Assembly: GCA_004295085.1 (NCBI GenBank)
Contig: SHNF01000007.1
Coordinates: 1 to 64,000, forward strand
Reading direction: 5' to 3'
DNA: 64,000 nucleotides
Source of the DNA: Planctomycetota bacterium
GTDB taxonomy: Bacteria; Planctomycetota; UBA1135
In this document: positions 1 through 64,000 of the stretch, in pieces
Numbering within the stretch: the stretch's first letter is position 1
How the letters are laid out: each line of letters begins with the position of its first letter
Program-made: the position numbers and the translations under genes
Notes under the pieces: model-generated
The model's database searches: none
Told to the model about the DNA's origin: nothing
The model's input: only the letters and a program-made list of their open reading frames with translations

Positions 1-369
1 GCGGCGCCCGAGTCGCAGCTGGCGCCTGCGTCTCCGGTCCGCGACACGCGCCCGCGCTCGCGCCCCATGGGGCGTCCCAAGCCGGAAGGCGAGCGCAAGG
101 GCGAAGGCCGCGGCGGCGCCGGCGGGCGGCGCGAAGGCGGGCGCGACCGGCGCGAGGAGCGGCGGGACGGCGGCGGACGTCCGCCGCGGCGCGACCGCCG
201 CGACGAGCCGCGCCGGGATCGGGAGGAAGTGCTGGCGGGCGGGCCGGATCCGCGCCCCTCCAAGGGGCGCGACGAGATCGATCCGACCAACCCCTTCTTC
301 CAGTTCTTCCAGCAGAACCGCGACAAGCTCGGTCTGGGTCCGGACGAGCAGCCGCGTCCGTCGCTCTAG
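1..369 (+). CDS. C-terminal fragment of a basic low-complexity protein (5' end outside window)
   Basis: The reading frame is open from the first base, so this is the 3' end of a longer gene. The visible 122 residues are rich in Arg, Gly, Glu and Asp (repeated RRD, RRE and GGR patterns), followed by a short more ordered tail with NPFFQFFQQ. Such tails are common at the end of RNA helicases, RNase E/G and other RNA-binding proteins, but no catalytic domain is visible, so the function cannot be named. The stop codon overlaps the stop of the convergent RNase H-like gene by a few bases. Confidence 0.6.
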   Translation, partial: AAPESQLAPASPVRDTRPRSRPMGRPKPEGERKGEGRGGAGGRREGGRDRREERRDGGGRPPRRDRRDEPRRDREEVLAGGPDPRPSKGRDEIDPTNPFFQFFQQNRDKLGLGPDEQPRPSL

Positions 370-1319
370 CGGGCGCGCACCAGCGCCTGCGGGTCCACGC
401 CCAGGCGCGCCAGGCGGCCGGCGGCCTGCTGCAGCCAGCGCCGGCCGTCCGTGGCATAGCCGCGCGTGGGGCGCAGCTCCGGCAGGCGCTCGGCGAACCA
501 TTCGTTCCACAGGTCCATGAGCCGTTCGCGCGTCATCTTCGCGGCCAGCGAGGCCAGCGCCACGCCGAAATGCGCGCCGTCGGCCTCCGGCGTGAACCGC
601 ATCTGCACCGCCCGCGTCTCGAAGTGCAGCGTATAGAGGGAGGCCGCGGGGGTCTCGGCGTGCACCTCGACACGCTGCGGCTGCAAGGCTTGCGCCAGCA
701 GCGCGCCGTAGCGCGTGCGGCCGCCGTGGCGGTCCAGCTCGACGCGCAGCGGGGCGTCGCCGGTGGCGGCGATCAGGTGGCGCAGGACTTCGACGGTCAC
801 CGTGAACAAGGCCGTGCCCTTGCTGCCCTGCGCGCGCACCAGGTGGTTCAGCTCGCCCTCGGGCACGCAGCGCGCCCCGAAGCCGGCCAGCATGCAGCCC
901 CCGCGCTCCAGTCCGCGCCGCAGGCGCGCTGCGTCCAGGCGCGCGCGGTCGGCGCTGGCGCCGGGGCACAGGAGGCCGTCGCAGGCGCCGTACCAGGGCG
1001 CGCGCTCGAACCAGGCCGAGGCCGGCGCCGGCGGGCGCTGCAGCCAGGCCTGCAGGCTGGAAGGTCGCGGCGCCAGGGCCTCGAACGCGGCGACGCTGCG
1101 CTCCAGGCGCGCGCGGCCTCCGGGGCCGGTGAACACCTTCTTGGAATCGTCCACCTGCAGCGCGCGGCGCGCGCGGTCGGGCTTGCGGCGCGCGCAGTCG
1201 GCCAGCACCCGCCACAGGTTCACGTCCGGCGCCGGGACGCGGAACACGGAATAGCCGACCACCAGCGGGCCGAGCAGCGGGCCGTAGCCCGCTTCATCCA
1301 CCCCGGCGAGGAAGCTCAT
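366..1319 (-). CDS. Ribonuclease HII-like protein
   Basis: Predicted 317-residue enzyme of the RNase HII fold, which would cleave the RNA strand of RNA-DNA hybrids and remove misincorporated ribonucleotides. The N-terminus carries GVDEAGYGPLLGP (residues 6-18), the RNase HII signature with the metal ligands Asp8 and Glu9, followed by DDSKK at 57-61, an Asp at about 196 in VELDRHGG, and ASLAAKMTRERLM near residue 260, matching the AASI.AK.TRD.. motif but with Glu in place of the usual last Asp. At 317 residues it is longer than the usual ~200, with an insertion between about 70 and 150. Substrate preference (HII or HIII type) is uncertain. The ATG at 1319 lies directly before the signature. 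Confidence 0.8.
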   Translation of the reverse strand: MSFLAGVDEAGYGPLLGPLVVGYSVFRVPAPDVNLWRVLADCARRKPDRARRALQVDDSKKVFTGPGGRARLERSVAAFEALAPRPSSLQAWLQRPPAPASAWFERAPWYGACDGLLCPGASADRARLDAARLRRGLERGGCMLAGFGARCVPEGELNHLVRAQGSKGTALFTVTVEVLRHLIAATGDAPLRVELDRHGGRTRYGALLAQALQPQRVEVHAETPAASLYTLHFETRAVQMRFTPEADGAHFGVALASLAAKMTRERLMDLWNEWFAERLPELRPTRGYATDGRRWLQQAAGRLARLGVDPQALVRAR

Positions 1320-1325
1320 GCGCGC

Positions 1326-2285
1326 TCACCGTGGGTGCAGGCGCCCCTCCGGGCGCCGCGACAGCTTCCAGCACAAGACCAGGGCCGCCGGCAGCAGCAC
1401 CAGGCTGATGATCTGCGAAGTGCTGAGCAGCAGCTCCGGGGTGAAACCCGGCGCGCCGGAGCACACGAGCTGGCGGTAGCGCTCCATGTCCACGATGCCG
1501 CCGAAGGCATCGGCGATCCCCTGCTCCTGCAGGCGCGCGCGCACTTCCTCGGGGGACATGCCGGCGCGGAACAGGCCGGAGCGCGCCTCGGCGTCGAAGC
1601 GGAAGATCTCGATGATGAAGCGCAGGACCGCGTAGCCGGCCAGCAGCGCGCAGAACACCTGGCCCTTGAAAGCGCGGCGGCGCAGCAGCCACATGCCCAG
1701 GAGGAACAGGGCCAGCGCCTTCAGGGACATGTAGATCTGCGTCGGATGGATGGTGCAGCCGGCCAGGAACTCGGGGAACAGCGAGTGCTCCGGCAGGGGG
1801 TCCGGCACGCGCAGGGCCCAGGGCACGTCCGTGGGCCGCCCGTAGTCGTCGCCGACCGCCAGGCAGCCCAGCCGGCCGATGGCCTGGCCCAGGAAGCCGG
1901 CGGTCAGTCCGTAGTCGGCGGTCATCCACACGTCCATGCCGAGCTGGCGCAGCTTCCAGGCGCCGAGCAGGACGGCTAGAATCAACCCTCCATACATCAC
2001 CAGGCCGCCTTCCCAGATCGCAAAGATGGCCAGCGGCCGGTGCAGATAGTCCGGTAGATTGACCAGCACGTACGCCAGCCGCCCGCCGGCCACCACCCCG
2101 ATCAGGATCCACCAGGCCACGTCCGGCGCCCGCCGCGGATCAGCGACCGGATCCCCGCCGTAGCGCCGGCTCAGGCGCGTGCCCCACCAGACGCCGATCA
2201 AGAACCCGATCGCGACGATCGGCCCGAACGTCCGCAGCGGAAACTCCCGTCCGAACAGCTCGATCGAGAACAGCTCCGGAAACAC
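1326..2285 (-). CDS. lgt: Prolipoprotein diacylglyceryl transferase
   Basis: Inner-membrane enzyme that transfers diacylglycerol from phosphatidylglycerol to the lipobox Cys of prolipoproteins. The 319-residue product begins with the characteristic FPELFSI segment and has about seven hydrophobic helices. Family motifs are visible: WEGGLVMYGG (91-100), GRLGCLAVGDDYG (about 137-149) and HPTQIYMS (180-187). Several predicted lipoproteins in this window (at 7.3, 13.2, 25.4 and 36.1 kb) would be its substrates. The start is GTG at 2285, 23 bases from the divergent Pus10-like gene; TAGGAT lies just upstream of it on this strand and may be a -10 box. Its stop is followed after 6 bases by the RNase H-like gene on the same strand. 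Confidence 0.95.
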   Translation of the reverse strand: MFPELFSIELFGREFPLRTFGPIVAIGFLIGVWWGTRLSRRYGGDPVADPRRAPDVAWWILIGVVAGGRLAYVLVNLPDYLHRPLAIFAIWEGGLVMYGGLILAVLLGAWKLRQLGMDVWMTADYGLTAGFLGQAIGRLGCLAVGDDYGRPTDVPWALRVPDPLPEHSLFPEFLAGCTIHPTQIYMSLKALALFLLGMWLLRRRAFKGQVFCALLAGYAVLRFIIEIFRFDAEARSGLFRAGMSPEEVRARLQEQGIADAFGGIVDMERYRQLVCSGAPGFTPELLLSTSQIISLVLLPAALVLCWKLSRRPEGRLHPR

Positions 2286-2308
2286 CTCGGCATCCTACTG
2301 GCGCCCGC

Positions 2309-3112
2309 ATGGAATCGCGCGAGCAACCCGTCCGCGTCCTGTTCGAGGGCCGCTACCGCAAGCTGGTGCGCGACCTGCCGCAGACCGTGTTCTACTGCCC
2401 CGACTGCAAGGGCCGCGGCTGCGAGCGCTGCGAGGGCTTCGGCAAGCTGACCCGCGACTCGGTGCAGGAGCTGATCGCGCGCGTGGCCATGCCGCGCTTC
2501 AAGGGCCGCCGCAACAAATTCCACGGCGCCGGGCGCGAGGACGTGGACGTGCGCATGCTGGGCGAGGGCCGGCCCTTCGTGTTCGAGGTGCTCAAGGCGC
2601 GCCGCCCGGTTGTGGACCTGCAGGAGCTGGAGCAGGAGATCAACCGGCGCGCCGAAGGCCGTGTGGAGGTGCACGGGCTGCGCTACTGCGGGCGCCGGCG
2701 CGTGGTGGAGATCAAGGAGGCGCGCTGCCCCAAGGAGTACGTGGCGCGCATCCGCTGCACCGCTCCGGCCGATCCGGAGGCGCTGGCGCAGCGCATGGAG
2801 GATCTGCGCCGGCGCGGGCGCGTCGCCATCAGCCAGAACACGCCCCAGCGCGTGGCGCACCGGCGCGCCGACCTGGAGCGCGAGCGCTGGCTGGAGCTGA
2901 CGCGCTTCGAGCGCGACGGGGATGACTGGCTGGTGACCTTGCGCTCGGCGCACGGCACCTACATCAAGGAGGCCATCTCCGGCGAGGGCGGGCGCACGCG
3001 GCCGTCGCTGGCCGACTTGCTGGACGCGCCGTGCAGCTGCGCGGAGCTGGACGTGTCGGCCATCCTGCCGCCCGACGTCGAGTCGGCGCCGGCCGCCTCG
3101 GCGGCGTCCTGA
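2309..3112 (+). CDS. pus10: Pus10-type tRNA pseudouridine synthase, catalytic domain only
   Basis: Predicted tRNA pseudouridine-54/55 synthase of the Pus10 family, best known from archaea and eukaryotes. The 267 residues start with a zinc-ribbon-like CPDC...CERC (Cys 30, 33, 38, 41), then KFHGAGREDVDVRMLGEGRP (70-89), the Pus10 catalytic loop whose Asp lies in REDVD. ISQNTPQRVAHRRADL and GTYIKEAISGEGGRTRPS near the end also match the family. Archaeal Pus10 carries an extra N-terminal THUMP-type domain of about 150 residues; that is missing here, and the 23-base gap to the divergent lgt start leaves no room for it upstream. Whether it replaces or accompanies TruB in this cell cannot be seen from the window. 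Confidence 0.88.
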   Translation: MESREQPVRVLFEGRYRKLVRDLPQTVFYCPDCKGRGCERCEGFGKLTRDSVQELIARVAMPRFKGRRNKFHGAGREDVDVRMLGEGRPFVFEVLKARRPVVDLQELEQEINRRAEGRVEVHGLRYCGRRRVVEIKEARCPKEYVARIRCTAPADPEALAQRMEDLRRRGRVAISQNTPQRVAHRRADLERERWLELTRFERDGDDWLVTLRSAHGTYIKEAISGEGGRTRPSLADLLDAPCSCAELDVSAILPPDVESAPAASAAS

Positions 3113-3116
3113 GGCC

Positions 3117-3665
3117 TCAGTCCTTGCTCAGGCGCTTGTCGCCGTCGAGCATGCGCACGCCCAGGATCCTGCCCTCGGCCACGACGCCGCCGTTGCCGCG
3201 CAGGAGCTGGCCCTCCCACACCACCACGCTCACGTTCTTGCCGCCGCGCAGCATCCTGCCGGCCACCCACAGGTCGGCCGGCGGCGCCACCTGCTCGCGG
3301 AAGCGCACGTGCTCCACGCCGACGAAGGCCACGAAGGTGCCCGGAGGGTCCTCGCAGGCCAGGGCGCTGTGCAGGCCGGCGGCCTGCGCCATGGTCTCGA
3401 TCTGCAGCACTCCCGGGAACAGCGGGCGGCCGGGGATGTGGCCCCGCACCCAGAACTCGTCCGCGCGCACGCGCCGGTGGCAGACCAGCAGGTTGCCGGG
3501 ACCGTCCCAGTGCAGCGCCGCGGTGAGCTGCGCGAACTCGTAGCGCTGCAGGTTGTGGCGCCCGATCCGTTCCTGGTCGAGGAGGACGCGATCCAGGGGA
3601 AAACGGCGCGGATCAATGATGGGGGCAGGGGCGGGCACGGCGGGGGGTGTGTCCGGTCCCCCCAA
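3117..3665 (-). CDS. FabZ-like 3-hydroxyacyl-ACP dehydratase (hotdog fold)
   Basis: Predicted 182-residue hotdog-fold dehydratase of the FabZ family, which removes water from beta-hydroxyacyl-ACP in fatty-acid elongation. The motif HIPGRPLFPGVLQIETMAQAAG-like block (from His76) contains the catalytic His76 and Glu90, as in FabZ HFPG.P..PGV...E.MAQ. The start appears to be TTG at 3665, one base after the stop of the upstream gene on the same strand, so translation is probably coupled. The first ~18 residues are Pro/Ala-rich and may be dispensable. No other fatty-acid gene is nearby, so it may be the main FabZ or a paralogue for a specialised acyl chain. Confidence 0.82.
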   Translation of the reverse strand: MGGPDTPPAVPAPAPIIDPRRFPLDRVLLDQERIGRHNLQRYEFAQLTAALHWDGPGNLLVCHRRVRADEFWVRGHIPGRPLFPGVLQIETMAQAAGLHSALACEDPPGTFVAFVGVEHVRFREQVAPPADLWVAGRMLRGGKNVSVVVWEGQLLRGNGGVVAEGRILGVRMLDGDKRLSKD

Positions 3666-3666
3666 G

Positions 3667-4755
3667 TTAGCGTGGCGGCAGCGGCTGCATCGCGACCGTC
3701 AGCTCCGTGGTCAGGTCCACCTCCACCCGGCCGCGCAGCACGGTGCGGCGCCGCTGCGCGCCGTAGGCCGTGAAGGCGTACTCGCCCGGCGGCAGGTGCG
3801 CGAAGCTGACGCGGCCATCGGCACCGCTGAGCGCCGAGGCGCTGAAGCCGCCCTCGCTGCTGTCCATGCGCGCCGCCACCACCTTGATGTCCGCCAGGGC
3901 GGCGCCGGAGCCGGCGTCCGTCAGCACGAGGGTGGCGGAGCCGGTCAGCGGCACGGTCAGGTCCACCCAGGCTTCGGCGCCGGCCAGCACGATCTCGCGC
4001 GCCTCGCCCAGCAGGCTGCGGCCGTCGCCGGCCTGCACCCGGTAGCGGCCGGGAGACACGTCCTCGATGCGGTATTCGCCCTGCTCGTCGCTGATCCCGC
4101 GGAAGGACGGCGCCACGCGCGCCGGATCGTCCAGGATCCGCTGGGCGGTCACGCCGAGGTGCGCGACGCTGCGCCCGGCGCTGTCGAAGACGCGTCCGCG
4201 CAGGACGTGCGCATAGCGCAGCGGCAGCACCAGGTGCAGGTCGCACTCCTCCACGCTGGTGCTGAGCAGCGCCACGTACTCGCGGTAGCCGGGCGCGTGC
4301 AGGCGCACTTTCCAGGCGCCGAAAGGCACCGCGTCGAAGCGGAATTGCGGCTGTTCCGGGCTGATGCGCGCGGTCTGCGTCGCGGCGGCGCCCGCGGCCT
4401 GCGGCAGCAGCTCCACCACGGCGATCTCCGGGAAGCCGACATCCCGGTCGGCGACCACCAGGCCGCGCACGATGGCGGCGGTGGGCGCTCGGCCCGTGCG
4501 CAGGTGATCCGGCGGATAGACCCGGGGATCGGGCTCGTAGGGCGGAACGGGAGGATCGAATTCCGCGTCCAGTCCGGCCGCGGGCGCCGGCTCCCCGGCC
4601 GGCCCCGGCGCGGACTCCGGTTCGCCGCGCTGCGGCGCGGGCTGCGCCCGGGTCAGGGCCACCAGCGCCGCCGCCGCGCCGCCCAGCAGCAGCAGCCCCA
4701 GGACCAGCCAGGCCGCGGCGCGGCCGGCGCGCGCCCTGGTGAGCGGAGCAGGCAT
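3667..4755 (-). CDS. Membrane-anchored carboxypeptidase-regulatory-like domain protein
   Basis: Predicted 362-residue exported protein with one N-terminal membrane segment (residues about 13-35), a Pro/Glu/Ala-rich linker, then tandem beta-sandwich repeats of the carboxypeptidase regulatory type. Repeats are recognisable by G.V.D..G......V, GEYRIEDVSPGRYRVQAGDG and DGRVSFAHLPPGEYAFTAYG. Such domains act as structural or binding modules outside the cytoplasm; no enzyme domain is seen. It lies immediately upstream of the FabZ-like gene (one-base gap) and diverges from the phosphohydrolase gene at 4834. The ATG at 4755 is preceded by an AT-rich stretch (TTTACACTTTAC on the plus strand) that could hold promoters for both directions. 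Confidence 0.7.
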   Translation of the reverse strand: MPAPLTRARAGRAAAWLVLGLLLLGGAAAALVALTRAQPAPQRGEPESAPGPAGEPAPAAGLDAEFDPPVPPYEPDPRVYPPDHLRTGRAPTAAIVRGLVVADRDVGFPEIAVVELLPQAAGAAATQTARISPEQPQFRFDAVPFGAWKVRLHAPGYREYVALLSTSVEECDLHLVLPLRYAHVLRGRVFDSAGRSVAHLGVTAQRILDDPARVAPSFRGISDEQGEYRIEDVSPGRYRVQAGDGRSLLGEAREIVLAGAEAWVDLTVPLTGSATLVLTDAGSGAALADIKVVAARMDSSEGGFSASALSGADGRVSFAHLPPGEYAFTAYGAQRRRTVLRGRVEVDLTTELTVAMQPLPPR

Positions 4756-4783
4756 GCTTTACACTTTACGGTTCAAAGAGGCG
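4752..4783. promoter_or_regulatory. Candidate divergent promoter region
   Basis: This is a short AT-rich patch in very GC-rich DNA between divergent genes. The plus strand contains TTTACACTTTAC, giving TACACT as a possible -10 for the phosphohydrolase at 4834; the minus strand gives TAAAGT just before the ATG at 4755. No convincing -35 pair was found for either. Confidence 0.3.
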
Positions 4784-4833
4784 GCCGGCCGGTGCGCCAG
4801 GCGCCTCGCCTCCCAGGATCCCAGCCCCTCCCG

Positions 4834-7287
4834 ATGCACTTAATGCGCTCGTTGGCCCCGGTTTCCGCGGCGTTGGCCGCGTTTTTGCTTTTCTGCGCCC
4901 CCGCTCCGGCGCCAGCCCAGGAACCGCCTGCCTCGGCGGCCCCTGCGGGACGCGTGGTGGTGCTCGGCATCGACGGCATGGACGCGCGCCTGGCGCAGCA
5001 GTGGATGGACGCCGGCGAGCTACCCAACTTCGCGCGCCTGCGCGAGCAGGGCACCTTCGCGCCGCTGACGCCGGGCAACCCGGCGCAGTCGCCGGTCTCC
5101 TGGGCCACGCTCAACACCGGCAAGAATCCGGGCAAGCACGGCATCTTCGACTTCGTGCGCAATGTGCGCTTTGACTCCGGCCGCTCGACGCCGGCGCCCG
5201 ACATCGGCTTTCAGCAAGAGGTGATGATCGCGCCGGAACAGCTGCGTTATCCGCCGGCGGGCGGCTCGCAGGGCCTGCTGTTCCTGGCGCTGGGCTGTGC
5301 CGCGGCGCTGGTCCTGCTGGTGTTGCTGCGCCGCCAGCTCCCGATCGCGATCGTGGCGGCGCTGCTGGCGCTGGGAGGCGGCGCCTACGGCTTCCTGTCG
5401 CAGCGCGGCGGCCTGCCCAAGGGTTTCGCAGACTGGGAGAGCCTGTGCCAGGCGCAGGAGTACTGGTACGCGTTGGACCAGGCCGGCGTGCCGTTCCGCG
5501 GCCACGGCGTGATCGTGGACTACCCGGCGACCACGCCGCTGCAGCACGGGCAGCTGATCTGCGGGCTGGGCGCGCCCGACGCCAAGGGCCGCCTCAACAC
5601 CTGGGCGGTGTACACGACGCTGGAGCAGCGCCAGCGCCAGCGCCGCACTCCTTACAAGTCGGCGCCGGCGTACAGCGAGGACGACGTTCCCAGCCTGGAC
5701 ACGCCCAGCGGCGTCTCGGCCGGCTCGGGCAAGATCTACCGGCTGGTCGAAACCGCGCCCGGAACCTGGACGTCCAAGCTGTACGGGCCGCTGAACCTGG
5801 TGCGCAAGGAGGAGCTTGAGGCGCGCCGCGACGCCCTGGAGCAGTCGGGCGGCGACCCGGAGGAGCTGGAGCGCGTGAAGAAGCTGCTCCAGTTCCGCAA
5901 CGCCGACCTGATCAGCACCTGGGTGCCCCTCGAGGTGAAGTGGAGCACGGGCGACGCGCAGGCGGAGATCACGGTCGGCGGGCAGCGCCAGACGGTGGCC
6001 CTGCACTCCTGGAGCGATTTCTTCAAGCTGCGCTTCCGCTGGAGCGGCGCGCTGGAGACTCACGCCATGGTGCGCCTGTGGGCGGAGCCCGACGGCAACG
6101 GCCTGGAGCTGTACGCGGCGGCGCTGCAGATCGACCCGCGCCATCCGACGCCGGCCTCGCGCATCTGCTGGCCGCCGGACTTCGCCGGACAAGTGGCCGA
6201 GCGCATCGGCGACTACGAGACCCTGGGCTGGGCCTGCGAGACGCACTCGGTCAAGGACGCCGAGCTGAGCGAGGAAGCCTTCGTCAAGGACATCGAGTTC
6301 ACCGAGGAATGGCGCTTCGCCATGCTCAAGGACGCGCTGGCCGACCCGAGCTGGCGCGTGCTGTTCCACTTCTTCGGCAGCCCGGACCGCGTGTGCCACA
6401 TGATGATGCACCGCTTCGATCCGCAGCACCCGGAGTTCGACGCGGCCGCGGCCGAGCGCGAGTACGACTTCTTCGGGCGCAAGGTGCAGGCCAAGGACGT
6501 CATCCCGGCCCTCTACCGGCAGATGGACCACTACCTGGGCGAGCTGCTGGCCGGGCTGCAGCCGGACGACGTGCTGCTGGTGGTCTCCGACCACGGTTTC
6601 GACTCGTTCCGGCGCCAGGTGAACCTGAACACCTGGCTGGCGGCCGAGGGCTTCCTGGCGCTCAAGGAGGGCGTGCAACCCGGCGCGGCCGAGGCAGTGG
6701 TGACCGGCTACGCCGACTGGTCCGGGACCAAGGCCTATTCCATGGGCATCGGCAAGATCTTCCTCAACCGCAAGGGGCGCGAGCGCAACGGCATCGTCAG
6801 CGACGCGGAAGCCGACGCGGTCGTGGCCGAGATCGAGCAGAAGCTGCGCGAGCTGACCGATCCGGACAGCGGCGAGAAGATCGTGCGCCAGATCTACCGG
6901 CGCGAGGACATCTACAGCGGCGACTGGTGGAAGGAGAAAGCCTCCAGCGATCCGGCCGCGCGCGTGGAAGGCGCTCCGGAGCTCACCATCGACTTCGCGC
7001 CGGGCTACCGCGCCTCGTGGAGCTGCACCGGCGGCGGCATCGACCTGGAGAAGGACGGAGAGGGCAACGTGGTGCTGAGCCCGGTCGTGTACGACAACGA
7101 CAAGCTGTGGTCCGGCGACCACTGCGGCGTGGACATGGCCGTGGTGCAAGGCGTGTTCTTCAGCAACCGCAGGCTGTCCCTGCCGTCCGGCGACGACCAC
7201 TACGACGCCACGCACCTCGCGCCGACCGTGCTGCGCCTGGCCGGCGTGCCGGTGCCGGCCGACTACGACAGGAAGCCGCTGGAGTAA
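4834..7287 (+). CDS. Alkaline-phosphatase-superfamily phosphohydrolase with internal membrane hairpin
   Basis: Predicted 817-residue exported metalloenzyme of the predicted AlkP-superfamily phosphohydrolase/phosphomutase group. A signal peptide ending in APAPAQE precedes the fold. Metal and catalytic residues can be followed: Asp47 in GIDGMD, probable nucleophile Ser86 in QSPVSWATLNTG, PDRVCHMMMHRFD, Asp586/His587 in VSDHGF, and His763 in SGDHCG. Two hydrophobic helices (about 147-189) are inserted between the nucleophile and the remaining metal ligands; as a hairpin they would keep both halves on one side of the membrane. Substrate unknown. ATG at 4834 chosen; ATG at 4843 is also possible, and the long in-frame open stretch upstream is a GC-shadow. 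It resembles the genes at 11013 and 13244. Confidence 0.85.
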   Translation: MHLMRSLAPVSAALAAFLLFCAPAPAPAQEPPASAAPAGRVVVLGIDGMDARLAQQWMDAGELPNFARLREQGTFAPLTPGNPAQSPVSWATLNTGKNPGKHGIFDFVRNVRFDSGRSTPAPDIGFQQEVMIAPEQLRYPPAGGSQGLLFLALGCAAALVLLVLLRRQLPIAIVAALLALGGGAYGFLSQRGGLPKGFADWESLCQAQEYWYALDQAGVPFRGHGVIVDYPATTPLQHGQLICGLGAPDAKGRLNTWAVYTTLEQRQRQRRTPYKSAPAYSEDDVPSLDTPSGVSAGSGKIYRLVETAPGTWTSKLYGPLNLVRKEELEARRDALEQSGGDPEELERVKKLLQFRNADLISTWVPLEVKWSTGDAQAEITVGGQRQTVALHSWSDFFKLRFRWSGALETHAMVRLWAEPDGNGLELYAAALQIDPRHPTPASRICWPPDFAGQVAERIGDYETLGWACETHSVKDAELSEEAFVKDIEFTEEWRFAMLKDALADPSWRVLFHFFGSPDRVCHMMMHRFDPQHPEFDAAAAEREYDFFGRKVQAKDVIPALYRQMDHYLGELLAGLQPDDVLLVVSDHGFDSFRRQVNLNTWLAAEGFLALKEGVQPGAAEAVVTGYADWSGTKAYSMGIGKIFLNRKGRERNGIVSDAEADAVVAEIEQKLRELTDPDSGEKIVRQIYRREDIYSGDWWKEKASSDPAARVEGAPELTIDFAPGYRASWSCTGGGIDLEKDGEGNVVLSPVVYDNDKLWSGDHCGVDMAVVQGVFFSNRRLSLPSGDDHYDATHLAPTVLRLAGVPVPADYDRKPLE

Positions 7288-7293
7288 GGGGCC

Positions 7294-7776
7294 CTAGTCG
7301 CCGCCGGCGTAGCCGAGCTCCGCCATCTTGTCGGCGTCGCCGGACTTCATGGCCTCGATCCCGGCGCGCACGCGCTCGAAATTGGCCTTGCTGTCGGGGA
7401 AGCGGGTCTCGCCCATGGCGACGGCCGCCTCGGCCAGCTCGAACTGGCTGGTGTGCATCCAGGCCTCGGCGATGCGCTGCGCTCCCTGCGCGTCGAACAG
7501 GCTGCTGTTCTGGGCCTTGTCGAAGCTGGCCTTGGCGTCCTCGGTCCGGTTCAGGCGGGCCTGGGCCTCCCCCAGGTACAGGTAGGCCTCGTACGCGACC
7601 TTCGCGTCGGAGCTGGCGCTGGCAGCGCTCATGGCCTCGGCGGCGGACTTGTAATCGCCCTTGGCCATGGCTTCGGCACCGGCGGACAGGGCGGCTTCCG
7701 GGGTGGCCCAGGAGGCCTTTTCGCCGCCGCAGGCGGCGGCCAGGAGCAGCAGGGAGAGGATGGGCAGTCGCGACAT
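7294..7776 (-). CDS. TPR-like lipoprotein
   Basis: Predicted small lipoprotein: MSRLPILSLLLLAAACGG gives a signal peptide and lipobox with the modified Cys near residue 16. The mature part is helical, with A.A...GDY..A...M..A........AYLYLGEAQARL and similar patterns of tetratricopeptide repeats (about three), suggesting a periplasmic scaffold. In-frame Met codons exist upstream (to 7812), but the one at 7776 starts directly at the signal peptide and is preferred. It is convergent with the phosphohydrolase at 4834 (six bases between stops). No specific partner can be named. Confidence 0.75.
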   Translation of the reverse strand: MSRLPILSLLLLAAACGGEKASWATPEAALSAGAEAMAKGDYKSAAEAMSAASASSDAKVAYEAYLYLGEAQARLNRTEDAKASFDKAQNSSLFDAQGAQRIAEAWMHTSQFELAEAAVAMGETRFPDSKANFERVRAGIEAMKSGDADKMAELGYAGGD

Positions 7777-7910
7777 GCGGGAATGGATCATGCGAGGATT
7801 GGAAGCGGGCAATTGTACGGCCCGAGGTCAGGGGCCGAAGCACAAGCCAGCAAGGCGCGCAGAAGCCGCCTTGGGGCTCATATGGCACTCCAATAGCACT
7901 CCTCAGGGGC

Positions 7911-7939
7911 TTGCAAAGGGAAGCTCAACGGAGTATCCT
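7911..7939 (+). promoter_or_regulatory. Candidate sigma-70-type promoter
   Basis: TTGCAA (7911-7916) and TATCCT (7934-7939) are separated by exactly 17 bases, upstream of the small RHH-like gene at 7966. It would drive the rhh-sat-phosphohydrolase-cysC run of genes. It is one of the better promoter matches in the window. Confidence 0.5.
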
Positions 7940-7965
7940 GTTCGACCCAAACCTGCTGGCCGGCC

Positions 7966-8187
7966 ATGCTCAAGGAAAAGCGCGTCACGGTGAAGATCCC
8001 CCGGCCCTTGTACCGGCGGATCCAGCAGGTCATTGACAACTCCGGGTTCTCCTCTCCGACGGATTTCATCGTCTTCGTTCTGCGTGACCTCATGGGAGAG
8101 GTCGAGAACCACGATCGGGAGGAGTTCTCTCCGGAAGAACTTCGGACCATCAAGCACAAGCTCAAGAACCTCGGGTACTTGGACTAG
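7966..8187 (+). CDS. Small ribbon-helix-helix-like protein with LGY tail
   Basis: 73-residue protein. The first ~45 residues look like a ribbon-helix-helix module: a basic strand (RVTVKIPRPLYRRI), helix, a G-F-S-S-turn, then a second amphipathic helix (TDFIVFVLRDLM). The acidic C-terminal part ends in LKNLGYLD. It is clearly homologous to the 65-residue protein at 15416, which ends LKGLGYIS; the pair bracket the Sat/CysC/phosphohydrolase cluster. The C-terminal L..LGY motif is also found at the end of many sulfatase-superfamily proteins (general knowledge). It could be a DNA-binding regulator of the cluster or a small partner of the phosphohydrolases; neither is shown. Confidence 0.7.
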   Translation: MLKEKRVTVKIPRPLYRRIQQVIDNSGFSSPTDFIVFVLRDLMGEVENHDREEFSPEELRTIKHKLKNLGYLD

Positions 8188-8217
8188 CCGGTCCGCTCCC
8201 CACTCCCTCGCAGAACC

Positions 8218-9387
8218 ATGATCCAAGCCCACGGTGGTCGTCTGGTCAATCGCCTGGTCTCCGGCGCCGAGCGGGAAGCCCTGCTCCGGGAAGCGCCGCG
8301 CCTGCGCTCCATCACCCTCAATGCCCGCGAGACCAGCGACCTGGAGATGATCGCGGTCGGCGCCATGAGCCCGCTGGAGGGCTTCCTGACCAAGATGGAC
8401 TACGAGGGCGTGGTCGAGAACATGCGCCTGCGCGACGGCACCCTGTGGCCGATGCCGGTGGTGCTGGCGGTCAAGCCCGGCGACAACCCCGCCGACTACG
8501 TGCCGGACATGGACGTGGCCCTCAAGGGCCAGGACGGCAGCCTGTTGGGAGTGCTGCACCTGACCAGCAAGTGGGAGATCAACAAGGACCACGAGGCGCT
8601 GCAGACGCTGCGCACCACCGACGCGGCACACCCCGGCGTGCAGTACCTGCAGAGCGTGGGCAGCCACTACCTGGGCGGCAAGATCTCGGTGCTGAGCCTG
8701 CCCAAGTACGACAAGTTCGGCAAGTACCGGCTGACGCCGGCCCAGACGCGCGAATACTTCGACATGAAGGGCTGGAAGACGGTGGCGGCGTTCCAGACGC
8801 GCAACCCGATCCACCGCGCGCACGAGTACCTCACCAAGTGCGCGCTGGAGAACACCGACGGCATCATGATCCACCCCCTGGTGGGTGAGACCAAGTCCGA
8901 CGACGTGCCGGCCGACGTGCGCATGCGCTGCTACGAGACGCTGTTGTCCAAGTACTATCCGCAGGACCGCGTGCTGCTGGCGGTGTACCCGCAGGCCATG
9001 CGCTACGCCGGCCCGCGCGAGGCCATCCTGCACGCCATCTGCCGCCAGAACTACGGCGTCACGCACATCATCATCGGCCGCGACCACGCCGGCGTGGGCA
9101 GCTACTACGGCTCCTTCGACGCCCAGAAGATGTTCGACACGCTGCAGCCGGCCGACCTGAAGATCCAGACCCTGCGCTTCGAGAACGCCTTCTGGTGCAA
9201 GCTGAGCGGCGCCATGGCCACCACCAAGACCAGCCCGGCCGGCGAGGCCGACCGCGTCATGCTGAGCGGCACCAAGGTGCGGGAGATGCTGAGCAACGGC
9301 CAGCGCCCGCCGGTCGAGTTCTCGCGCCCGGAGGTGGCGGACATCCTGATCGAGGCCTACGCCGGCAAGGCCAAGGTCGGCGCCTGA
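8218..9387 (+). CDS. sat: Sulfate adenylyltransferase (ATP sulfurylase)
   Basis: Homomeric ATP sulfurylase that makes adenosine 5'-phosphosulfate (APS) from ATP and sulfate. The 389 residues match the usual length of the single-domain bacterial/archaeal enzyme. The N-terminal PUA-like part contains SDLEMIAVGAMSPLEGF; the catalytic part contains the nucleotide-binding QTRNPIHRAHEYL (near residue 194) and GRDHAGVGSYYG (near 288). Together with the cysC gene at 10365 it forms a PAPS pathway. No sulfite or APS reductase is in the window, so the products may serve sulfation rather than reduction (inference). ATG at 8218. Confidence 0.95.
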   Translation: MIQAHGGRLVNRLVSGAEREALLREAPRLRSITLNARETSDLEMIAVGAMSPLEGFLTKMDYEGVVENMRLRDGTLWPMPVVLAVKPGDNPADYVPDMDVALKGQDGSLLGVLHLTSKWEINKDHEALQTLRTTDAAHPGVQYLQSVGSHYLGGKISVLSLPKYDKFGKYRLTPAQTREYFDMKGWKTVAAFQTRNPIHRAHEYLTKCALENTDGIMIHPLVGETKSDDVPADVRMRCYETLLSKYYPQDRVLLAVYPQAMRYAGPREAILHAICRQNYGVTHIIIGRDHAGVGSYYGSFDAQKMFDTLQPADLKIQTLRFENAFWCKLSGAMATTKTSPAGEADRVMLSGTKVREMLSNGQRPPVEFSRPEVADILIEAYAGKAKVGA

Positions 9388-9418
9388 TCCGGGGCCGCAG
9401 CAACAAAGGGAACGAGCC

Positions 9419-10336
9419 ATGGTCTTCGGCCTCTTCGGCAGCAAGCGCGAGCTGAACCACTTCATCCTCATCACCCTGGACTCGTGCCGCTACGACTCGT
9501 TCATGGCGGCGCAGCCCCGGACCATCCCCAAGCTGGTCGGCGGGCTGGACCGGGTGGAGAAGCGCTACAGCTACGCGTCCTGGACCGCGCCCAGCCACTA
9601 CAACCTGCTGACCGGCCTGATGCCGCACAGCAGCCCGGCCAACGTGTACGCCTCCGAGTACTACAAGGAGGACTTCCTGCGCTACCGCGACCGGCTGGGC
9701 GTCAAGGACGTGGAGTTCAAGTCCATGGTGCCGCAGCTGTGGCTGCCGAAGTACCTGAAGGGCAAGGGCTTCGAGACCAACGCCATGGTGTCGCTGCCGG
9801 TGCTCAACCCGGCCACCGGCGTCAACAAGGACTTCGACACCTTCAAGCTGATGCCCAAGCACAACGACATGCTGGCCATGCTGGACGAGATGGAGGCGCA
9901 CATGAAGTCGCGCCCGTCCAAGGGCCTCAAGGGCGACACCCCGCAGTTCTACTTGCTGAACGTCGGCGAGACGCACTACCCCTACGCCCTGCCGGACGAG
10001 CCGCGCGGGCTGTGGCCGCAGATCTCGGGCGTGAACGGCGTGTTCAAGAAGCTGGACGAGCAGGTCAAGGACGGCGAGCTGGTCAGCGACAACGAGTCCG
10101 GCGAGTTCTTCGACCAGGACAAGCTCGACCAGCTGCGCGCGCGCCAGATCAACACCGTCAAGTACCTGGACGAGAAGGTGTTCCCGCGCCTGTACGACAT
10201 GGTGCCCAAGGGCACCTGGATCACGGTCACCGCCGACCACGGCGAGCTGTTCGGCGAGATGGGCTACTTCGGCCACGGCCCGATCCTGCACGACAAGTGC
10301 CTGGAAGTGCCGTTCCTGGAAGGCCTCGTCCGCTAA
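9419..10336 (+). CDS. Cytosolic sulfatase/alkaline-phosphatase-fold hydrolase between sat and cysC
   Basis: 305-residue protein of the alkaline-phosphatase/sulfatase fold. [11 protein letters not shown] (metal Asp21) opens the domain; [17 protein letters not shown] aligns with the sulfatase C-x-P-S-R block but has Thr56 at the nucleophile position, as in phosphodiesterases and phosphonate hydrolases, so ordinary formylglycine sulfatase chemistry is unlikely. [18 protein letters not shown] (Asp at about 273) supplies the second metal-site residues. No signal peptide is present, unlike the other three family members here, so it should work in the cytoplasm, where APS and PAPS are made. A GGG-A-rich RBS precedes ATG 9419. 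Substrate unknown. Confidence 0.8.
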
Positions 10337-10364
10337 CCCCACAGCGCTCCCAACCCCGACACCC

Positions 10365-10922
10365 ATGACCGAACATCAAGGCTTCGTTCTCTGGTTCACC
10401 GGCCTGAGCGGGTCCGGCAAGTCCACGCTGGCCCGCATGATCGAGCCGGAGCTGCGCGCGCGCGGCTGCAAGGTGGAGATCCTCGACGGCGACGAGGTGC
10501 GCGAGAACCTGAGCAAGGGTCTCGGCTTCTCCAAGGAGGACCGGGACACCAACATCCGCCGCATCGGCTACGTGGCCAAGCTGCTCAGCCGCAACGGGGT
10601 GGTGACCATCACCGCCGCCATCTCCCCGTACCGCGAGGTGCGCGACCAGTGCCGGCGCATGGTCCGCAACTTCGTGGAGGTGTACACGCACTGCACCATC
10701 GAGGAGCTGACCCGGCGCGACGTGAAGGGCCTGTACGAGAAGGCGTTGCGCGGCGAGATCAAGAACTTCACCGGCATCTCCGATCCCTACGAGGCGCCGT
10801 CGAACCCGGAGGTCCTCGTGGATTCCTCCAAGGAGACCGCGGAGCAGTCGCTGCAGCGCATCGTGGCTTTCCTGGAGGCGAAGCAGCTCATTCCCGCCGC
10901 CACGGCCGCCGCGCAGCGCTAG
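10365..10922 (+). CDS. cysC: Adenylyl-sulfate kinase
   Basis: Phosphorylates APS at the 3' position to give PAPS, the universal sulfuryl donor. The 185-residue protein has the P-loop GLSGSGKST (13-21), the [10 protein letters not shown] segment, [20 protein letters not shown] and the ITAAISPYR loop holding the phosphorylated-Ser/APS-binding region, as in CysC. It ends normally. Gene order sat-hydrolase-cysC on one strand with short gaps suggests co-transcription. A perfect 12-bp inverted repeat follows the stop codon. Confidence 0.95.
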
Positions 10923-10940
10923 CCGCGCGTTGCGCTGTCC

Positions 10941-10975
10941 GCCGGAAGCGCGCGCCGCGCGCCCGCGCTTCCGGC
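10941..10975 (+). terminator. Hairpin downstream of cysC, no U-tract
   Basis: GCCGGAAGCGCG (10941-10952) and CGCGCTTCCGGC (10964-10975) form a perfect 12-bp stem with an 11-base loop. It is not followed by a T run, so it may be a weak terminator, an RNA-processing or stabilising hairpin, or an operator, since its right arm overlaps the -35 region of the next promoter. Confidence 0.45.
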
Positions 10976-10997
10976 GCCGCCGTTCTGGTGCGATAAT
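10969..10997 (+). promoter_or_regulatory. Candidate extended -10 promoter
   Basis: TGCGATAAT (10989-10997) is an extended -10 element; TTCCGG at 10969-10974 lies 17 bases upstream. The ATG of the following phosphohydrolase gene is only 16 bases past the -10, so the transcript would have a very short leader. Confidence 0.5.
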
Positions 10998-11012
10998 CCC
11001 TCTTCCCCGTCC

Positions 11013-13243
<2,231 letters not shown>

Positions 13244-13247
<4 letters not shown>

Positions 13248-15391
13248 AGCTGCGCCTGTTGTCCTGGCTCGGCGCCTGCGCCCTGCTGTCCGCCTGCGGC
13301 GGCGAACCGCACTCCGACCGGCGCGTGATCGTGCTGGGCGTGGACGGGCTGGACCCGGAGATGCTGGCCGAGCGCATCGAGCGCGGCCTGTGCCCCAACT
13401 TCCAGAAGCTGGTGGAGCGGGGGGCGCTGCACGCCCTGCAGACCAGCTGGCCGCCGCAGAGCCCGGTGGCCTGGTCCAACTTCATCACCGGCTGCAACCC
13501 GGGCAAGCACGGCCTGTACGACTTCATCCACGTCGACCGCAAGACCTACGGGGTGGCCAACTCGATGAGCTACAACGACCCGGTGGGCCTGGTGTTCCAC
13601 GTGCACCCGGTGCCGTACCGGCTCCCGCTCACCGGCGGCGACGCGCACCTCACCCGCTCCTTCCCGGCCTTCTGGGAGGTCATGAGCGACGCCGGGGTGC
13701 CGGTGGCGGTGTACCGCATCCCGGCCAACTTCCCGCCGCAGGCAACCGGCGCCATCACCTACCCGGACATGGGCACGCCGGATCTGCTCGGCGCGTCGGC
13801 CGGGCGCGCCACGCTGTGGACCACGAGCCCCGAGCAGAGCTCGCGCGACTCCGCCTTCTACTCCATCCGCAAGGTCAACGCCTTGCCGGACGTGGAAGGC
13901 GGCGGCGTCACCCGGTACATCAGCCAGATCGCCGGCCCGGACAACGAGCTCAAGGACCTGTGCCGGCTGGAGAGCGAGCTGGAGCAGGCGCTCGCGTCCG
14001 GAGACGAGGCCCTGGCGCGCCAGGTGCGCGGGAACATGGCGCGCGCCAAGCACACCTCCACGCCGTTCACCGCGCACGTCACCCGGGCCTCCGGGAAGCC
14101 GCAGCTCGCCGTGCAGATCGGCGACGAGTGGGGCATCGCCGAGCTCGGCGGCTGGACCCGCTGGATGCCGGTCAGCTTCGAGCTGGTGCCCCTGGTCGGC
14201 AGCGTGAGCGGCTGGACCCGGTTCCTGTTCAAGAGCGCCGAGCCCTTCGAGCTGTACGGCGCACCGGTGCAGGTGGATCCCTTCGCGCCGGCCTCGCCCG
14301 TGAGCACGCCCTCCAGCGCCTCCGCGGATCTGGCCCGGGCCATCGGCGTGTATCACACGCAGGGTTTCCCCGACGCCTACCAGGCGTACAAGTCCAGGCT
14401 GCTCTCCACCGCCGAGTTCGTGGACCAGAGCGACACGGTCATGGCCGAGCGCGGCGCCATGCTGGAGTACGCCCTGGACGAGTTCGACGGGCGCGGAGGC
14501 CTGCTGTTCTTCTACGTGGGCTCCATGGACATGCGCTGCCACATGCTGTGGCACTGCCAGGATCCGCAGCACCCGCACCAGGAGCCGGACGGCCCGGACC
14601 ACGCCGGCCAGATCGATCGCATCTACCAGCAGGTGGACGCGCTGCTGGGGCGGCTCATGCAGCGTGCCCAGGCCTGGCCCGAATGCGAGCTGATGGTGAT
14701 GTCGGACCACGGCTTCGCGCCCTTCCGGCGCCAGATGCACGTCAACGACTGGCTGGTGGCGGAGGACTACCTGGTGCTGAAGCCGGGCGTGGAGCTGCGG
14801 GACGGCAAGGTCTGGCGCGACGGCCGGCTGCTGGGCGAGAGCGCCGCCATCTACGCCATGGACAGCCACGGCGAGCCCGACTGGGACGCGAGCATCGTGG
14901 ACTGGTCGCGGACCCGCGCCTACTGCATCGGCTTCAACGGCATCATCCTCAACCGCGCCGGGCGCGAGCCGCTGGGCGTCGTGACCGCGGATCAGGCCGG
15001 GCCGCTGCAGGAGGAGATCCGGTCCCGGCTGCGCGCGCTCCGCGACGCCGACGGCACCCCTGTGTTCACCACGGTGGCGCTGGCGCAGGAAGTGTTCCAG
15101 GGCCCGCGCGTCGGCGAGGCTCCCGACGTGCAGCTCGGCTTCAACGTCGGCTACGGCGCCTCCGACGAGTGCGCCACCGGCGAGCTGACCGGCGACGGCG
15201 TGATCGTGGACAACGACTCGCGCTGGTCCGGGAGCCACCTCATGGACCCGGAACTGGTGCGCGGCACCTTCATCACCGACCGCAAGCGGGAGCTCCGGCG
15301 CGATCCGCGCCTGGAGGACATCACCGCCACGCTCTATGCCCGCTTCGGCGTGCCCGCGCCTGCGGGCATGGACGGACAGCCCCTGTTCTAG
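13244..15391 (+). CDS. Lipoprotein alkaline-phosphatase-superfamily phosphohydrolase
   Basis: 715-residue third large family member, with a lipoprotein signal (LGACALLSACGG, Cys near 19), so it should be tethered to a membrane on the outside. Active-site residues: Asp34 in GVDGLD, Ser73 in QSPVAWSNFITG, GSMDMRCHMLWHCQD, Asp488/His489 in MSDHGF, and SGSH in place of SGDH for the last metal His. The GTG start at 13244 overlaps the preceding stop (GTGA), implying translational coupling and equal dosage with the 11013 product. The two could form a complex. Substrate unknown. Confidence 0.85.
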
Positions 15392-15415
15392 GAACCCAGA
15401 ACCGCAGGAATCGCC

Positions 15416-15613
15416 ATGTTCGGAGGACCCAAGGTCAAGCTCAACAAGGACATCCTCGAGCGCTGCAAGCGCTGCGCCGAGGTGGCCGGCTACCCCTCGG
15501 TGGAGGAGTTCATCGAGCACGTGCTCGAGACCGAGCTCAAGAAGATCGAGGCCGGCGGCAGCTCCGATGACGCCATCACCGAGTCCCTGAAGGGCCTGGG
15601 CTACATCAGCTAG
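15416..15613 (+). CDS. Small ribbon-helix-helix-like protein with LGY tail (paralogue of 7966)
   Basis: 65-residue protein whose pattern follows that of the 7966 gene: VKLNKDILERCKRCAEVAGY, PSVEEFIEHVLETEL, then a short acidic linker and SLKGLGYIS. It has two Cys in the first helix that the paralogue lacks. It is placed 24 bases after the lipoprotein phosphohydrolase and abuts the ATG of the membrane protein at 15614 with no gap, so it is part of the same operon. The function is unknown; regulator or small subunit are both open. Confidence 0.7.
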   Translation: MFGGPKVKLNKDILERCKRCAEVAGYPSVEEFIEHVLETELKKIEAGGSSDDAITESLKGLGYIS

Positions 15614-16510
15614 ATGCGCGCCACGATCCTGGTCATCGCCATCGCGGCGCTCATCGTGCTGGTGAGCGTGTTCGCCCCGGCCGTGCCCAACGCCGTGTTC
15701 AACGGCCTGGACCTGGCGCTGGGCTGGCTCGGCCCCTTCTGGGTGGTGGTGCTGGTGAGCGCGCTCACGGGCCTGCTGTTCATCCTGGCCTTTCCGCACG
15801 TCTCGGCCCAGAGCGGCATCCGCAAGGTCAAGGACCGGATCAAGTACAACCTGCTCGCGATCCGGATCTTCCAGGACAACCTGGGATCGGTGCTGAAGTC
15901 CACCGCCGGGACCCTGGGCTGGAATTTCGCCTACCTGGGTCTGAACCTGATCCCGATGTTCGTGCTGGCGGCGCCGTTCATGGTGATCTGGTTCCAGCTC
16001 AACGCGCTCTACGCCTACCAGCCGCTGCGCCCCGGCGACGAGCGCATCGTGGTGGCCGAGCTGGCGCCGGGCGTGGACCCGGCGGCGGTCGAGCTGCTGG
16101 CCCCGCAAGGCGGCTGGACGCTGGCCCAGGGGCCGGTGCCGCTGCCGGGCCAGGAGCCCAGGCTCCTGTTCACCGTGCGCGCCGAGCAGGCGGGCTCGTA
16201 CCAGATGAGCCTGCGCAGCGGCGGCGAGACCGTGACCAAGGCTCTGGAAGTCGGCACGCAGCCGCGGCGCCTGGCGCGGGTGCGCACGGCGGTGCCGCTG
16301 GCGCTGCTGGCGGCCGGCAAAGACCCGATCGTCTTCTTCGGCGAGCCGGTGCTGCCCGGAGACTCCTTCGTGCGCAGCATCACGCTCGAGTACCCCAAGG
16401 CGCCGCTGGGGCCCTTCGGCGGCGGCGAGATCACGATCATGCTGGTGTTCATCGTGGTGTCGCTGATCGTGGGCTTCGGCCTGAAGGGCGTGTTCGGCGT
16501 CGAGATCTAG
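15614..16510 (+). CDS. Polytopic membrane protein, YidC-like topology, unknown function
   Basis: 298-residue membrane protein. The N-terminal helix (about 3-25), a second (about 42-60), a basic amphipathic stretch (SGIRKVKDRIKYN, about 77-89, continuing to ~115), a third helix pair (about 116-140), a soluble ~110-residue beta-rich domain (about 145-255) and a final helix (about 275-292). The arrangement of a TM helix, a charged cytosolic helix and another TM helix recalls the YidC/Oxa1/EMC3 superfamily, but no signature proves it. The ATG directly follows the stop of the RHH-like gene, so it closes the phosphohydrolase operon. Possible role: membrane partner for the adjoining exported enzymes (inference). 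Confidence 0.6.
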   Translation: MRATILVIAIAALIVLVSVFAPAVPNAVFNGLDLALGWLGPFWVVVLVSALTGLLFILAFPHVSAQSGIRKVKDRIKYNLLAIRIFQDNLGSVLKSTAGTLGWNFAYLGLNLIPMFVLAAPFMVIWFQLNALYAYQPLRPGDERIVVAELAPGVDPAAVELLAPQGGWTLAQGPVPLPGQEPRLLFTVRAEQAGSYQMSLRSGGETVTKALEVGTQPRRLARVRTAVPLALLAAGKDPIVFFGEPVLPGDSFVRSITLEYPKAPLGPFGGGEITIMLVFIVVSLIVGFGLKGVFGVEI

Positions 16511-17646
16511 CGGGGCGGCTCCCGCATCTCCGGCGCCTTGGCCGCGAAATACTCGAGCCAGCCGCGGATGATCGCGGCCGCGATGTCGTCCTGCGCCGCC
16601 AGCTCCTCGCGGGTCTGGCCCCAGTAGAAGCCGATCCAGCCGTCGGCGCGGCCGGCTGCTCCGTCCACGAAGGCATCCAGCTCCTCCACGCTGCACTCCA
16701 GCGGAAAGATCTCCTCCACGACCAGGGGCTTGCCGACGTCGTACACCGCCAGCGCGTCCAGCGCCCGGTCGACCTCGCCCTTCTTTGGATAGAAATGGAC
16801 GCTGGCGAAGTCGAGGTTGCGGCCCGGCTCCGGCGCGTAGAAGATCGGCTGGGCGCCGGGGAAGACCAGGGCCCAGGGGATCACCCCGACCGTGATCAGG
16901 TGGCGCGCGTCGTGCCTGCGGATGGCCGCGACCAGCGTGTCCACCCAGGCCGCCGCGACCTGCTCGCGCGTACGCCCGGCCAGGTCCAGGCTGATGCGCT
17001 GCACGAAGTGCTTGCCCGCGAAGTCGCCCGCCAGCCAGTCGGTCGCCACCTCGCCCGCGCCGGGCAGGATCGGCTCGTTCATCAGGTCGTAGCAGAAGAC
17101 CGCGGGACTGCCGGCGCAGGTGCTGGCGACCGCCTCCCAGAAGCGCGCCTGCGCCGCCCAGCGCCCGGCCTCGTCCAGGGCGTCGTACCAGGCCGGAACC
17201 TCGTGCTTGTGGTAGCAGCCAAGGCCGGTGATATCGAGGTAGAGCCCGGTCTCCTCGGCCAGCGCCAGCATGCGGCGCAGCTGCGCCAGGGCCGCCGTGT
17301 CGGTGCTCTCCGCGGACTTCAGGAAGCGCCCCGCCTGCAGGTGGATGCGCACGACGTTGGCGCCGAGCGCCCGCATCTCGCGGAAGTCCTGCTCGATCGC
17401 GGGCCATTCCGCCTGCCAGTAGTCCTCGAGCAGGCGGCCCGAGCGGTCGTGGTCGTAGTTGAAGCCCCAGGCGACGAAGGGTGTGCCGGAGGCGGCGCGC
17501 ACGAAACCGCTCCGGTCCGCGCTGACGGCGATCCATTCCAGCCCGCCGGCGCTCCGCTCCGGCGACCGGCACGAGGGGGTCAGCGCCGCCAGCAGCCCCG
17601 GGACGAGCGCTGCGGCGGCCATGGCGATGCAGGGACGCACGCGCAC
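16507..17646 (-). CDS. GH5-like (cellulase-family) glycoside hydrolase, exported
   Basis: 379-residue TIM-barrel hydrolase with an N-terminal export signal (a Cys near residue 26 may make it a lipoprotein, although the lipobox is poor). Clan-A features: GANVVRIHL, the acid/base Glu191 in DLMNEP, and Glu311/Glu312 in VVEEIFPLE, one of which would be the nucleophile. It resembles mannanase/cellulase-type GH5 relatives; the sugar substrate cannot be inferred. The start is GTG at 17646. It is tail-to-tail with the membrane protein gene (4-base overlap of stops) and divergent from the sigma factor gene 44 bases away. Confidence 0.8.
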   Translation of the reverse strand: MRVRPCIAMAAAALVPGLLAALTPSCRSPERSAGGLEWIAVSADRSGFVRAASGTPFVAWGFNYDHDRSGRLLEDYWQAEWPAIEQDFREMRALGANVVRIHLQAGRFLKSAESTDTAALAQLRRMLALAEETGLYLDITGLGCYHKHEVPAWYDALDEAGRWAAQARFWEAVASTCAGSPAVFCYDLMNEPILPGAGEVATDWLAGDFAGKHFVQRISLDLAGRTREQVAAAWVDTLVAAIRRHDARHLITVGVIPWALVFPGAQPIFYAPEPGRNLDFASVHFYPKKGEVDRALDALAVYDVGKPLVVEEIFPLECSVEELDAFVDGAAGRADGWIGFYWGQTREELAAQDDIAAAIIRGWLEYFAAKAPEMREPPR

Positions 17647-17690
17647 CGCCGGCCACTCTAGCAGCGGTCGAATCTGAGAGACTGACCGGG

Positions 17691-18311
17691 ATGGATCCCC
17701 CGGAGCCCGCCGATCCGGACACCACCGAGGCGCTGCTGCGCCGGCTCGCCGAACAGCCGGAGGCCAGCTGGACCGCCCTGCTGCGGCGGGTGGAGACCAA
17801 GCTGCGCGTGCTCCTGCACTTCCGCATGAGCGAGCGGCTGCGCGCGGTGGTGGAGGAGGAGGACCTGCTGCAGGAAACCTGGGCCGAGGCGGCGCACAAG
17901 CTGGAGCGCTTCGAGTACCGCGGCCCGGGATCGCTGCAGCGCTGGATGGCCGGCATCCTGCGCAACAAGCTGCTGCACGCGGCGCGCGGCGCGCCGCGCG
18001 TGCCGCTGCCCATGTCCGCCCTTCCGAATCACGTCAGCAGCTCCAGCGCCGCCGCGGCCTTGTTCGACGCCTTGCACAAGACCCAGCCCGGCGTGGCGGA
18101 CCGCGTGCTGCGCGAGGAGGCGGCCGCCAAGGTGCGCGAGGTGCTGGCGCGCCTGCCCGCGACCGAGCGCGAAGCGGTGCTGTTGCGCGTGTTCGAGGGC
18201 TGCACCGGGCGCGAGGCGGCCGAGCGCGAAGGCGTGGACGAGAGCACCATCTCGCTGCGCCTGCAGCGCGCGCTGGCGGCCTGCTCGCGCCATCTCGCGG
18301 AGCTCGCATGA
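17691..18311 (+). CDS. ECF-type RNA polymerase sigma factor
   Basis: 206-residue sigma-70 family protein. Region 2 covers about residues 25-95 (VVEEEDLLQETWAEAAHKL, FEYRGPGSLQRWMAGILRNKL); region 4 covers about 145-200 (LPATEREAVLLRVFEG...REAAEREGVDESTISLRLQRAL). There is no region 3, as expected for ECF factors. The stop overlaps the ATG of a transmembrane kinase-TPR gene, an arrangement typical of planctomycete ECF families, where the kinase probably controls the sigma factor by phosphorylation. No anti-sigma factor of the usual kind is adjacent. Confidence 0.9.
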   Translation: MDPPEPADPDTTEALLRRLAEQPEASWTALLRRVETKLRVLLHFRMSERLRAVVEEEDLLQETWAEAAHKLERFEYRGPGSLQRWMAGILRNKLLHAARGAPRVPLPMSALPNHVSSSSAAAALFDALHKTQPGVADRVLREEAAAKVREVLARLPATEREAVLLRVFEGCTGREAAEREGVDESTISLRLQRALAACSRHLAELA

Positions 18312-21022
18312 GCAGCCCGGACCTGGACGCGCTGGTGGGGGAGTGCGCGGCCCGTCTGGCGGAGGAGGGCGGAGAGGCGCTGGAAGAGCTGTGCGCCGCT
18401 CATCCGCAGCACGCGGAGGCGCTGCGCGCGCGCCTCCGGCTTCTGATCGAGGCCGGACTGCTCGATGCCTCCGACGAGCTGTCCGCGCCAGCAGTTCCGC
18501 AGCGGCTTGGCGACTTCGAGCTCCTGCGCCTGCTCGGCGGCGGCGGCATGGGCGTGGTGTACCTGGCGCGCCAGCAGTCGCTCGGCCGCCTGGTGGCGCT
18601 GAAGCTGATCCGGCCCGAGCACCTGTACTTCCCCGGCGCGCGCCAGCGCTTCCGCCGCGAAGTGGAAGCCGTGGCACGGCTCCAGCATCCCGGCATCGTG
18701 CCGGTCCACCTCGTCGGCGCGGAGGGACAGCTTCCCTACTTCGCCATGGAGTACGTGCGGGGCGCGACCTTGGCCGAGATCCTGCGCAAGCTGTGCGGCC
18801 GGGAGGTCACGCGCCTGGCGGGCAGGGACATCCAGGAGGCACTGGGAGACACCGATAGCTCGGCCTCGCCCTTGTTCGCGGGCCGCTACGAGGAGGTCGC
18901 GCTGCGGCTGATCCGCGAGGTGGCGGAAGCGCTGGAGCACGCCCACCGCCGCGGCGTGCTGCACCGTGACGTCAAGCCGAGCAACATCATGTTGACGGCG
19001 GAGGGCCGCGTGATGCTGCTCGACTTCGGCGTCGCGGCCACCGCCGGCGCCGGCGAGCTGACGCGCACTGGCAGCCAGCCCGGCTCGCTGCCGTACATGT
19101 CGCCGGAGCAGCTCCGCGGCGAGCGCGAGGCGGTGGACCGGCGCACCGACATTTACTCGCTGGGCGTCACGCTCTACGAGCTCCTGACCCTCCGCTCTCC
19201 CTTCGCCGGCGCAAGCAGCGAGGGAGTGCGCCGCCGCGTCCTGGAGGGAAGGTTCGAGAGGCCGCGGCAGCGGAATCCGGCCCTTACCCGCGACATGGAG
19301 ATCGTCTGCACCACCGCGATGGAAAGCGAGCGGGAGCGCCGCTATGCATCTGCGGCCGACTTCGCCCGCGATCTCGGCAACGTGCTGGAGAAACGGCCGA
19401 TCGAGGCCCGGCCGGCCGGCGTCCTGATGCGAGCCGGGCGCTGGGTGCAACGGCGCCCGGCGCTGGCCTCCGCGCTCCTGCTCGGCTTCCTGGCCTTCGC
19501 GGTCGCGCCGGCCCTCCTCGCCTGGCAGACCGCGCGCAGCAACGCGGCCCTCAGGCAGGAGGTGCGCGTGCAGGAGGAGGAGCTGGACGTCCTGGTCGCG
19601 TTGCTGGACGTGCCGGACCCGCGCGTGGGGGCCGGCGAGCGCGCCCCGCTCCTGCTGCTCCTGGACCAGGCCGAGAAGACGGCGCGGGAGAAGCTGACCA
19701 CCGACGCGCTGCTGCGCGCCCGGGTGCTGGCGCAGGTCGGACGCGTGTACGCCAACCTGTACGAGGAGGAGAAGGCGGAGCCGCCCCTGCGCGAGTCGCT
19801 GCAGCTCCGGCGCGCGCAGCTGGCGCCGGACGACCTCGCGGTGGCCGAGAGCGAAGACCTGCTGGGCGTCCTCCTGCACCAGAAGCGCGACCTGGACGGC
19901 GCGGAGCCCCTGTTGCTGCACGCGCTGGCGGTCCGGAGGGAGGCCTTGGGAGCCAGCGCGCCCACGGCCCGGAGCCTGCATCATTGCGGCCGGCTGCGCA
20001 TGTCGCGCCGGGACTTCGCGGGCGCGGCCGAGCAGTTGCAGCAGGCCGCCGCCATGCGCGAGGGTCTGCACCTGGCGGCCGGCGCGGAATTCGTCGAGCT
20101 GCTGGCGGATCTCGGCCAGGTGCTGCTGTTCCAGAACGACCAGGCCCGGTGCGAGAGCGTGCTCCAGCGCGCCCTGGCCCTCGGCGACGGTCTGGCCGGC
20201 GGTCCGGCGGTGGGCGCGGCCCGCGCCCGGCTGCATCTCGCCCGACTGCGCAACCTGCAGGGGCGGGCGACGGAGGGGGAGCAACTGGCGCGGGAGGCGG
20301 TGGAACTGCTCCGTGGCGCCGTCAGCGACAGCCACATCTACCTGGTCGAAGCCGAGTTGATCCTGTCCGACTCGCTGCGCAACACCGGCAAGGCGGAGGA
20401 GGCGGAAGAGCACTTCCGCAACGGCCATGCCATGGTCCGCCAGCGCTATCCCGGCCACCGCTACGAGGGCACCTGCCTGTGCAAGCTGGGCGTGATCGCG
20501 CTCCAGCAAGGCGCTGCCGCGCAAGCGGAGGAGCTGCTGCGCCAGGGCATCGCGCTGCTGGAGCGGCGCGTGGACGCGCGCGATGCCGAGCTCATCGCGG
20601 CGCGCTTCCAGCTGGCCTCCGCCGTGTACGAACAGCGCCGCTACGACGAGGCCGAGGAGCTGCTGCTGCGCAGCCGCGACGAGGTCCTGGCCAGCTTCGG
20701 CCCCACGCATCCGTTCCTGGCGGACCCGCTGTTCATCCTCGGGAGCCTGCGCCAGTCCCAGCAGCGCTTCGAGGAAGCCAGGGACCACTACGCGCAGGGG
20801 CTGGCGGTCCTGTCCGCGGAGGATCCGCGCCGCGGACTGCACATGGCGCGTTTGATGGCGGTGTGCGAGCGGCTGGCACGGACGGAGGAGGCGGTGCGCT
20901 GGGGCGAGCAGGCGCTGCCGATCCTGGAACGGTGGTATCCGGCGCTGGCGCCGCCGCTGCAGGAGGATCTGGCCCGCCTGGGCCGGGAAGAACAGGCGCC
21001 GGATGCATCCGCGTACTACTAG
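18308..21022 (+). CDS. Transmembrane Ser/Thr protein kinase with TPR domain
   Basis: 904-residue Hanks-type kinase. The kinase domain spans about 68-365: glycine loop LLGGGGMGVVYLA (75-87), Lys99 in ALKLI, HRDVKPSNIML (near 219), DFGVA, and SPEQLRGE. One membrane helix lies near 385-405, followed by ~490 residues of helical tetratricopeptide repeats with A.....LGR and .AE.LL..AL patterns. The N-terminal 65 residues resemble a short acidic sensor tail. Its ATG overlaps the ECF sigma stop (ATGA), so the kinase is co-translated with the sigma factor and is its likely regulator (inference from family context). The signal sensed is unknown. Confidence 0.9.
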   Translation: MSSPDLDALVGECAARLAEEGGEALEELCAAHPQHAEALRARLRLLIEAGLLDASDELSAPAVPQRLGDFELLRLLGGGGMGVVYLARQQSLGRLVALKLIRPEHLYFPGARQRFRREVEAVARLQHPGIVPVHLVGAEGQLPYFAMEYVRGATLAEILRKLCGREVTRLAGRDIQEALGDTDSSASPLFAGRYEEVALRLIREVAEALEHAHRRGVLHRDVKPSNIMLTAEGRVMLLDFGVAATAGAGELTRTGSQPGSLPYMSPEQLRGEREAVDRRTDIYSLGVTLYELLTLRSPFAGASSEGVRRRVLEGRFERPRQRNPALTRDMEIVCTTAMESERERRYASAADFARDLGNVLEKRPIEARPAGVLMRAGRWVQRRPALASALLLGFLAFAVAPALLAWQTARSNAALRQEVRVQEEELDVLVALLDVPDPRVGAGERAPLLLLLDQAEKTAREKLTTDALLRARVLAQVGRVYANLYEEEKAEPPLRESLQLRRAQLAPDDLAVAESEDLLGVLLHQKRDLDGAEPLLLHALAVRREALGASAPTARSLHHCGRLRMSRRDFAGAAEQLQQAAAMREGLHLAAGAEFVELLADLGQVLLFQNDQARCESVLQRALALGDGLAGGPAVGAARARLHLARLRNLQGRATEGEQLAREAVELLRGAVSDSHIYLVEAELILSDSLRNTGKAEEAEEHFRNGHAMVRQRYPGHRYEGTCLCKLGVIALQQGAAAQAEELLRQGIALLERRVDARDAELIAARFQLASAVYEQRRYDEAEELLLRSRDEVLASFGPTHPFLADPLFILGSLRQSQQRFEEARDHYAQGLAVLSAEDPRRGLHMARLMAVCERLARTEEAVRWGEQALPILERWYPALAPPLQEDLARLGREEQAPDASAYY

Positions 21023-21032
21023 GAGGAGGCTC

Positions 21033-21038
21033 TAAGAT
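21033..21038 (+). promoter_or_regulatory. Possible -10 box of lon
   Basis: TAAGAT within GGCTCTAAGAT sits 15 bases before the lon ATG, and an almost identical GCCTCTAAGCT precedes the response-regulator gene at 27948. AGGAGGAG just upstream would be a Shine-Dalgarno only for a start nearer to it. No clear -35. Confidence 0.3.
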
Positions 21039-21053
21039 CTCGGAGTTCCCGCG

Positions 21054-23507
21054 ATGAGCGCACAGGAAACCAGCGTCACGGCGCCCGCCGCCTCCGATCA
21101 AGGCGACGGCGAGGTCGAAGACCTCGCCCCCCCGGAGGACGGCAACCTGCCCGCCCGGCGCGGGGAGGCGCCGCCCAACGTCCTGGTCATCTTCCCGCTG
21201 CACCGCTCGGTGCCTTTCCCGGGCCTGTTCATGCCGGTCACCGCGGAGGCCGGGGCCGAGACCGAGATCATGGAGAAGGCACTGGCCCAGGGCCGCCACA
21301 TCGGCCTGCTGCTGCGGCCGGGCAGCAAGGGCGCGGGCGACTACAAGGCCGCGGAATTCGCCAAGGTCGGGGTCCTGGCGGAGGTGCAGAAGCGCCTGCG
21401 GCTGCCGGACGGCAACAGCAACTACCTGTGCAAGGGGCTGCGCCGCTGCGCCGTGGAGCGCTTCGCGAAGGAGGGGCCGGTGCCGGTGGCGCGCGTCTCC
21501 TACCCGGAAGAGGTGTACCCGCCGGGCAAGGAGACCGAAGCCCTGGCGCGCGCGGTGCTCATGGTGGCCCAGAAGGTGGCCAAGCACCAGCCCAACCTGG
21601 ACGACAGCTTCAGCCTGGCGGCCCTGAACATGGACTCCGCCGGGGCGCTCGCGGACTTCGTGGCCGCCTACCTGATGAAGGACACGGCCGAGAAGCAGCA
21701 GGTCCTGGAGTCCTTCGACGTGCGCGAGCGCCTGCGCCTGGTGGACGAGGCGTTGACGCGCGAGCTGGTGATGCTGGAACTGGGCGACCGCATCCAGACC
21801 GAGATCCGCCAGAAGGTCGAGAAGCAGCAGAAGGAGTACTTCCTGCGCGAGCAGGTCCGGATCATCCGGCGCGAGCTGGGCGAGGAGGTGGAGCCACAAG
21901 AGCGGGACAAGGGGGTGTTCCTGAAGCGGCTGGAGGAACGTGAGTTTCCGGAAGAGGTTCGGGCCAAGGTGAAGGAGGAGGCCGAGCGGCTGGGGACGAT
22001 CCCGCCGATGTCGCCGGAATACCCGGTGGTGCGCAACTACCTGGAGTGGCTGACGGAGCTGCCCTGGAAGGTCAGCAGCGTGGACCGCATCGATCTCCAG
22101 CGCGCCGAGCGCATCCTGGAGCGCGATCACTATGGCTTGAAGGAGGCGAAGGAGCGGATCCTCGAGTTCCTGGGGGTCCGCAAGATGAAGCCGGAGCACA
22201 CCGGGCCGATCCTGTGCCTGGTGGGGCCGCCCGGCGTCGGCAAGACCTCGCTCGGGATGGCGATCGCGGAGTCCACGGGGCGCCGGTTCGAGCGCATGTC
22301 GCTCGGCGGGATGCGGGACGAGGCCGAGATCAAGGGGCACCGGCGCACGTACGTGGGCGCGCTGCCCGGTCGCATCCTGCAGATGATCCGCCGCGCCGGC
22401 ACCAACAACCCGGTCATCGTGCTGGACGAGATCGACAAGGTTGGCAAGGACTTCCGCGGCGATCCCGCCAGCGCGCTGCTGGAGGTGCTGGACCCGGCCC
22501 AGAACAACGCTTTTCTCGATTTCTACATGGACATCCCCTTCGATCTCTCGAAGGTGCTTTTCCTGGCCACCGCCAACTCCCTGCACACCATCCCGCCGGC
22601 CCTGCTGGACCGGATGGAGGTGCTGGAGCTGCCGGGCTACATCACGGCGGAGAAGGTGCAGATCGCGCGCCGCCACCTGCTGCCGCGCCAGTTGCGCCAG
22701 CACGGGCTCGACGCCGCCCGGCTGCGGCTCGCGCCCGAGACGATCCGCGCCATCATCAACGGATATACCCGCGAGGCCGGCGTGCGCGGCCTGGAGAAGG
22801 CCCTGGCCTCGCTGTGCCGCAAGCGCACCCTGGAGCTGGCGCGCGGCAAGCGGCCCAGGCCCGAGTTCACGGTCGCGGACCTGGCGAAGTACCTGGGCCC
22901 GGCCAAGTATCTGGAAGACCGGCTGGACCTCAGCCCGGAGGTGGGGGTGGCCCTGGGCCTCGCCTACACGCCTTACGGCGGCGACGTGCTGGCGATCGAG
23001 TGCGTGCGCTATCCGGGCAGCGGCAAGGTGGCGTTCACCGGCAGCCTCGGCGACGTCATGATCGAGTCCTGCCGCATTGCCCACGCCTACCTGCGCTCCC
23101 ACGCCGCGCAGTTCGGACTGAAGACCGAGGATTTCGACAAGAGCGACCTGCACGTGCACTTCCCTGCCGGCGCCGTGCCCAAGGACGGACCGAGCGCCGG
23201 CATCGCCATCACCTGCGCCATGCTGTCGCGGCTGACCGGCCGGCGGCTGCGGGCGCGCGTCGGCATGACCGGCGAGTTGACCCTGGTGGGCGACGTGCTG
23301 CCGATCGGCGGCGTGCGCGAGAAGGTGCTGACGGCCAAACGCCGGCGCATCCGCACCGTCATCCTGCCGGTGGAGAACGCGCGCGACGTGCAGCTCCTGG
23401 ATCCGGCGTGGACGGCCGGTCTGGAGTTCCGGTACGTGCGCCGGCTGGACGACGCGCTCGGCACCGCCTTTCCGGCGCCGCTGCTGGCCCGCAGCCGCGC
23501 TCGATGA
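21054..23507 (+). CDS. lon: ATP-dependent Lon protease
   Basis: 817-residue cytosolic AAA+ serine protease that degrades misfolded and regulatory proteins. N-terminal substrate-binding LON domain at about 40-245 (FPLHRSVPFPGLFMPV), AAA+ module with Walker A GPPGVGKT near residue 391 and IVLDEIDK, then the protease domain with PKDGPSAGIAI (catalytic Ser near 713) and the Lys in REKVLTAKR (near 756), the Ser-Lys dyad. An extra ~35-residue acidic N-terminus precedes the first domain. Its stop overlaps the start of the transporter gene (ATGA). Confidence 0.95.
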   Translation: MSAQETSVTAPAASDQGDGEVEDLAPPEDGNLPARRGEAPPNVLVIFPLHRSVPFPGLFMPVTAEAGAETEIMEKALAQGRHIGLLLRPGSKGAGDYKAAEFAKVGVLAEVQKRLRLPDGNSNYLCKGLRRCAVERFAKEGPVPVARVSYPEEVYPPGKETEALARAVLMVAQKVAKHQPNLDDSFSLAALNMDSAGALADFVAAYLMKDTAEKQQVLESFDVRERLRLVDEALTRELVMLELGDRIQTEIRQKVEKQQKEYFLREQVRIIRRELGEEVEPQERDKGVFLKRLEEREFPEEVRAKVKEEAERLGTIPPMSPEYPVVRNYLEWLTELPWKVSSVDRIDLQRAERILERDHYGLKEAKERILEFLGVRKMKPEHTGPILCLVGPPGVGKTSLGMAIAESTGRRFERMSLGGMRDEAEIKGHRRTYVGALPGRILQMIRRAGTNNPVIVLDEIDKVGKDFRGDPASALLEVLDPAQNNAFLDFYMDIPFDLSKVLFLATANSLHTIPPALLDRMEVLELPGYITAEKVQIARRHLLPRQLRQHGLDAARLRLAPETIRAIINGYTREAGVRGLEKALASLCRKRTLELARGKRPRPEFTVADLAKYLGPAKYLEDRLDLSPEVGVALGLAYTPYGGDVLAIECVRYPGSGKVAFTGSLGDVMIESCRIAHAYLRSHAAQFGLKTEDFDKSDLHVHFPAGAVPKDGPSAGIAITCAMLSRLTGRRLRARVGMTGELTLVGDVLPIGGVREKVLTAKRRRIRTVILPVENARDVQLLDPAWTAGLEFRYVRRLDDALGTAFPAPLLARSRAR

Positions 23508-24775
23508 GCTCCAGCGCCGCCGCCGGGCGCGAGACCGCCGCCATCCCGCGCCTGTGCGTCATGATGTTCCTCCAGTTCTTCGTCTGGGGCGCCTGGTACG
23601 TCTCCATGACCGGCTGGATGGGCGACGCCCGCCTGGACGGGCTCACCCCCTGGGCTTATTCGGTCGGTCCCCTGGCCGCGATCGTCTCGCCCTTCTTCCT
23701 CGGCATGGTGGCGGATCGTTTCTTTCCCTCGCAGAAGGTGCTGGGGCTGCTGCACCTGCTGGGCGGAGCCTTCCTGCTCGCGGTGCCGAACGTGATCGAA
23801 GCGGCGCCCCAGGCCGCCGACAAGCCGACCGGGTTCTTCCACCCCTTCGTCCTGCTTCTGCTCGGCCACATGCTCTGCTACATGCCGACGCTGGGGCTCA
23901 CGAACACGGTCTCCTTCCACCACATCGCCAGCCCCGAGCAACAGTTTCCGCTGATCCGCGTCTTCGGCACCATCGGCTGGATCGCCGGCAACATCGCCGT
24001 CACGCTGCTCCCGGACGGCGACCGGTCGCCCTTCCAGTTCGGGCTGGCCGGGGGCGCGGCCGTGCTGCTCGGACTTTACAGCTTCAGCCTGCCGCACACG
24101 CCGCCGCCGCTCGCGGGCCAGCGCGTGCGCGCGCGCGAGATCCTGGGCGCCGACGCCCTGGCCCTGTTCAAGGACCGCAACTACCTGGTCTTCATCCTCT
24201 GTTCCTTCCTGATCTGCATCCCTCTGGCCGGCTACTACAACCAGGCGCGCAACTTCGTGGGCTACGCCGGCTTCAGCAACCCGACTCTCAACATGTCCTT
24301 CGGGCAGATGTCCGAGATCTTCTTCATGCTGGCCATGCCGCTGTTCTTCGCGCGGCTGGGCGTGAAGCGGATGCTGGCGCTCGGCATGCTGGCCTGGGTG
24401 CTGCGCTACGGCCTGTTCTCCGCGGCCGCGGACGACCGGATCCGCTGGATGATCCTGGTCGGCATCCTTCTGCACGGCATCTGCTACGACTTCTTCTTCG
24501 TCACCGGCTTCATCTACGTGGACAGGACCGCGCCGCATGCGATCCGCGGCCAGGCCCAGGGCTTCCTGGTCCTGATCACCCAGGGCCTGGGGCTGGGCCT
24601 CGGCGCCCAGGTCTTCGGCAAGCTGGTGGCCGCCCACACCTCGACCACGGAGGGTGCCGAGGTCCACGACTGGCAGCAGATCTGGCTGCTCCCCGGCCTC
24701 GCCGCCGGCGTGATCCTGGCGGCCTTCCTTCTGCTGTTCCGGGATGATGGCCGCTCAGCGCGGCAGGCCGTCTAG
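23504..24775 (+). CDS. MFS transporter, nucleoside:H+ symporter type
   Basis: 423-residue protein with about 12 hydrophobic helices. MFLQFFVWGAWYVSMTGWM in helix 1 and GHMLCYMPTLGLTNTVSFHH in helix 4 resemble the NupG/XapB nucleoside-proton symporter family, common as uncharacterised MFS members in planctomycetes. The predicted substrate is a nucleoside or related metabolite. The ATG at 23504 overlaps the lon stop; the gene is tail-to-tail with the HAD gene, sharing about 21 bases of coding sequence. Confidence 0.85.
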   Translation: MSSSAAAGRETAAIPRLCVMMFLQFFVWGAWYVSMTGWMGDARLDGLTPWAYSVGPLAAIVSPFFLGMVADRFFPSQKVLGLLHLLGGAFLLAVPNVIEAAPQAADKPTGFFHPFVLLLLGHMLCYMPTLGLTNTVSFHHIASPEQQFPLIRVFGTIGWIAGNIAVTLLPDGDRSPFQFGLAGGAAVLLGLYSFSLPHTPPPLAGQRVRAREILGADALALFKDRNYLVFILCSFLICIPLAGYYNQARNFVGYAGFSNPTLNMSFGQMSEIFFMLAMPLFFARLGVKRMLALGMLAWVLRYGLFSAAADDRIRWMILVGILLHGICYDFFFVTGFIYVDRTAPHAIRGQAQGFLVLITQGLGLGLGAQVFGKLVAAHTSTTEGAEVHDWQQIWLLPGLAAGVILAAFLLLFRDDGRSARQAV

Positions 24776-25435
24776 GCGCTCGAGCAGCTCCTCCAGGGAG
24801 CACAGGCGCAGGTGCGCGGCGCGGAGATCCGGATCCGGGTGGGTGCGGCTGGGGACGGCCACCGTGAACACGCCCGCCGCGAGCGCCGCGGCCACGCCGC
24901 TGCACGAGTCCTCCACGGCGATGCAGGACGCCGGCGCCGCGCGCAGGCGCGCCGCCGCCGCGAGATAGCAGTCGGGGAAGGGCTTGCTGCGCGCGCAGTC
25001 GTCGTGACCGGAGACCCGCAGCGGCAGCAGGGCGCTCAGCCCCGCCGCCGCCAGCATGCCGTCGATCGCGTCGCGCGGCGAGGACGAGACCACCGCGGCC
25101 GCGACCCCGGCGGCGTGCAGCCGCCGGAGCAGGCTCAGGACGCCGGGCAGCGGCTCCATCCGCACCTCCGCGAGCAGGTCCAGGAACGCCGCGGTACGCT
25201 GCGCCGCCAGCTCCCGCGGCCGTCCCGGGATGCCGAATCTCGCCTGCAGCGCGCTCCAGAACGGCTCATCCGAGGACCCGATGAAGGGCTTGAAGTCCGT
25301 GTACTCCAGGCGATGACCGAAGGCCGCCAGGATCCGGTTCGTGCTGGCGTAGTGCAGCGGCTCGCTGTCCACCAGGGTCCCGTCCAGGTCGAACAGGACG
25401 CCGCGCAGTGGCTGCGGGAAGGGCGGCGCCGGCAT
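24755..25435 (-). CDS. HAD-superfamily hydrolase (beta-phosphoglucomutase-like)
   Basis: 226-residue cytosolic phosphatase or mutase. Motif I FDLDGTLVDSEPLH, motif II VVSSSPRDAI, motif III Lys in SKPFPDCY and motif IV VEDSCSGVAAALAAG are all present; the alpha-helical cap after motif I (subclass IA) groups it with beta-phosphoglucomutase-like enzymes. The substrate is probably a small phosphorylated sugar. ATG at 25435 chosen because it directly precedes the conserved domain; a long in-frame extension upstream is antisense to the lipoprotein gene and not real. Confidence 0.88.
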   Translation of the reverse strand: MPAPPFPQPLRGVLFDLDGTLVDSEPLHYASTNRILAAFGHRLEYTDFKPFIGSSDEPFWSALQARFGIPGRPRELAAQRTAAFLDLLAEVRMEPLPGVLSLLRRLHAAGVAAAVVSSSPRDAIDGMLAAAGLSALLPLRVSGHDDCARSKPFPDCYLAAAARLRAAPASCIAVEDSCSGVAAALAAGVFTVAVPSRTHPDPDLRAAHLRLCSLEELLERLDGLPR

Positions 25436-25447
25436 GGGGCCGGCATT

Positions 25448-26686
25448 GTGGGCGCGCTGGCGCTGGCATGCACGGGCCTGGCCGCCTGCAGGGCTCCCGA
25501 GGTCGCTTCCTTCCGCGTGGCGGACGCTGCGCCGATCGAGCTGCGGCTGCCCCCCGAGTGCGAGCACTGGCGCGCCCCCCTGGTTTCCGAGTGCGCCGAC
25601 GTCGCCCGCGCCTTCGCGCGGCTGGCGGCGCGCTGGCCGCAGGCGCGCGCGCACGGCCCGGAGCCGGCGCCGCTGCGCCTGCTGGTGGCGGCCGACCTGG
25701 CGGAGGCGGCGGCGCTCTACCAGGTCCTGCAGCTGGATGGCGATCCGAAGGTCGCGCGCACGTTCCGCCAGCAGCGGCTGGCGATCGTGCCGCTGCCGCG
25801 CCGCGACGCCTTGCTGACGCAGCGCCCGTTGCCGCCGCTCACCTGGCGCCAGACCCTGCGCCATGAGATGGCGCACCTGTTGAGCCTCGACCGGCCGCAG
25901 CTGCAGGCCGCGCCGGCCTGGTTCCAGGAGGGCCTGGCGGAGGACTGCACCGATTCGTGGCGCACGGGCGCGCCGCAGGCGCCCGGGATGGCGCACGGGG
26001 TCGCGGTCCTGGCCCTGCGGGACTTCCTGGACCGGCAACCCGGCGGGCGCGCGGCCTTCGAGGCGCTGGCGGACGCTCCGGGCGAAGCCCGGCTGATGGC
26101 CTGGCGCATCGCCGCGGAACGCGCGTGCCGGGAGTCGCCGCAAAGCGAGCCCTGGCGCGCGGTGCAGGGCTGGACGCTCGCCGACCTGCGCCTCGCCCTG
26201 GGGGAGGTGCCAGCCGGTGAGCCGGCCTTCGTGGGCCGGGAGGTGGATCCTCCGGCGCCGGTCTCCGGCGCCGGAGCGGAGGAGCTGCTGCTCGCCTCCT
26301 GGCCCGGCGAGACCGTGGCGGTCCGCGCGCACCCCGGATTCCTCGAGTCCGCCTCGCGCGCGCTGGTGGCCCAGGTCGGCCGCAGCGGCACGCCGGAGGC
26401 CGGGTTCGTGATCGCGGGCGCGGGCGGCCAGCAGCTGCGCGTGCGCCTGAGCAAGTTCGGCGGCTTCGCGGCCCGGCTCGAGCCGCTGGGCAGCGCCGCG
26501 ACGCATCCGCTCCAGGACCTGCCCGCGGATGGAGCCATCGGCACGCCCCGGGAGTTCCAGATCCAGCAGTCGGGCGGCGTCCTGCGCCTGCGCAGCGGCG
26601 ACTGGAAGGAGGCGTTCCCCCTGCAGCCGCCGCTGCGCCTGCAGTTCTACGTGCGCGACGGCGCGCTCAAGGTCACGCTACGCTGA
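25448..26686 (+). CDS. Lipoprotein with HExxH gluzincin-like peptidase motif
   Basis: 412-residue predicted lipoprotein: GTG at 25448 begins a signal with lipobox TGLAAC (Cys near 13). Mid-protein TLRHEMAHLLSLD contains HEMAH (about 138-142), and WFQEGLAED about 20 residues on provides the third zinc ligand Glu, the pattern of MA-clan (gluzincin) peptidases such as the M48/M61-like 'peptidase MA' family. The C-terminal ~170 residues have no recognised domain. It diverges from the HAD gene with only 12 bases between starts. Substrate unknown. Confidence 0.7.
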   Translation: MGALALACTGLAACRAPEVASFRVADAAPIELRLPPECEHWRAPLVSECADVARAFARLAARWPQARAHGPEPAPLRLLVAADLAEAAALYQVLQLDGDPKVARTFRQQRLAIVPLPRRDALLTQRPLPPLTWRQTLRHEMAHLLSLDRPQLQAAPAWFQEGLAEDCTDSWRTGAPQAPGMAHGVAVLALRDFLDRQPGGRAAFEALADAPGEARLMAWRIAAERACRESPQSEPWRAVQGWTLADLRLALGEVPAGEPAFVGREVDPPAPVSGAGAEELLLASWPGETVAVRAHPGFLESASRALVAQVGRSGTPEAGFVIAGAGGQQLRVRLSKFGGFAARLEPLGSAATHPLQDLPADGAIGTPREFQIQQSGGVLRLRSGDWKEAFPLQPPLRLQFYVRDGALKVTLR

Positions 26687-26692
26687 GCCGCC

Positions 26693-27328
26693 GTGGACCG
26701 CTACGTCACCATCGATCCGGACGCGCTGCGGCCGTCGCAGAAGTACGCGTGGATGATCGCGGTGGTGGTGCCGCGGCCCATCGGCTGGGTCACGACGCGC
26801 TCCCCGGGCGGCGTCGTGAACCTGGCGCCGTTTTCCTTCTTCAACGGCGTCACCAGCCACCCGCCGATCGTGAGCCTGGGGATCGGACGGCGCCGCGACG
26901 GCACGCGCAAGGACACGGCGCGCAACATCCTCGACACCGGCGAATTCGTGGCGCACCTGGTGGAGCACGAGCACCTGGAGGCGATGGTCGCGTCCTCGGC
27001 CGAGCTCCCGCCCGAGGCCAGCGAGCCGGAGCAGCTGGGACTGGAGCTGGTGTCCAGCGAGCGCGTCGGCGTTCCGGCGCTGGCGGCGGCGCGCGTGCGC
27101 CTGGAATGCCGCCTGGAGCGCCACATCGAGATCGGCGATGGGCCGTCGGACTTCATCCTGGGGCGCGTGCTCGCCTTCCGCGTCCGCTCCGACCTGCTGG
27201 CCCCCGACGGCTCGCTGGACCAGGCGCGGCTGGCGCCCATGGGACGCCTCGGGGGCGCCCTGTACGCACCGGTGGAGCGGCGCGTCGAGGTCGCGCGCCC
27301 CGGCCTCCCCAGGCGGCTGGAGCCCTGA
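26693..27328 (+). CDS. Flavin-reductase-family FMN-binding split-barrel protein
   Basis: 211-residue protein of the flavin reductase / DIM6-NTAB family. PRPIGWVTTRSPGGVVNLAPFSFFN is the FMN-binding block of the family (residues 28-52 region), and NILDTGEFVAHLV follows. Members reduce or bind FMN, or act as oxygenase partners. The start is GTG at 26693, six bases after the HExxH gene. The next gene begins two bases after its stop, suggesting a redox pair with the AhpD-like protein. Confidence 0.85.
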   Translation: MDRYVTIDPDALRPSQKYAWMIAVVVPRPIGWVTTRSPGGVVNLAPFSFFNGVTSHPPIVSLGIGRRRDGTRKDTARNILDTGEFVAHLVEHEHLEAMVASSAELPPEASEPEQLGLELVSSERVGVPALAAARVRLECRLERHIEIGDGPSDFILGRVLAFRVRSDLLAPDGSLDQARLAPMGRLGGALYAPVERRVEVARPGLPRRLEP

Positions 27329-27330
27329 GC

Positions 27331-27882
27331 ATGGCGTACATCCGCCCGGTCCCGGAATCCGAGGCGCAGGGCCTGCTGCGCCGGATCTACGCCGAGGCCG
27401 TGGCCCGCGCCGGACGCGTGTGGAACATCGTGCGCCTGCAGAGCCGCAACCCGGAGCAGCTGCGGGCCTCGCTGCAGCTCTACGCGGCCACCATGCTGGC
27501 GCACAGCGCGCTGCCCCGGCGCATGCGCGAGACGCTGGCGGTGGTGGTGAGCCGGGCCAACCACTGCCACTATTGAGTGGCGGCCCACGCCCACGACCTC
27601 CGTGCCGAGGCCGGCGAGCGCGAGCTGGCGGACCACCTGGAACGCCACGGCTGGGAGGATGCGCCCTTGAGCGCGGCGGAGCGCGCGCTGTGCGCGTACT
27701 CCGACAAGCTCACGCTCACGCCGGCGGCGTGCGGCGCCGCCGACATCGAGGGCTTGCGCGCCGCCGGGTGGTCGGAGCGCGAGATCAACGACGCCGTGCA
27801 GATCATCGCCTACTTCAACTACATCAACCGCGTGGCCGACGGCCTGGGCGTGGACCTCGAGGGCTGGATGCCCCGCGCGTGA
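27331..27882 (+). CDS. AhpD-like/CMD-family peroxidase-related protein, probable selenoprotein (TGA at residue 82)
   Basis: Read through one TGA (27574-27576), this is a 183-residue protein of the carboxymuconolactone decarboxylase/AhpD superfamily, the usual length of the peroxidase-related subgroup. The redox motif of the family is E......N.C.YC...H; here it reads RETLAVVVSRANHCHY, then TGA, then VAAHAHDL, so the TGA sits exactly at the second Cys of CxxC. The sequence stays in frame and family-like on both sides (ends in IIAYFNYINRVADGLG). This strongly suggests selenocysteine (CxxU); AhpD-like selenoproteins are known. Alternatives: a Cys-to-stop mutation or sequencing error (TGC/TGT to TGA). 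The Sec machinery is not in the window. Confidence 0.8.
27577..27613 (+). promoter_or_regulatory. Candidate bacterial SECIS hairpin
   Basis: Directly after the TGA, CGGCC (27581-27585) can pair with GGCCG (27609-27613) and CACG (27592-27595) with CGTG (27601-27604), leaving a small apical loop ACCTC, or GACCTCC if the last pair opens, which would put a G first in the loop about 18 bases after the TGA. Position and size fit bacterial SECIS elements; the pairing was found by eye only. Confidence 0.45.
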
Positions 27883-27947
27883 CCATTTCGTGAGGAATGA
27901 CGTCTGTGCTGGCCACGGCCTCTAAGCTGGCGTGCGACCCCCTGACC

Positions 27948-28652
27948 ATGGCGCACCGCATCCTTCTGGTCGAGGACGACCGCGACCTGGCCGAGCTGGC
28001 CCGGATCCACCTGGAGGACCAGGGCTATCAGGTGGAAGTGGTGCACGACGGCCACGTGGCGCGCCGGCGCACCGAGGAGGGCGGCTTCGACCTGGTGCTG
28101 CTGGACCTGATGCTGCCCGGCCTGGACGGCCTGGAGATCTGCAAGCGCATGCGCGCGCGCGGCGATTACACGCCGCTGCTCATCCTGACGGCCCGCACCA
28201 GCGAAGTGGACCGCATCCTGGGGCTGGAGCTGGGAGCCGACGAGTACCTGGCCAAGCCGGTCGGTTTCCGCGAGCTGGTGGCGCGAGTGCGGGCCATCCT
28301 GCGGCGCGTGGAGGACTACCAGCGGGCGTCGGCGGGCACGGAGCACATCGTGCACGGCGGCCTGACGCTGGACTTGGGGCGGCGCGAAGTGCGGGTGCAC
28401 GGCAAGGTGGTGAACCTGACCGCCAAGGAGTTCGACCTGATGGCGCACTTCGCCGCCAATCCCGGCCGCGTGTACACGCGCAAGGAGCTGCTGGACCAGG
28501 TCTGGGGTTACCGCTTCGACGGCTACGAGCACACGGTGAACTCGCACATCAACCGCCTGCGCTCCAAGATCGAGGACGATCCCACCCGGCCGCGCTGGAT
28601 CCTCACGGTGTGGGGTGTGGGCTACAAGCTGGGCGACGGAGTCGAGGCGTGA
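27948..28652 (+). CDS. OmpR/PhoB-family response regulator
   Basis: 234-residue two-component regulator. Receiver domain residues 1-118: acidic pocket EDD (9-11), phospho-acceptor Asp53 in LVLLDLMLP, Thr in LILTAR, Lys in LAKPV. The winged-helix DNA-binding domain follows (about 135-230; NLTAKEFDLMAHFAANPGRVYTR, TVNSHINRLRSKIE). The ATG at 27948 starts at the usual MAHRILLVEDD position; an upstream ATG at 27897 would include a promoter-like TCTAAGCT and is less likely. The stop overlaps the GTG of the partner kinase. Confidence 0.92.
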   Translation: MAHRILLVEDDRDLAELARIHLEDQGYQVEVVHDGHVARRRTEEGGFDLVLLDLMLPGLDGLEICKRMRARGDYTPLLILTARTSEVDRILGLELGADEYLAKPVGFRELVARVRAILRRVEDYQRASAGTEHIVHGGLTLDLGRREVRVHGKVVNLTAKEFDLMAHFAANPGRVYTRKELLDQVWGYRFDGYEHTVNSHINRLRSKIEDDPTRPRWILTVWGVGYKLGDGVEA

Positions 28653-30115
28653 AGACCGTCCCCTGGCCGCGCAGCCTGGCGGTCAAGCTGGGCGCGGTCT
28701 TCCTGGTGCTGCTGCTGGCCCTGGGCGCCATTTCGCTGTGGCTGATGGCGCGCACCGCCAACCTGTACTTCCTGGAGCTGCAGCAGAGCCTGAACCGCAC
28801 GGTGGCGGCGCACATCGCCGAGGCCGCGCGTTACTTCAAGGGCGAGCAGGTGGACGAGGAAGGCCTGCGCGGGCTGTTCATGAAGGTGATGGCGGTGAAT
28901 CCGACCCTGGAGGTGTACGTCGTGGACCCGGCGGGCCGGATCCTGGCCTACGACGCGCCCCCGGACAAGATCGTGCGCTCGTCGCTGAGCCTGGAGCCGG
29001 TGCGCCGCTTCCTGGAGGAGCCTCCGGGCACCCTGATCCTGGGCGACGACCCGCGCGACCGCGAGCGGCGCAAGGTGTTCTCCGCGGCGCCGGTGCAGGT
29101 GAACGGCCAGCTCAAGGGCTACGTGTACGCCATCCTGGCCAGCGAGGAGTACGACTCGGCGGCGTCGCTGCTGCAGCGCAGCTACATCCTGCGCGGGAGC
29201 GCCTGGGTGGCGGTGATCTGCGTGCTGCTGGCGGCCCTGCTCGGCCTGCTGGCGCTGGGGGTCCTGACCCGGCCCTTGCGCCGCCTGCAGCGCGCGGTGA
29301 ACGAGTTCCGCCAGGGCAACCTGGCCGCGCGCGTGCGCCCCACCGCGCGCGACGAGATCGGCGCGCTGGCCCTGGACTTCGACGCCATGGCCGAGCGCAT
29401 CGTCCAGCAGGTGGACCGCATCCGGCAGACCGACCACCAGCGCCGCGAGATGGTGGCCAACATCTCCCACGACCTGCGCACGCCGCTGACCTCGCTGCAG
29501 GGCTACCTGGAGACGTGCCTGATCAAGGCCGAGGAGCTGCCGCCGGAGGAGCGCCGGCGCTACCTGGAAGGGGCACTGCGCAGCACCAAGCGCCTGGGCC
29601 GGCTGGTGGAGGACCTGTTCCAGCTGGCGCGCCTGGACGCCGGCGACATCCAGCCGCAGGTCGAGCGCTTCCGCCTGTCGGAGCTGGCCCAGGACGTGCT
29701 GCAGAAGTTCCAGTTCCAGGCGCAGCGCAAGGGCATCACCCTGACTGCGCGCATTCCGCAGGGCCTGCCCGACGTGACCGCCGACATCGGCCTGATCGAG
29801 CGCGTGCTGGACAACCTCGTGGACAACGCCATCCGCTACACCCCCGCGGGCGGCAAGGTGGTGGTGGCGCTGCGCGAGTGCTCCGGCGCGGTGGAGGTGC
29901 GGGTCGCCGACACCGGGCCGGGCATCCCGGAGAAGGACCTGCCGCACGTGTTCGAGCGCTTCTACCGCGTGGAGAAGAGCCGCAGCCTGGATGCCGGAGG
30001 CGCCGGACTGGGCCTGGCCATCACCAAGCGCATCCTCGAGCTGCACCACAGCAGCATCGCCGTGCGCAGCCGGCCGCAGGTCGGGACTGTGTTCTATTTC
30101 CAGTTGGCGGCGTGA
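28649..30115 (+). CDS. Sensor histidine kinase, PhoR-like
   Basis: 488-residue membrane kinase. TM1 at about 12-34, an extracytoplasmic sensor of ~135 residues, TM2 at about 188-212, a HAMP domain (TRPLRRLQRAVNEFRQGN), HisKA with phospho-acceptor His274 in ANISHDLRTPL, then HATPase with VLDNLVDNAIRYTP (N box), DTGPGIPEKDLPHVFERFYRVEKS and GAGLGLAI (G boxes). It autophosphorylates and passes phosphate to the regulator at 27948. The GTG start overlaps the regulator stop (GTGA). The sensed signal is unknown. Confidence 0.92.
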   Translation: MKTVPWPRSLAVKLGAVFLVLLLALGAISLWLMARTANLYFLELQQSLNRTVAAHIAEAARYFKGEQVDEEGLRGLFMKVMAVNPTLEVYVVDPAGRILAYDAPPDKIVRSSLSLEPVRRFLEEPPGTLILGDDPRDRERRKVFSAAPVQVNGQLKGYVYAILASEEYDSAASLLQRSYILRGSAWVAVICVLLAALLGLLALGVLTRPLRRLQRAVNEFRQGNLAARVRPTARDEIGALALDFDAMAERIVQQVDRIRQTDHQRREMVANISHDLRTPLTSLQGYLETCLIKAEELPPEERRRYLEGALRSTKRLGRLVEDLFQLARLDAGDIQPQVERFRLSELAQDVLQKFQFQAQRKGITLTARIPQGLPDVTADIGLIERVLDNLVDNAIRYTPAGGKVVVALRECSGAVEVRVADTGPGIPEKDLPHVFERFYRVEKSRSLDAGGAGLGLAITKRILELHHSSIAVRSRPQVGTVFYFQLAA

Positions 30116-30213
30116 TTTGCGTCGTGATGAAAATGTGATCGATTGGGGAGGCACGTGTGACCGGGTGCCCCGATGCTGGGTTCCTCATCACGCGGGAGGA
30201 GGAACTCCGCGTA

Positions 30214-30248
30214 GCCGCCCTGCCGCAACCACGGCGGGGCGGTTCTTC
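30214..30248 (+). terminator. Intrinsic terminator after the two-component operon
   Basis: CCGCCCTGCCG (30215-30225) pairs with CGGCGGGGCGG (30232-30242), an 11-bp stem with one G-U pair and a six-base loop, followed by TTCTTC. It lies between the convergent kinase and heptosyltransferase genes and would end the kinase transcript. Confidence 0.65.
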
Positions 30249-31365
30249 ATCCGCGCAGCTGCGCCAGAACCGCCCGGGCCACGGCTTCGGTGGAAATGCG
30301 CTCCATCCACGGCGAAGGCCGGCTGCGGTCGCGCGGCGGCGGCTCCTCGCCCTCGGGCAAGGCCGACACCACCGTCACCTGGGGTCCCAGCGGCGCGTAA
30401 CGCACCGGGTCGGTGGGGCCGAACAGGCACACCGTGGGCGTGCCGCGGAACGCGGCCAGGTGCACCGGCCCGCTGTCGGTGCCGACGATCACGGCGGCGC
30501 GGTCGGTCAGGGCCATCAGGTGGTCCAGGGTCGGCGTCGGCGGCGCCAGGCCGCAGGCGCCGAGGCTGCGCTCCACCCGCTCCAGCACGCGCGCGCGGTT
30601 TTCCCGGTCCCAGAGCAGCAGCACGCGCGCGCGCGTGGCCTCCACCACGCCATGAGCCAGCTCCAGCCAGCGCGGCTCCGGCCAGGCCTTGTCGCGCCCG
30701 TAGGCGGTCACCTCGGTGTGCAGCAGCACCACGGTCGCGCCTTCGACGCTGCGCGCCGGCGTGGACAGGAAATGGCCCAGCCTCAGGTCCACCTCGCGCT
30801 CCGCCTCCGGCAGGATGGGCCAGGGCATGGGCTGCGGCGCCGGGCCGTCGTAGCCGAGCGCGCGCACGAGCTGCATGTCGCGCGCGCTGCGGTGCACGCG
30901 GCCGGGATCCGGCACGCGCACTCCGACGAAACGCTGCGCTCCCTCGCGCGCGGCCGGCTTGTCGAAGCCGAGCTTGAGGTGGGCGTGCAGGAACAGCAGG
31001 TGCAGCGCGCTCTTCAGGTTACCCTGGAAGTCCAGGACCAAGTCGTACGGCCCGCGCTTGCGCAGCTGGACCAGGTGGTCGGCACAGACGCCGAGCGCGC
31101 GCGCCCGCGCCCGCAGGCCGCGGGCGTTCTTCCACTCGGCCCGCGGGAAGACCAGCACTTCGTCCACGCCGGGATAGCTGCGCGGCAGGCTGGCGCAGCG
31201 GTCCTCGACCAGCCACTCGATGCGCGCCTGCGGCAGGACGTGGCGCAGCGCGTGCACGGCCGGCAGCGCGAACACCAGGTCGCCCAGCGCGCTGAGCCGC
31301 AGCACCAGCACGCGCGCGTCGGGACGCAACGACGCGCCCTCGTCCGGAAGGGGGCTGGCAGCCAC
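30247..31365 (-). CDS. Glycosyltransferase family 9 (LPS heptosyltransferase-like)
   Basis: 372-residue GT-B glycosyltransferase of family 9, which adds heptose to the LPS inner core from ADP-heptose. LVLRLSALGDLVFALPAVHAL near the N-terminus and VGTDSGPVHLAAFRGTPTVCLFGPTDP in the C-terminal nucleotide-binding half are the family signatures; DLVLDFQGNLKS also matches WaaC/WaaF. It starts at GTG 31365 and diverges from a Kdo-kinase-like gene 25 bases away. Together they imply an LPS core in this organism. Donor and acceptor are not certain. Confidence 0.88.
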   Translation of the reverse strand: MAASPLPDEGASLRPDARVLVLRLSALGDLVFALPAVHALRHVLPQARIEWLVEDRCASLPRSYPGVDEVLVFPRAEWKNARGLRARARALGVCADHLVQLRKRGPYDLVLDFQGNLKSALHLLFLHAHLKLGFDKPAAREGAQRFVGVRVPDPGRVHRSARDMQLVRALGYDGPAPQPMPWPILPEAEREVDLRLGHFLSTPARSVEGATVVLLHTEVTAYGRDKAWPEPRWLELAHGVVEATRARVLLLWDRENRARVLERVERSLGACGLAPPTPTLDHLMALTDRAAVIVGTDSGPVHLAAFRGTPTVCLFGPTDPVRYAPLGPQVTVVSALPEGEEPPPRDRSRPSPWMERISTEAVARAVLAQLRG

Positions 31366-31390
31366 GCTGGCGGGAGCCTAGCGTGGAGGC

Positions 31391-32086
31391 GTGCCCCTTG
31401 CCGACGGCCTGGATCTGCGGACCGGACCCGGGGCGCGGCTCTGGGTACGCCGCGGCCTGGAGGAGCCGGAAGGCGGCGCCTGGGAGGCGTGGCTGGCCGA
31501 GGGCGAGGCCCGCCTGCAGCGCAGCGCGGCCGAGCGCGTCGGCACCGGCCGCGGCGACGCGCGCCGCGTGCGCATCGGCGCTCGCAGCGGCGTCTGGCGT
31601 GTCAACCGCCACGGCGGCTTGTTGGGCGGCCTGCTCGACCAGCGCCACGCCTCTCCCGCGCGCCTCCAGCAGGAGATCGAGCTTTCCGAACAGCTGCGCG
31701 CGCGCGGCCTCCCGACCCCGGCCGTGCTGCTCGGCCTCGCGCTGCGCGACGGCCTGTTCTGGCGCCAGCACCTGGTGACGGAAGAGATCGCCGGAGCCCG
31801 CACCGTCTTCGAGGCCCGCAACGATCCTGGCGCCCTGGCCGCCGCCGGCGCCTTGCTGCAGCGCCTGTTCGATGCCGGCCTCTGGGCCACCGACCTGCAT
31901 CCGGGCAACCTGCTGTGGCAGCCGGACACGCGCTCCTGCTCCGTGATCGACCTGGCGGGCGCACGCCTGCTCGGCCGTCCGCTCCGCTCCCGGGAACGTG
32001 CCGCACGACTCGCGCGCTTCCGCCGTTTCTTCGCCAAGCACGCCGGATCAGACGTCCACGATCCGAGCCGGATTCCGCAAGTCTGA
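31391..32086 (+). CDS. LPS kinase, KdkA/WaaP-like
   Basis: 231-residue protein-kinase-like fold of the lipopolysaccharide kinase family. GGLLGGLLDQRHASPARLQQEI, catalytic Asp168 in TDLHPGNLLW and the metal-binding IDLAGARL (in place of DFG) match 3-deoxy-manno-octulosonic-acid kinases. It should phosphorylate an LPS core sugar at the cytoplasmic face. The start is GTG at 31391. Its 3' end overlaps the 3' end of the convergent PknK-like gene by about 39 bases. Confidence 0.8.
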   Translation: MPLADGLDLRTGPGARLWVRRGLEEPEGGAWEAWLAEGEARLQRSAAERVGTGRGDARRVRIGARSGVWRVNRHGGLLGGLLDQRHASPARLQQEIELSEQLRARGLPTPAVLLGLALRDGLFWRQHLVTEEIAGARTVFEARNDPGALAAAGALLQRLFDAGLWATDLHPGNLLWQPDTRSCSVIDLAGARLLGRPLRSRERAARLARFRRFFAKHAGSDVHDPSRIPQV

Positions 32087-34606
32087 CCTCAGCTCGCGCG
32101 CGCGCTGCAGGTGCAGGCGTGCGGCGCCGGCGAAGCCCATGTCGTGGGCGTGGCGCGAGAGACCCAGGTGCACACGCGCGCGCAGGGCGTCATCGTCCGC
32201 TTCGTTGGCGAGCCGGCCGGCCTGCGCCAGCAGCTCCGCTTCCGGCTCGTGGCGCCCTTGCAGCCCCTCCACGCGCGCTCGGGCGACCAGCAGCCGGCAG
32301 CGGGCGGGCAGGCTGAGCTTGTCCCAGCCAATGGCGTCGGCGTGCTCCAGGAGCCGCTGCGCCGCCAGGATCGCCCGGTCCGTGGCGCTCTGGAGCAGGT
32401 GGCGCTCGAGCAGCGGGATCCCGAGCGCCAGGGCCTCTGCGTGCAGTCCGGCGCGGTGGGCGTGGAAGGCGCGGGCCGAGTCGCGCTGGGGGATGGGGGC
32501 CGGCGAGCGGGTGAACAGCTCGTACAGGCGCGCATGGCGGCGCCGCTGCTCCTCGGCGTCCATGCTGCGGTACGCGGCCTCCCGCAGGCGCTGGAGGGCG
32601 AAGGAGTACTGGCTGGCGTTCAGCTTCAGCCAGCCCTCGGCTTCCAGCGCGCCGAAGAGGTCGGCGACGTGGGCCTCGGACATTCCCGCGACCTCCGCGA
32701 GCAGCTCGAGGCGCAGCGGCGGGGCGAACACGGAAGCCCAGCGCAGGAGCTCCCGCTGCTCCTCCGGCCGCTCCTGCAGCTCCGAGCGCAGGATCTGGAA
32801 GTGGTCGCGGGTCAGCGGCACCTCGACGCGCTCGTGCGCCGGCTGCAGGGCGCCGCGCTTGCCCTGCAGGTCGCCGCGCTGGTGCAGGTAGCGCAGCAGG
32901 TCGTGCAGGACTCCGGGAAGCCCGGCGGAGGCGGCAACCAGGTCGCGCTGCAGGGACGCGGGCAGCTTGCCGGGCGCGAACACGCGCTGCACGAGCGCCA
33001 CCATCTCGGTCTCCGTGAGCGGCTCCACCAGCAGCTCGCTCGCCTGGGGCGAGCGCAGCAAGGCCCGGCGCGCCAGCGCCGCGTCCTCCGTCAGCTCAGG
33101 CCGGTGGCCCAGGAGGAACAAGGCAGGCACGTCCTCCAGCTCCAGCACCTGCGCCATGAACTGCCACATGTTGGCGGTGGTGCTCTGCAGGTCGTCGAAG
33201 AGGCACAGGAACGGCCCTTCCCGGCCCAGCGCCCGGAACCACTCCTTGTAAGCGCGGCGGCGCTGCTCCCGCGGGAAGAGCTGTCCGCGCAGCAGGCCGA
33301 GCAGCACGTCGGCGGTGCCCGGCGGCAAGGCGGAGCGCAGCCGCCGCTCCACGGACTCCGTGGGCGGCTGATCCGGGGCCAGGCCGAGCGAGCGGCTGAG
33401 CGCGTCGCGCACCGCCCGCAGCGCCGAGCCGCGCCCCAGGCGCAGGCAGCGGCCGTACAGGAAGGGCGGCGCCTCGGGGCGCGCGCGACTGCGCTGGCCG
33501 AGCTCCAGCACCAGCCGGGACTTGCCCACCGCCGCCGCTCCCGTCAGCACGACCACCCGCGGGCGGCGCGTCTCGCGGGCGCGCGCGAACTCCTGCTCCA
33601 GGTGCGCGAACTCCGGCTCCCGGTCCTGGAAGGGCAGCGCGTCGGGGTGCACCAGCGGCAGCAAGGGGTCGGCACCGCCGTGCCGCTGCCACCAGGCCGA
33701 GTTCTCGCCCTCGGCCAGCACCTGTTCCAGCTCGGCGGCCGAGGCGAAGCGGCGCGCCGGATCGTCGTCGATCAGGGTCAGGACGAGCTGGTCCAGGAAC
33801 GGCGACAGGCGCGGCTGGATGGTCGAGGGTTTGCGCACCAGCGCGCTGCGGCGGGCCTCGAACAGGCCGCGCTCGGTTTCGTCGCCGAAGGGGCGCATGC
33901 CGGTGGCCCACTCGTACAGGCAGACTCCGAGCGCGAACAGGTCGGCGGCCGCGGTCGGCCGCCCGCCGTGCAGCAGCTCCGGCGCCGCGTAGGCGGGCGT
34001 GCCCGCGAACAGGAAGTCGCTGGAGAGGTGCGTGCTGGAAACGACGCCCGCGCCGGCCGCGGCAGCGGCGGCGGGCCGGGCCGGGCGCTCGCCGGTCTGC
34101 GGCCGGGCGAAACCGAGGTCCATGAGCACGATGCGGTCGCGCTGCACCATGAGATTCTCGGGCTTGACGTCCAGGTGCAGCAGCCCGGCCTGGTGCAGCG
34201 CGCTCAGGGCGCCGGCCAGCTGCCGTCCGAAGCTGCGCAGCGCCGGCTCGCTGGGCAGCACGTGCGTGTCGAGCCGTTCGCGCACGGTCTGGCCTTCCAG
34301 GAACTCCAGGACCAGGTAGAGGAGGCGCCCGTCGCGCCGCTGCACCTCCTCGACCGCGTACACGCGCACCAGGTTCGGATGGCGCACCTGCATGCCCACG
34401 CGCGCCTCGCGCAGGAAGGCCTTGCGCGCCTGCTGGTGCATGCTCAGCTGGGGGTGCAGGATCTTGAGCGCGGCGACGTCGCCGGCGCGCAACCCGCCCA
34501 CGTCCACGCGCGCCCGCGCGCGGTAGGTGACCCCGGTGTTGCCGCGTCCGAGCTCTTCCAGGATCTCGAAGCGGCGCAGCCGGGGCAGGGGTGCGAGCGG
34601 GGACAT
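32048..34606 (-). CDS. Ser/Thr protein kinase fused to a PknK-type ATPase and helical domain
   Basis: 852 residues. The N-terminal kinase domain (about 10-295) has LGRGNTGVTYRARA, Lys in AALKIL, catalytic loop HLDVKPENLM (Arg of HRD replaced by Leu) and DLG in place of DFG. Residues from about 330 form an ATPase module: TGAAAVGKSRL is a Walker A loop and FLCLFDDLQ a Walker B, as in PknK/STAND or MalT-like regulators. The ~350-residue C-terminal part is helical (TPR-like). Such proteins link phosphorylation to regulation of partner proteins; no partner is adjacent. ATG at 34606, only 17 bases from the divergent cysS start. Confidence 0.88.
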   Translation of the reverse strand: MSPLAPLPRLRRFEILEELGRGNTGVTYRARARVDVGGLRAGDVAALKILHPQLSMHQQARKAFLREARVGMQVRHPNLVRVYAVEEVQRRDGRLLYLVLEFLEGQTVRERLDTHVLPSEPALRSFGRQLAGALSALHQAGLLHLDVKPENLMVQRDRIVLMDLGFARPQTGERPARPAAAAAAGAGVVSSTHLSSDFLFAGTPAYAAPELLHGGRPTAAADLFALGVCLYEWATGMRPFGDETERGLFEARRSALVRKPSTIQPRLSPFLDQLVLTLIDDDPARRFASAAELEQVLAEGENSAWWQRHGGADPLLPLVHPDALPFQDREPEFAHLEQEFARARETRRPRVVVLTGAAAVGKSRLVLELGQRSRARPEAPPFLYGRCLRLGRGSALRAVRDALSRSLGLAPDQPPTESVERRLRSALPPGTADVLLGLLRGQLFPREQRRRAYKEWFRALGREGPFLCLFDDLQSTTANMWQFMAQVLELEDVPALFLLGHRPELTEDAALARRALLRSPQASELLVEPLTETEMVALVQRVFAPGKLPASLQRDLVAASAGLPGVLHDLLRYLHQRGDLQGKRGALQPAHERVEVPLTRDHFQILRSELQERPEEQRELLRWASVFAPPLRLELLAEVAGMSEAHVADLFGALEAEGWLKLNASQYSFALQRLREAAYRSMDAEEQRRRHARLYELFTRSPAPIPQRDSARAFHAHRAGLHAEALALGIPLLERHLLQSATDRAILAAQRLLEHADAIGWDKLSLPARCRLLVARARVEGLQGRHEPEAELLAQAGRLANEADDDALRARVHLGLSRHAHDMGFAGAARLHLQRARELRSDLRNPARIVDV

Positions 34607-34615
34607 TGCTAGAAT
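34607..34615 (+). promoter_or_regulatory. Extended -10 promoter of cysS
   Basis: TGCTAGAAT (34607-34615) is an extended -10; transcription would start about 34622, at or next to the GTG at 34624, giving a leaderless or nearly leaderless mRNA. No clear -35. Confidence 0.5.
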
Positions 34616-34623
34616 CGGACGGC

Positions 34624-36053
<1,430 letters not shown>

Positions 36054-36057
<4 letters not shown>

Positions 36058-36614
36058 GGGGTCGGCCTTCCGTATTTCCGGCCCGCGCCGCGGTCCTGCT
36101 GCTCGCCGCAGCGTGTAGCGGAGTCGATACTGCCACTACGAGCCAGGAGAATGCCTTGAAGGCAACCAAGCCCTCGGACACCACGATCGTCCTCACCCGG
36201 ACCTTCGCCGCGCCTCGCGAGACGGTCTTCGCAGCCCTGACCCGGCCGGAGCACCTCCGGCAATGGATGCACACGACGGAGAGGGCACTCGTGGCCTGCG
36301 AGGTCGACCTCTGCGTGGGCGGAGCCCTGCGCTACGTGTACCAGCGGTCCAACGGGGGCAAGCTCGAAGTCCGCGGCGTCTACCAGACGGTGGATCCTCC
36401 GCGCGGCTTCGTGTACGAGGAGAGCTATGACTTTTCACCGCTCCGGCTGCTGGCGTCGACGGTGCTGGAGGAGAAGGGCGGAAAGACCGTCCTTCGCCAG
36501 ACGCTCGGCTATGGCTCGCGGCAGGGGCGGGACGAGGACTTCGACGGCGTGGCGAGCAGCGCTGCGGAGGCCTTCGACAGGCTGGAAGGATATCTGGCGG
36601 AGGTTCGAGAGTGA
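36054..36614 (+). CDS. SRPBCC/AHSA1-domain lipoprotein
   Basis: 186 residues. LLLAAACSG is a lipobox (Cys near 21), then an AHSA1-type START-like domain (about 42-180): FAAPRETVFAALTRPEHLRQWM, GVYQTVDPPRGFVYEESYDF, TVLRQTLGYGS. AHSA1/SRPBCC proteins bind small hydrophobic ligands and are usually cytosolic, so lipoprotein export is unusual. The ATG overlaps the cysS stop (ATGA), so they should be co-translated. Ligand unknown. Confidence 0.75.
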
Positions 36615-36846
36615 GAATGGCCGATAACGAGGACCGACCCCAACAATCGGGCTTCGAACTCGTGGCGTTCAGGACGGCGACCGACAGTCCTGGTCGGCAA
36701 GAACGGTACTCCGGAGCTCCGGCACCAAGCCGGTCATGGCGTCAGCATCCGAGAACAGGCGCCCGAATGAGCCAATCTCATCCATGCACGAAGTGCCCGA
36801 ATGGCAATTCGCCGGTGGACAGGTGGTTGGGTTGCGTTGGCTCATG

Positions 36847-36863
36847 CTGCCGTCAGACGGCAG
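36847..36863 (+). terminator. 17-bp palindrome, hairpin or operator
   Basis: CTGCCGTCAGACGGCAG is a perfect inverted repeat with 8-base arms around one central base, followed by TATTC. It could form a 6-bp hairpin and end the cysS-SRPBCC transcript, or, being just upstream of a promoter-like pair, serve as a binding site for a dimeric regulator. Confidence 0.4.
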
Positions 36864-36865
36864 TA

Positions 36866-36895
36866 TTCACGGGTACGGCTTGCCGCGGATATACT
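36866..36895 (+). promoter_or_regulatory. Candidate promoter of the beta-helix gene
   Basis: TTCACG (36866-36871) and TATACT (36890-36895) with 18 bases between, about 64 bases before the ATG at 36959. TATACT is a good -10 match. Confidence 0.4.
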
Positions 36896-36958
36896 AGGCA
36901 CGACGCTACCTCCCTTCCCTGGCTTCATCGGGCTCGTTTACCTCGGAGCTTCACTGTC

Positions 36959-39154
36959 ATGCGACTGATCCTGTTCGCAATTTGCGCGAGCTTCCTTCTC
37001 GGTACCAATGTGCGACTTGGTGCCCAGACGATTTTTGTTGTGGATGGCAAGGATCCCTTGGCCACTCCGACCGGCCCGATTTTTGAGAGCATCAGCGCCG
37101 CAGCCGCTAACTCGGGGGCTCAGCCTGGTGACGTGATTCGAGTCAAGGGAATGACATCTATTGGGCAGCCACCATTGTCGCTTGGCTACTCTGAGAACCA
37201 CTATTTCTCGTCCGGCCATGCTGGTGAGTCCTTTCCTATTCGAGTTCCAGCGGGTGTCACGGTTGAAGCGGATTCCACGACCCCGCCTGTCTATGTCTAC
37301 TCAACGAATAGTGGCCTTGTCGAGCCCTTGTTCAGGATGCTGGAACCTGCCTCGGGACAGACCAGAACAAGCACCCTTCGTGGTCTCTTTCTTACGGGAG
37401 GCCCCTACGGAGTGAAGCTCGATTCCGTTAACGATGGCTCAATACTGCAACTAGTTCTCGATGGAATAACAACGAGTTGGTGCCAAGTAGGCGTGCATGT
37501 CTTCGCGAAGAATCGCGCCTACGTTGGTTTGACCGCGACCAATTGCAAAATCAGAGATCTTCAGCCAATCTTCGGGTCGGAGACAGGCACTCCCGCCCTG
37601 AGAACAGCAGTGACGGGCTTTTTCCTGGATGCTACAGAAGAGACAGCGCCGAATCCTGGCAGGGTCGGAGCATTGTTCCAAGACCTAAGCGTGACGGGGA
37701 ACTTCATAGGCACTGCGCAGCTCGACTCTTCGAGCGTGATTTATGCAGTTGCAAAGGGACTGACCCAAGAGCACTCCGGACTACTCAGTGGGATGTTCGT
37801 ACCTCCTGAGCCAATTGCCAACGTACATGTGATCGTCAGCGGCGGTACCCTAAGAGGACGTCAGAGCCTGAGCCCTGATACGCAGGGTTGGAACTACGGT
37901 ATTCGATTCGAAAGCTATGAGACTTTCGGTGGTGGCGTACTTCCAGACTATGTTGCGTCTGCAAACGTCAAGTTGACTGGCACGGTAGTACAGAATTTTC
38001 GCAAATACGGCGTACATGGAAAGCTCGGATTCAATGCTCGTGGCAAGTTGACCCTCAACGGTGGCACCGTGATTGAAGGTACGGCCTCCAGCTCAGGTGG
38101 AGAAGGAACAGGCGTATACCTAGAGGCAAATGGCCACTACATGCAGCTGAGCGGCGATGGCGCGATTATTCGAAACAACGGGCAGGATGGGATTCACCTA
38201 TTTGACCTTGGAACAAAACCTGGCAACATCATTTATCCTGTTGGTCTGTATACCGGCCTGACAAGCTGTCAGATCTATGGCAATGGTGGCAATGGAATAA
38301 CCTTTCAGACCAGTGCCGTGAATAACACCGCCATAGTGGGTGGAGCGTGGGCCTATCGAGCAGTGATCAATACCAAGCAGTTGCTGTATGCACCCACCAG
38401 CGAACACCCTCAAGGTCTTGGCTTCGTGGATTCGTGTACGATTCACAATAACGGCAAGAAAGGAGTGCTTTTCAAGCTGTTTGGTAGCTCCGGCACGGCG
38501 GGTCAGGAGAATGCAGGCGCTGTCCGATTCGTGAACACCTTCTTTTGGAACAATGTTGAGGAAGCGATCTTCGCCGAACTCAACGAATGGTCGATGCTCC
38601 TGGCGCCATTCGTGCACTGCACCATTGCTGGCAACGGCGATGCTGTGAACAGTCAAGTGAACATGAGCTTCGCTAATCCAAGCCAAGTTTACTTCCAATG
38701 GTCGGAGGTAGATCCTGGTGGCACGACGCTCTACGCGTACACGAAGTTCTTCGATAGCATCTTAGAGAGGAAGTCTTCAGGAGATCCAAACTTCGGATCA
38801 AGTGTGCTCTCGTCGAAACTTGTATTCGATAATGGCATTCCTCCATACAGTCCATCGCTGTTGTACGCTGCAGGTCTGCGTACAAATGCCTCGGAGCGTC
38901 TCGCAAAGTTCTCACTTGACGCATACGCGACTTCTGAGCCTGCTCCATTCGAGGGACCGATTATGTGGACAGGACTGGATCCCGGCCGCTTCTATTTGAA
39001 CTCTCAGGCAAGCGCCTACGACCCACATTTCGACAAGACTCCTGCATATCTTGGAGGGATGAGCATCCCTGAGGCGGAATACGACATAGTCGGGACCAAC
39101 CGCCCGGCATTGTCGACCAATGAGAGAGATAAGGGCGGCCAGCAAGCCGACTAG
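36959..39154 (+). CDS. Large exported right-handed beta-helix protein
   Basis: 731 residues with signal peptide MRLILFAICASFLLGTNVRLGAQ. The opening (TIFVVDGKDPLATPTGPIFESISAAAANSGAQPGDVIRV) is typical of the first coil of pectate-lyase-like beta-helix proteins (DUF1565/parallel beta-helix repeats). Many NN, N-G-G and short V.I...I.NNG... turns follow, as in IRNNGQDGIHLFD, IYGNGGNGITFQT, IHNNGKKGVLFKL. Such proteins are polysaccharide lyases, hydrolases or adhesins; no catalytic triad can be assigned. Codon use is much less GC-biased than elsewhere. Start chosen at the Met before the signal peptide. Confidence 0.75.
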   Translation: MRLILFAICASFLLGTNVRLGAQTIFVVDGKDPLATPTGPIFESISAAAANSGAQPGDVIRVKGMTSIGQPPLSLGYSENHYFSSGHAGESFPIRVPAGVTVEADSTTPPVYVYSTNSGLVEPLFRMLEPASGQTRTSTLRGLFLTGGPYGVKLDSVNDGSILQLVLDGITTSWCQVGVHVFAKNRAYVGLTATNCKIRDLQPIFGSETGTPALRTAVTGFFLDATEETAPNPGRVGALFQDLSVTGNFIGTAQLDSSSVIYAVAKGLTQEHSGLLSGMFVPPEPIANVHVIVSGGTLRGRQSLSPDTQGWNYGIRFESYETFGGGVLPDYVASANVKLTGTVVQNFRKYGVHGKLGFNARGKLTLNGGTVIEGTASSSGGEGTGVYLEANGHYMQLSGDGAIIRNNGQDGIHLFDLGTKPGNIIYPVGLYTGLTSCQIYGNGGNGITFQTSAVNNTAIVGGAWAYRAVINTKQLLYAPTSEHPQGLGFVDSCTIHNNGKKGVLFKLFGSSGTAGQENAGAVRFVNTFFWNNVEEAIFAELNEWSMLLAPFVHCTIAGNGDAVNSQVNMSFANPSQVYFQWSEVDPGGTTLYAYTKFFDSILERKSSGDPNFGSSVLSSKLVFDNGIPPYSPSLLYAAGLRTNASERLAKFSLDAYATSEPAPFEGPIMWTGLDPGRFYLNSQASAYDPHFDKTPAYLGGMSIPEAEYDIVGTNRPALSTNERDKGGQQAD

Positions 39155-39161
39155 GAGGGGC

Positions 39162-40949
39162 ATGCTCAGACGCACCTTTGATCCGGCTTCTGGTGTGGCG
39201 GTCCAGCGGTACGTGCGGCACGGCAACCTCGCGGTGCTGCTGATCCTAGTTTCTTCTCCGCTCGCTTGGACACAAGAACTCTCTGATTGGACGGTCCGAG
39301 AGTTGGTTGAACCACAGCCGCACGTCTCCACGGCCCAGTTCAGCTGGTTGCTTCCAGTTCGGATGGGGGATGTCGATAGGGACGCTTACCTTGACCTAAT
39401 GTTGAATGGATTCTCTGATGGTCCTTTCGGCGCGTCGCTTAACCGACTGTATTTCGAGGTATCTGGAGGCCAGAGAAGGCCATCGGCGTTCGGCGGGGAT
39501 CTTCCAGATGAACGCCTTGCTGGCGTTGGGGTTGGCCATGGTCCACTGGTGGTTCAATGGGCCGGCGAGCATGTATTCGCTGTGACGCGAGGTGGTAGCT
39601 ATGAGCTCGAGTTCTGGCAATCCAAACCAGTCAAATACCTCGTCACAGCCCCATTGCCATCGCCGCCACCTGGTTATCCACCCATCCGAGCGTTTAATGA
39701 ACTCTACCCCATCGGTGATCTTAATTCCGACAGCTATGACGAGTTGGTGTTTGATACTGGAGCCATCGACTTCAGTACACAGCCTTGGACGCGGTACGAC
39801 GTAGCTGGAGTTCTCGATGGTGCGACGTTGAGCGTTACATGGCAAGTTTACGTACGTGAATCCGAATTGCAGTTCTCCCATATGCCTTTGCTTCCCAGCC
39901 ACTGGGGTGATCTGGACCAGGATGGAGTGACAGATGTGGTGTTTCTTTATTACTTTCCGGGAAGCCTGTGGGTGTGGAGAGCCTACTCTGGTCGGGATGG
40001 CCGGGTGCTCTGGGAGTTTCAGGAGCCAGCCACTAGCGTCAGCTTCGGACGCTATCTCGCGCCGATGGTGGACGTGGATGGTGACAGCGTCCAAGAGATC
40101 CTCGCGATGCAGATGCCGGCTAGTGCTGCGGTGCCGGGCTATCTGCGGGTGATGAGCGGTGTCGATGGACACGTGGTCTGGGAGAATCCGATTGGCCGGT
40201 ACGACCCTTGTCTAGGCCTCTCTGGATGCCGGCTCGAATTTCAGCCCAACATGGGGCCACTGGGCGATTGGGACCGCGACGGCACCTGTGACATCGCGAT
40301 GGTCGTTGACGAGGTGAGCGCTTGGTTCCCTTGGACTTTCGAGCTCAAGGTTTGGATCTTTAGCGGCGTGGACGGCAGGCTGCTCGCGCGTGAGACTCTG
40401 CCTTCGGACCTCGCACCATGGCATCCAGACGAGCCGCTTCAGTACCCCATCAGCGGATCCACCTACCAGCTCATGGGCGACATCGACCGCGATGGCTGGA
40501 TCGAGCTCGTGGTACCAATTTACTCGGTGAGTCAGAGTACCAGCTCCGTAACGCGCTATTACGAGGTGTTCCTGGGCCGACGCACTCTCTGGGCCCCGCG
40601 GCAGGTTCGGCAGGGAGAGATCATTGACTACGGATTCGACCTGCCGGGAGCGGCGGGCCTTCCGTTCCAGCTCTTGCTCTCGACGGAATTCGGTGCCTCG
40701 AGCGGCTTTCGGATCGGTTACTGGAACACCGCTTTGCGATGGACCACCCTGACCAACCAAACCGTAACCCTGCCGCGGCTGCAAGGACTCTTGGGTCCGA
40801 AGGGCGGCGGCGAGGCTCATTTCACGGTGCCGCACGCGACTTTGTTAAACGGGCGCGATGTCTACGCAGTCGCAGTCGTTTGGGACCCCGCCATTCGCGA
40901 CGGGGTGCGCACGCTGAGCAGCATAGCGATCACCCGAATCGTTCCGTAG
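39162..40949 (+). CDS. Exported FG-GAP/VCBS-repeat (integrin-like propeller) protein
   Basis: 595 residues. A signal peptide precedes TQELSDW. At least six calcium-binding D.D.D..... loops recur at roughly 60-100 residue spacing: GDVDRDAYLDLM, GDLNSDSYDELV, GDLDQDGVTDVV, VDVDGDSVQEIL, GDWDRDGTCDIA and GDIDRDGWIELV, the FG-GAP/VCBS pattern of a beta-propeller. Function is probably surface binding or adhesion. GGAGGGG four bases before ATG 39162 is a strong RBS and decides this start. It follows the beta-helix gene by 7 bases, so the two form an operon. Its 3' end regains higher GC. Confidence 0.78.
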   Translation: MLRRTFDPASGVAVQRYVRHGNLAVLLILVSSPLAWTQELSDWTVRELVEPQPHVSTAQFSWLLPVRMGDVDRDAYLDLMLNGFSDGPFGASLNRLYFEVSGGQRRPSAFGGDLPDERLAGVGVGHGPLVVQWAGEHVFAVTRGGSYELEFWQSKPVKYLVTAPLPSPPPGYPPIRAFNELYPIGDLNSDSYDELVFDTGAIDFSTQPWTRYDVAGVLDGATLSVTWQVYVRESELQFSHMPLLPSHWGDLDQDGVTDVVFLYYFPGSLWVWRAYSGRDGRVLWEFQEPATSVSFGRYLAPMVDVDGDSVQEILAMQMPASAAVPGYLRVMSGVDGHVVWENPIGRYDPCLGLSGCRLEFQPNMGPLGDWDRDGTCDIAMVVDEVSAWFPWTFELKVWIFSGVDGRLLARETLPSDLAPWHPDEPLQYPISGSTYQLMGDIDRDGWIELVVPIYSVSQSTSSVTRYYEVFLGRRTLWAPRQVRQGEIIDYGFDLPGAAGLPFQLLLSTEFGASSGFRIGYWNTALRWTTLTNQTVTLPRLQGLLGPKGGGEAHFTVPHATLLNGRDVYAVAVVWDPAIRDGVRTLSSIAITRIVP

Positions 40950-40979
40950 TGCCCAGGCAAGCTGGCCTGAAGGGCGGGC

Positions 40980-41750
40980 TCAAGTCTCCTGCGGGTCCTC
41001 GTCCAGCTCGTGGGCGTTGCGGCGGCGGATCTTGGCGGGCACGCGGGCCTGACGGAAGGCGTCCTCGGGGCGGAGCTCGGGGAGCGGCGGGGGCGGCGCC
41101 TCGAGCCAGGCCTGGTACTCGGCCCAGGTCTCCTCGGACTTGGCGAGGCGGCGGTACCAGAGCTCGCGCAGGGCCGCCTTCTCGGACTCCGGGAGGTCGC
41201 CGCGCGCCTCGGGGCAGGCGTCGAAGAGTCGCTGCAGGGTGAGCGCGGTGGCGACCGAGAGGTTGAAGGAGCCGGTGAAGCCCTGCATCGGCAGGTAGAC
41301 GCGGCGGTCGGCGGCGGCCAGCATCTCCGCGCTGACGCCGTCGGCTTCGCGGCCGATCACGATGGCGAGGCGGGCGGGGACGATGCAGGCTTCCGTTCGC
41401 AGCTCCTCGGCGCCGCGGCTCAGGTCGGTGGCCCAGATCGTGCGGCGGTCGGCGCGGAGCGCTGCGATCAGGTCGGGGGTGCTGTGGAACTGCTTGAGGC
41501 TGAGCCAGCGCCAAGCGCCCTTGGTGACGTTGTTGCTGAGCCTGCGCGCCGACAGCTCCGGCTCCACGGTCCAGACGTGCTGCACGCCGAAGGCGTCGGC
41601 GGTGCGCAGCGCCGCCTGGTGGTTGTGGGAGTCCCAGCAGCGCTCCAGGACCAGCAGGATGCGCTGCGTGCGCCGCGCCAGCACCGCCTCGGCCCGGCGC
41701 AGGCGCCGCGGCGCCTCAGCCTGCGCCGGGGGAAGGCGGCTCTGCGTCAT
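40980..41750 (-). CDS. TrmH/SpoU-family RNA 2'-O-methyltransferase
   Basis: 256-residue SPOUT enzyme that methylates ribose 2'-OH in tRNA or rRNA using SAM. NHQAALRTADAFGV (motif 1), VIGREADGVSAEML (motif 2) and YLPMQGFTGSFNLSVATAL (motif 3) are all intact and look closest to tRNA (Gm18) methyltransferase TrmH. A ~70-residue basic/Pro-rich C-terminal tail is extra. The ATG at 41750 lies inside the 3' end of rbfA (35-base overlap), as the last gene of the nusA operon. Confidence 0.88.
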   Translation of the reverse strand: MTQSRLPPAQAEAPRRLRRAEAVLARRTQRILLVLERCWDSHNHQAALRTADAFGVQHVWTVEPELSARRLSNNVTKGAWRWLSLKQFHSTPDLIAALRADRRTIWATDLSRGAEELRTEACIVPARLAIVIGREADGVSAEMLAAADRRVYLPMQGFTGSFNLSVATALTLQRLFDACPEARGDLPESEKAALRELWYRRLAKSEETWAEYQAWLEAPPPPLPELRPEDAFRQARVPAKIRRRNAHELDEDPQET

Positions 41751-42093
41751 GCGGCAGCACCTCGCGCAGGATGCGCTCGATCCGGTCGGCCTTCTCGATG
41801 CCGCGGTCGTACTCGAAGACGACCTCGGGGGCGAGGCGCAGGCGCACGAACTTGGCCACCTCGCGCCGGATGAAGCCGTGGGCGTGCTGCAGGGCCGCGG
41901 CCACGGCGCTGCGCGCGCCGTCGTCGCCGAGCACGCTGTAGCGGATGCGCGCCAGCGTAAGGTCGGCGCTCATCTCCACGCCGGTGACGGTCGTGAAGCG
42001 CAGGCGCGGGTCGTTCATCTCGAACAGCAGGAGGTTGGCGATCCGCTGCTGGATCTGGCTCGCCACCTGCTTCTGGCGCCTTTCCGTGGCCAT
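41716..42093 (-). CDS. rbfA: Ribosome-binding factor A
   Basis: 125-residue KH-fold factor for 16S rRNA/30S maturation. RQKQVASQIQQRIANLL and DPRLRFTTVTGVEMSADLTLARIRYSVLG match RbfA, including the conserved D-P and V....D...A..Y. Gene order infB-rbfA is the standard bacterial one. ATG at 42093, 24 bases after infB. Confidence 0.95.
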   Translation of the reverse strand: MATERRQKQVASQIQQRIANLLLFEMNDPRLRFTTVTGVEMSADLTLARIRYSVLGDDGARSAVAAALQHAHGFIRREVAKFVRLRLAPEVVFEYDRGIEKADRIERILREVLPHDAEPPSPGAG

Positions 42094-42117
42094 GACGCGG
42101 CTCCCGGGCGCGCCGCG

Positions 42118-44729
<2,612 letters not shown>

Positions 44730-44733
<4 letters not shown>

Positions 44734-45818
44734 GCGTGCGCCTCCGGCTCTCGGGGACTCTCGGTTTCCGGCGTCTCGACGCCGCCCGCGGCAGGGGCGG
44801 CGGGGGCGGCATCCACGGCCCCGGACCGGCCGCCCTGCCCGGCCAGCAGCTCGGCCTCGTACTCGGCCGGGGTCTTGATCTCGATGTCCCAGCCGACCAG
44901 CTTGCTGGCCAGGCGCACGTTGCGCCCGCCCACGCCGATGGCCAGCGGCTTCTGCTCCTCGTCCACCAGCACGAACACCGACTGGTTCTCCTCGTCCGGG
45001 AAGATGTGATCCATCTGGATGTTCTTGGCCGGCTTCAGCGCGTTCTGCACCAGCTCCTCCAGCGAATCACTCCAGGCGATGATGTCGATCTTCTCGGCGC
45101 CCAGCTCGTCGTTGATGTTGCGGATGCGGGTGCCACGCTGGCCCAGGCACGCACCGATGCCGTCCACGCGCGGGTCGGTGCTGTACACGGCCACCTTGCA
45201 GCGGTAGCCGGGGTCGCGCGCCACTCCCATGACGCGGATGAGGCCGTCGCGGATCTCGGGCACCTCGACCTCGAACAGCTTCTTGACGAAGTCGTCGTCC
45301 TTGCGCGAGACGATGATGACGACCCGCGAGCCCTCCTTGCGCACCTCCTTCACCAGCACGCGCAGGCGGTCGCCCACGTGCAGGCGCTCCGACACCACGC
45401 GCTCGGAGCGGGGCAGCAGCGCCTCGGTGCGGCCGCCGAGCTGCAGGATGGCATTCGGCCCCTCCAGCTTGTGCACCATGCCGGACACGATGGAGCCCAC
45501 CATGCCGGCGTACTGCTCGTAGACCTTGTCGCGCTCGGCCTCGCGGATCTTCTGCATGAAGACCTGCTTGGTGGTCTGGGCGGCGATGCGGCCCAGCTCC
45601 TCGGCGCTGGGGACGGTCACGGTCCCGTCCTGGGCGACCAGGCTGATCTCGCCGCTGCGGCGGTCGATCTTGACTTCGAGCCCTCCCTCCGCCATGCCCA
45701 TGCGCTTGCGGGTGGCGGTGCTGAGGGCCTCCTCCAGGGCCAGGAAGAGGATGTCCCGGTCCACCCCCCGTTCCCGGTGGATGGCGTCGATCATCCTCAG
45801 CACTTCTTCCTTCTTCAT
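44730..45818 (-). CDS. nusA: Transcription elongation/termination factor NusA
   Basis: 362 residues. N-terminal RNAP-binding domain (to ~125), S1 domain (~130-200; EGLRV-type KLEGPNAILQLGGRTEALLP), then KH1 and KH2 (~200-340; DPRVDGIGACLGQRGTRI, GVGGRNVRLASKLVGWDIEI). The C-terminal acidic repeats of E. coli NusA are absent, replaced by a short Ala/Pro/Glu tail, as in many bacteria. It is the first gene of the operon; no rimP precedes it. The leader contains strong hairpins and a terminator (45890-45920). Confidence 0.95.
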
Positions 45819-45885
45819 CTGGCCCTCCCTGGCTCACCTCCTGCGCTGGGATCATGCGGAATCAAGGGCGATCCGCGCGATCAAG

Positions 45886-45920
45886 GACAAAAACGGGTGT
45901 GCAGGGCGACCTGCACACCC
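45886..45920 (-). terminator. Intrinsic terminator in the nusA operon leader (candidate attenuator)
   Basis: On the minus strand, GGGTGTGCAGG and CCTGCACACCC form a perfect 11-bp stem with a four-base loop, followed at once by GTTTTTGTCC. It is a strong terminator for transcripts coming from the right, and sits about 70 bases upstream of the nusA start with no gene between. It therefore ends either an attenuated nusA leader or a small RNA. Confidence 0.75.
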
Positions 45921-46050
45921 GACGGCCCGCGAGTCTCTCGCGGGGATACCGGGACGACCCGGTGTCGGACCCTGCCGGTCCTGTTCCGCCGCAGGTGGGC
46001 GGCAGTCAGGAACCTGTAAAGGATACCCAGCCGCCTACCGGCGGCAAGGG
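45921..46050 (-). ncRNA. Structured nusA leader RNA (candidate regulatory RNA)
   Basis: Read on the minus strand, the interval upstream of the terminator holds several inverted repeats: CCCGCGAG-AGA-CTCGCGGG (8 bp, 45924-45944), ACCGGG-TCGT-CCCGGT (about 45948-45963), a CCGCC/GGCGG hairpin near 45985-46003 and another near 46031-46043. No known riboswitch consensus was recognised. Transcription start unknown; the boundaries are approximate. Confidence 0.4.
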
Positions 46051-46080
46051 GCGGTCCGGACCCATAGGATGCTCCAGTCC

Positions 46081-46302
46081 ATGCCGCAAGCGCCTGCCAC
46101 GACCACGATCCAGGTGAACGGCGCGGCGCGGCCCTGGCGGGAAGGCCTCACGGTCGCCGGGCTGCTGGCCGAGCTGCGGGCCGCCGCCGCCGGCGTCGCG
46201 GTGGAGCGCAACGGCGCGGTGATCCGGCGCGCCGACTGGGAGCGCACCGTGCTGGCGCCGGGCGACGTCGTCGAGATCGTGGCCCTCGTCGGCGGAGGCT
46301 GA
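46081..46302 (+). CDS. thiS: Sulfur-carrier protein ThiS
   Basis: 73-residue ubiquitin-fold sulfur carrier for thiazole synthesis. IQVNGAARPW, V.R.......RADW....L..GDVVEIVALVGGG; the C-terminal Gly-Gly becomes the thiocarboxylate. It directly precedes thiG, its partner. ATAGGAT about 12 bases upstream of the ATG may be a -10 box, so the leader would be very short. No TPP riboswitch was recognised in the upstream interval. Confidence 0.9.
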   Translation: MPQAPATTTIQVNGAARPWREGLTVAGLLAELRAAAAGVAVERNGAVIRRADWERTVLAPGDVVEIVALVGGG

Positions 46303-46315
46303 GGACGCGGCATCC

Positions 46316-46321
46316 TATAGA
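46316..46321 (+). promoter_or_regulatory. Possible -10 box of thiG
   Basis: TATAGA in GCATCCTATAGAGC lies directly before the GTG at 46324. It may give thiG its own near-leaderless transcript in addition to read-through from thiS. Confidence 0.3.
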
Positions 46322-46323
46322 GC

Positions 46324-47142
46324 GTGGTGAGCGCCGACCGCCGCGACGATCCGCCCCTGCGGGTGGGGCCCCACAGCTTCCGCTCGCGCCTGATCCTCGG
46401 CACCGGGAAGTACCCGAGCTACGAGATCATGCGCGAGTGCCACCGCGCCTCCGGCACCGAGCTGGTGACGGTGGCGGTGCGCCGCATCCCGGAAGGGGAG
46501 CCGCCGGGCCGGCGCTTCCTCGACTTCCTGGAGCGCGAGCGCCTGGCGCTGCTCCCCAACACCGCGGGCTGCTACGACGTGGACAGCGCGCTGCGCACCG
46601 CGCGCCTGGGCCGGGAGCTGCTCGGGACCGACCTGGTGAAGGTGGAGGTGCTCGGCGATCCGAAGACCCTGCTGCCGGACCCGCTGGGCACGCTGCGCGC
46701 CACCGAGCAGCTGGTGAAGGAGGGCTTCCTGGCCCTGGTGTACTGCAGCGACGACGTGATCCTGGCCCGGCGCCTGGAGGAGGCCGGCGCGACCTGCGTG
46801 ATGCCGGCCGGCTCGCCCATCGGCAGCGGCCAGGGCGTCCTGAACCCGCAGAACATCGCCTTGATCGTGGAGAGCGCCAAGGTGCCGGTCATCGTGGACG
46901 CGGGCGTGGGCACCGCCAGCGACGTGGCCCTCACCATGGAGCTGGGCGCGCACGGCGTGCTGCTGAACACGGCGGTGGCGCAGGCGGCTGACCCGGTGCG
47001 CATGGCGCGGGCCATGCAGGCCGCGTGCGCAGCCGGCCGCGACGCGTACCTGGCCGGGCGCATTCCGAAGCGGCGTTACGCCAGCGCTTCCTCGCCGGAG
47101 ACGGGCCTGATCGCCGGCGCCGGGGCGCCGTCCGGGGTTTGA
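46324..47142 (+). CDS. thiG: Thiazole synthase ThiG
   Basis: 272-residue TIM-barrel enzyme that builds the thiazole phosphate of thiamine from DXP, dehydroglycine and ThiS thiocarboxylate. RLILGTGKY, the conserved LLPNTAGC, DLVKVEV (Schiff-base Lys region), PAGSPIGSGQG and VDAGVGTASDVALTMELGAHGVLLNTAVA are diagnostic. GTG at 46324; a second GTG follows immediately. The stop overlaps the TTG start of the CPBP gene. Confidence 0.94.
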   Translation: MVSADRRDDPPLRVGPHSFRSRLILGTGKYPSYEIMRECHRASGTELVTVAVRRIPEGEPPGRRFLDFLERERLALLPNTAGCYDVDSALRTARLGRELLGTDLVKVEVLGDPKTLLPDPLGTLRATEQLVKEGFLALVYCSDDVILARRLEEAGATCVMPAGSPIGSGQGVLNPQNIALIVESAKVPVIVDAGVGTASDVALTMELGAHGVLLNTAVAQAADPVRMARAMQAACAAGRDAYLAGRIPKRRYASASSPETGLIAGAGAPSGV

Positions 47143-47930
47143 GCGCGCCGCCCGCGGGCGAACTCGCCGCCGCCGGCGCGCTGCTGGCGCTGGGGGCCGG
47201 CATCAGCGCCTTCGGGCTGGCGCGGCTGGCGCGCGCTGCCGTTCCGCCGCCGCCGCGTCCGTTCGCGCGCCTGCGCGGCAGCGACCTCGTGCTCGCCTTC
47301 GCGCTGCTGCTGCTGCTGCCGGCGCTCATCGCCAGGCTGTGGGCCGGCGACCTGCGCCAGCTCACGGTGCTGGGCCTGCTCCTGCTCAACCTGGCCGTGG
47401 TGCTGGCGGCGCTCGCCTGGCTGCGCTGGCGCGCCGGGCGCGAGCCGCCGCCGCCGCCGCCGCCACGCACGCTGGCATGGGCTCTCGGCGCTTACCTGTG
47501 GAGCGTGCCCGCCGGCCTGGCCTTGTTGCGCGTCAACGCGCTGCTGGTGCAAGCCTGGAGCGGGACGCCGCCGGAGCAGTCGGTAGGGGACGCGCTCCGG
47601 GCCGCGAGCGGCCCGTCCCTGGCCGGGGCGCTGGTGCTGGCCGTGGTGGTCCAGCCGGTCGTGGAGGAGCTGCTGTTCCGCGGCTACCTGCAGCGCTTCC
47701 TGGCGGCGCGTCCCGACATCGGGCCGGTCCGTGCCCTGATCCTGAGCGCGGCCGTGTTCGCGCTGTTCCACGAGAGCGCGGTGGTGCTGCCCATCTTCGC
47801 CATCGGGCTGCTGTTCGGCTGGGTGTACTGGCGCACGGGCTCGCTGCACGCCAGCATCCTCCTGCACGTCCTGCACAACGGCATCGGTACCCTAGGTCTC
47901 CTGCTCCTGTCCCGCGATTCCAGCCCGTGA
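47139..47930 (+). CDS. CPBP-family intramembrane metalloprotease
   Basis: 263-residue polytopic protein of the CPBP (Rce1-like) family. EELLFR (Glu176/Glu177...Arg181) is motif 1, FALFHES motif 2 and HVLHNGIG motif 3, supplying the zinc-binding Glu/His set; about seven hydrophobic helices. Such proteases process membrane proteins or self-protect against bacteriocins. Start inferred as TTG at 47139 in a TTGA overlap with thiG; longer in-frame extensions run back into thiG. A run of seven Pro lies at the middle. Confidence 0.8.
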   Translation: MSAPPAGELAAAGALLALGAGISAFGLARLARAAVPPPPRPFARLRGSDLVLAFALLLLLPALIARLWAGDLRQLTVLGLLLLNLAVVLAALAWLRWRAGREPPPPPPPRTLAWALGAYLWSVPAGLALLRVNALLVQAWSGTPPEQSVGDALRAASGPSLAGALVLAVVVQPVVEELLFRGYLQRFLAARPDIGPVRALILSAAVFALFHESAVVLPIFAIGLLFGWVYWRTGSLHASILLHVLHNGIGTLGLLLLSRDSSP

Positions 47931-48448
47931 CCGCCGACCTTCCGTTCCCGCAGCCGCCCCGCGGTCTGTTCTTCCGCGCGCCGGGCGGGGCCATGGTGGC
48001 CCGCAACGCCATCGTCACCGGCGACGTGGCGCTCGGCCCGGACGCCAGCGTCTGGTTCCACTGCGTGCTCCGCGCCGACGAGGCGGCGATCCGCATCGGC
48101 GCGCGCAGCAACGTGCAGGACGGCACCGTCATCCACACCGACACCGGACTGCCGTGCGAGATCGCCGAGGACGTGACCATCGGCCACATGGCCATGATCC
48201 ATGGCGTGTCCATCGGCAGCGGCTGCCTGATCGGGATCCAGTCGGTGATCCTGGGCCGGGCCCGCATCGGCGCGGGCTCCGTGATCGCCGCCGGGGCGGT
48301 GGTGCGCGAGGGCGCCGAGATCCCCCCGGGCGTGCTGGTCGCCGGCGTGCCCGGCAAGGTCGTGCGCGATGTCTCGGACAAGGAACGCGAGTTCATGCGC
48401 CACTCCGTTCCGACCTACATCCGCCTCGCCAACCTCTATCTCCCGTGA
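47927..48448 (+). CDS. Gamma-carbonic-anhydrase/hexapeptide-repeat protein
   Basis: 173-residue left-handed beta-helix. Hexapeptide turns run through VTGDVALGPDASVWFHCVLRADEAAIRIG, and RSNVQDGTVIHTD and DVTIGHMAMIHG place the metal-binding His residues of the gamma-carbonic anhydrase/YrdA family. It could hydrate CO2 or bind CoA; activity is not proven for most members. GTG at 47927 overlaps the CPBP stop (GTGA). Confidence 0.88.
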   Translation: MTADLPFPQPPRGLFFRAPGGAMVARNAIVTGDVALGPDASVWFHCVLRADEAAIRIGARSNVQDGTVIHTDTGLPCEIAEDVTIGHMAMIHGVSIGSGCLIGIQSVILGRARIGAGSVIAAGAVVREGAEIPPGVLVAGVPGKVVRDVSDKEREFMRHSVPTYIRLANLYLP

Positions 48449-49257
48449 GCGACGCCTGCGCGCGCCTGGAAGCGCTCCTGCGGCCCCTGCCCGGCGCCGT
48501 GGTCGCATTCTCCGGAGGCGTGGATTCCACGGTGCTGCTCGCGGCCTGCGCCGAGGTCCTCGGCCGCGAGCGCGTGCTCGCGGTGATCGCGGATTCGGCC
48601 TCGCTGCCGCGGCGCGAGCTGGAGGAGGCGCGCGCCCTCGCGGCGCGGATCGGCGTGGCGCTGGTCGAGCTGGCGACGCAGGAGCTCCAGGATGCGCGCT
48701 ACCTCGCCAACACCGGCGACCGCTGCTTCTGGTGCAAGGAAGCGCTGTTCCGCGCCGCGGCGCCGCTGGCGGCGGCGCGCGCCTGGCCCCTGCTCTACGG
48801 CGAGAACGCCGACGACGCGCGCGAGCATCGTCCCGGGGCGCGCAGCGCCGCGGCGCGCGGCGTGCTCGCGCCGCTGCGCGACGCGGGCTGGACCAAGGAG
48901 CAGGTACGCGCGCAGGCGCGCGCCAGGGGCTTGCCGGTGGCCGACAAACCGGCCGCGCCGTGCCTGGCCTCGCGCCTGCCGGTCGGCGTCCCGGTGACCC
49001 TTCCCGCGCTGCGCCGCATCGAAGAGCTCGAGGCCGCCTTGCACGAGCGCGGCTACGCCGTCGTGCGCGCGCGCCACCTGGCCGCGCAGCGCGTGCGCCT
49101 GGAGTTTGGCGCCGGCGACCTGGAGCGCGCCCGCACCGAAGCCGGCGTGCTCCGGGATCTTGCCGCCGCCGCCGGTTACGCCGACGCGGAGATCGATCCC
49201 GCCGGCTACCGCCGCGGCAGCGTGGCCGTCGCGAGCAAGACGCCGGAGCGACTTTAG
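48445..49257 (+). CDS. larE: ATP-dependent sacrificial sulfur transferase LarE-like
   Basis: 270-residue PP-loop protein. SGGVDST (23-29) is the PP-loop; GDRCFWCKEALF, YGENADD and PCLASRLP are LarE-type. LarE supplies sulfur for the nickel-pincer cofactor of lactate racemase; homologues occur widely without larB/larC, none of which are here, so the target may differ. Cys residues in RCFWCK and PCLASR are the visible sulfur/cluster candidates. GTG 48445 overlaps the preceding stop. Confidence 0.85.
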   Translation: MSDACARLEALLRPLPGAVVAFSGGVDSTVLLAACAEVLGRERVLAVIADSASLPRRELEEARALAARIGVALVELATQELQDARYLANTGDRCFWCKEALFRAAAPLAAARAWPLLYGENADDAREHRPGARSAAARGVLAPLRDAGWTKEQVRAQARARGLPVADKPAAPCLASRLPVGVPVTLPALRRIEELEAALHERGYAVVRARHLAAQRVRLEFGAGDLERARTEAGVLRDLAAAAGYADAEIDPAGYRRGSVAVASKTPERL

Positions 49258-49871
49258 CCGTCGGCGCTGCGGCGGTAATACTCTTCCAGCCAGCGGCGGT
49301 AGCGCAGCGGCAGCTCTTCGGCGGTGGCGTTCTCGAGCGCGCTCTGCAGGCGTACGGGCAGCTCACCCCAGGCGCCGTAGCGCGGGTCGAACAGGAACGG
49401 GATGCGCGGACTGTCCGGCGGCGGGCTCAGCGCCGGGCGCTGCTCCTGGGAGGCGGAGTCCCGGTTGTCGTGCGGCTGGCCGCGCTGATCCTGGGGCTGC
49501 GCCGGACGCTGCCGCTGGTCCTGCTGCGGCCGCTGCTGTTGCTGCTGCTGGCTGCTGGACGAGGATTGCTGCTGCTGGCTTTCCTGCACCGGGAGCTTCT
49601 GCAGCAGCTCCTCGATCTTGCCCAGCAGCGCGTCGGCCTCGCCCACCGCGCTCTGCAGCTTCTCGCGCACGGGCGCGTCGTCCTCCGCGAGCTGGTCGGC
49701 GGCAGTGCGCGCCTCCTGCAAGGCCAGGTCGGTCTTGCGGAAGCCCTCGCGCACGTCCTCCATGAGGGCCAGGACCTGGCGCATCAGCTCCATGGCGTCC
49801 TGACCGGGGTCCGGGGCGGGCGCCGGGTCCTGCAGCAGCGCCAGGCTGACACAGACGTGCAGCAGCATCAC
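49254..49871 (-). CDS. Exported Gln-rich protein, unknown function
   Basis: 205 residues with a short signal peptide (ends LALLQDPAPA). The middle is coiled-coil (ALMEDVREGFRKTDLALQEARTAADQLAEDD), then a Gln/Ser run and a conserved-looking C-terminus (FLFDPRYGAWGELPVRLQ, LPLRYRRWLEEYYRRS). It follows the larger Gln-rich gene with a 4-base overlap and is the last gene of the operon. No known domain was recognised; the tail resembles the tail commonly found in planctomycete proteins next to DUF4175-like genes. Confidence 0.65.
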   Translation of the reverse strand: MMLLHVCVSLALLQDPAPAPDPGQDAMELMRQVLALMEDVREGFRKTDLALQEARTAADQLAEDDAPVREKLQSAVGEADALLGKIEELLQKLPVQESQQQQSSSSSQQQQQQRPQQDQRQRPAQPQDQRGQPHDNRDSASQEQRPALSPPPDSPRIPFLFDPRYGAWGELPVRLQSALENATAEELPLRYRRWLEEYYRRSADG

Positions 49872-51715
49872 ACGCCCTCCGACTTCTCGGGGTTCTCGGC
49901 CGGCTGTTCCTTCAGTCGCTCCAGGATCATCTCGTAGAGGCGGCGCAGCTGGGCCTGGCGCTCGACCAGGTCGTCCAGCTCCTCCATGTCATCCTCGTCC
50001 AGGGCAAAGCCGCGCTGCGCGAGCAGGGCGCGGCGCTGCGCCAAGGCGTGCATGCGGTCGCGCTGGTCCTGCTCCATGCGCTTGAGCAGCTCCAGCTCGG
50101 CAGCCAGGCTGACCAGCGGCGGTTCCTCCTCGGGTTGCTGCTGCTGCTGGCCCTGCTGCTGCTGTTGCTGCTGCATCTGCTGGCGCAGGCGCTCGGCTTC
50201 CGCCTTGAGGGCGTCGATCAACTGGGTCCAGTTGTGCGCGATCTGCTCGCCCAGGAGCTTCTGTCCCAGGTCGGCGCGGTAATCCGGGGGCCCAAGGCGC
50301 TTGCCGAAGCGCTCGTGGTCCTGGCGCAGGGTGCTGAGCAGGAAGGGCACGGTGTCGGCGCCGCGCTCCAGCACCTCCAGGTTCAGCTCGGCAGCGGCCG
50401 CGCCGATGGCCCGCTCCTCCTCGGACCACTGGCGCATCCGGACGCGCTCCGGCCGCGGCAGCGCCTGGTCCTCGTACTGCTGCATGAGCGCCGCCAGCGG
50501 CTCCTGCACGCGCAGGTGGCGCTCCAGCAGCGCCTGCGCCTCGGCGGCGACGTCCAGGAGGTCCTGCATGCGCTGCATCTGCTCCAGCTGCTCCTCCTGC
50601 CGGCGCGCTTCCTGCGCGGCCTTGCGCAGCTCGTCCAGGGCCTCCTGCTGCTTCTGCTCGGCCTCTTCCAGACGCTCCTGGTTGTTGCGGGGAGCGCCGC
50701 CGCGTTGTTGCTGTTGTTCCTGTTGCTGCTGCTGCTGCCGCGGCTGCTGCGCGGATTCGCGCTGTTCCTGTTCGCGCTGCCCAGCATCGCCCGGCTGGGG
50801 TTCCTGCTGCTGAGGGTCGCTCTGCTGTCCCGGCTCGCGCTGCTCGCCAGCCTCGGGCGCCAGGGCCTCGGCGGCCTGCTCGCCGGCCTGCGCCGCGCGC
50901 TCGGTGGCGCGCGGGTCCTGGCCGGAGCGTTCATCCTCCTCGGAGAACTGGCGCAGCGCCTCGTTCAATTCGCGCTGGCCGCCGGCGATGTCCTGTTGCT
51001 CGGCCTGCTCCTGTGGCGTCTGGCTGTCGCCGTCCCGGCGCTCGCCGGCTTGCGCTGCGCCGCGCGCCTCGGCCTCCGCCTGTGCCTCGTCCGGCGCTTG
51101 TGCCTGCGCATCGGCCCGGGCCTCGGCCTGCGCATCGGCCTGCGCTTCCGCCGGTGCATCGCTCCGGGCGTCGCCTCCGTTGGACTTGCCGTCCGGGGAG
51201 GCGCGCAGTTCCTGCGTGCGCTGCAGCAGCTGCTCCTGGCGCCGCGCGAAGTCCTCCAGCGCCTGGCGCCGCGCCGCCGCAGCCGCGCGCAAGGCCTGCA
51301 CCTGCTCCTGCATTTCCTGCTGGAGCAGGAAGTTCAGGACCTCCTGCAGCAGCTGGATGACGTCGGACTGCGCGCTCAAGGCGGCGCCGGCGCGCTCGGA
51401 GGACAGCTCGGACGCCACCGACTCGAGGACCGCGGCAAGATCGCCGCGGCTGCCGGCGGTGGCCAGCCGGGCGCGGGCGCCGGCCAGCAGCTCGGCGCGG
51501 GCCTCGTTGCCGGACGCGCGATCGCGCTGCTCCAGGGCGCCAAGCAGCCGATCCAGGCGCCGCGCCTGCTCGGCCAGCTGCAGCTGCTCGCCGGCCAGCC
51601 GATCCAGGCTGCCCTGCGCGGCCGGCGACTGTGCAGACGCCGGCGCGGCGGTCACCGCCAGCAGCAGCGCGGCGGCGGGAACGAGGATCCAGCGGCTCAA
51701 GCTCATGGCAGTCAC
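49868..51715 (-). CDS. Exported coiled-coil Gln-rich protein, unknown function
   Basis: 615 residues: signal peptide ending in APASAQS, then nearly continuous charged coiled-coil (EQLQLAEQARRLDRLLGALEQRDRAS; LERHLRVQEPLAALMQQYEDQALPRPERVRMRQ) with long Gln/Glu/Ala low-complexity runs, including a tract of about 10 Gln near residue 516. Sits between a DUF4175-like membrane protein and a smaller Gln-rich protein, all in one operon. Probably structural. Confidence 0.65.
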   Translation of the reverse strand: MTAMSLSRWILVPAAALLLAVTAAPASAQSPAAQGSLDRLAGEQLQLAEQARRLDRLLGALEQRDRASGNEARAELLAGARARLATAGSRGDLAAVLESVASELSSERAGAALSAQSDVIQLLQEVLNFLLQQEMQEQVQALRAAAAARRQALEDFARRQEQLLQRTQELRASPDGKSNGGDARSDAPAEAQADAQAEARADAQAQAPDEAQAEAEARGAAQAGERRDGDSQTPQEQAEQQDIAGGQRELNEALRQFSEEDERSGQDPRATERAAQAGEQAAEALAPEAGEQREPGQQSDPQQQEPQPGDAGQREQEQRESAQQPRQQQQQQEQQQQRGGAPRNNQERLEEAEQKQQEALDELRKAAQEARRQEEQLEQMQRMQDLLDVAAEAQALLERHLRVQEPLAALMQQYEDQALPRPERVRMRQWSEEERAIGAAAAELNLEVLERGADTVPFLLSTLRQDHERFGKRLGPPDYRADLGQKLLGEQIAHNWTQLIDALKAEAERLRQQMQQQQQQQGQQQQQPEEEPPLVSLAAELELLKRMEQDQRDRMHALAQRRALLAQRGFALDEDDMEELDDLVERQAQLRRLYEMILERLKEQPAENPEKSEGV

Positions 51716-51721
51716 CCTCCG

Positions 51722-53824
51722 TTAGCGGGTGGAGGCCTCCTGGGTGCGCAAATACAGGCTACTCTGCCGTTCGAGCAGGTTGCGCAGCAGGTTCACCGCG
51801 CTCTGGAAATCCTCCCATGCCAGGAGGATGTCCAGCATGGCGTCCAGCTCGGCGTGCAGCTCCCTGGCCGCAGGCGCTGGATCCTTCTGCTCGGTCACGG
51901 CCTGCAGCAGCGCCGCTGCCGGCCCCTCCCGGGCCACGCCCGCGGCGCGGCTGAGGTCCAGGAGCAGCCCCGAGCGCTCCAACGGCGGCAGGCCGCCGGC
52001 CAGTGCGGCGGTGACGGCACCCGGCGCCGCCGGACCTGCCTGGAACAGGCTCTGCAGCCGCTCCAGGGCCGGTTCGCTGGCGCGGTCCAGACGCGTGTAG
52101 AGGCGCTCGGTGAGGACGCGCTCCAGCTCGCCGTGCAGGCTCTCGAGGTCCCGGCGCAGCCGGCGGCTGCGCGGCAGCGGGCTCTCGCTGCCGGAGGCGG
52201 CGGGCACCTCGAACAGCAGCACGGCGTCGCGGATGCGCTCCACCCGCTCGCGCACGGCCACCATGCGCTCCGCCAGGCGCTGCTCGTAGGTTTCCGGCGC
52301 CACCACCTCGATCCAGGCGGACTGGGCCTTGGTCTCGTGGCTGTCCGGCTCGGCGTTGTCCCGGGCCCAGGCCTCCAGGCGGAAGCGCGCGGTTGCCGTG
52401 GGCTCCGCTGCGGCGGCGCCTCCGGCGGGCGCCTCCAGCACGATGAAGTGGCGCAGCTCGCGCTGCCCGGCCTGCAGCGCCAGCGGCGCCGGCGGGCTCC
52501 AGGGACCGGCGGCCAGGAGGGCCTCCGCCAGTCCGAACTCGTCGCTGCAGTACAGCAGGACCGGCACGCCGCCGCCCTCCACGGTGGTCCAGTTCTCGGC
52601 CGGCATCTGAAATTCGAGCCGCGGCGGCCGATCCGGCTGCGCGTGCCAGCGCAGCACCGCGGCCCGCGTGTCCTCGAAGCCGTCGCGCCCGGCAACGGCG
52701 ACCAGCACCTCGGCCGAGCCTTCCGCCGTCCGCTCCAGCGCGTAGAAGCCGTCCGGACCGGGCGCCAGCTCCTGCGCGGCCCCGTTGAGGGCGCGCGCGG
52801 TCACGGTCGCGGCGGGCGGCCGCGTGGTGAAGCGTGCGCTCAGCCGGGTGCCGTGGGGCACCCGGAACTCGTTCATGCTGGAGGTCTCGGCCAGGAAGCC
52901 GGTGTAAGCCGGCGGCTCCACCTGGACGCTCCAGTCCACCACTGCCGGAGCGATGCCGGGCTCCAGCAACAGGCGCGGCAGCCCGTCGTCGTCGTCGCCG
53001 CCGCGGAAGTGGATCCGCACCGCCTCCTGCAGCGGCGCCAGGCGCAGCACGAACTCCCCATCGCCCAGCGGGCGCATGGGCCGGGGCGGTCCGATGCCGA
53101 GCGCCAGCACCCGCTCCGGAACCTCGCCCTCCGCGCGCACGCGCACGGTCAGGACGCTGCCGCGTGCCGCCTGCAGCTCGTAGGACTCGGTGCCGGCCTG
53201 GCGCATGGGTGGCGCCTCGCCGCCGTCGGCGTGAGGGGTGAGCAGGACCAAGTGCGTGTCCTGCGGCCAGGGCACCTCGCGGCCGAGCAGGCGTTGCAGG
53301 AAGATGCCGGCTTCTGTGGGGACCAGGAAGGCCAGGGCCGCCAGCGCGCCCACTGCGGCGGCTCCCCCGAGGGCGCTGCGGCGCGCGCGGCCGGAAGGGA
53401 CGGCGCGCGCGGGCTCCAGCCTGGCGGCCAGCTGGGAGGCTTCCGCCGCCACCAGCGCCAGGAGGTCGGGGGAAGTGCCGGCCGGGGCGTCGGACAGCTC
53501 CACGGTGGTGGCCAGCCGGTCCTGCAGCTCCGGGTGGCTGCGCTCCCACAGGGCGGCCAGGTCGCGCTGCCGCGGGCGCCGGCGCAGGGCCCGCCACAGG
53601 CAGCGGTAGGCCAGGATGGCCAGCACGCCCAGCGCGGCGACGGACAGCACCGCGCGCACCGGCGCCGGCGGCACGAACAGCCGGTCGAGCACGTAGAGGG
53701 CGGCCAGCAGCCCGACGGCGGCCGCCGCCACCTGCCCGGCGCCGTAGGTGCCGAGCACCCACAACAGGCGCTTCTCCAGGCGGCTGAGGGCGCGGCGGAC
53801 CGGCGGCGGGAGCGTCGTGGGCAT
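51722..53824 (-). CDS. DUF4175-like membrane protein
   Basis: 700 residues with two N-terminal TM helices (about 27-47 and 58-78) and a third near 150, then a long extracytoplasmic beta-rich region (VQVEPPAYTGFLAETSS is the typical 'PPxYTG' of DUF4175-like proteins) and a helical end (ALLQAVTEQKDPAPAARELHAELDAMLDILLAWEDF). Homologues of this arrangement are conserved in planctomycetes but uncharacterised. The partner Gln-rich gene starts six bases downstream. Confidence 0.7.
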   Translation of the reverse strand: MPTTLPPPVRRALSRLEKRLLWVLGTYGAGQVAAAAVGLLAALYVLDRLFVPPAPVRAVLSVAALGVLAILAYRCLWRALRRRPRQRDLAALWERSHPELQDRLATTVELSDAPAGTSPDLLALVAAEASQLAARLEPARAVPSGRARRSALGGAAAVGALAALAFLVPTEAGIFLQRLLGREVPWPQDTHLVLLTPHADGGEAPPMRQAGTESYELQAARGSVLTVRVRAEGEVPERVLALGIGPPRPMRPLGDGEFVLRLAPLQEAVRIHFRGGDDDDGLPRLLLEPGIAPAVVDWSVQVEPPAYTGFLAETSSMNEFRVPHGTRLSARFTTRPPAATVTARALNGAAQELAPGPDGFYALERTAEGSAEVLVAVAGRDGFEDTRAAVLRWHAQPDRPPRLEFQMPAENWTTVEGGGVPVLLYCSDEFGLAEALLAAGPWSPPAPLALQAGQRELRHFIVLEAPAGGAAAAEPTATARFRLEAWARDNAEPDSHETKAQSAWIEVVAPETYEQRLAERMVAVRERVERIRDAVLLFEVPAASGSESPLPRSRRLRRDLESLHGELERVLTERLYTRLDRASEPALERLQSLFQAGPAAPGAVTAALAGGLPPLERSGLLLDLSRAAGVAREGPAAALLQAVTEQKDPAPAARELHAELDAMLDILLAWEDFQSAVNLLRNLLERQSSLYLRTQEASTR

Positions 53825-53834
53825 GCGCGCGCGC

Positions 53835-54908
53835 TCAGCGCTGGAAGATGGGCAGGTACTCCCGCGGGATCTGCAGGATCAGGCAGGCCACCGCCGTGCC
53901 GAAGGCGCGGCCGGGCCCGACGTTGTTGGGCCACGAGCCGTCGTCCTTCTGCATGCGCAGCAGGGTCTGCTCCACGCTCTCGAAGTAGTTGCGGTAGCGG
54001 CGGCCGCCGGCCATGTGAAAGGCCTGCACGGCGTAGTAGTGACCATAGTAGAAGAAGTAATGCCCGCCGGCGGCGATGCCGGTCTCGTGCGAGAAGTTGC
54101 GCAGGTCGCTCTCCAGGTACTCGAGGCCGCGCTCGATGTCCTCGTCGGCGTACACGCCGGCGCCGTGCAGCGTGACGATGCCGGCGGCGGTGAGCGCGAA
54201 GGAGGCGCGCGAGTCCGACGTCGGCTGGTAGCGGAAGGAGCCCACGGGATTGGGTGTCCAGTGCGAGCGCGGCTCGTCCTCGCGCACCGCGCTGCGCTTG
54301 ACGTAGCTGACGGCGCGGTCGATGGTGCTGGCCGGCACCTGGATCCCGATGTTGCGCGCCGCGCGCAGTGCCACCACCTGGCACACGGTCACCGACATGT
54401 CGGCGTCGGCCACGTTGGGCTGGTAGCGCCAGCCGCCTTCCTGGTTCTGGCTGCCGACGATCAGGTTCACGGCCTTCTGCAAGGCCTCGCGCACGTCGCG
54501 GCGCGCCGTCATGCCGTGCATCTCCGCCAGGAACAGCGTGGCGAAGGCGTGCGAGTACATGCGCGTCTCGTTGAAGCTGATGTAGCCGTTGTCCTGCACG
54601 TGCTGCAGGATGAAGTCCGCGGCCCTGGCCACGACCGGACCGTAGGGGCCGCGGTCGGGCACGTGACCGCCGGCCAGGAACGCCATGCCGGCCAGGGCGG
54701 TGACGCCCACGTGCTCGGAATTGCGCTGCCACACCTCGTAGCCGTCCTGCAGCTTGTAGCCCACGTCGCCGGTCCAGGAGCCGTCCGCGAGCTGGTGCGC
54801 GGCCAGCCACTGGAGTCCGCGCTCGGCGGCGGCGCGGCCTTCGTTGCTGAGCACCGAGGCGTCGCTGTCGGTTTGCGGGAGCAGGAGCACGAGGCTGAAC
54901 AGGATCAT
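53835..54908 (-). CDS. Exported squalene-cyclase/prenyltransferase-repeat protein
   Basis: 357 residues with short signal peptide. Repeated alpha-alpha motifs with QxxxGSW: LAAHQLADGSWTG, IVGSQNQEGGWRYQP, MQKDDGSWPNNVGPG, plus YGPVVARAADFIL; these are the terpenoid-cyclase toroid repeats found in many planctomycete proteins of unknown role. It lacks the DXDD acid of squalene-hopene cyclase, so it is probably not a cyclase. ATG 54908, within an overlap with the upstream gene's stop. Confidence 0.8.
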   Translation of the reverse strand: MILFSLVLLLPQTDSDASVLSNEGRAAAERGLQWLAAHQLADGSWTGDVGYKLQDGYEVWQRNSEHVGVTALAGMAFLAGGHVPDRGPYGPVVARAADFILQHVQDNGYISFNETRMYSHAFATLFLAEMHGMTARRDVREALQKAVNLIVGSQNQEGGWRYQPNVADADMSVTVCQVVALRAARNIGIQVPASTIDRAVSYVKRSAVREDEPRSHWTPNPVGSFRYQPTSDSRASFALTAAGIVTLHGAGVYADEDIERGLEYLESDLRNFSHETGIAAGGHYFFYYGHYYAVQAFHMAGGRRYRNYFESVEQTLLRMQKDDGSWPNNVGPGRAFGTAVACLILQIPREYLPIFQR

Positions 54909-57900
54909 GGCTGGCCCAACCAGTGGAGGACGTTTTCGGCGCGGAGCAGCACCTGCCCCGCCAGGGGGAACAGTTCCGGGGTGGCGGTGCTGGCGAGCGC
55001 GGTCTGCGCCAGGATCCGGCCCTGCAGGTCCAGGAGCATGACCTGCACCTTGCCGGGGCCGCGCGTCGCGTTCTGGTGCAGCGCCACCACCCAGCCTTCG
55101 GCCCCGCGCAGGCAGACGATGGGGCGGCGCTGCAGGCTGTTGAAGGACAGATCGGGGCGCTCGAGCTGCCACAGCGGCTGCGGGCCGTCCGGCGCGTCGC
55201 AGCGCACGGCGCGCAGCAGCACCTCCTGCGCCGGCCCGGCCGTCAGGAACAGCAGCTCGGCCGAGGGCAGGAACGGCGGCTTGCCGCCGGACTTGAGCTC
55301 GGGAGGGACCACCAGCCGGCCCGGCGGGAAGTCGTAACGACGCGGCTGGTCGGCGCCGTCGGCCAGCCAGTAGAGCTGGTATTCGGTGACGGCGTTGCGC
55401 GAGCTGGGCAAGGGGTTGCTCTCCAGCAGCCAGCCGATGCCGCCCGGAGCCCCGAACAGGTACACGCTGGTCGGACTGGGCAGGGGCACCTGGAACGAGC
55501 TCTCGGGCCGGCAGGCGAGCAGTGCGTAACGGCGGTCGGCCACCTGGGCCAGGGCCACCAGCCCGTCGCTCCAGCGCAGGGCTTCGAACACCTGGTCGGT
55601 GGTCGCGGCCTTCTGCAGCGGCACCGGCGTCGGACGCGTGCCGCGCAGCGGATCGAAGCGCAGGGCCCGGTCGCGGCCGGAAGCGAGCAGCAGCAGCGCG
55701 TCGCCGCGCAACAGCAGGTTCAGCATGGCGCGCGCGTCGCAGGCCACCGGCGCGTTCAGGAACAAGGCGCCGCTGTCCAGGTCGCGCACCTGGAGCTGGC
55801 CCTGGGTGGCGCTGGTGCGGCACACGTAGCCCAGCATGCGACCCCAGCGCGTGAAGGTGTCGCCGTCCGCGCGGCCCGGCAGCACGGTCTCCTGCGCCAT
55901 GCCGGCGTCGTCCCAGCGCAGCCAGCGGTCGTGGAAGACCAGGGTCACCGCCTCGTCGGAGACGAAGGCGCGCACGCCGCCCCGCCCGCCCTGCGCCGGG
56001 CCCGGCTGCGGCCGGCGCCACAGCTCGGTCAGGTCGCCGCCGGCGCCCGCGAGCAGGCGCAGCTCGCCGCGATCGCGCAGCAGCAGGCGCGTGCGGCCGG
56101 GAGCCGGCGCCGCCAGGCCGGCGACGCTCCAGGCGTGACGGTCGTCTTCCAGGGTCCAGGTGCCGGAGCCGCCCAGTTCCCGAGGCAGCGCCGGCAGCGT
56201 CGGCGCCGCGAACAGCGACGCGGGGTCCAGCAAGTGGCTGGGCACGGCGCCGCCGTAGTCGCGCAGCCACGCGGCCAGACGCACGCGCTCGCCGCGGGTG
56301 AGGTCCGTGCGCGCTTGCGCCCGGCGCAGCCAGACGGTCGCCGCCGGCGTGCCGGCATAGGCGCGCAGCAGGCCCTCGGTGGGTTCCCCGGCCGCGGCGA
56401 AGGCGCGCGCCGCTTCCTGCTCCAGGCTCGCGCGCTGCGTCCCGTCGCGGCACAGGCGCTCCAGCTCGCGCCGCGCCCATTCCTGCACCGGCAGGTCCTC
56501 TTCGGTGACCGCTCCCGGGTCCGGCGCCTGCAGCAGGGACACCAGGCTGTGCCGGCGCCCGGCGGCGTCGCCGCGCGCGACCGCGGCGAACCAGCGCGCG
56601 CGCGCGGCCACGATCGCCAGAGGCTGCGGATCGCCGCCGCGGCGCGCCACCAGGTCCGATCCCGCCTGCTCCAGCAGCTTCAGGGCGCGCTCCAGGGCCG
56701 CGTGCGCGGGCGCGCGCCGCTCCAGAGCCTGGACCAGCAGGGCCGCGGCCTCCTGGCGTCGGCGCTCGTCCAGGGAACGCAGCAGCGGCTCCATGACGTC
56801 GGCGGCGTCCAGCGCCGCACCGGCGTCCAGGCAGGCCTTGCCGCACACGAGCGACAGGCGCTCCGCGGCTTCGCGCGAGGGCGCCAGGGCCGCCAGCTCG
56901 CGGGCCGCGTCGGCCACGCGCTGCGCCACCAGCGCGTCGGACGGCTCCAGCGCCTCCAGGTACGGAATCACTTCCGTGAGGCGCGCCGGATCGCGTCCGG
57001 CGCGCGCCAGGTACTCCACCAGGGCGTCGGGCGAGTTGTAGGCGCTGACTCCGCCGCGGCGCAGCACCACCAGTACTCCCGGGCCGGCCTGCAGGCCGCC
57101 GCCGCCCCACTCCGGCTGCCACGGGATCGGCGGCCCCAGCTCGCGCCAGCTCACCGGATCCAGGCGCGCGATGCCGCTGTTGGTGGGCAGCAGGAACTCG
57201 CCCTGGGCCAGCAGTCCGGCCCAGGAATCGTTGCCCGTGATGGCGGGCTGCGACTCGCTCAGGCGTGCGCCGTACCCCGGCAGGGCCAGGAAGCCGGCGC
57301 GCCGGCCGCTGCAGTAGACGCCCTCCGGCAGCAGCGCCAGCAGCCGGCTGTAACTGCGCCGGCTGGGCCACAAGGCCAGCAGCGCGCCGCTGTCGGCGTC
57401 CACCGCCAGCGCTTCCTGGCTGTCCACCGGCGCGCAGGCGAAGATCCGCCCGTCGTAGGCCGCGGCGCCGTTGTCAAAGGTGCGGTCGCGATCGCCCTCG
57501 CGCCCGGTCTGCGAGGTCTGCACCGGCGTGCGCTCGTACAGGCGCGTCCACAGCGTTTCGCCGCTGTCCGGGTCGAGCGCGCACACGGCGCCCAGGTTGG
57601 TGCACAGCAGCACGCGCCGGGCATCGGCCACCGGCGGGCCCGCCGCCAGCTCGGCCAGGACGTTGCCGAACAGGTTGGTGGTCTCGCGGCCGGCGCTGAC
57701 CAGGAAGGTCTGCCACAACGGCCGCCCGCTGGCCAGGTCCAGGGCCAGCAGCGACAAGTCCATGCTGCCGGGCGCGTCGTACACGGGCACGAACACCTTG
57801 CCGGCGGCCACCGCCGGCGGCGCCGCCACCAGGCCGCGCGGCAGCGGCTGCTCGCCTTCCAGCCAGTCCACGGCTTGTGTCCAGCGCACAGCGCCGGTCG

Positions 57901-58921
57901 TGGCGTCGAAGGCGTACAGCCGCCGGCCCGGGAGGTAGTTGCGCACGCGGATGCCGCGGAAGTCGTCGTCGCGGCCCAGGCGCACCGGCTCTTGCAGCGC
58001 GGCCAGCACCAGACCCTCGGCCAGCACCGGGGCCAGCAGGGTCTGCGGTTCGAAGCCGCGCTCCAGCGACTTGCGTTCCTCGCCGCTCAGGCGGCTCCAG
58101 CCCGGCACCTCGAAGCGCCAGCGCACCGTCCCGGTGGCGAGGTCCAGGGCCACGCACTCGTGGCCGTCGGTGAGATAACCGAGGCCGGCACCCATCGCCA
58201 TGCGATGGTTGACGGCCATGCCGACGCCTGAGTCGGGGAACTGGTAGCTCCAGCTCGGCCGCAGGCTGGCGCCGCGCAGCAGCGGCAGCGCCGGGTCGTC
58301 CACGCCGGAGTAAGTCGGCGCCAGCACGGGCGCGCGCGGCGGACCGGCCGGCAGCGCCGCGGCCCAGCGCTCCAGGTCGAATTCCGCCCCGCTGGCCAGC
58401 GCGCGCTCCAGATCGCCGCGGTCCAGGAACAGCTCCGCGGCCGCAGCGGCAGCACGGGCCGCGGCGCGCGTGCCGGGGTAGGCGCGCGCGACGTCCAGCA
58501 AGGCCTGCGGATCGGGCGGCTCCAGGGCCCTGTCCAGCACCTCGGCCGCGGCTGCGCCGCTGAGGGCTTCCCAGGCTTCCGCGGCTTCGCCCTCCAGGGC
58601 CGCCAGCCGCTGGCGGGCCAGCGCGCGCACGCCCGCGTACAGCAGATCGTCGGGATTGGTGCGCACGACCACGCCGCGCTCCGCCAGCAGGACTTGCTGC
58701 AGCAGCGCCAGACCGCTGCGGGCGCTGCCGTCCGCCAGCAGGCGATCGGCGTCGGCCAGCAAGGTCAGGATCTCGCGGTTCTCCGGGAGCGTCACGCCCT
58801 GCGGGCGCGTCAGCTCCTGCTGGCACGCCGCGGCGGCCGCAGCGGGCGGAGCCGGAGCCGCCAGCAGGGCGCCGAGGACGGCGGCGGTCAGGAGAGATTG
58901 CTCCATTTGCGTGCGAGCCAT
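54905..58921 (-). CDS. Large PQQ-like beta-propeller protein with helical linker
   Basis: 1338 residues, exported (signal MARTQMEQ... to AAAAAACQQE; a Met at 58906 is also possible but gives a less basic n-region). Two halves of PQQ-enzyme-type repeats: VALDLATGTVRWRFEVPGW, LYAFDATTGAVRWTQAVDWL, LALDLASGRPLWQTF, VCALDPDSGETLWTRLYE, LAVDADSGALLALW, with tetratricopeptide-like helices near 20-180 and 600-850. Homologues near BatA/DUF58 genes are uncharacterised; no PQQ ligand is implied. It overlaps both neighbours. Confidence 0.8.
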   Translation of the reverse strand: MARTQMEQSLLTAAVLGALLAAPAPPAAAAAACQQELTRPQGVTLPENREILTLLADADRLLADGSARSGLALLQQVLLAERGVVVRTNPDDLLYAGVRALARQRLAALEGEAAEAWEALSGAAAAEVLDRALEPPDPQALLDVARAYPGTRAAARAAAAAAELFLDRGDLERALASGAEFDLERWAAALPAGPPRAPVLAPTYSGVDDPALPLLRGASLRPSWSYQFPDSGVGMAVNHRMAMGAGLGYLTDGHECVALDLATGTVRWRFEVPGWSRLSGEERKSLERGFEPQTLLAPVLAEGLVLAALQEPVRLGRDDDFRGIRVRNYLPGRRLYAFDATTGAVRWTQAVDWLEGEQPLPRGLVAAPPAVAAGKVFVPVYDAPGSMDLSLLALDLASGRPLWQTFLVSAGRETTNLFGNVLAELAAGPPVADARRVLLCTNLGAVCALDPDSGETLWTRLYERTPVQTSQTGREGDRDRTFDNGAAAYDGRIFACAPVDSQEALAVDADSGALLALWPSRRSYSRLLALLPEGVYCSGRRAGFLALPGYGARLSESQPAITGNDSWAGLLAQGEFLLPTNSGIARLDPVSWRELGPPIPWQPEWGGGGLQAGPGVLVVLRRGGVSAYNSPDALVEYLARAGRDPARLTEVIPYLEALEPSDALVAQRVADAARELAALAPSREAAERLSLVCGKACLDAGAALDAADVMEPLLRSLDERRRQEAAALLVQALERRAPAHAALERALKLLEQAGSDLVARRGGDPQPLAIVAARARWFAAVARGDAAGRRHSLVSLLQAPDPGAVTEEDLPVQEWARRELERLCRDGTQRASLEQEAARAFAAAGEPTEGLLRAYAGTPAATVWLRRAQARTDLTRGERVRLAAWLRDYGGAVPSHLLDPASLFAAPTLPALPRELGGSGTWTLEDDRHAWSVAGLAAPAPGRTRLLLRDRGELRLLAGAGGDLTELWRRPQPGPAQGGRGGVRAFVSDEAVTLVFHDRWLRWDDAGMAQETVLPGRADGDTFTRWGRMLGYVCRTSATQGQLQVRDLDSGALFLNAPVACDARAMLNLLLRGDALLLLASGRDRALRFDPLRGTRPTPVPLQKAATTDQVFEALRWSDGLVALAQVADRRYALLACRPESSFQVPLPSPTSVYLFGAPGGIGWLLESNPLPSSRNAVTEYQLYWLADGADQPRRYDFPPGRLVVPPELKSGGKPPFLPSAELLFLTAGPAQEVLLRAVRCDAPDGPQPLWQLERPDLSFNSLQRRPIVCLRGAEGWVVALHQNATRGPGKVQVMLLDLQGRILAQTALASTATPELFPLAGQVLLRAENVLHWLGQP

Positions 58922-61221
58922 TCACCGCAGGCCAGGATCAGGAACAGTCCGAGCAAGGGCAGGCCGTCGAGGGGCTGGTCGCGGCTGCCGAGCGTGCGCA
59001 GGGCGCGCTCGCGCCCGTCCAGGCGTTCGAGCAGGTCGCCGGCGTGGTCGGCGGAGACCAGCGTGCCGCCGGTGCGCGCGGCCAGCAGCCGCAGGCCCGC
59101 GGCGTCCTGCGCGGTCACGCGCATCTCCGCGGACGGCAGCACCACTTCGAAGCGCGCCGTGGCCTCCGGCGCCCCGTCGGGATGGCCGTCGGCGGTGAGC
59201 ACGAGCAGGCCTGAGCCGGGCTCGGTGGGGCGGAAGCGCCCGCGGTACGTCCCCGGCTGGTCCGGAACCGGCGCCAGGTGCACCGGATTGGGCCGGCCTT
59301 CCAGGAACACGTCCGCGCCTTCCTCGCGCAGCAAGGGCTGATAGCTCTCGTCGCGCAGGCGCGCCTCCAGCGTGACTGCGTCACCCAGCTCGATGCGGGT
59401 GCGGTCCAGGTCGAGGCGCGCCCGTCCCTGCTCGCCGCGCAGGCGGCCGCTCGCGAGCTGGCGCAGCAGCGCGCGCCAGAACCGGTCCAGGTGGCGTTCG
59501 CCCTCCGGGTCGCGCCAGCGCCAGGTCTCGTCCGTGCCGACCCAGCCCACCCAGCCGTCCGGCACGTACGCGCCGGCCACGATCGGCATGGGCCCTTCTG
59601 CGCTCGTGACGTCGGGATGCACCAGCCAGGCCTGCGCCCCGGGCCGCAGCCGCTCCACCGGCCAGTACCACCACAGAGGCGTGAGACTGCGCCACACGCG
59701 CTGGCTGGCCCTGGGATCCTGATCGAGCAAGGTGACCGGGTGCGGAAGGCTGGGATCAGCCGGCTGCGGGCGGAACGGCACGCGCCCCAGGGTCTCCGAG
59801 CTCAGGACCACCGGCAGCAGCGGCTCCAGCGAGGAGCCACGGTACGCCGAAGGGGTGAACGCCGGGCCGGCGCACAGCAGCAGTCCGCCGCCGCGGCGCA
59901 CGAACTCCGCCAGCGCCTCCTGGAAGCGCGCCCCGGTGAGCGGATCGGGACCCAGGCGGGCCGGATCGGCGTCGCCCAGGATGACGACGTCGAAGTGATC
60001 CAGCAGGTCCTCGGCGGACTCGGGCACGCGCCGCAGCCGGTCCAGCCCGGACGTGGCCTCCTGCGCGAAATCGCGGCTGGCGTCGGCCAGCCAGCAGCGC
60101 ACCTGGAAGTCCTCCGGCGCGCGCACCAGGCGCCGCATCAGGTAGCGATACTCCCAGCGCGAGGTGCCGTCCACGTACAGCACCCGGATCTTCATGTTCT
60201 TGACTTCGATCGGCAGCTCCAGGCGGTTGTTGTCGCGCGCGGTCTCGTCGGGCAGCGGCTCCACCTCGGCCACGAGCCGGTGCTCCCCCGGCTCCTCCAG
60301 GCGCGCGCTCAGTGCCAGCTGCGTGCCGGACTCGCCGTCGGGGACCAGCCGCTCCTCGTCCAGCACGCGGCCGCGCTCGTCCTGCAGGCGCACGGTCACG
60401 GCGCCGCCGGCGTCCGCGCCGCCATTGCGCACGCGCAGCAGGAACAGGGCTTCATCGCCGCGCAGCACCAGGTCGGGCGCGGCCACGCGCTCCAGGGACA
60501 GGTCCGGCGCCGGGCGCGGATCGCCGAGCGCCAGCACGTGCACGCGCACGCCCTCGGCGCTCAGTCGCTCGGCCACCGCCGCCGGGTCGGCGCCGCGGTT
60601 GCTGCGCCCGTCGCTGACCAGGACCACGTCCGGCAGGCGCCGCCCGCGGTTCTCCGCCAGCAGGCTCAGCAGCGCGTCGCCCACCGCAGTGGCCGCGCCC
60701 TCGCCGCGCAGGCCGCTGCCGTCGGCGGCGGTCGGGACCAGCCGCTCGGAGAAGCGGAAGGCCTGCACCTGGTAGCGCTCCTCCAGCGTGCTGCGCCAGG
60801 CCGAGGCCGCGAGCGCCGTCATCACGTCCAGGCGCCGGGGCTCAGCCTCCAGCGTGACGCCCACGGGGGCGAGACGCGCCGCGGCGCCGTCCGGCAGCGG
60901 ATCCCGCCGCTGCAGCGAGGCCGAGTCGTCGTACAGCAGCGCCAGGGGCGCCGGCTCCGTCTGCTCGCGGCTCTCGCGCAGGAACGGTCCCAGCGCCAGG
61001 AACAAGGCCAGCAGCAGCAAGGCGACGCGGGCGCCGGCCAGGACGCGCTGCAACAGCCGGCTGCGCGGCGGCCGGCGGTAAGCCCAGAAGGCCAGCAGCA
61101 CGACGCCCGGCACCAGCACCAGACCCAGCACCCAGGCCGGCGGCATGTGATGGAACAGCAGCTGGACCGAGTCCACCGTGGCCTCCCCGGAATCCTGCAG
61201 GTGCGCCGCGGGCAGGTTCAT
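58888..61221 (-). CDS. Membrane protein with VWA-like and glutamine-amidotransferase-like domain
   Basis: 777 residues: TM helices near residues 30-47 and 65-85, then LLYDDSASL resembling the MIDAS loop of a degenerate VWA domain (DDSAS instead of DxSxS, with VLVSDGRSNRGAD), a middle beta region, and a class-I glutamine-amidotransferase-like fold (ILYVDG...DVVILGDADPA, FVRRGGGLLLCAGPAF) common in such operons. One C-terminal TM helix (PLLGLFLILACGEWLA). ATG 61221 in a 4-base overlap with the upstream gene. Confidence 0.75.
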   Translation of the reverse strand: MNLPAAHLQDSGEATVDSVQLLFHHMPPAWVLGLVLVPGVVLLAFWAYRRPPRSRLLQRVLAGARVALLLLALFLALGPFLRESREQTEPAPLALLYDDSASLQRRDPLPDGAAARLAPVGVTLEAEPRRLDVMTALAASAWRSTLEERYQVQAFRFSERLVPTAADGSGLRGEGAATAVGDALLSLLAENRGRRLPDVVLVSDGRSNRGADPAAVAERLSAEGVRVHVLALGDPRPAPDLSLERVAAPDLVLRGDEALFLLRVRNGGADAGGAVTVRLQDERGRVLDEERLVPDGESGTQLALSARLEEPGEHRLVAEVEPLPDETARDNNRLELPIEVKNMKIRVLYVDGTSRWEYRYLMRRLVRAPEDFQVRCWLADASRDFAQEATSGLDRLRRVPESAEDLLDHFDVVILGDADPARLGPDPLTGARFQEALAEFVRRGGGLLLCAGPAFTPSAYRGSSLEPLLPVVLSSETLGRVPFRPQPADPSLPHPVTLLDQDPRASQRVWRSLTPLWWYWPVERLRPGAQAWLVHPDVTSAEGPMPIVAGAYVPDGWVGWVGTDETWRWRDPEGERHLDRFWRALLRQLASGRLRGEQGRARLDLDRTRIELGDAVTLEARLRDESYQPLLREEGADVFLEGRPNPVHLAPVPDQPGTYRGRFRPTEPGSGLLVLTADGHPDGAPEATARFEVVLPSAEMRVTAQDAAGLRLLAARTGGTLVSADHAGDLLERLDGRERALRTLGSRDQPLDGLPLLGLFLILACGEWLARKWSNLS

Positions 61222-63425
61222 CCCCGCCTCCGGTCCAGCCAGGCCGCCAGACCGGTCTCCAGCGCCAGGCAGCCGAGGACCAGCGCGAACAACAGGCTCG
61301 AGTAGTCGCGCGGGCTGGAGTCCTGCGGCTGCGCGTCCGCCACCGAGCTCGCGTCGCCGGCGCGCAGCAGCGTGGCCCCGGGCAGCAGCACGGACCATTT
61401 TTCGGGATCCAGCGCCGCCAGGTCGCTCTCCGCCGGCGGCAGCACCACGGCCACCTTCTCCACGGCCACCTGCTCGCTGCCGTCACGGTCCAGGAAGTGC
61501 GCCAGCACGGTCCACACGCCGTCCAGCGGCGCCGCCTCGAGCACGGGCTGGCGCGCCCGGCCGCCCGCCAGCGCCACCGCCGGCGTGCTGAGGCGCTGCG
61601 TGGAGCCGGCCGGGTCGGTCACCGTGACGTCGGTGGGCAGACGCGCCAGCTCCACTTCCAGCGGCCGGCCGACCTCCAGGAGCAAGGAGTGGCCGGCGTG
61701 GGGCGCGAGGTGTGCCAGCAGGTCGAACAGGAGCGGCAGCACGCCTCCCGGCAGCTCCGCCAGCCGGTTCCAGCCGGGCAGCGGCGGCGCGGTCCACACG
61801 GCCCCGCTGCGGCCGCCGCCGCGCCACTGCAGGAGCACGGGATCGCCTTCCGCCGGCGTCGCGCTCTCTCCGGTGCTGCGCACGAACACGAGCGGCGTCT
61901 GCAGCTGCAGCGGCGCTTCGGCCGGAGCGCCGGCCGGCGCCAGCTCGCGCAGCAGGCGGTAGCGCGAGACCGGCACCTCGGTCAACAAGGGCTGCCAGCG
62001 CGGATCACGGAACAGGCTGAGCGGCGGGTACTGCGGGTCGCGGATGGCGATGCGGGCGCTCGGCTCGCTGGCGTCGATGACGCCGTCCAGCTCCACGCCT
62101 TCCACGCCCACGGCGGCGAGCAAGGCGGCGGCGTCGCCAGGCTCGGTCTGGGCGCAGGCGGCGAGCAGCAGCCCGCCTCCGGCCAGGTGGAAGTCCGCCA
62201 GCGCGGCCAGGGTTCCGGCCGGCAGCGGCCCGGGATCGGCCAGCAAGGCCACGTCCGTGAGGTCCAGCAGGGCCGCGTCCACCCGGCCCGGGGCCACGGC
62301 TTCCAGGCGCACCGGGGCGCCTTCACCCAGGTCCAGGAAGCGGCGCAAGGTGTCGAACACGTTGGCGGGCTCGCCGAAGGGCGCCGGCTCGCCGACGAGG
62401 AGCACGCGCGGCGCCGGGCGCACCGGCAGGATCGCGGAACGCGCGTCGTCCTCGCCCAGGGCGTCGCCGTCCAGCCGCACTTCCAGCGCGCGGCTGCCGG
62501 TCTCGGCCGGCGCGATCGCGGTGGACCATTCCTTCTGCTCGCCGGCGGCGAAGGACAGCTCGGTGTTGGCCGCGGGCACGCCGTCCAGGAACAGGCTCAC
62601 CCGCACGCCGTCCCGCGGCTCGCCGCCGAAGTGGCGGAAGAACGCGTGCACCTCGCCGTAGGCCCCCGGTGACAGCTCTGCAGGCTCCACCTCCAGCCCG
62701 ACCACCGCGGTGTTGACGCGCCGTTGCGCGCCGCAGTCCAGCAGGTCGAAGTCATAGCCGCCCTGGGCCAGGCTCTCCAGCGCCGCACCGTCTCCGCCGG
62801 CGAGATCGAAGCCGCTGGACTGGAAATCGCTCAGCAAGGTGATACGGATGTGCTCCGCGCCTTCGCGCGCCAGGGACTCGGCGCTCTTTTCGGCCACGTC
62901 GAAGGCTCCGGCCCAGTCGGCGCGGCCGCGCTCCGGCCGGTCGCGCTCGGCCAGCGCGGCCCGCACTTCCATCGGATCACCGTAGGCCAGGCGCCGGGCC
63001 GGAGCGCCGACCCACACCAGGGCGGCGCGGTCGCCGCGCGCCAGGTCCAGGTCCTCCAGGCGCTGCTCCCCGGCGTGCACTGCGCGCTCGTAGGCGCTGC
63101 TGCCGGCCTCGCGGTGCGACATGGACAGGGACACGTCCAGGAGCAGGACCTCTGCGCGCGCCGGGCGCCCTGCGAACAAGGTGCCGGGATCCACCGCCGG
63201 CCGGGCCAGCGCCAGGATCAGGGCCAGCACGGCCGCGGTGCGCAGCAGCAGCAGGATCAGGTCCTCCAGGAACAGGCGCCGGCGCGTGCGCCGCAGCGCC
63301 CGGCGCAGGAACTCCATGGCGCCGAAGTCCACGCGCACGAAGCGGCGCCGGTTGAGCAGGTGGATCAGGATCGGCAGCGCCGCCAGCGGCAGGGCCCAGA
63401 GGAACTCCGGCCGCAGGAAGCTCAC
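61218..63425 (-). CDS. BatA/VWA-domain membrane protein
   Basis: 735 residues. N-terminal BatA module (FLRPEFLWALPLAALPILIHLLNRRRFVRVDFGAMEFL; TM helix followed by RRR), a second TM near 60-80, then a VWA domain with MIDAS LLDVSLSMSHRE. Later parts contain TLLSDFQSSG and GGGLLLAACAQT and end with a TM helix. BatA proteins anchor in the membrane and work with MoxR-type AAA ATPases and DUF58 proteins. ATG at 63425, 4-base overlap with the DUF58 gene. Confidence 0.88.
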   Translation of the reverse strand: MSFLRPEFLWALPLAALPILIHLLNRRRFVRVDFGAMEFLRRALRRTRRRLFLEDLILLLLRTAAVLALILALARPAVDPGTLFAGRPARAEVLLLDVSLSMSHREAGSSAYERAVHAGEQRLEDLDLARGDRAALVWVGAPARRLAYGDPMEVRAALAERDRPERGRADWAGAFDVAEKSAESLAREGAEHIRITLLSDFQSSGFDLAGGDGAALESLAQGGYDFDLLDCGAQRRVNTAVVGLEVEPAELSPGAYGEVHAFFRHFGGEPRDGVRVSLFLDGVPAANTELSFAAGEQKEWSTAIAPAETGSRALEVRLDGDALGEDDARSAILPVRPAPRVLLVGEPAPFGEPANVFDTLRRFLDLGEGAPVRLEAVAPGRVDAALLDLTDVALLADPGPLPAGTLAALADFHLAGGGLLLAACAQTEPGDAAALLAAVGVEGVELDGVIDASEPSARIAIRDPQYPPLSLFRDPRWQPLLTEVPVSRYRLLRELAPAGAPAEAPLQLQTPLVFVRSTGESATPAEGDPVLLQWRGGGRSGAVWTAPPLPGWNRLAELPGGVLPLLFDLLAHLAPHAGHSLLLEVGRPLEVELARLPTDVTVTDPAGSTQRLSTPAVALAGGRARQPVLEAAPLDGVWTVLAHFLDRDGSEQVAVEKVAVVLPPAESDLAALDPEKWSVLLPGATLLRAGDASSVADAQPQDSSPRDYSSLLFALVLGCLALETGLAAWLDRRRG

Positions 63426-64000
63426 CGCCCGGCTCTCCGCAGGCGCGCCTGGCGCCGGTTCAGGAACTCCACGAGCGTCGTCTCCAGCGCCTCGTCGGTG
63501 CGCAGCAGCCGGTAGTCCGCCTGCAGGCCACGCAGTCCGCGGCGCAGCGCCTGGTCGTGCTGCTCGAACTCCTCCAGGTAGGCCTGGCGCACGGCCCGCG
63601 GCTCCAGCAGCAACCGGTCCAGGCCTTCCAGCGCGTCGAAGCGCGTGGTGCGGCCGTACGGGAACTCGATCTCGGCCGGATCCAGGATCCGCAGCACCAT
63701 CAGGTCATGGCCGGCGTGGCGCAGGCGCGCTCCGGCGCGCGCGGCGCGCTCCGGGTCCACCAGGCAGTCGCTGATCCACAGCACCAGGCCGCGCCGCTCC
63801 ATGCGCGCGCCTGCGGCCTCCCAGGCCTCGGCCGCGTCGCCCGTGCCGGAAGCCTGCAGGTTCTCCAGGACCCCGACCAGGTGCTGCCAGTGGCGCTCGC
63901 CGCCGTGCGGCGCCAGCCATTGCGCCAGCGCGCTGCCGGCGCACACCGCCAGGCCGGCGTAGTCGTTCTGGATCACCAGCAGGCGCGTGACCGCGGCGGC
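63422..64000 (-). CDS. DUF58-domain protein, C-terminal part (continues past the window)
   Basis: At least 192 residues in frame to the window edge; the N-terminus lies beyond it. RLLVIQNDYAGLAVCAG, RRGLVLWISDCLVDPERAARAGARLRHAGHDLMVLRILDPAEIEFPYG and ALEGLDRLLLEPRAVRQAYLEEF are typical of the DUF58 (VWA-like) proteins that pair with BatA and MoxR. First visible gene of the long minus-strand operon; a MoxR ATPase would be expected next, outside the window. Confidence 0.88.
   Translation of the reverse strand, partial: AAAVTRLLVIQNDYAGLAVCAGSALAQWLAPHGGERHWQHLVGVLENLQASGTGDAAEAWEAAGARMERRGLVLWISDCLVDPERAARAGARLRHAGHDLMVLRILDPAEIEFPYGRTTRFDALEGLDRLLLEPRAVRQAYLEEFEQHDQALRRGLRGLQADYRLLRTDEALETTLVEFLNRRQARLRRAGR

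What the first reader, a model, noticed from the sequence alone, without database searches (positions are those of the whole stretch)
27331..27882. Probable selenoprotein: AhpD-like peroxidase with TGA at the CxxC cysteine
Seen: the CMD/AhpD family frame continues through one TGA that replaces exactly the second Cys of the CxxC redox motif (C-H-Y-U), with family features on both sides and a possible SECIS hairpin just after. Known: AhpD-like selenoproteins exist. Inference: it encodes selenocysteine. A two-part annotation as truncated gene plus fragment would miss it.
Basis: partly seen in the sequence, partly recalled or inferred. Interest (0 to 1): 0.78.

Follow-up and report, generated by a model that had tools for sequence, protein, structure and literature searches.

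The report
Selenium-containing AhpD-like peroxidase gene
This bacterial gene encodes a small antioxidant-type enzyme in which one of the two active-site cysteines is replaced by the selenium amino acid selenocysteine, read from an internal UGA codon; it is a real and well-supported new member of a selenoprotein family that has been known since 2005.

Summary
Window 27331-27882 (+) is one AhpD-like gene (NCBIfam TIGR01926, 147 bits) with a single in-frame TGA at 27574-27576, exactly at the second position of the CxxC motif (C79-H-Y-U82). In 111 aligned homologues that codon is TGA in 96, Cys in 11 and Ser in 4; the TGA form occurs in Planctomycetota, Chloroflexi and Actinomarina records and in dozens of genera of the window's own order. 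The genome has the whole selenocysteine system: selA, selD (itself a UGA gene) and tRNA-Sec(UCA) side by side, plus SelB. A hairpin at 27594-27613 is conserved with compensatory changes (41 double-changed cells against 12 in shuffles), and its loop fixes an Arg codon to CGU/CGG in 74 of 74 relatives, never CGC, the commonest Arg codon in the same genes. Sec at residue 82 is close to certain by comparative evidence; protein-level proof is lacking. The enzyme is probably a peroxide or disulfide reductase with selenium at the residue equivalent to M. tuberculosis AhpD Cys133; substrate and reductant are unknown. It is not new in kind: 'AhpD-like, TIGR01926, CxxU' is a listed selenoprotein family.

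The parts
27331..27882 (+). AhpD-like (peroxidase-related, TIGR01926) selenoprotein gene; coding 27331-27879, terminal stop TGA 27880-27882
   Evidence: AlphaFold2 model pLDDT 97.2, closest solved structure 6k40 (D. radiodurans AhpD), TM 0.89
27574..27576 (+). In-frame UGA read as selenocysteine (Sec82)
   Evidence: TGA in 96 of 111 homologues at this column, otherwise Cys (11) or Ser (4)
27565..27576 (+). CxxU redox motif C79-H80-Y81-U82; with E67 and H86 it completes the five-residue proton relay described for AhpD
   Evidence: E67, C79, Y81, U82, H86 invariant in 75 of 75 orthologues; relay residues from PMC3141380
27594..27613 (+). Bacterial SECIS hairpin: stem 27594-27600 with 27607-27613 (one A.C mismatch in this genome), loop 27601-27606 CGUGCC; 24 nt between UGA and loop
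   Evidence: 91.5% of cells paired, 41 double-changed cells vs 11.9 in shuffles, 0/500 shuffles reach it; apical stem in the MFE fold of 65/75 orthologues vs 13.9/75 with synonymous codons redrawn
27601..27603 (+). SECIS loop start = Arg codon CGU, supplying the loop G followed by U (or G in relatives)
   Evidence: CGT 61 + CGG 13 of 74 Arg codons here, CGC 0; elsewhere in the same genes CGC 54%, CGT 9%
26693..27328 (+). Upstream flavin reductase-like gene (PF01613), ending 2 nt before the AhpD start; probably co-transcribed here, but the pairing is not generally conserved
   Evidence: found next to the gene in only one relative, L043

Best explanation
The gene encodes a selenocysteine-containing AhpD-like enzyme. 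When the ribosome reaches UGA82, SelB carrying Sec-tRNA(UCA) is recruited by the hairpin 18-37 nt downstream and inserts Sec instead of terminating. The product is an all-helical AhpD/CMD-fold protein whose Cys79/Sec82 pair, with Glu67, Tyr81 and His86, forms the AhpD proton-relay active site. Sec82, in the place of M. tuberculosis AhpD Cys133, most likely acts as the fast-reacting residue towards a peroxide or a disulfide of a partner peroxidase, and Cys79 closes a selenenylsulfide that is then reduced by a cellular thiol or flavin system. Shown here by comparative evidence: Sec at residue 82, SECIS, full Sec machinery, family and fold. Inferred: that the protein is made, the substrate, the electron donor and the order of the chemistry.
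For: TGA conserved at the same column in 96/111 homologues, otherwise Cys or Ser; also phylum-wide, with nearly all listed matches holding one TGA. Sec machinery in the window's genome: selA C6:259183-260535, selD C6:260701-261621 with its own in-frame TGA (SCAGUAAK), tRNA-Sec C6:261729-261821 with anticodon TCA, SelB C5:371872-373743. Across phyla, 9 of 9 tested genomes with the TGA form have selA, against 5 of 11 with a Cys or Ser form. SECIS hairpin: compensatory changes and synonymous-codon constraint, and the loop G followed by U/G as in the bSECIS model. UGA is still a stop: the neighbouring flavin reductase gene and this gene itself end in TGA. Fold and relay residues.
Against: The window's own hairpin carries an A.C mismatch and scores only -5.4 kcal/mol alone, weaker than the -7.5 of the published model. 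The stretch 9-44 nt after the UGA folds to -11.0 with the apical stem, but longer stretches of this one sequence prefer another fold with no excess stability (z about +0.4). A few genomes with the TGA form miss one machinery gene (for instance selA in G015), which may be assembly gaps. There are no protein data. The role as a peroxidase rests on family only.
Confidence: 0.95

Rival explanations
1. The TGA is a sequencing or assembly error, or a nonsense mutation in a decaying gene.
For: A single unusual codon in an unfinished genome would by default be suspected.
Against: The same codon is TGA in 96 of 111 homologues from many genera and several phyla, the downstream half stays conserved to the C-terminus, and no other stops accumulate in it.
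Confidence: 0.01
2. UGA is read as another amino acid in this organism (a code change, for example to Trp) or by a suppressor tRNA, not as Sec.
For: An in-frame UGA alone does not name the residue.
Against: UGA ends neighbouring genes (26684, 27326, 27880); ARAGORN finds a Sec tRNA with anticodon TCA in the Sec cluster; the aligned residue in homologues is Cys or Ser and never Trp; a SECIS hairpin is conserved.
Confidence: 0.01
3. UGA82 is a true stop: two polypeptides (an 81-aa N-terminal piece and a reinitiated C-terminal piece starting at GTG 27577) assemble into a split enzyme.
For: A GTG codon directly follows the TGA in this genome.
Against: The GTG is not conserved: the following codon is ACG, ATC, CTG, ACC and others in relatives; the break would fall at the active site, in helix 80-94 of a high-confidence model; it would not explain the hairpin or the Arg codon constraint.
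Confidence: 0.01
4. It is a selenoprotein, but the chemistry is not peroxide or disulfide reduction; for instance reductive dehalogenation or another redox step, as known for some CMD-fold enzymes.
For: The fold search also finds the debrominase Bmp8 (TM 0.73-0.78), so the CMD fold with active-site Cys supports other reactions; the substrate sites of AhpD-like proteins are unknown (PMC3141380).
Against: Closest by sequence and fold are peroxidase-related AhpD proteins (6k40, 2oyo, 2pfx), and the full AhpD proton relay is invariant.
Confidence: 0.15

Closest known systems
AhpD-like selenoprotein family (COG2128 / TIGR01926, CxxU; Sargasso Sea 2005; example MCB9421940.1 in the 2022 and 2026 reviews)
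   Same: Same protein family model (TIGR01926), same CxxU motif, bacterial SECIS just downstream
   Different: Only in details: organism, and the loop form C-G-U/G tied to an Arg codon; nothing that sets it outside the family. The example accession itself was not compared.
AhpD_rel_CFYUT (NF041238) and the CMD-like selenoprotein (PF02627, CxxU)
   Same: Related CMD-fold CxxU selenoproteins
   Different: NF041238 matches with only 54.7 bits (cut-off 175) over the C-terminal part of a 357-position model, so it is not that family
Deinococcus radiodurans AhpD-like 6K40 and D. geothermalis 2OYO (Cys forms)
   Same: Same fold (TM 0.89) and CxxC-centred active site, 36-38% identity
   Different: Cys instead of Sec at the second motif position
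Mycobacterium tuberculosis AhpD (Cys130/Cys133)
   Same: CxxC active site and Glu-Cys-His-Cys-His proton relay, as described in PMC3141380
   Different: Distant sequence and different chain topology; Sec replaces the equivalent of Cys133 here

Membership tests
Bacterial selenoprotein | In-frame UGA aligned with Cys or UGA in homologues | tested here: met
   96 TGA, 11 Cys, 4 Ser at the column
Bacterial selenoprotein | selA, selB, selC and selD in the genome | tested here: met
Bacterial selenoprotein | SECIS: 3-9 nt apical loop, 4-16 bp upper stem, G in the first two loop positions, 16-37 nt from UGA | tested here: met
   loop 6 nt CGUGCC, G second, 24 nt spacing, 4 bp upper stem plus 2 bp below one mismatch; conserved and covarying; model from PMC13188914
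Bacterial selenoprotein | SECIS minimum free energy at or below -7.5 kcal/mol | tested here: inconclusive
   -5.4 for the 20-nt hairpin of this genome, -11.0 for the stretch 9-44 nt after the UGA; bSECISearch itself was not available
Bacterial selenoprotein | Sec present in the protein | not testable with these tools
   needs mass spectrometry or 75Se labelling
AhpD-like selenoprotein family TIGR01926 | Score above the curated family cut-off | tested here: met
   147.4 bits vs 81.8
AhpD-like selenoprotein family TIGR01926 | CxxU motif | tested here: met
   C79-H-Y-U82; review lists TIGR01926 as CxxU
AhpD_rel_CFYUT NF041238 | Score above the curated family cut-off | tested here: not met
   54.7 bits vs 175
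AhpD proton-relay peroxidase | Glu, Cys, Tyr/His, Cys (here Sec), His relay residues | tested here: met
   E67, C79, Y81, U82, H86 in 75/75 orthologues
AhpD proton-relay peroxidase | Peroxidase or AhpC-reducing activity | not testable with these tools
   no assay possible

The most novel reading that the evidence does not exclude
In this phylum (probably Planctomycetota) the selenocysteine form is the dominant form of the AhpD-like enzyme, and it has taken on a redox reaction other than peroxide removal that needs selenium, which would explain why Cys replacements are rare there.
Probability: 0.1. Interest if true: 0.45.

Novelty: new member of a known kind. Interest (0 to 1): 0.27.

Why it matters
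Standard annotation would split this gene into two false fragments, and the same would happen in about a third of the sampled genomes of this phylum (99 of 294 carry a homologue, nearly all with the TGA). It gives a well-sampled SECIS alignment in which RNA and protein constraints on the same bases can be told apart, and shows that the Sec form is the rule rather than the exception in this lineage.

Tried and rejected
Folding the window's own sequence as evidence for SECIS: not significant. Rfam search of the region: nothing relevant. Operon with flavin reductase as a functional clue: pairing not conserved. Plasmid collection: only distant homologues under 60% identity, none closer. Presence or absence of Sec machinery inside the order does not discriminate, because nearly all genomes have it; the cross-phylum comparison was used instead. 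Sequencing error, code change and split-gene readings were considered and rejected (see rivals).

Full report
Observation. The frame 27331-27882 (+) encodes 183 residues with one internal TGA at 27574-27576, residue 82, in the motif C79-H-Y-U82. A mechanical ORF list breaks the gene at that codon. Both halves belong to one family: the read-through protein matches NCBIfam TIGR01926 'peroxidase-related enzyme' at 147.4 bits (cut-off 81.8) over residues 3-174 and Pfam CMD. In the whole window only three TGA codons have coding-like sequence of 40 codons on both sides in frame; two look like the ends of genes followed in frame by the next gene, and the third is this one.

Comparative evidence. Of 101 genomes searched (the window's own plus 100 of its family and order), 74 carry the gene, and almost every listed match has one in-frame TGA. 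I aligned 111 homologues from this set and from named public genomes: the codon at residue 82 is TGA in 96, TGC/TGT in 11 and a Ser codon in 4, and never any other residue. The TGA form occurs in records named Phycisphaerae, Planctomycetaceae, Chloroflexi/Anaerolineae and Actinomarina. A sample of 294 genomes across the phylum gave 99 with a homologue, nearly all with the TGA.

Machinery. The window's genome (G000) holds selA (C6:259183-260535), selD (C6:260701-261621) and a tRNA-Sec (C6:261729-261821, 71 bits, anticodon TCA by ARAGORN) within 3 kb, and SelB on C5. selD itself has an in-frame TGA (SCAGUAAK). UGA remains a stop codon: the preceding flavin reductase gene ends in TGA at 27326-27328 and this gene at 27880-27882. 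Among 20 genomes reached through the named loci, all nine with the TGA form have selA, against five of eleven with Cys or Ser.

SECIS. Seventy-five orthologous 48-nt stretches beginning at the TGA align without gaps. A seven-pair stem (alignment columns 21-27 with 34-40; window 27594-27600 with 27607-27613) around a six-base loop keeps 91.5% of pairs, has changes on both sides in five of seven pairs, and 41 double-changed cells against 11.9 expected; none of 500 shuffles reaches it and the slid controls fall far below. For example GAC-CTC...GAG-GTC changes to GAT-CTC...GAG-ATC, a silent Asp change matched by a Val-to-Ile change. The loop begins with an Arg codon that is CGT (61) or CGG (13) in all 74 relatives with Arg there and never CGC, although CGC makes up 54% of Arg codons elsewhere in the same genes; the Leu codon is CTC in 72 of 75 and the Glu codon GAG in 70 of 71. 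With the amino acids fixed and codons drawn from the background, the apical stem appears in 14 of 75 sequences on average (maximum 22 in 100 trials), against 65 of 75 observed. The sequences are related, so binomial probabilities from that call are not used as proof. Loop size, the loop G followed by U or G, and the 24-nt spacing match the bacterial SECIS model quoted in PMC13188914. The Cys and Ser homologues do not show this hairpin.

Weak point of the SECIS. In this genome the stem has an A.C mismatch: the hairpin alone is -5.4 kcal/mol, but the stretch from 9 to 44 nt after the UGA folds to -11.0 with the apical stem at 95-97%. Longer stretches of this one sequence prefer other folds and are no more stable than shuffles. 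It is an inference that the excluded bases next to the UGA are covered by the ribosome at the moment of decoding.

Function. The AlphaFold2 model (with Cys in place of Sec; pLDDT 97.2, pTM 0.92) is closest to solved AhpD-like proteins: 6k40 (TM 0.89), 2oyo, 2pfx, 3c1l, 2prr. The five residues of the AhpD proton relay described in PMC3141380 correspond to E67, C79, Y81, U82 and H86, and all five are invariant in 75 orthologues. By that homology Sec82 sits at the place of M. tuberculosis AhpD Cys133. A peroxide- or disulfide-reducing role is the best guess; the CMD fold also supports other chemistry (the debrominase Bmp8), so the substrate remains open.

What is known. AhpD-like selenoproteins with CxxU were reported from the Sargasso Sea (27 sequences; PMC1088965), were among the commonest families in the GOS data (299 'AhpD-like 1' and 70 'AhpD-like 2'; PMC2398784), and the 2026 review lists 'AhpD-like protein, TIGR01926, CxxU, MCB9421940.1' (PMC13188914). 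The present gene passes the sequence-based membership tests for that family. It is a new member of a known kind. What the present data add is the lineage-wide dominance of the Sec form and codon-level evidence for the SECIS.

Taxon. The window's IF-2 is as close to that of 'Planctomycetota bacterium KatS3mg102' (56%, 609 bits) as to members of its own order (568-621 bits), and farther from the other named genomes tested. Planctomycetota is therefore likely but not established.

Noticed in passing
L125-L130, L132-L136, L140, L141: A second, paralogous AhpD-like clade (C-x-Y-U followed by HH and often RRGLRRLL; about 35-41% identical) also has TGA at the same place, with a different downstream sequence; several genomes carry both.
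   Followed up: partly
L145, 5702-6622 (G000:C6:260701-261621): selD of this genome itself contains an in-frame TGA (SCAGUAAK), and selA, selD and tRNA-Sec are adjacent.
   Followed up: yes
window 27577-27579: A GTG directly after the UGA makes the C-terminal half look like a separate ORF; it is not conserved in relatives.
   Followed up: yes
L029, L030, L031, L036: A distant group of homologues has Ser at the Sec position while keeping the first Cys, the Tyr and the His, suggesting one-Cys or altered variants.
   Followed up: no
window 27376-27858 (P0001 residues 16-176): Weak but above-threshold Pfam match to sestrin (PF04636, 30.9 bits against 29.4) and a fold match to human Sestrin2 (TM about 0.7), in keeping with a relation of sestrins to AhpD.
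   Followed up: no
window 26693-27328: A flavin reductase-like gene ends 2 nt before the selenoprotein gene; it lies next to it in only one relative examined (L043).
   Followed up: partly
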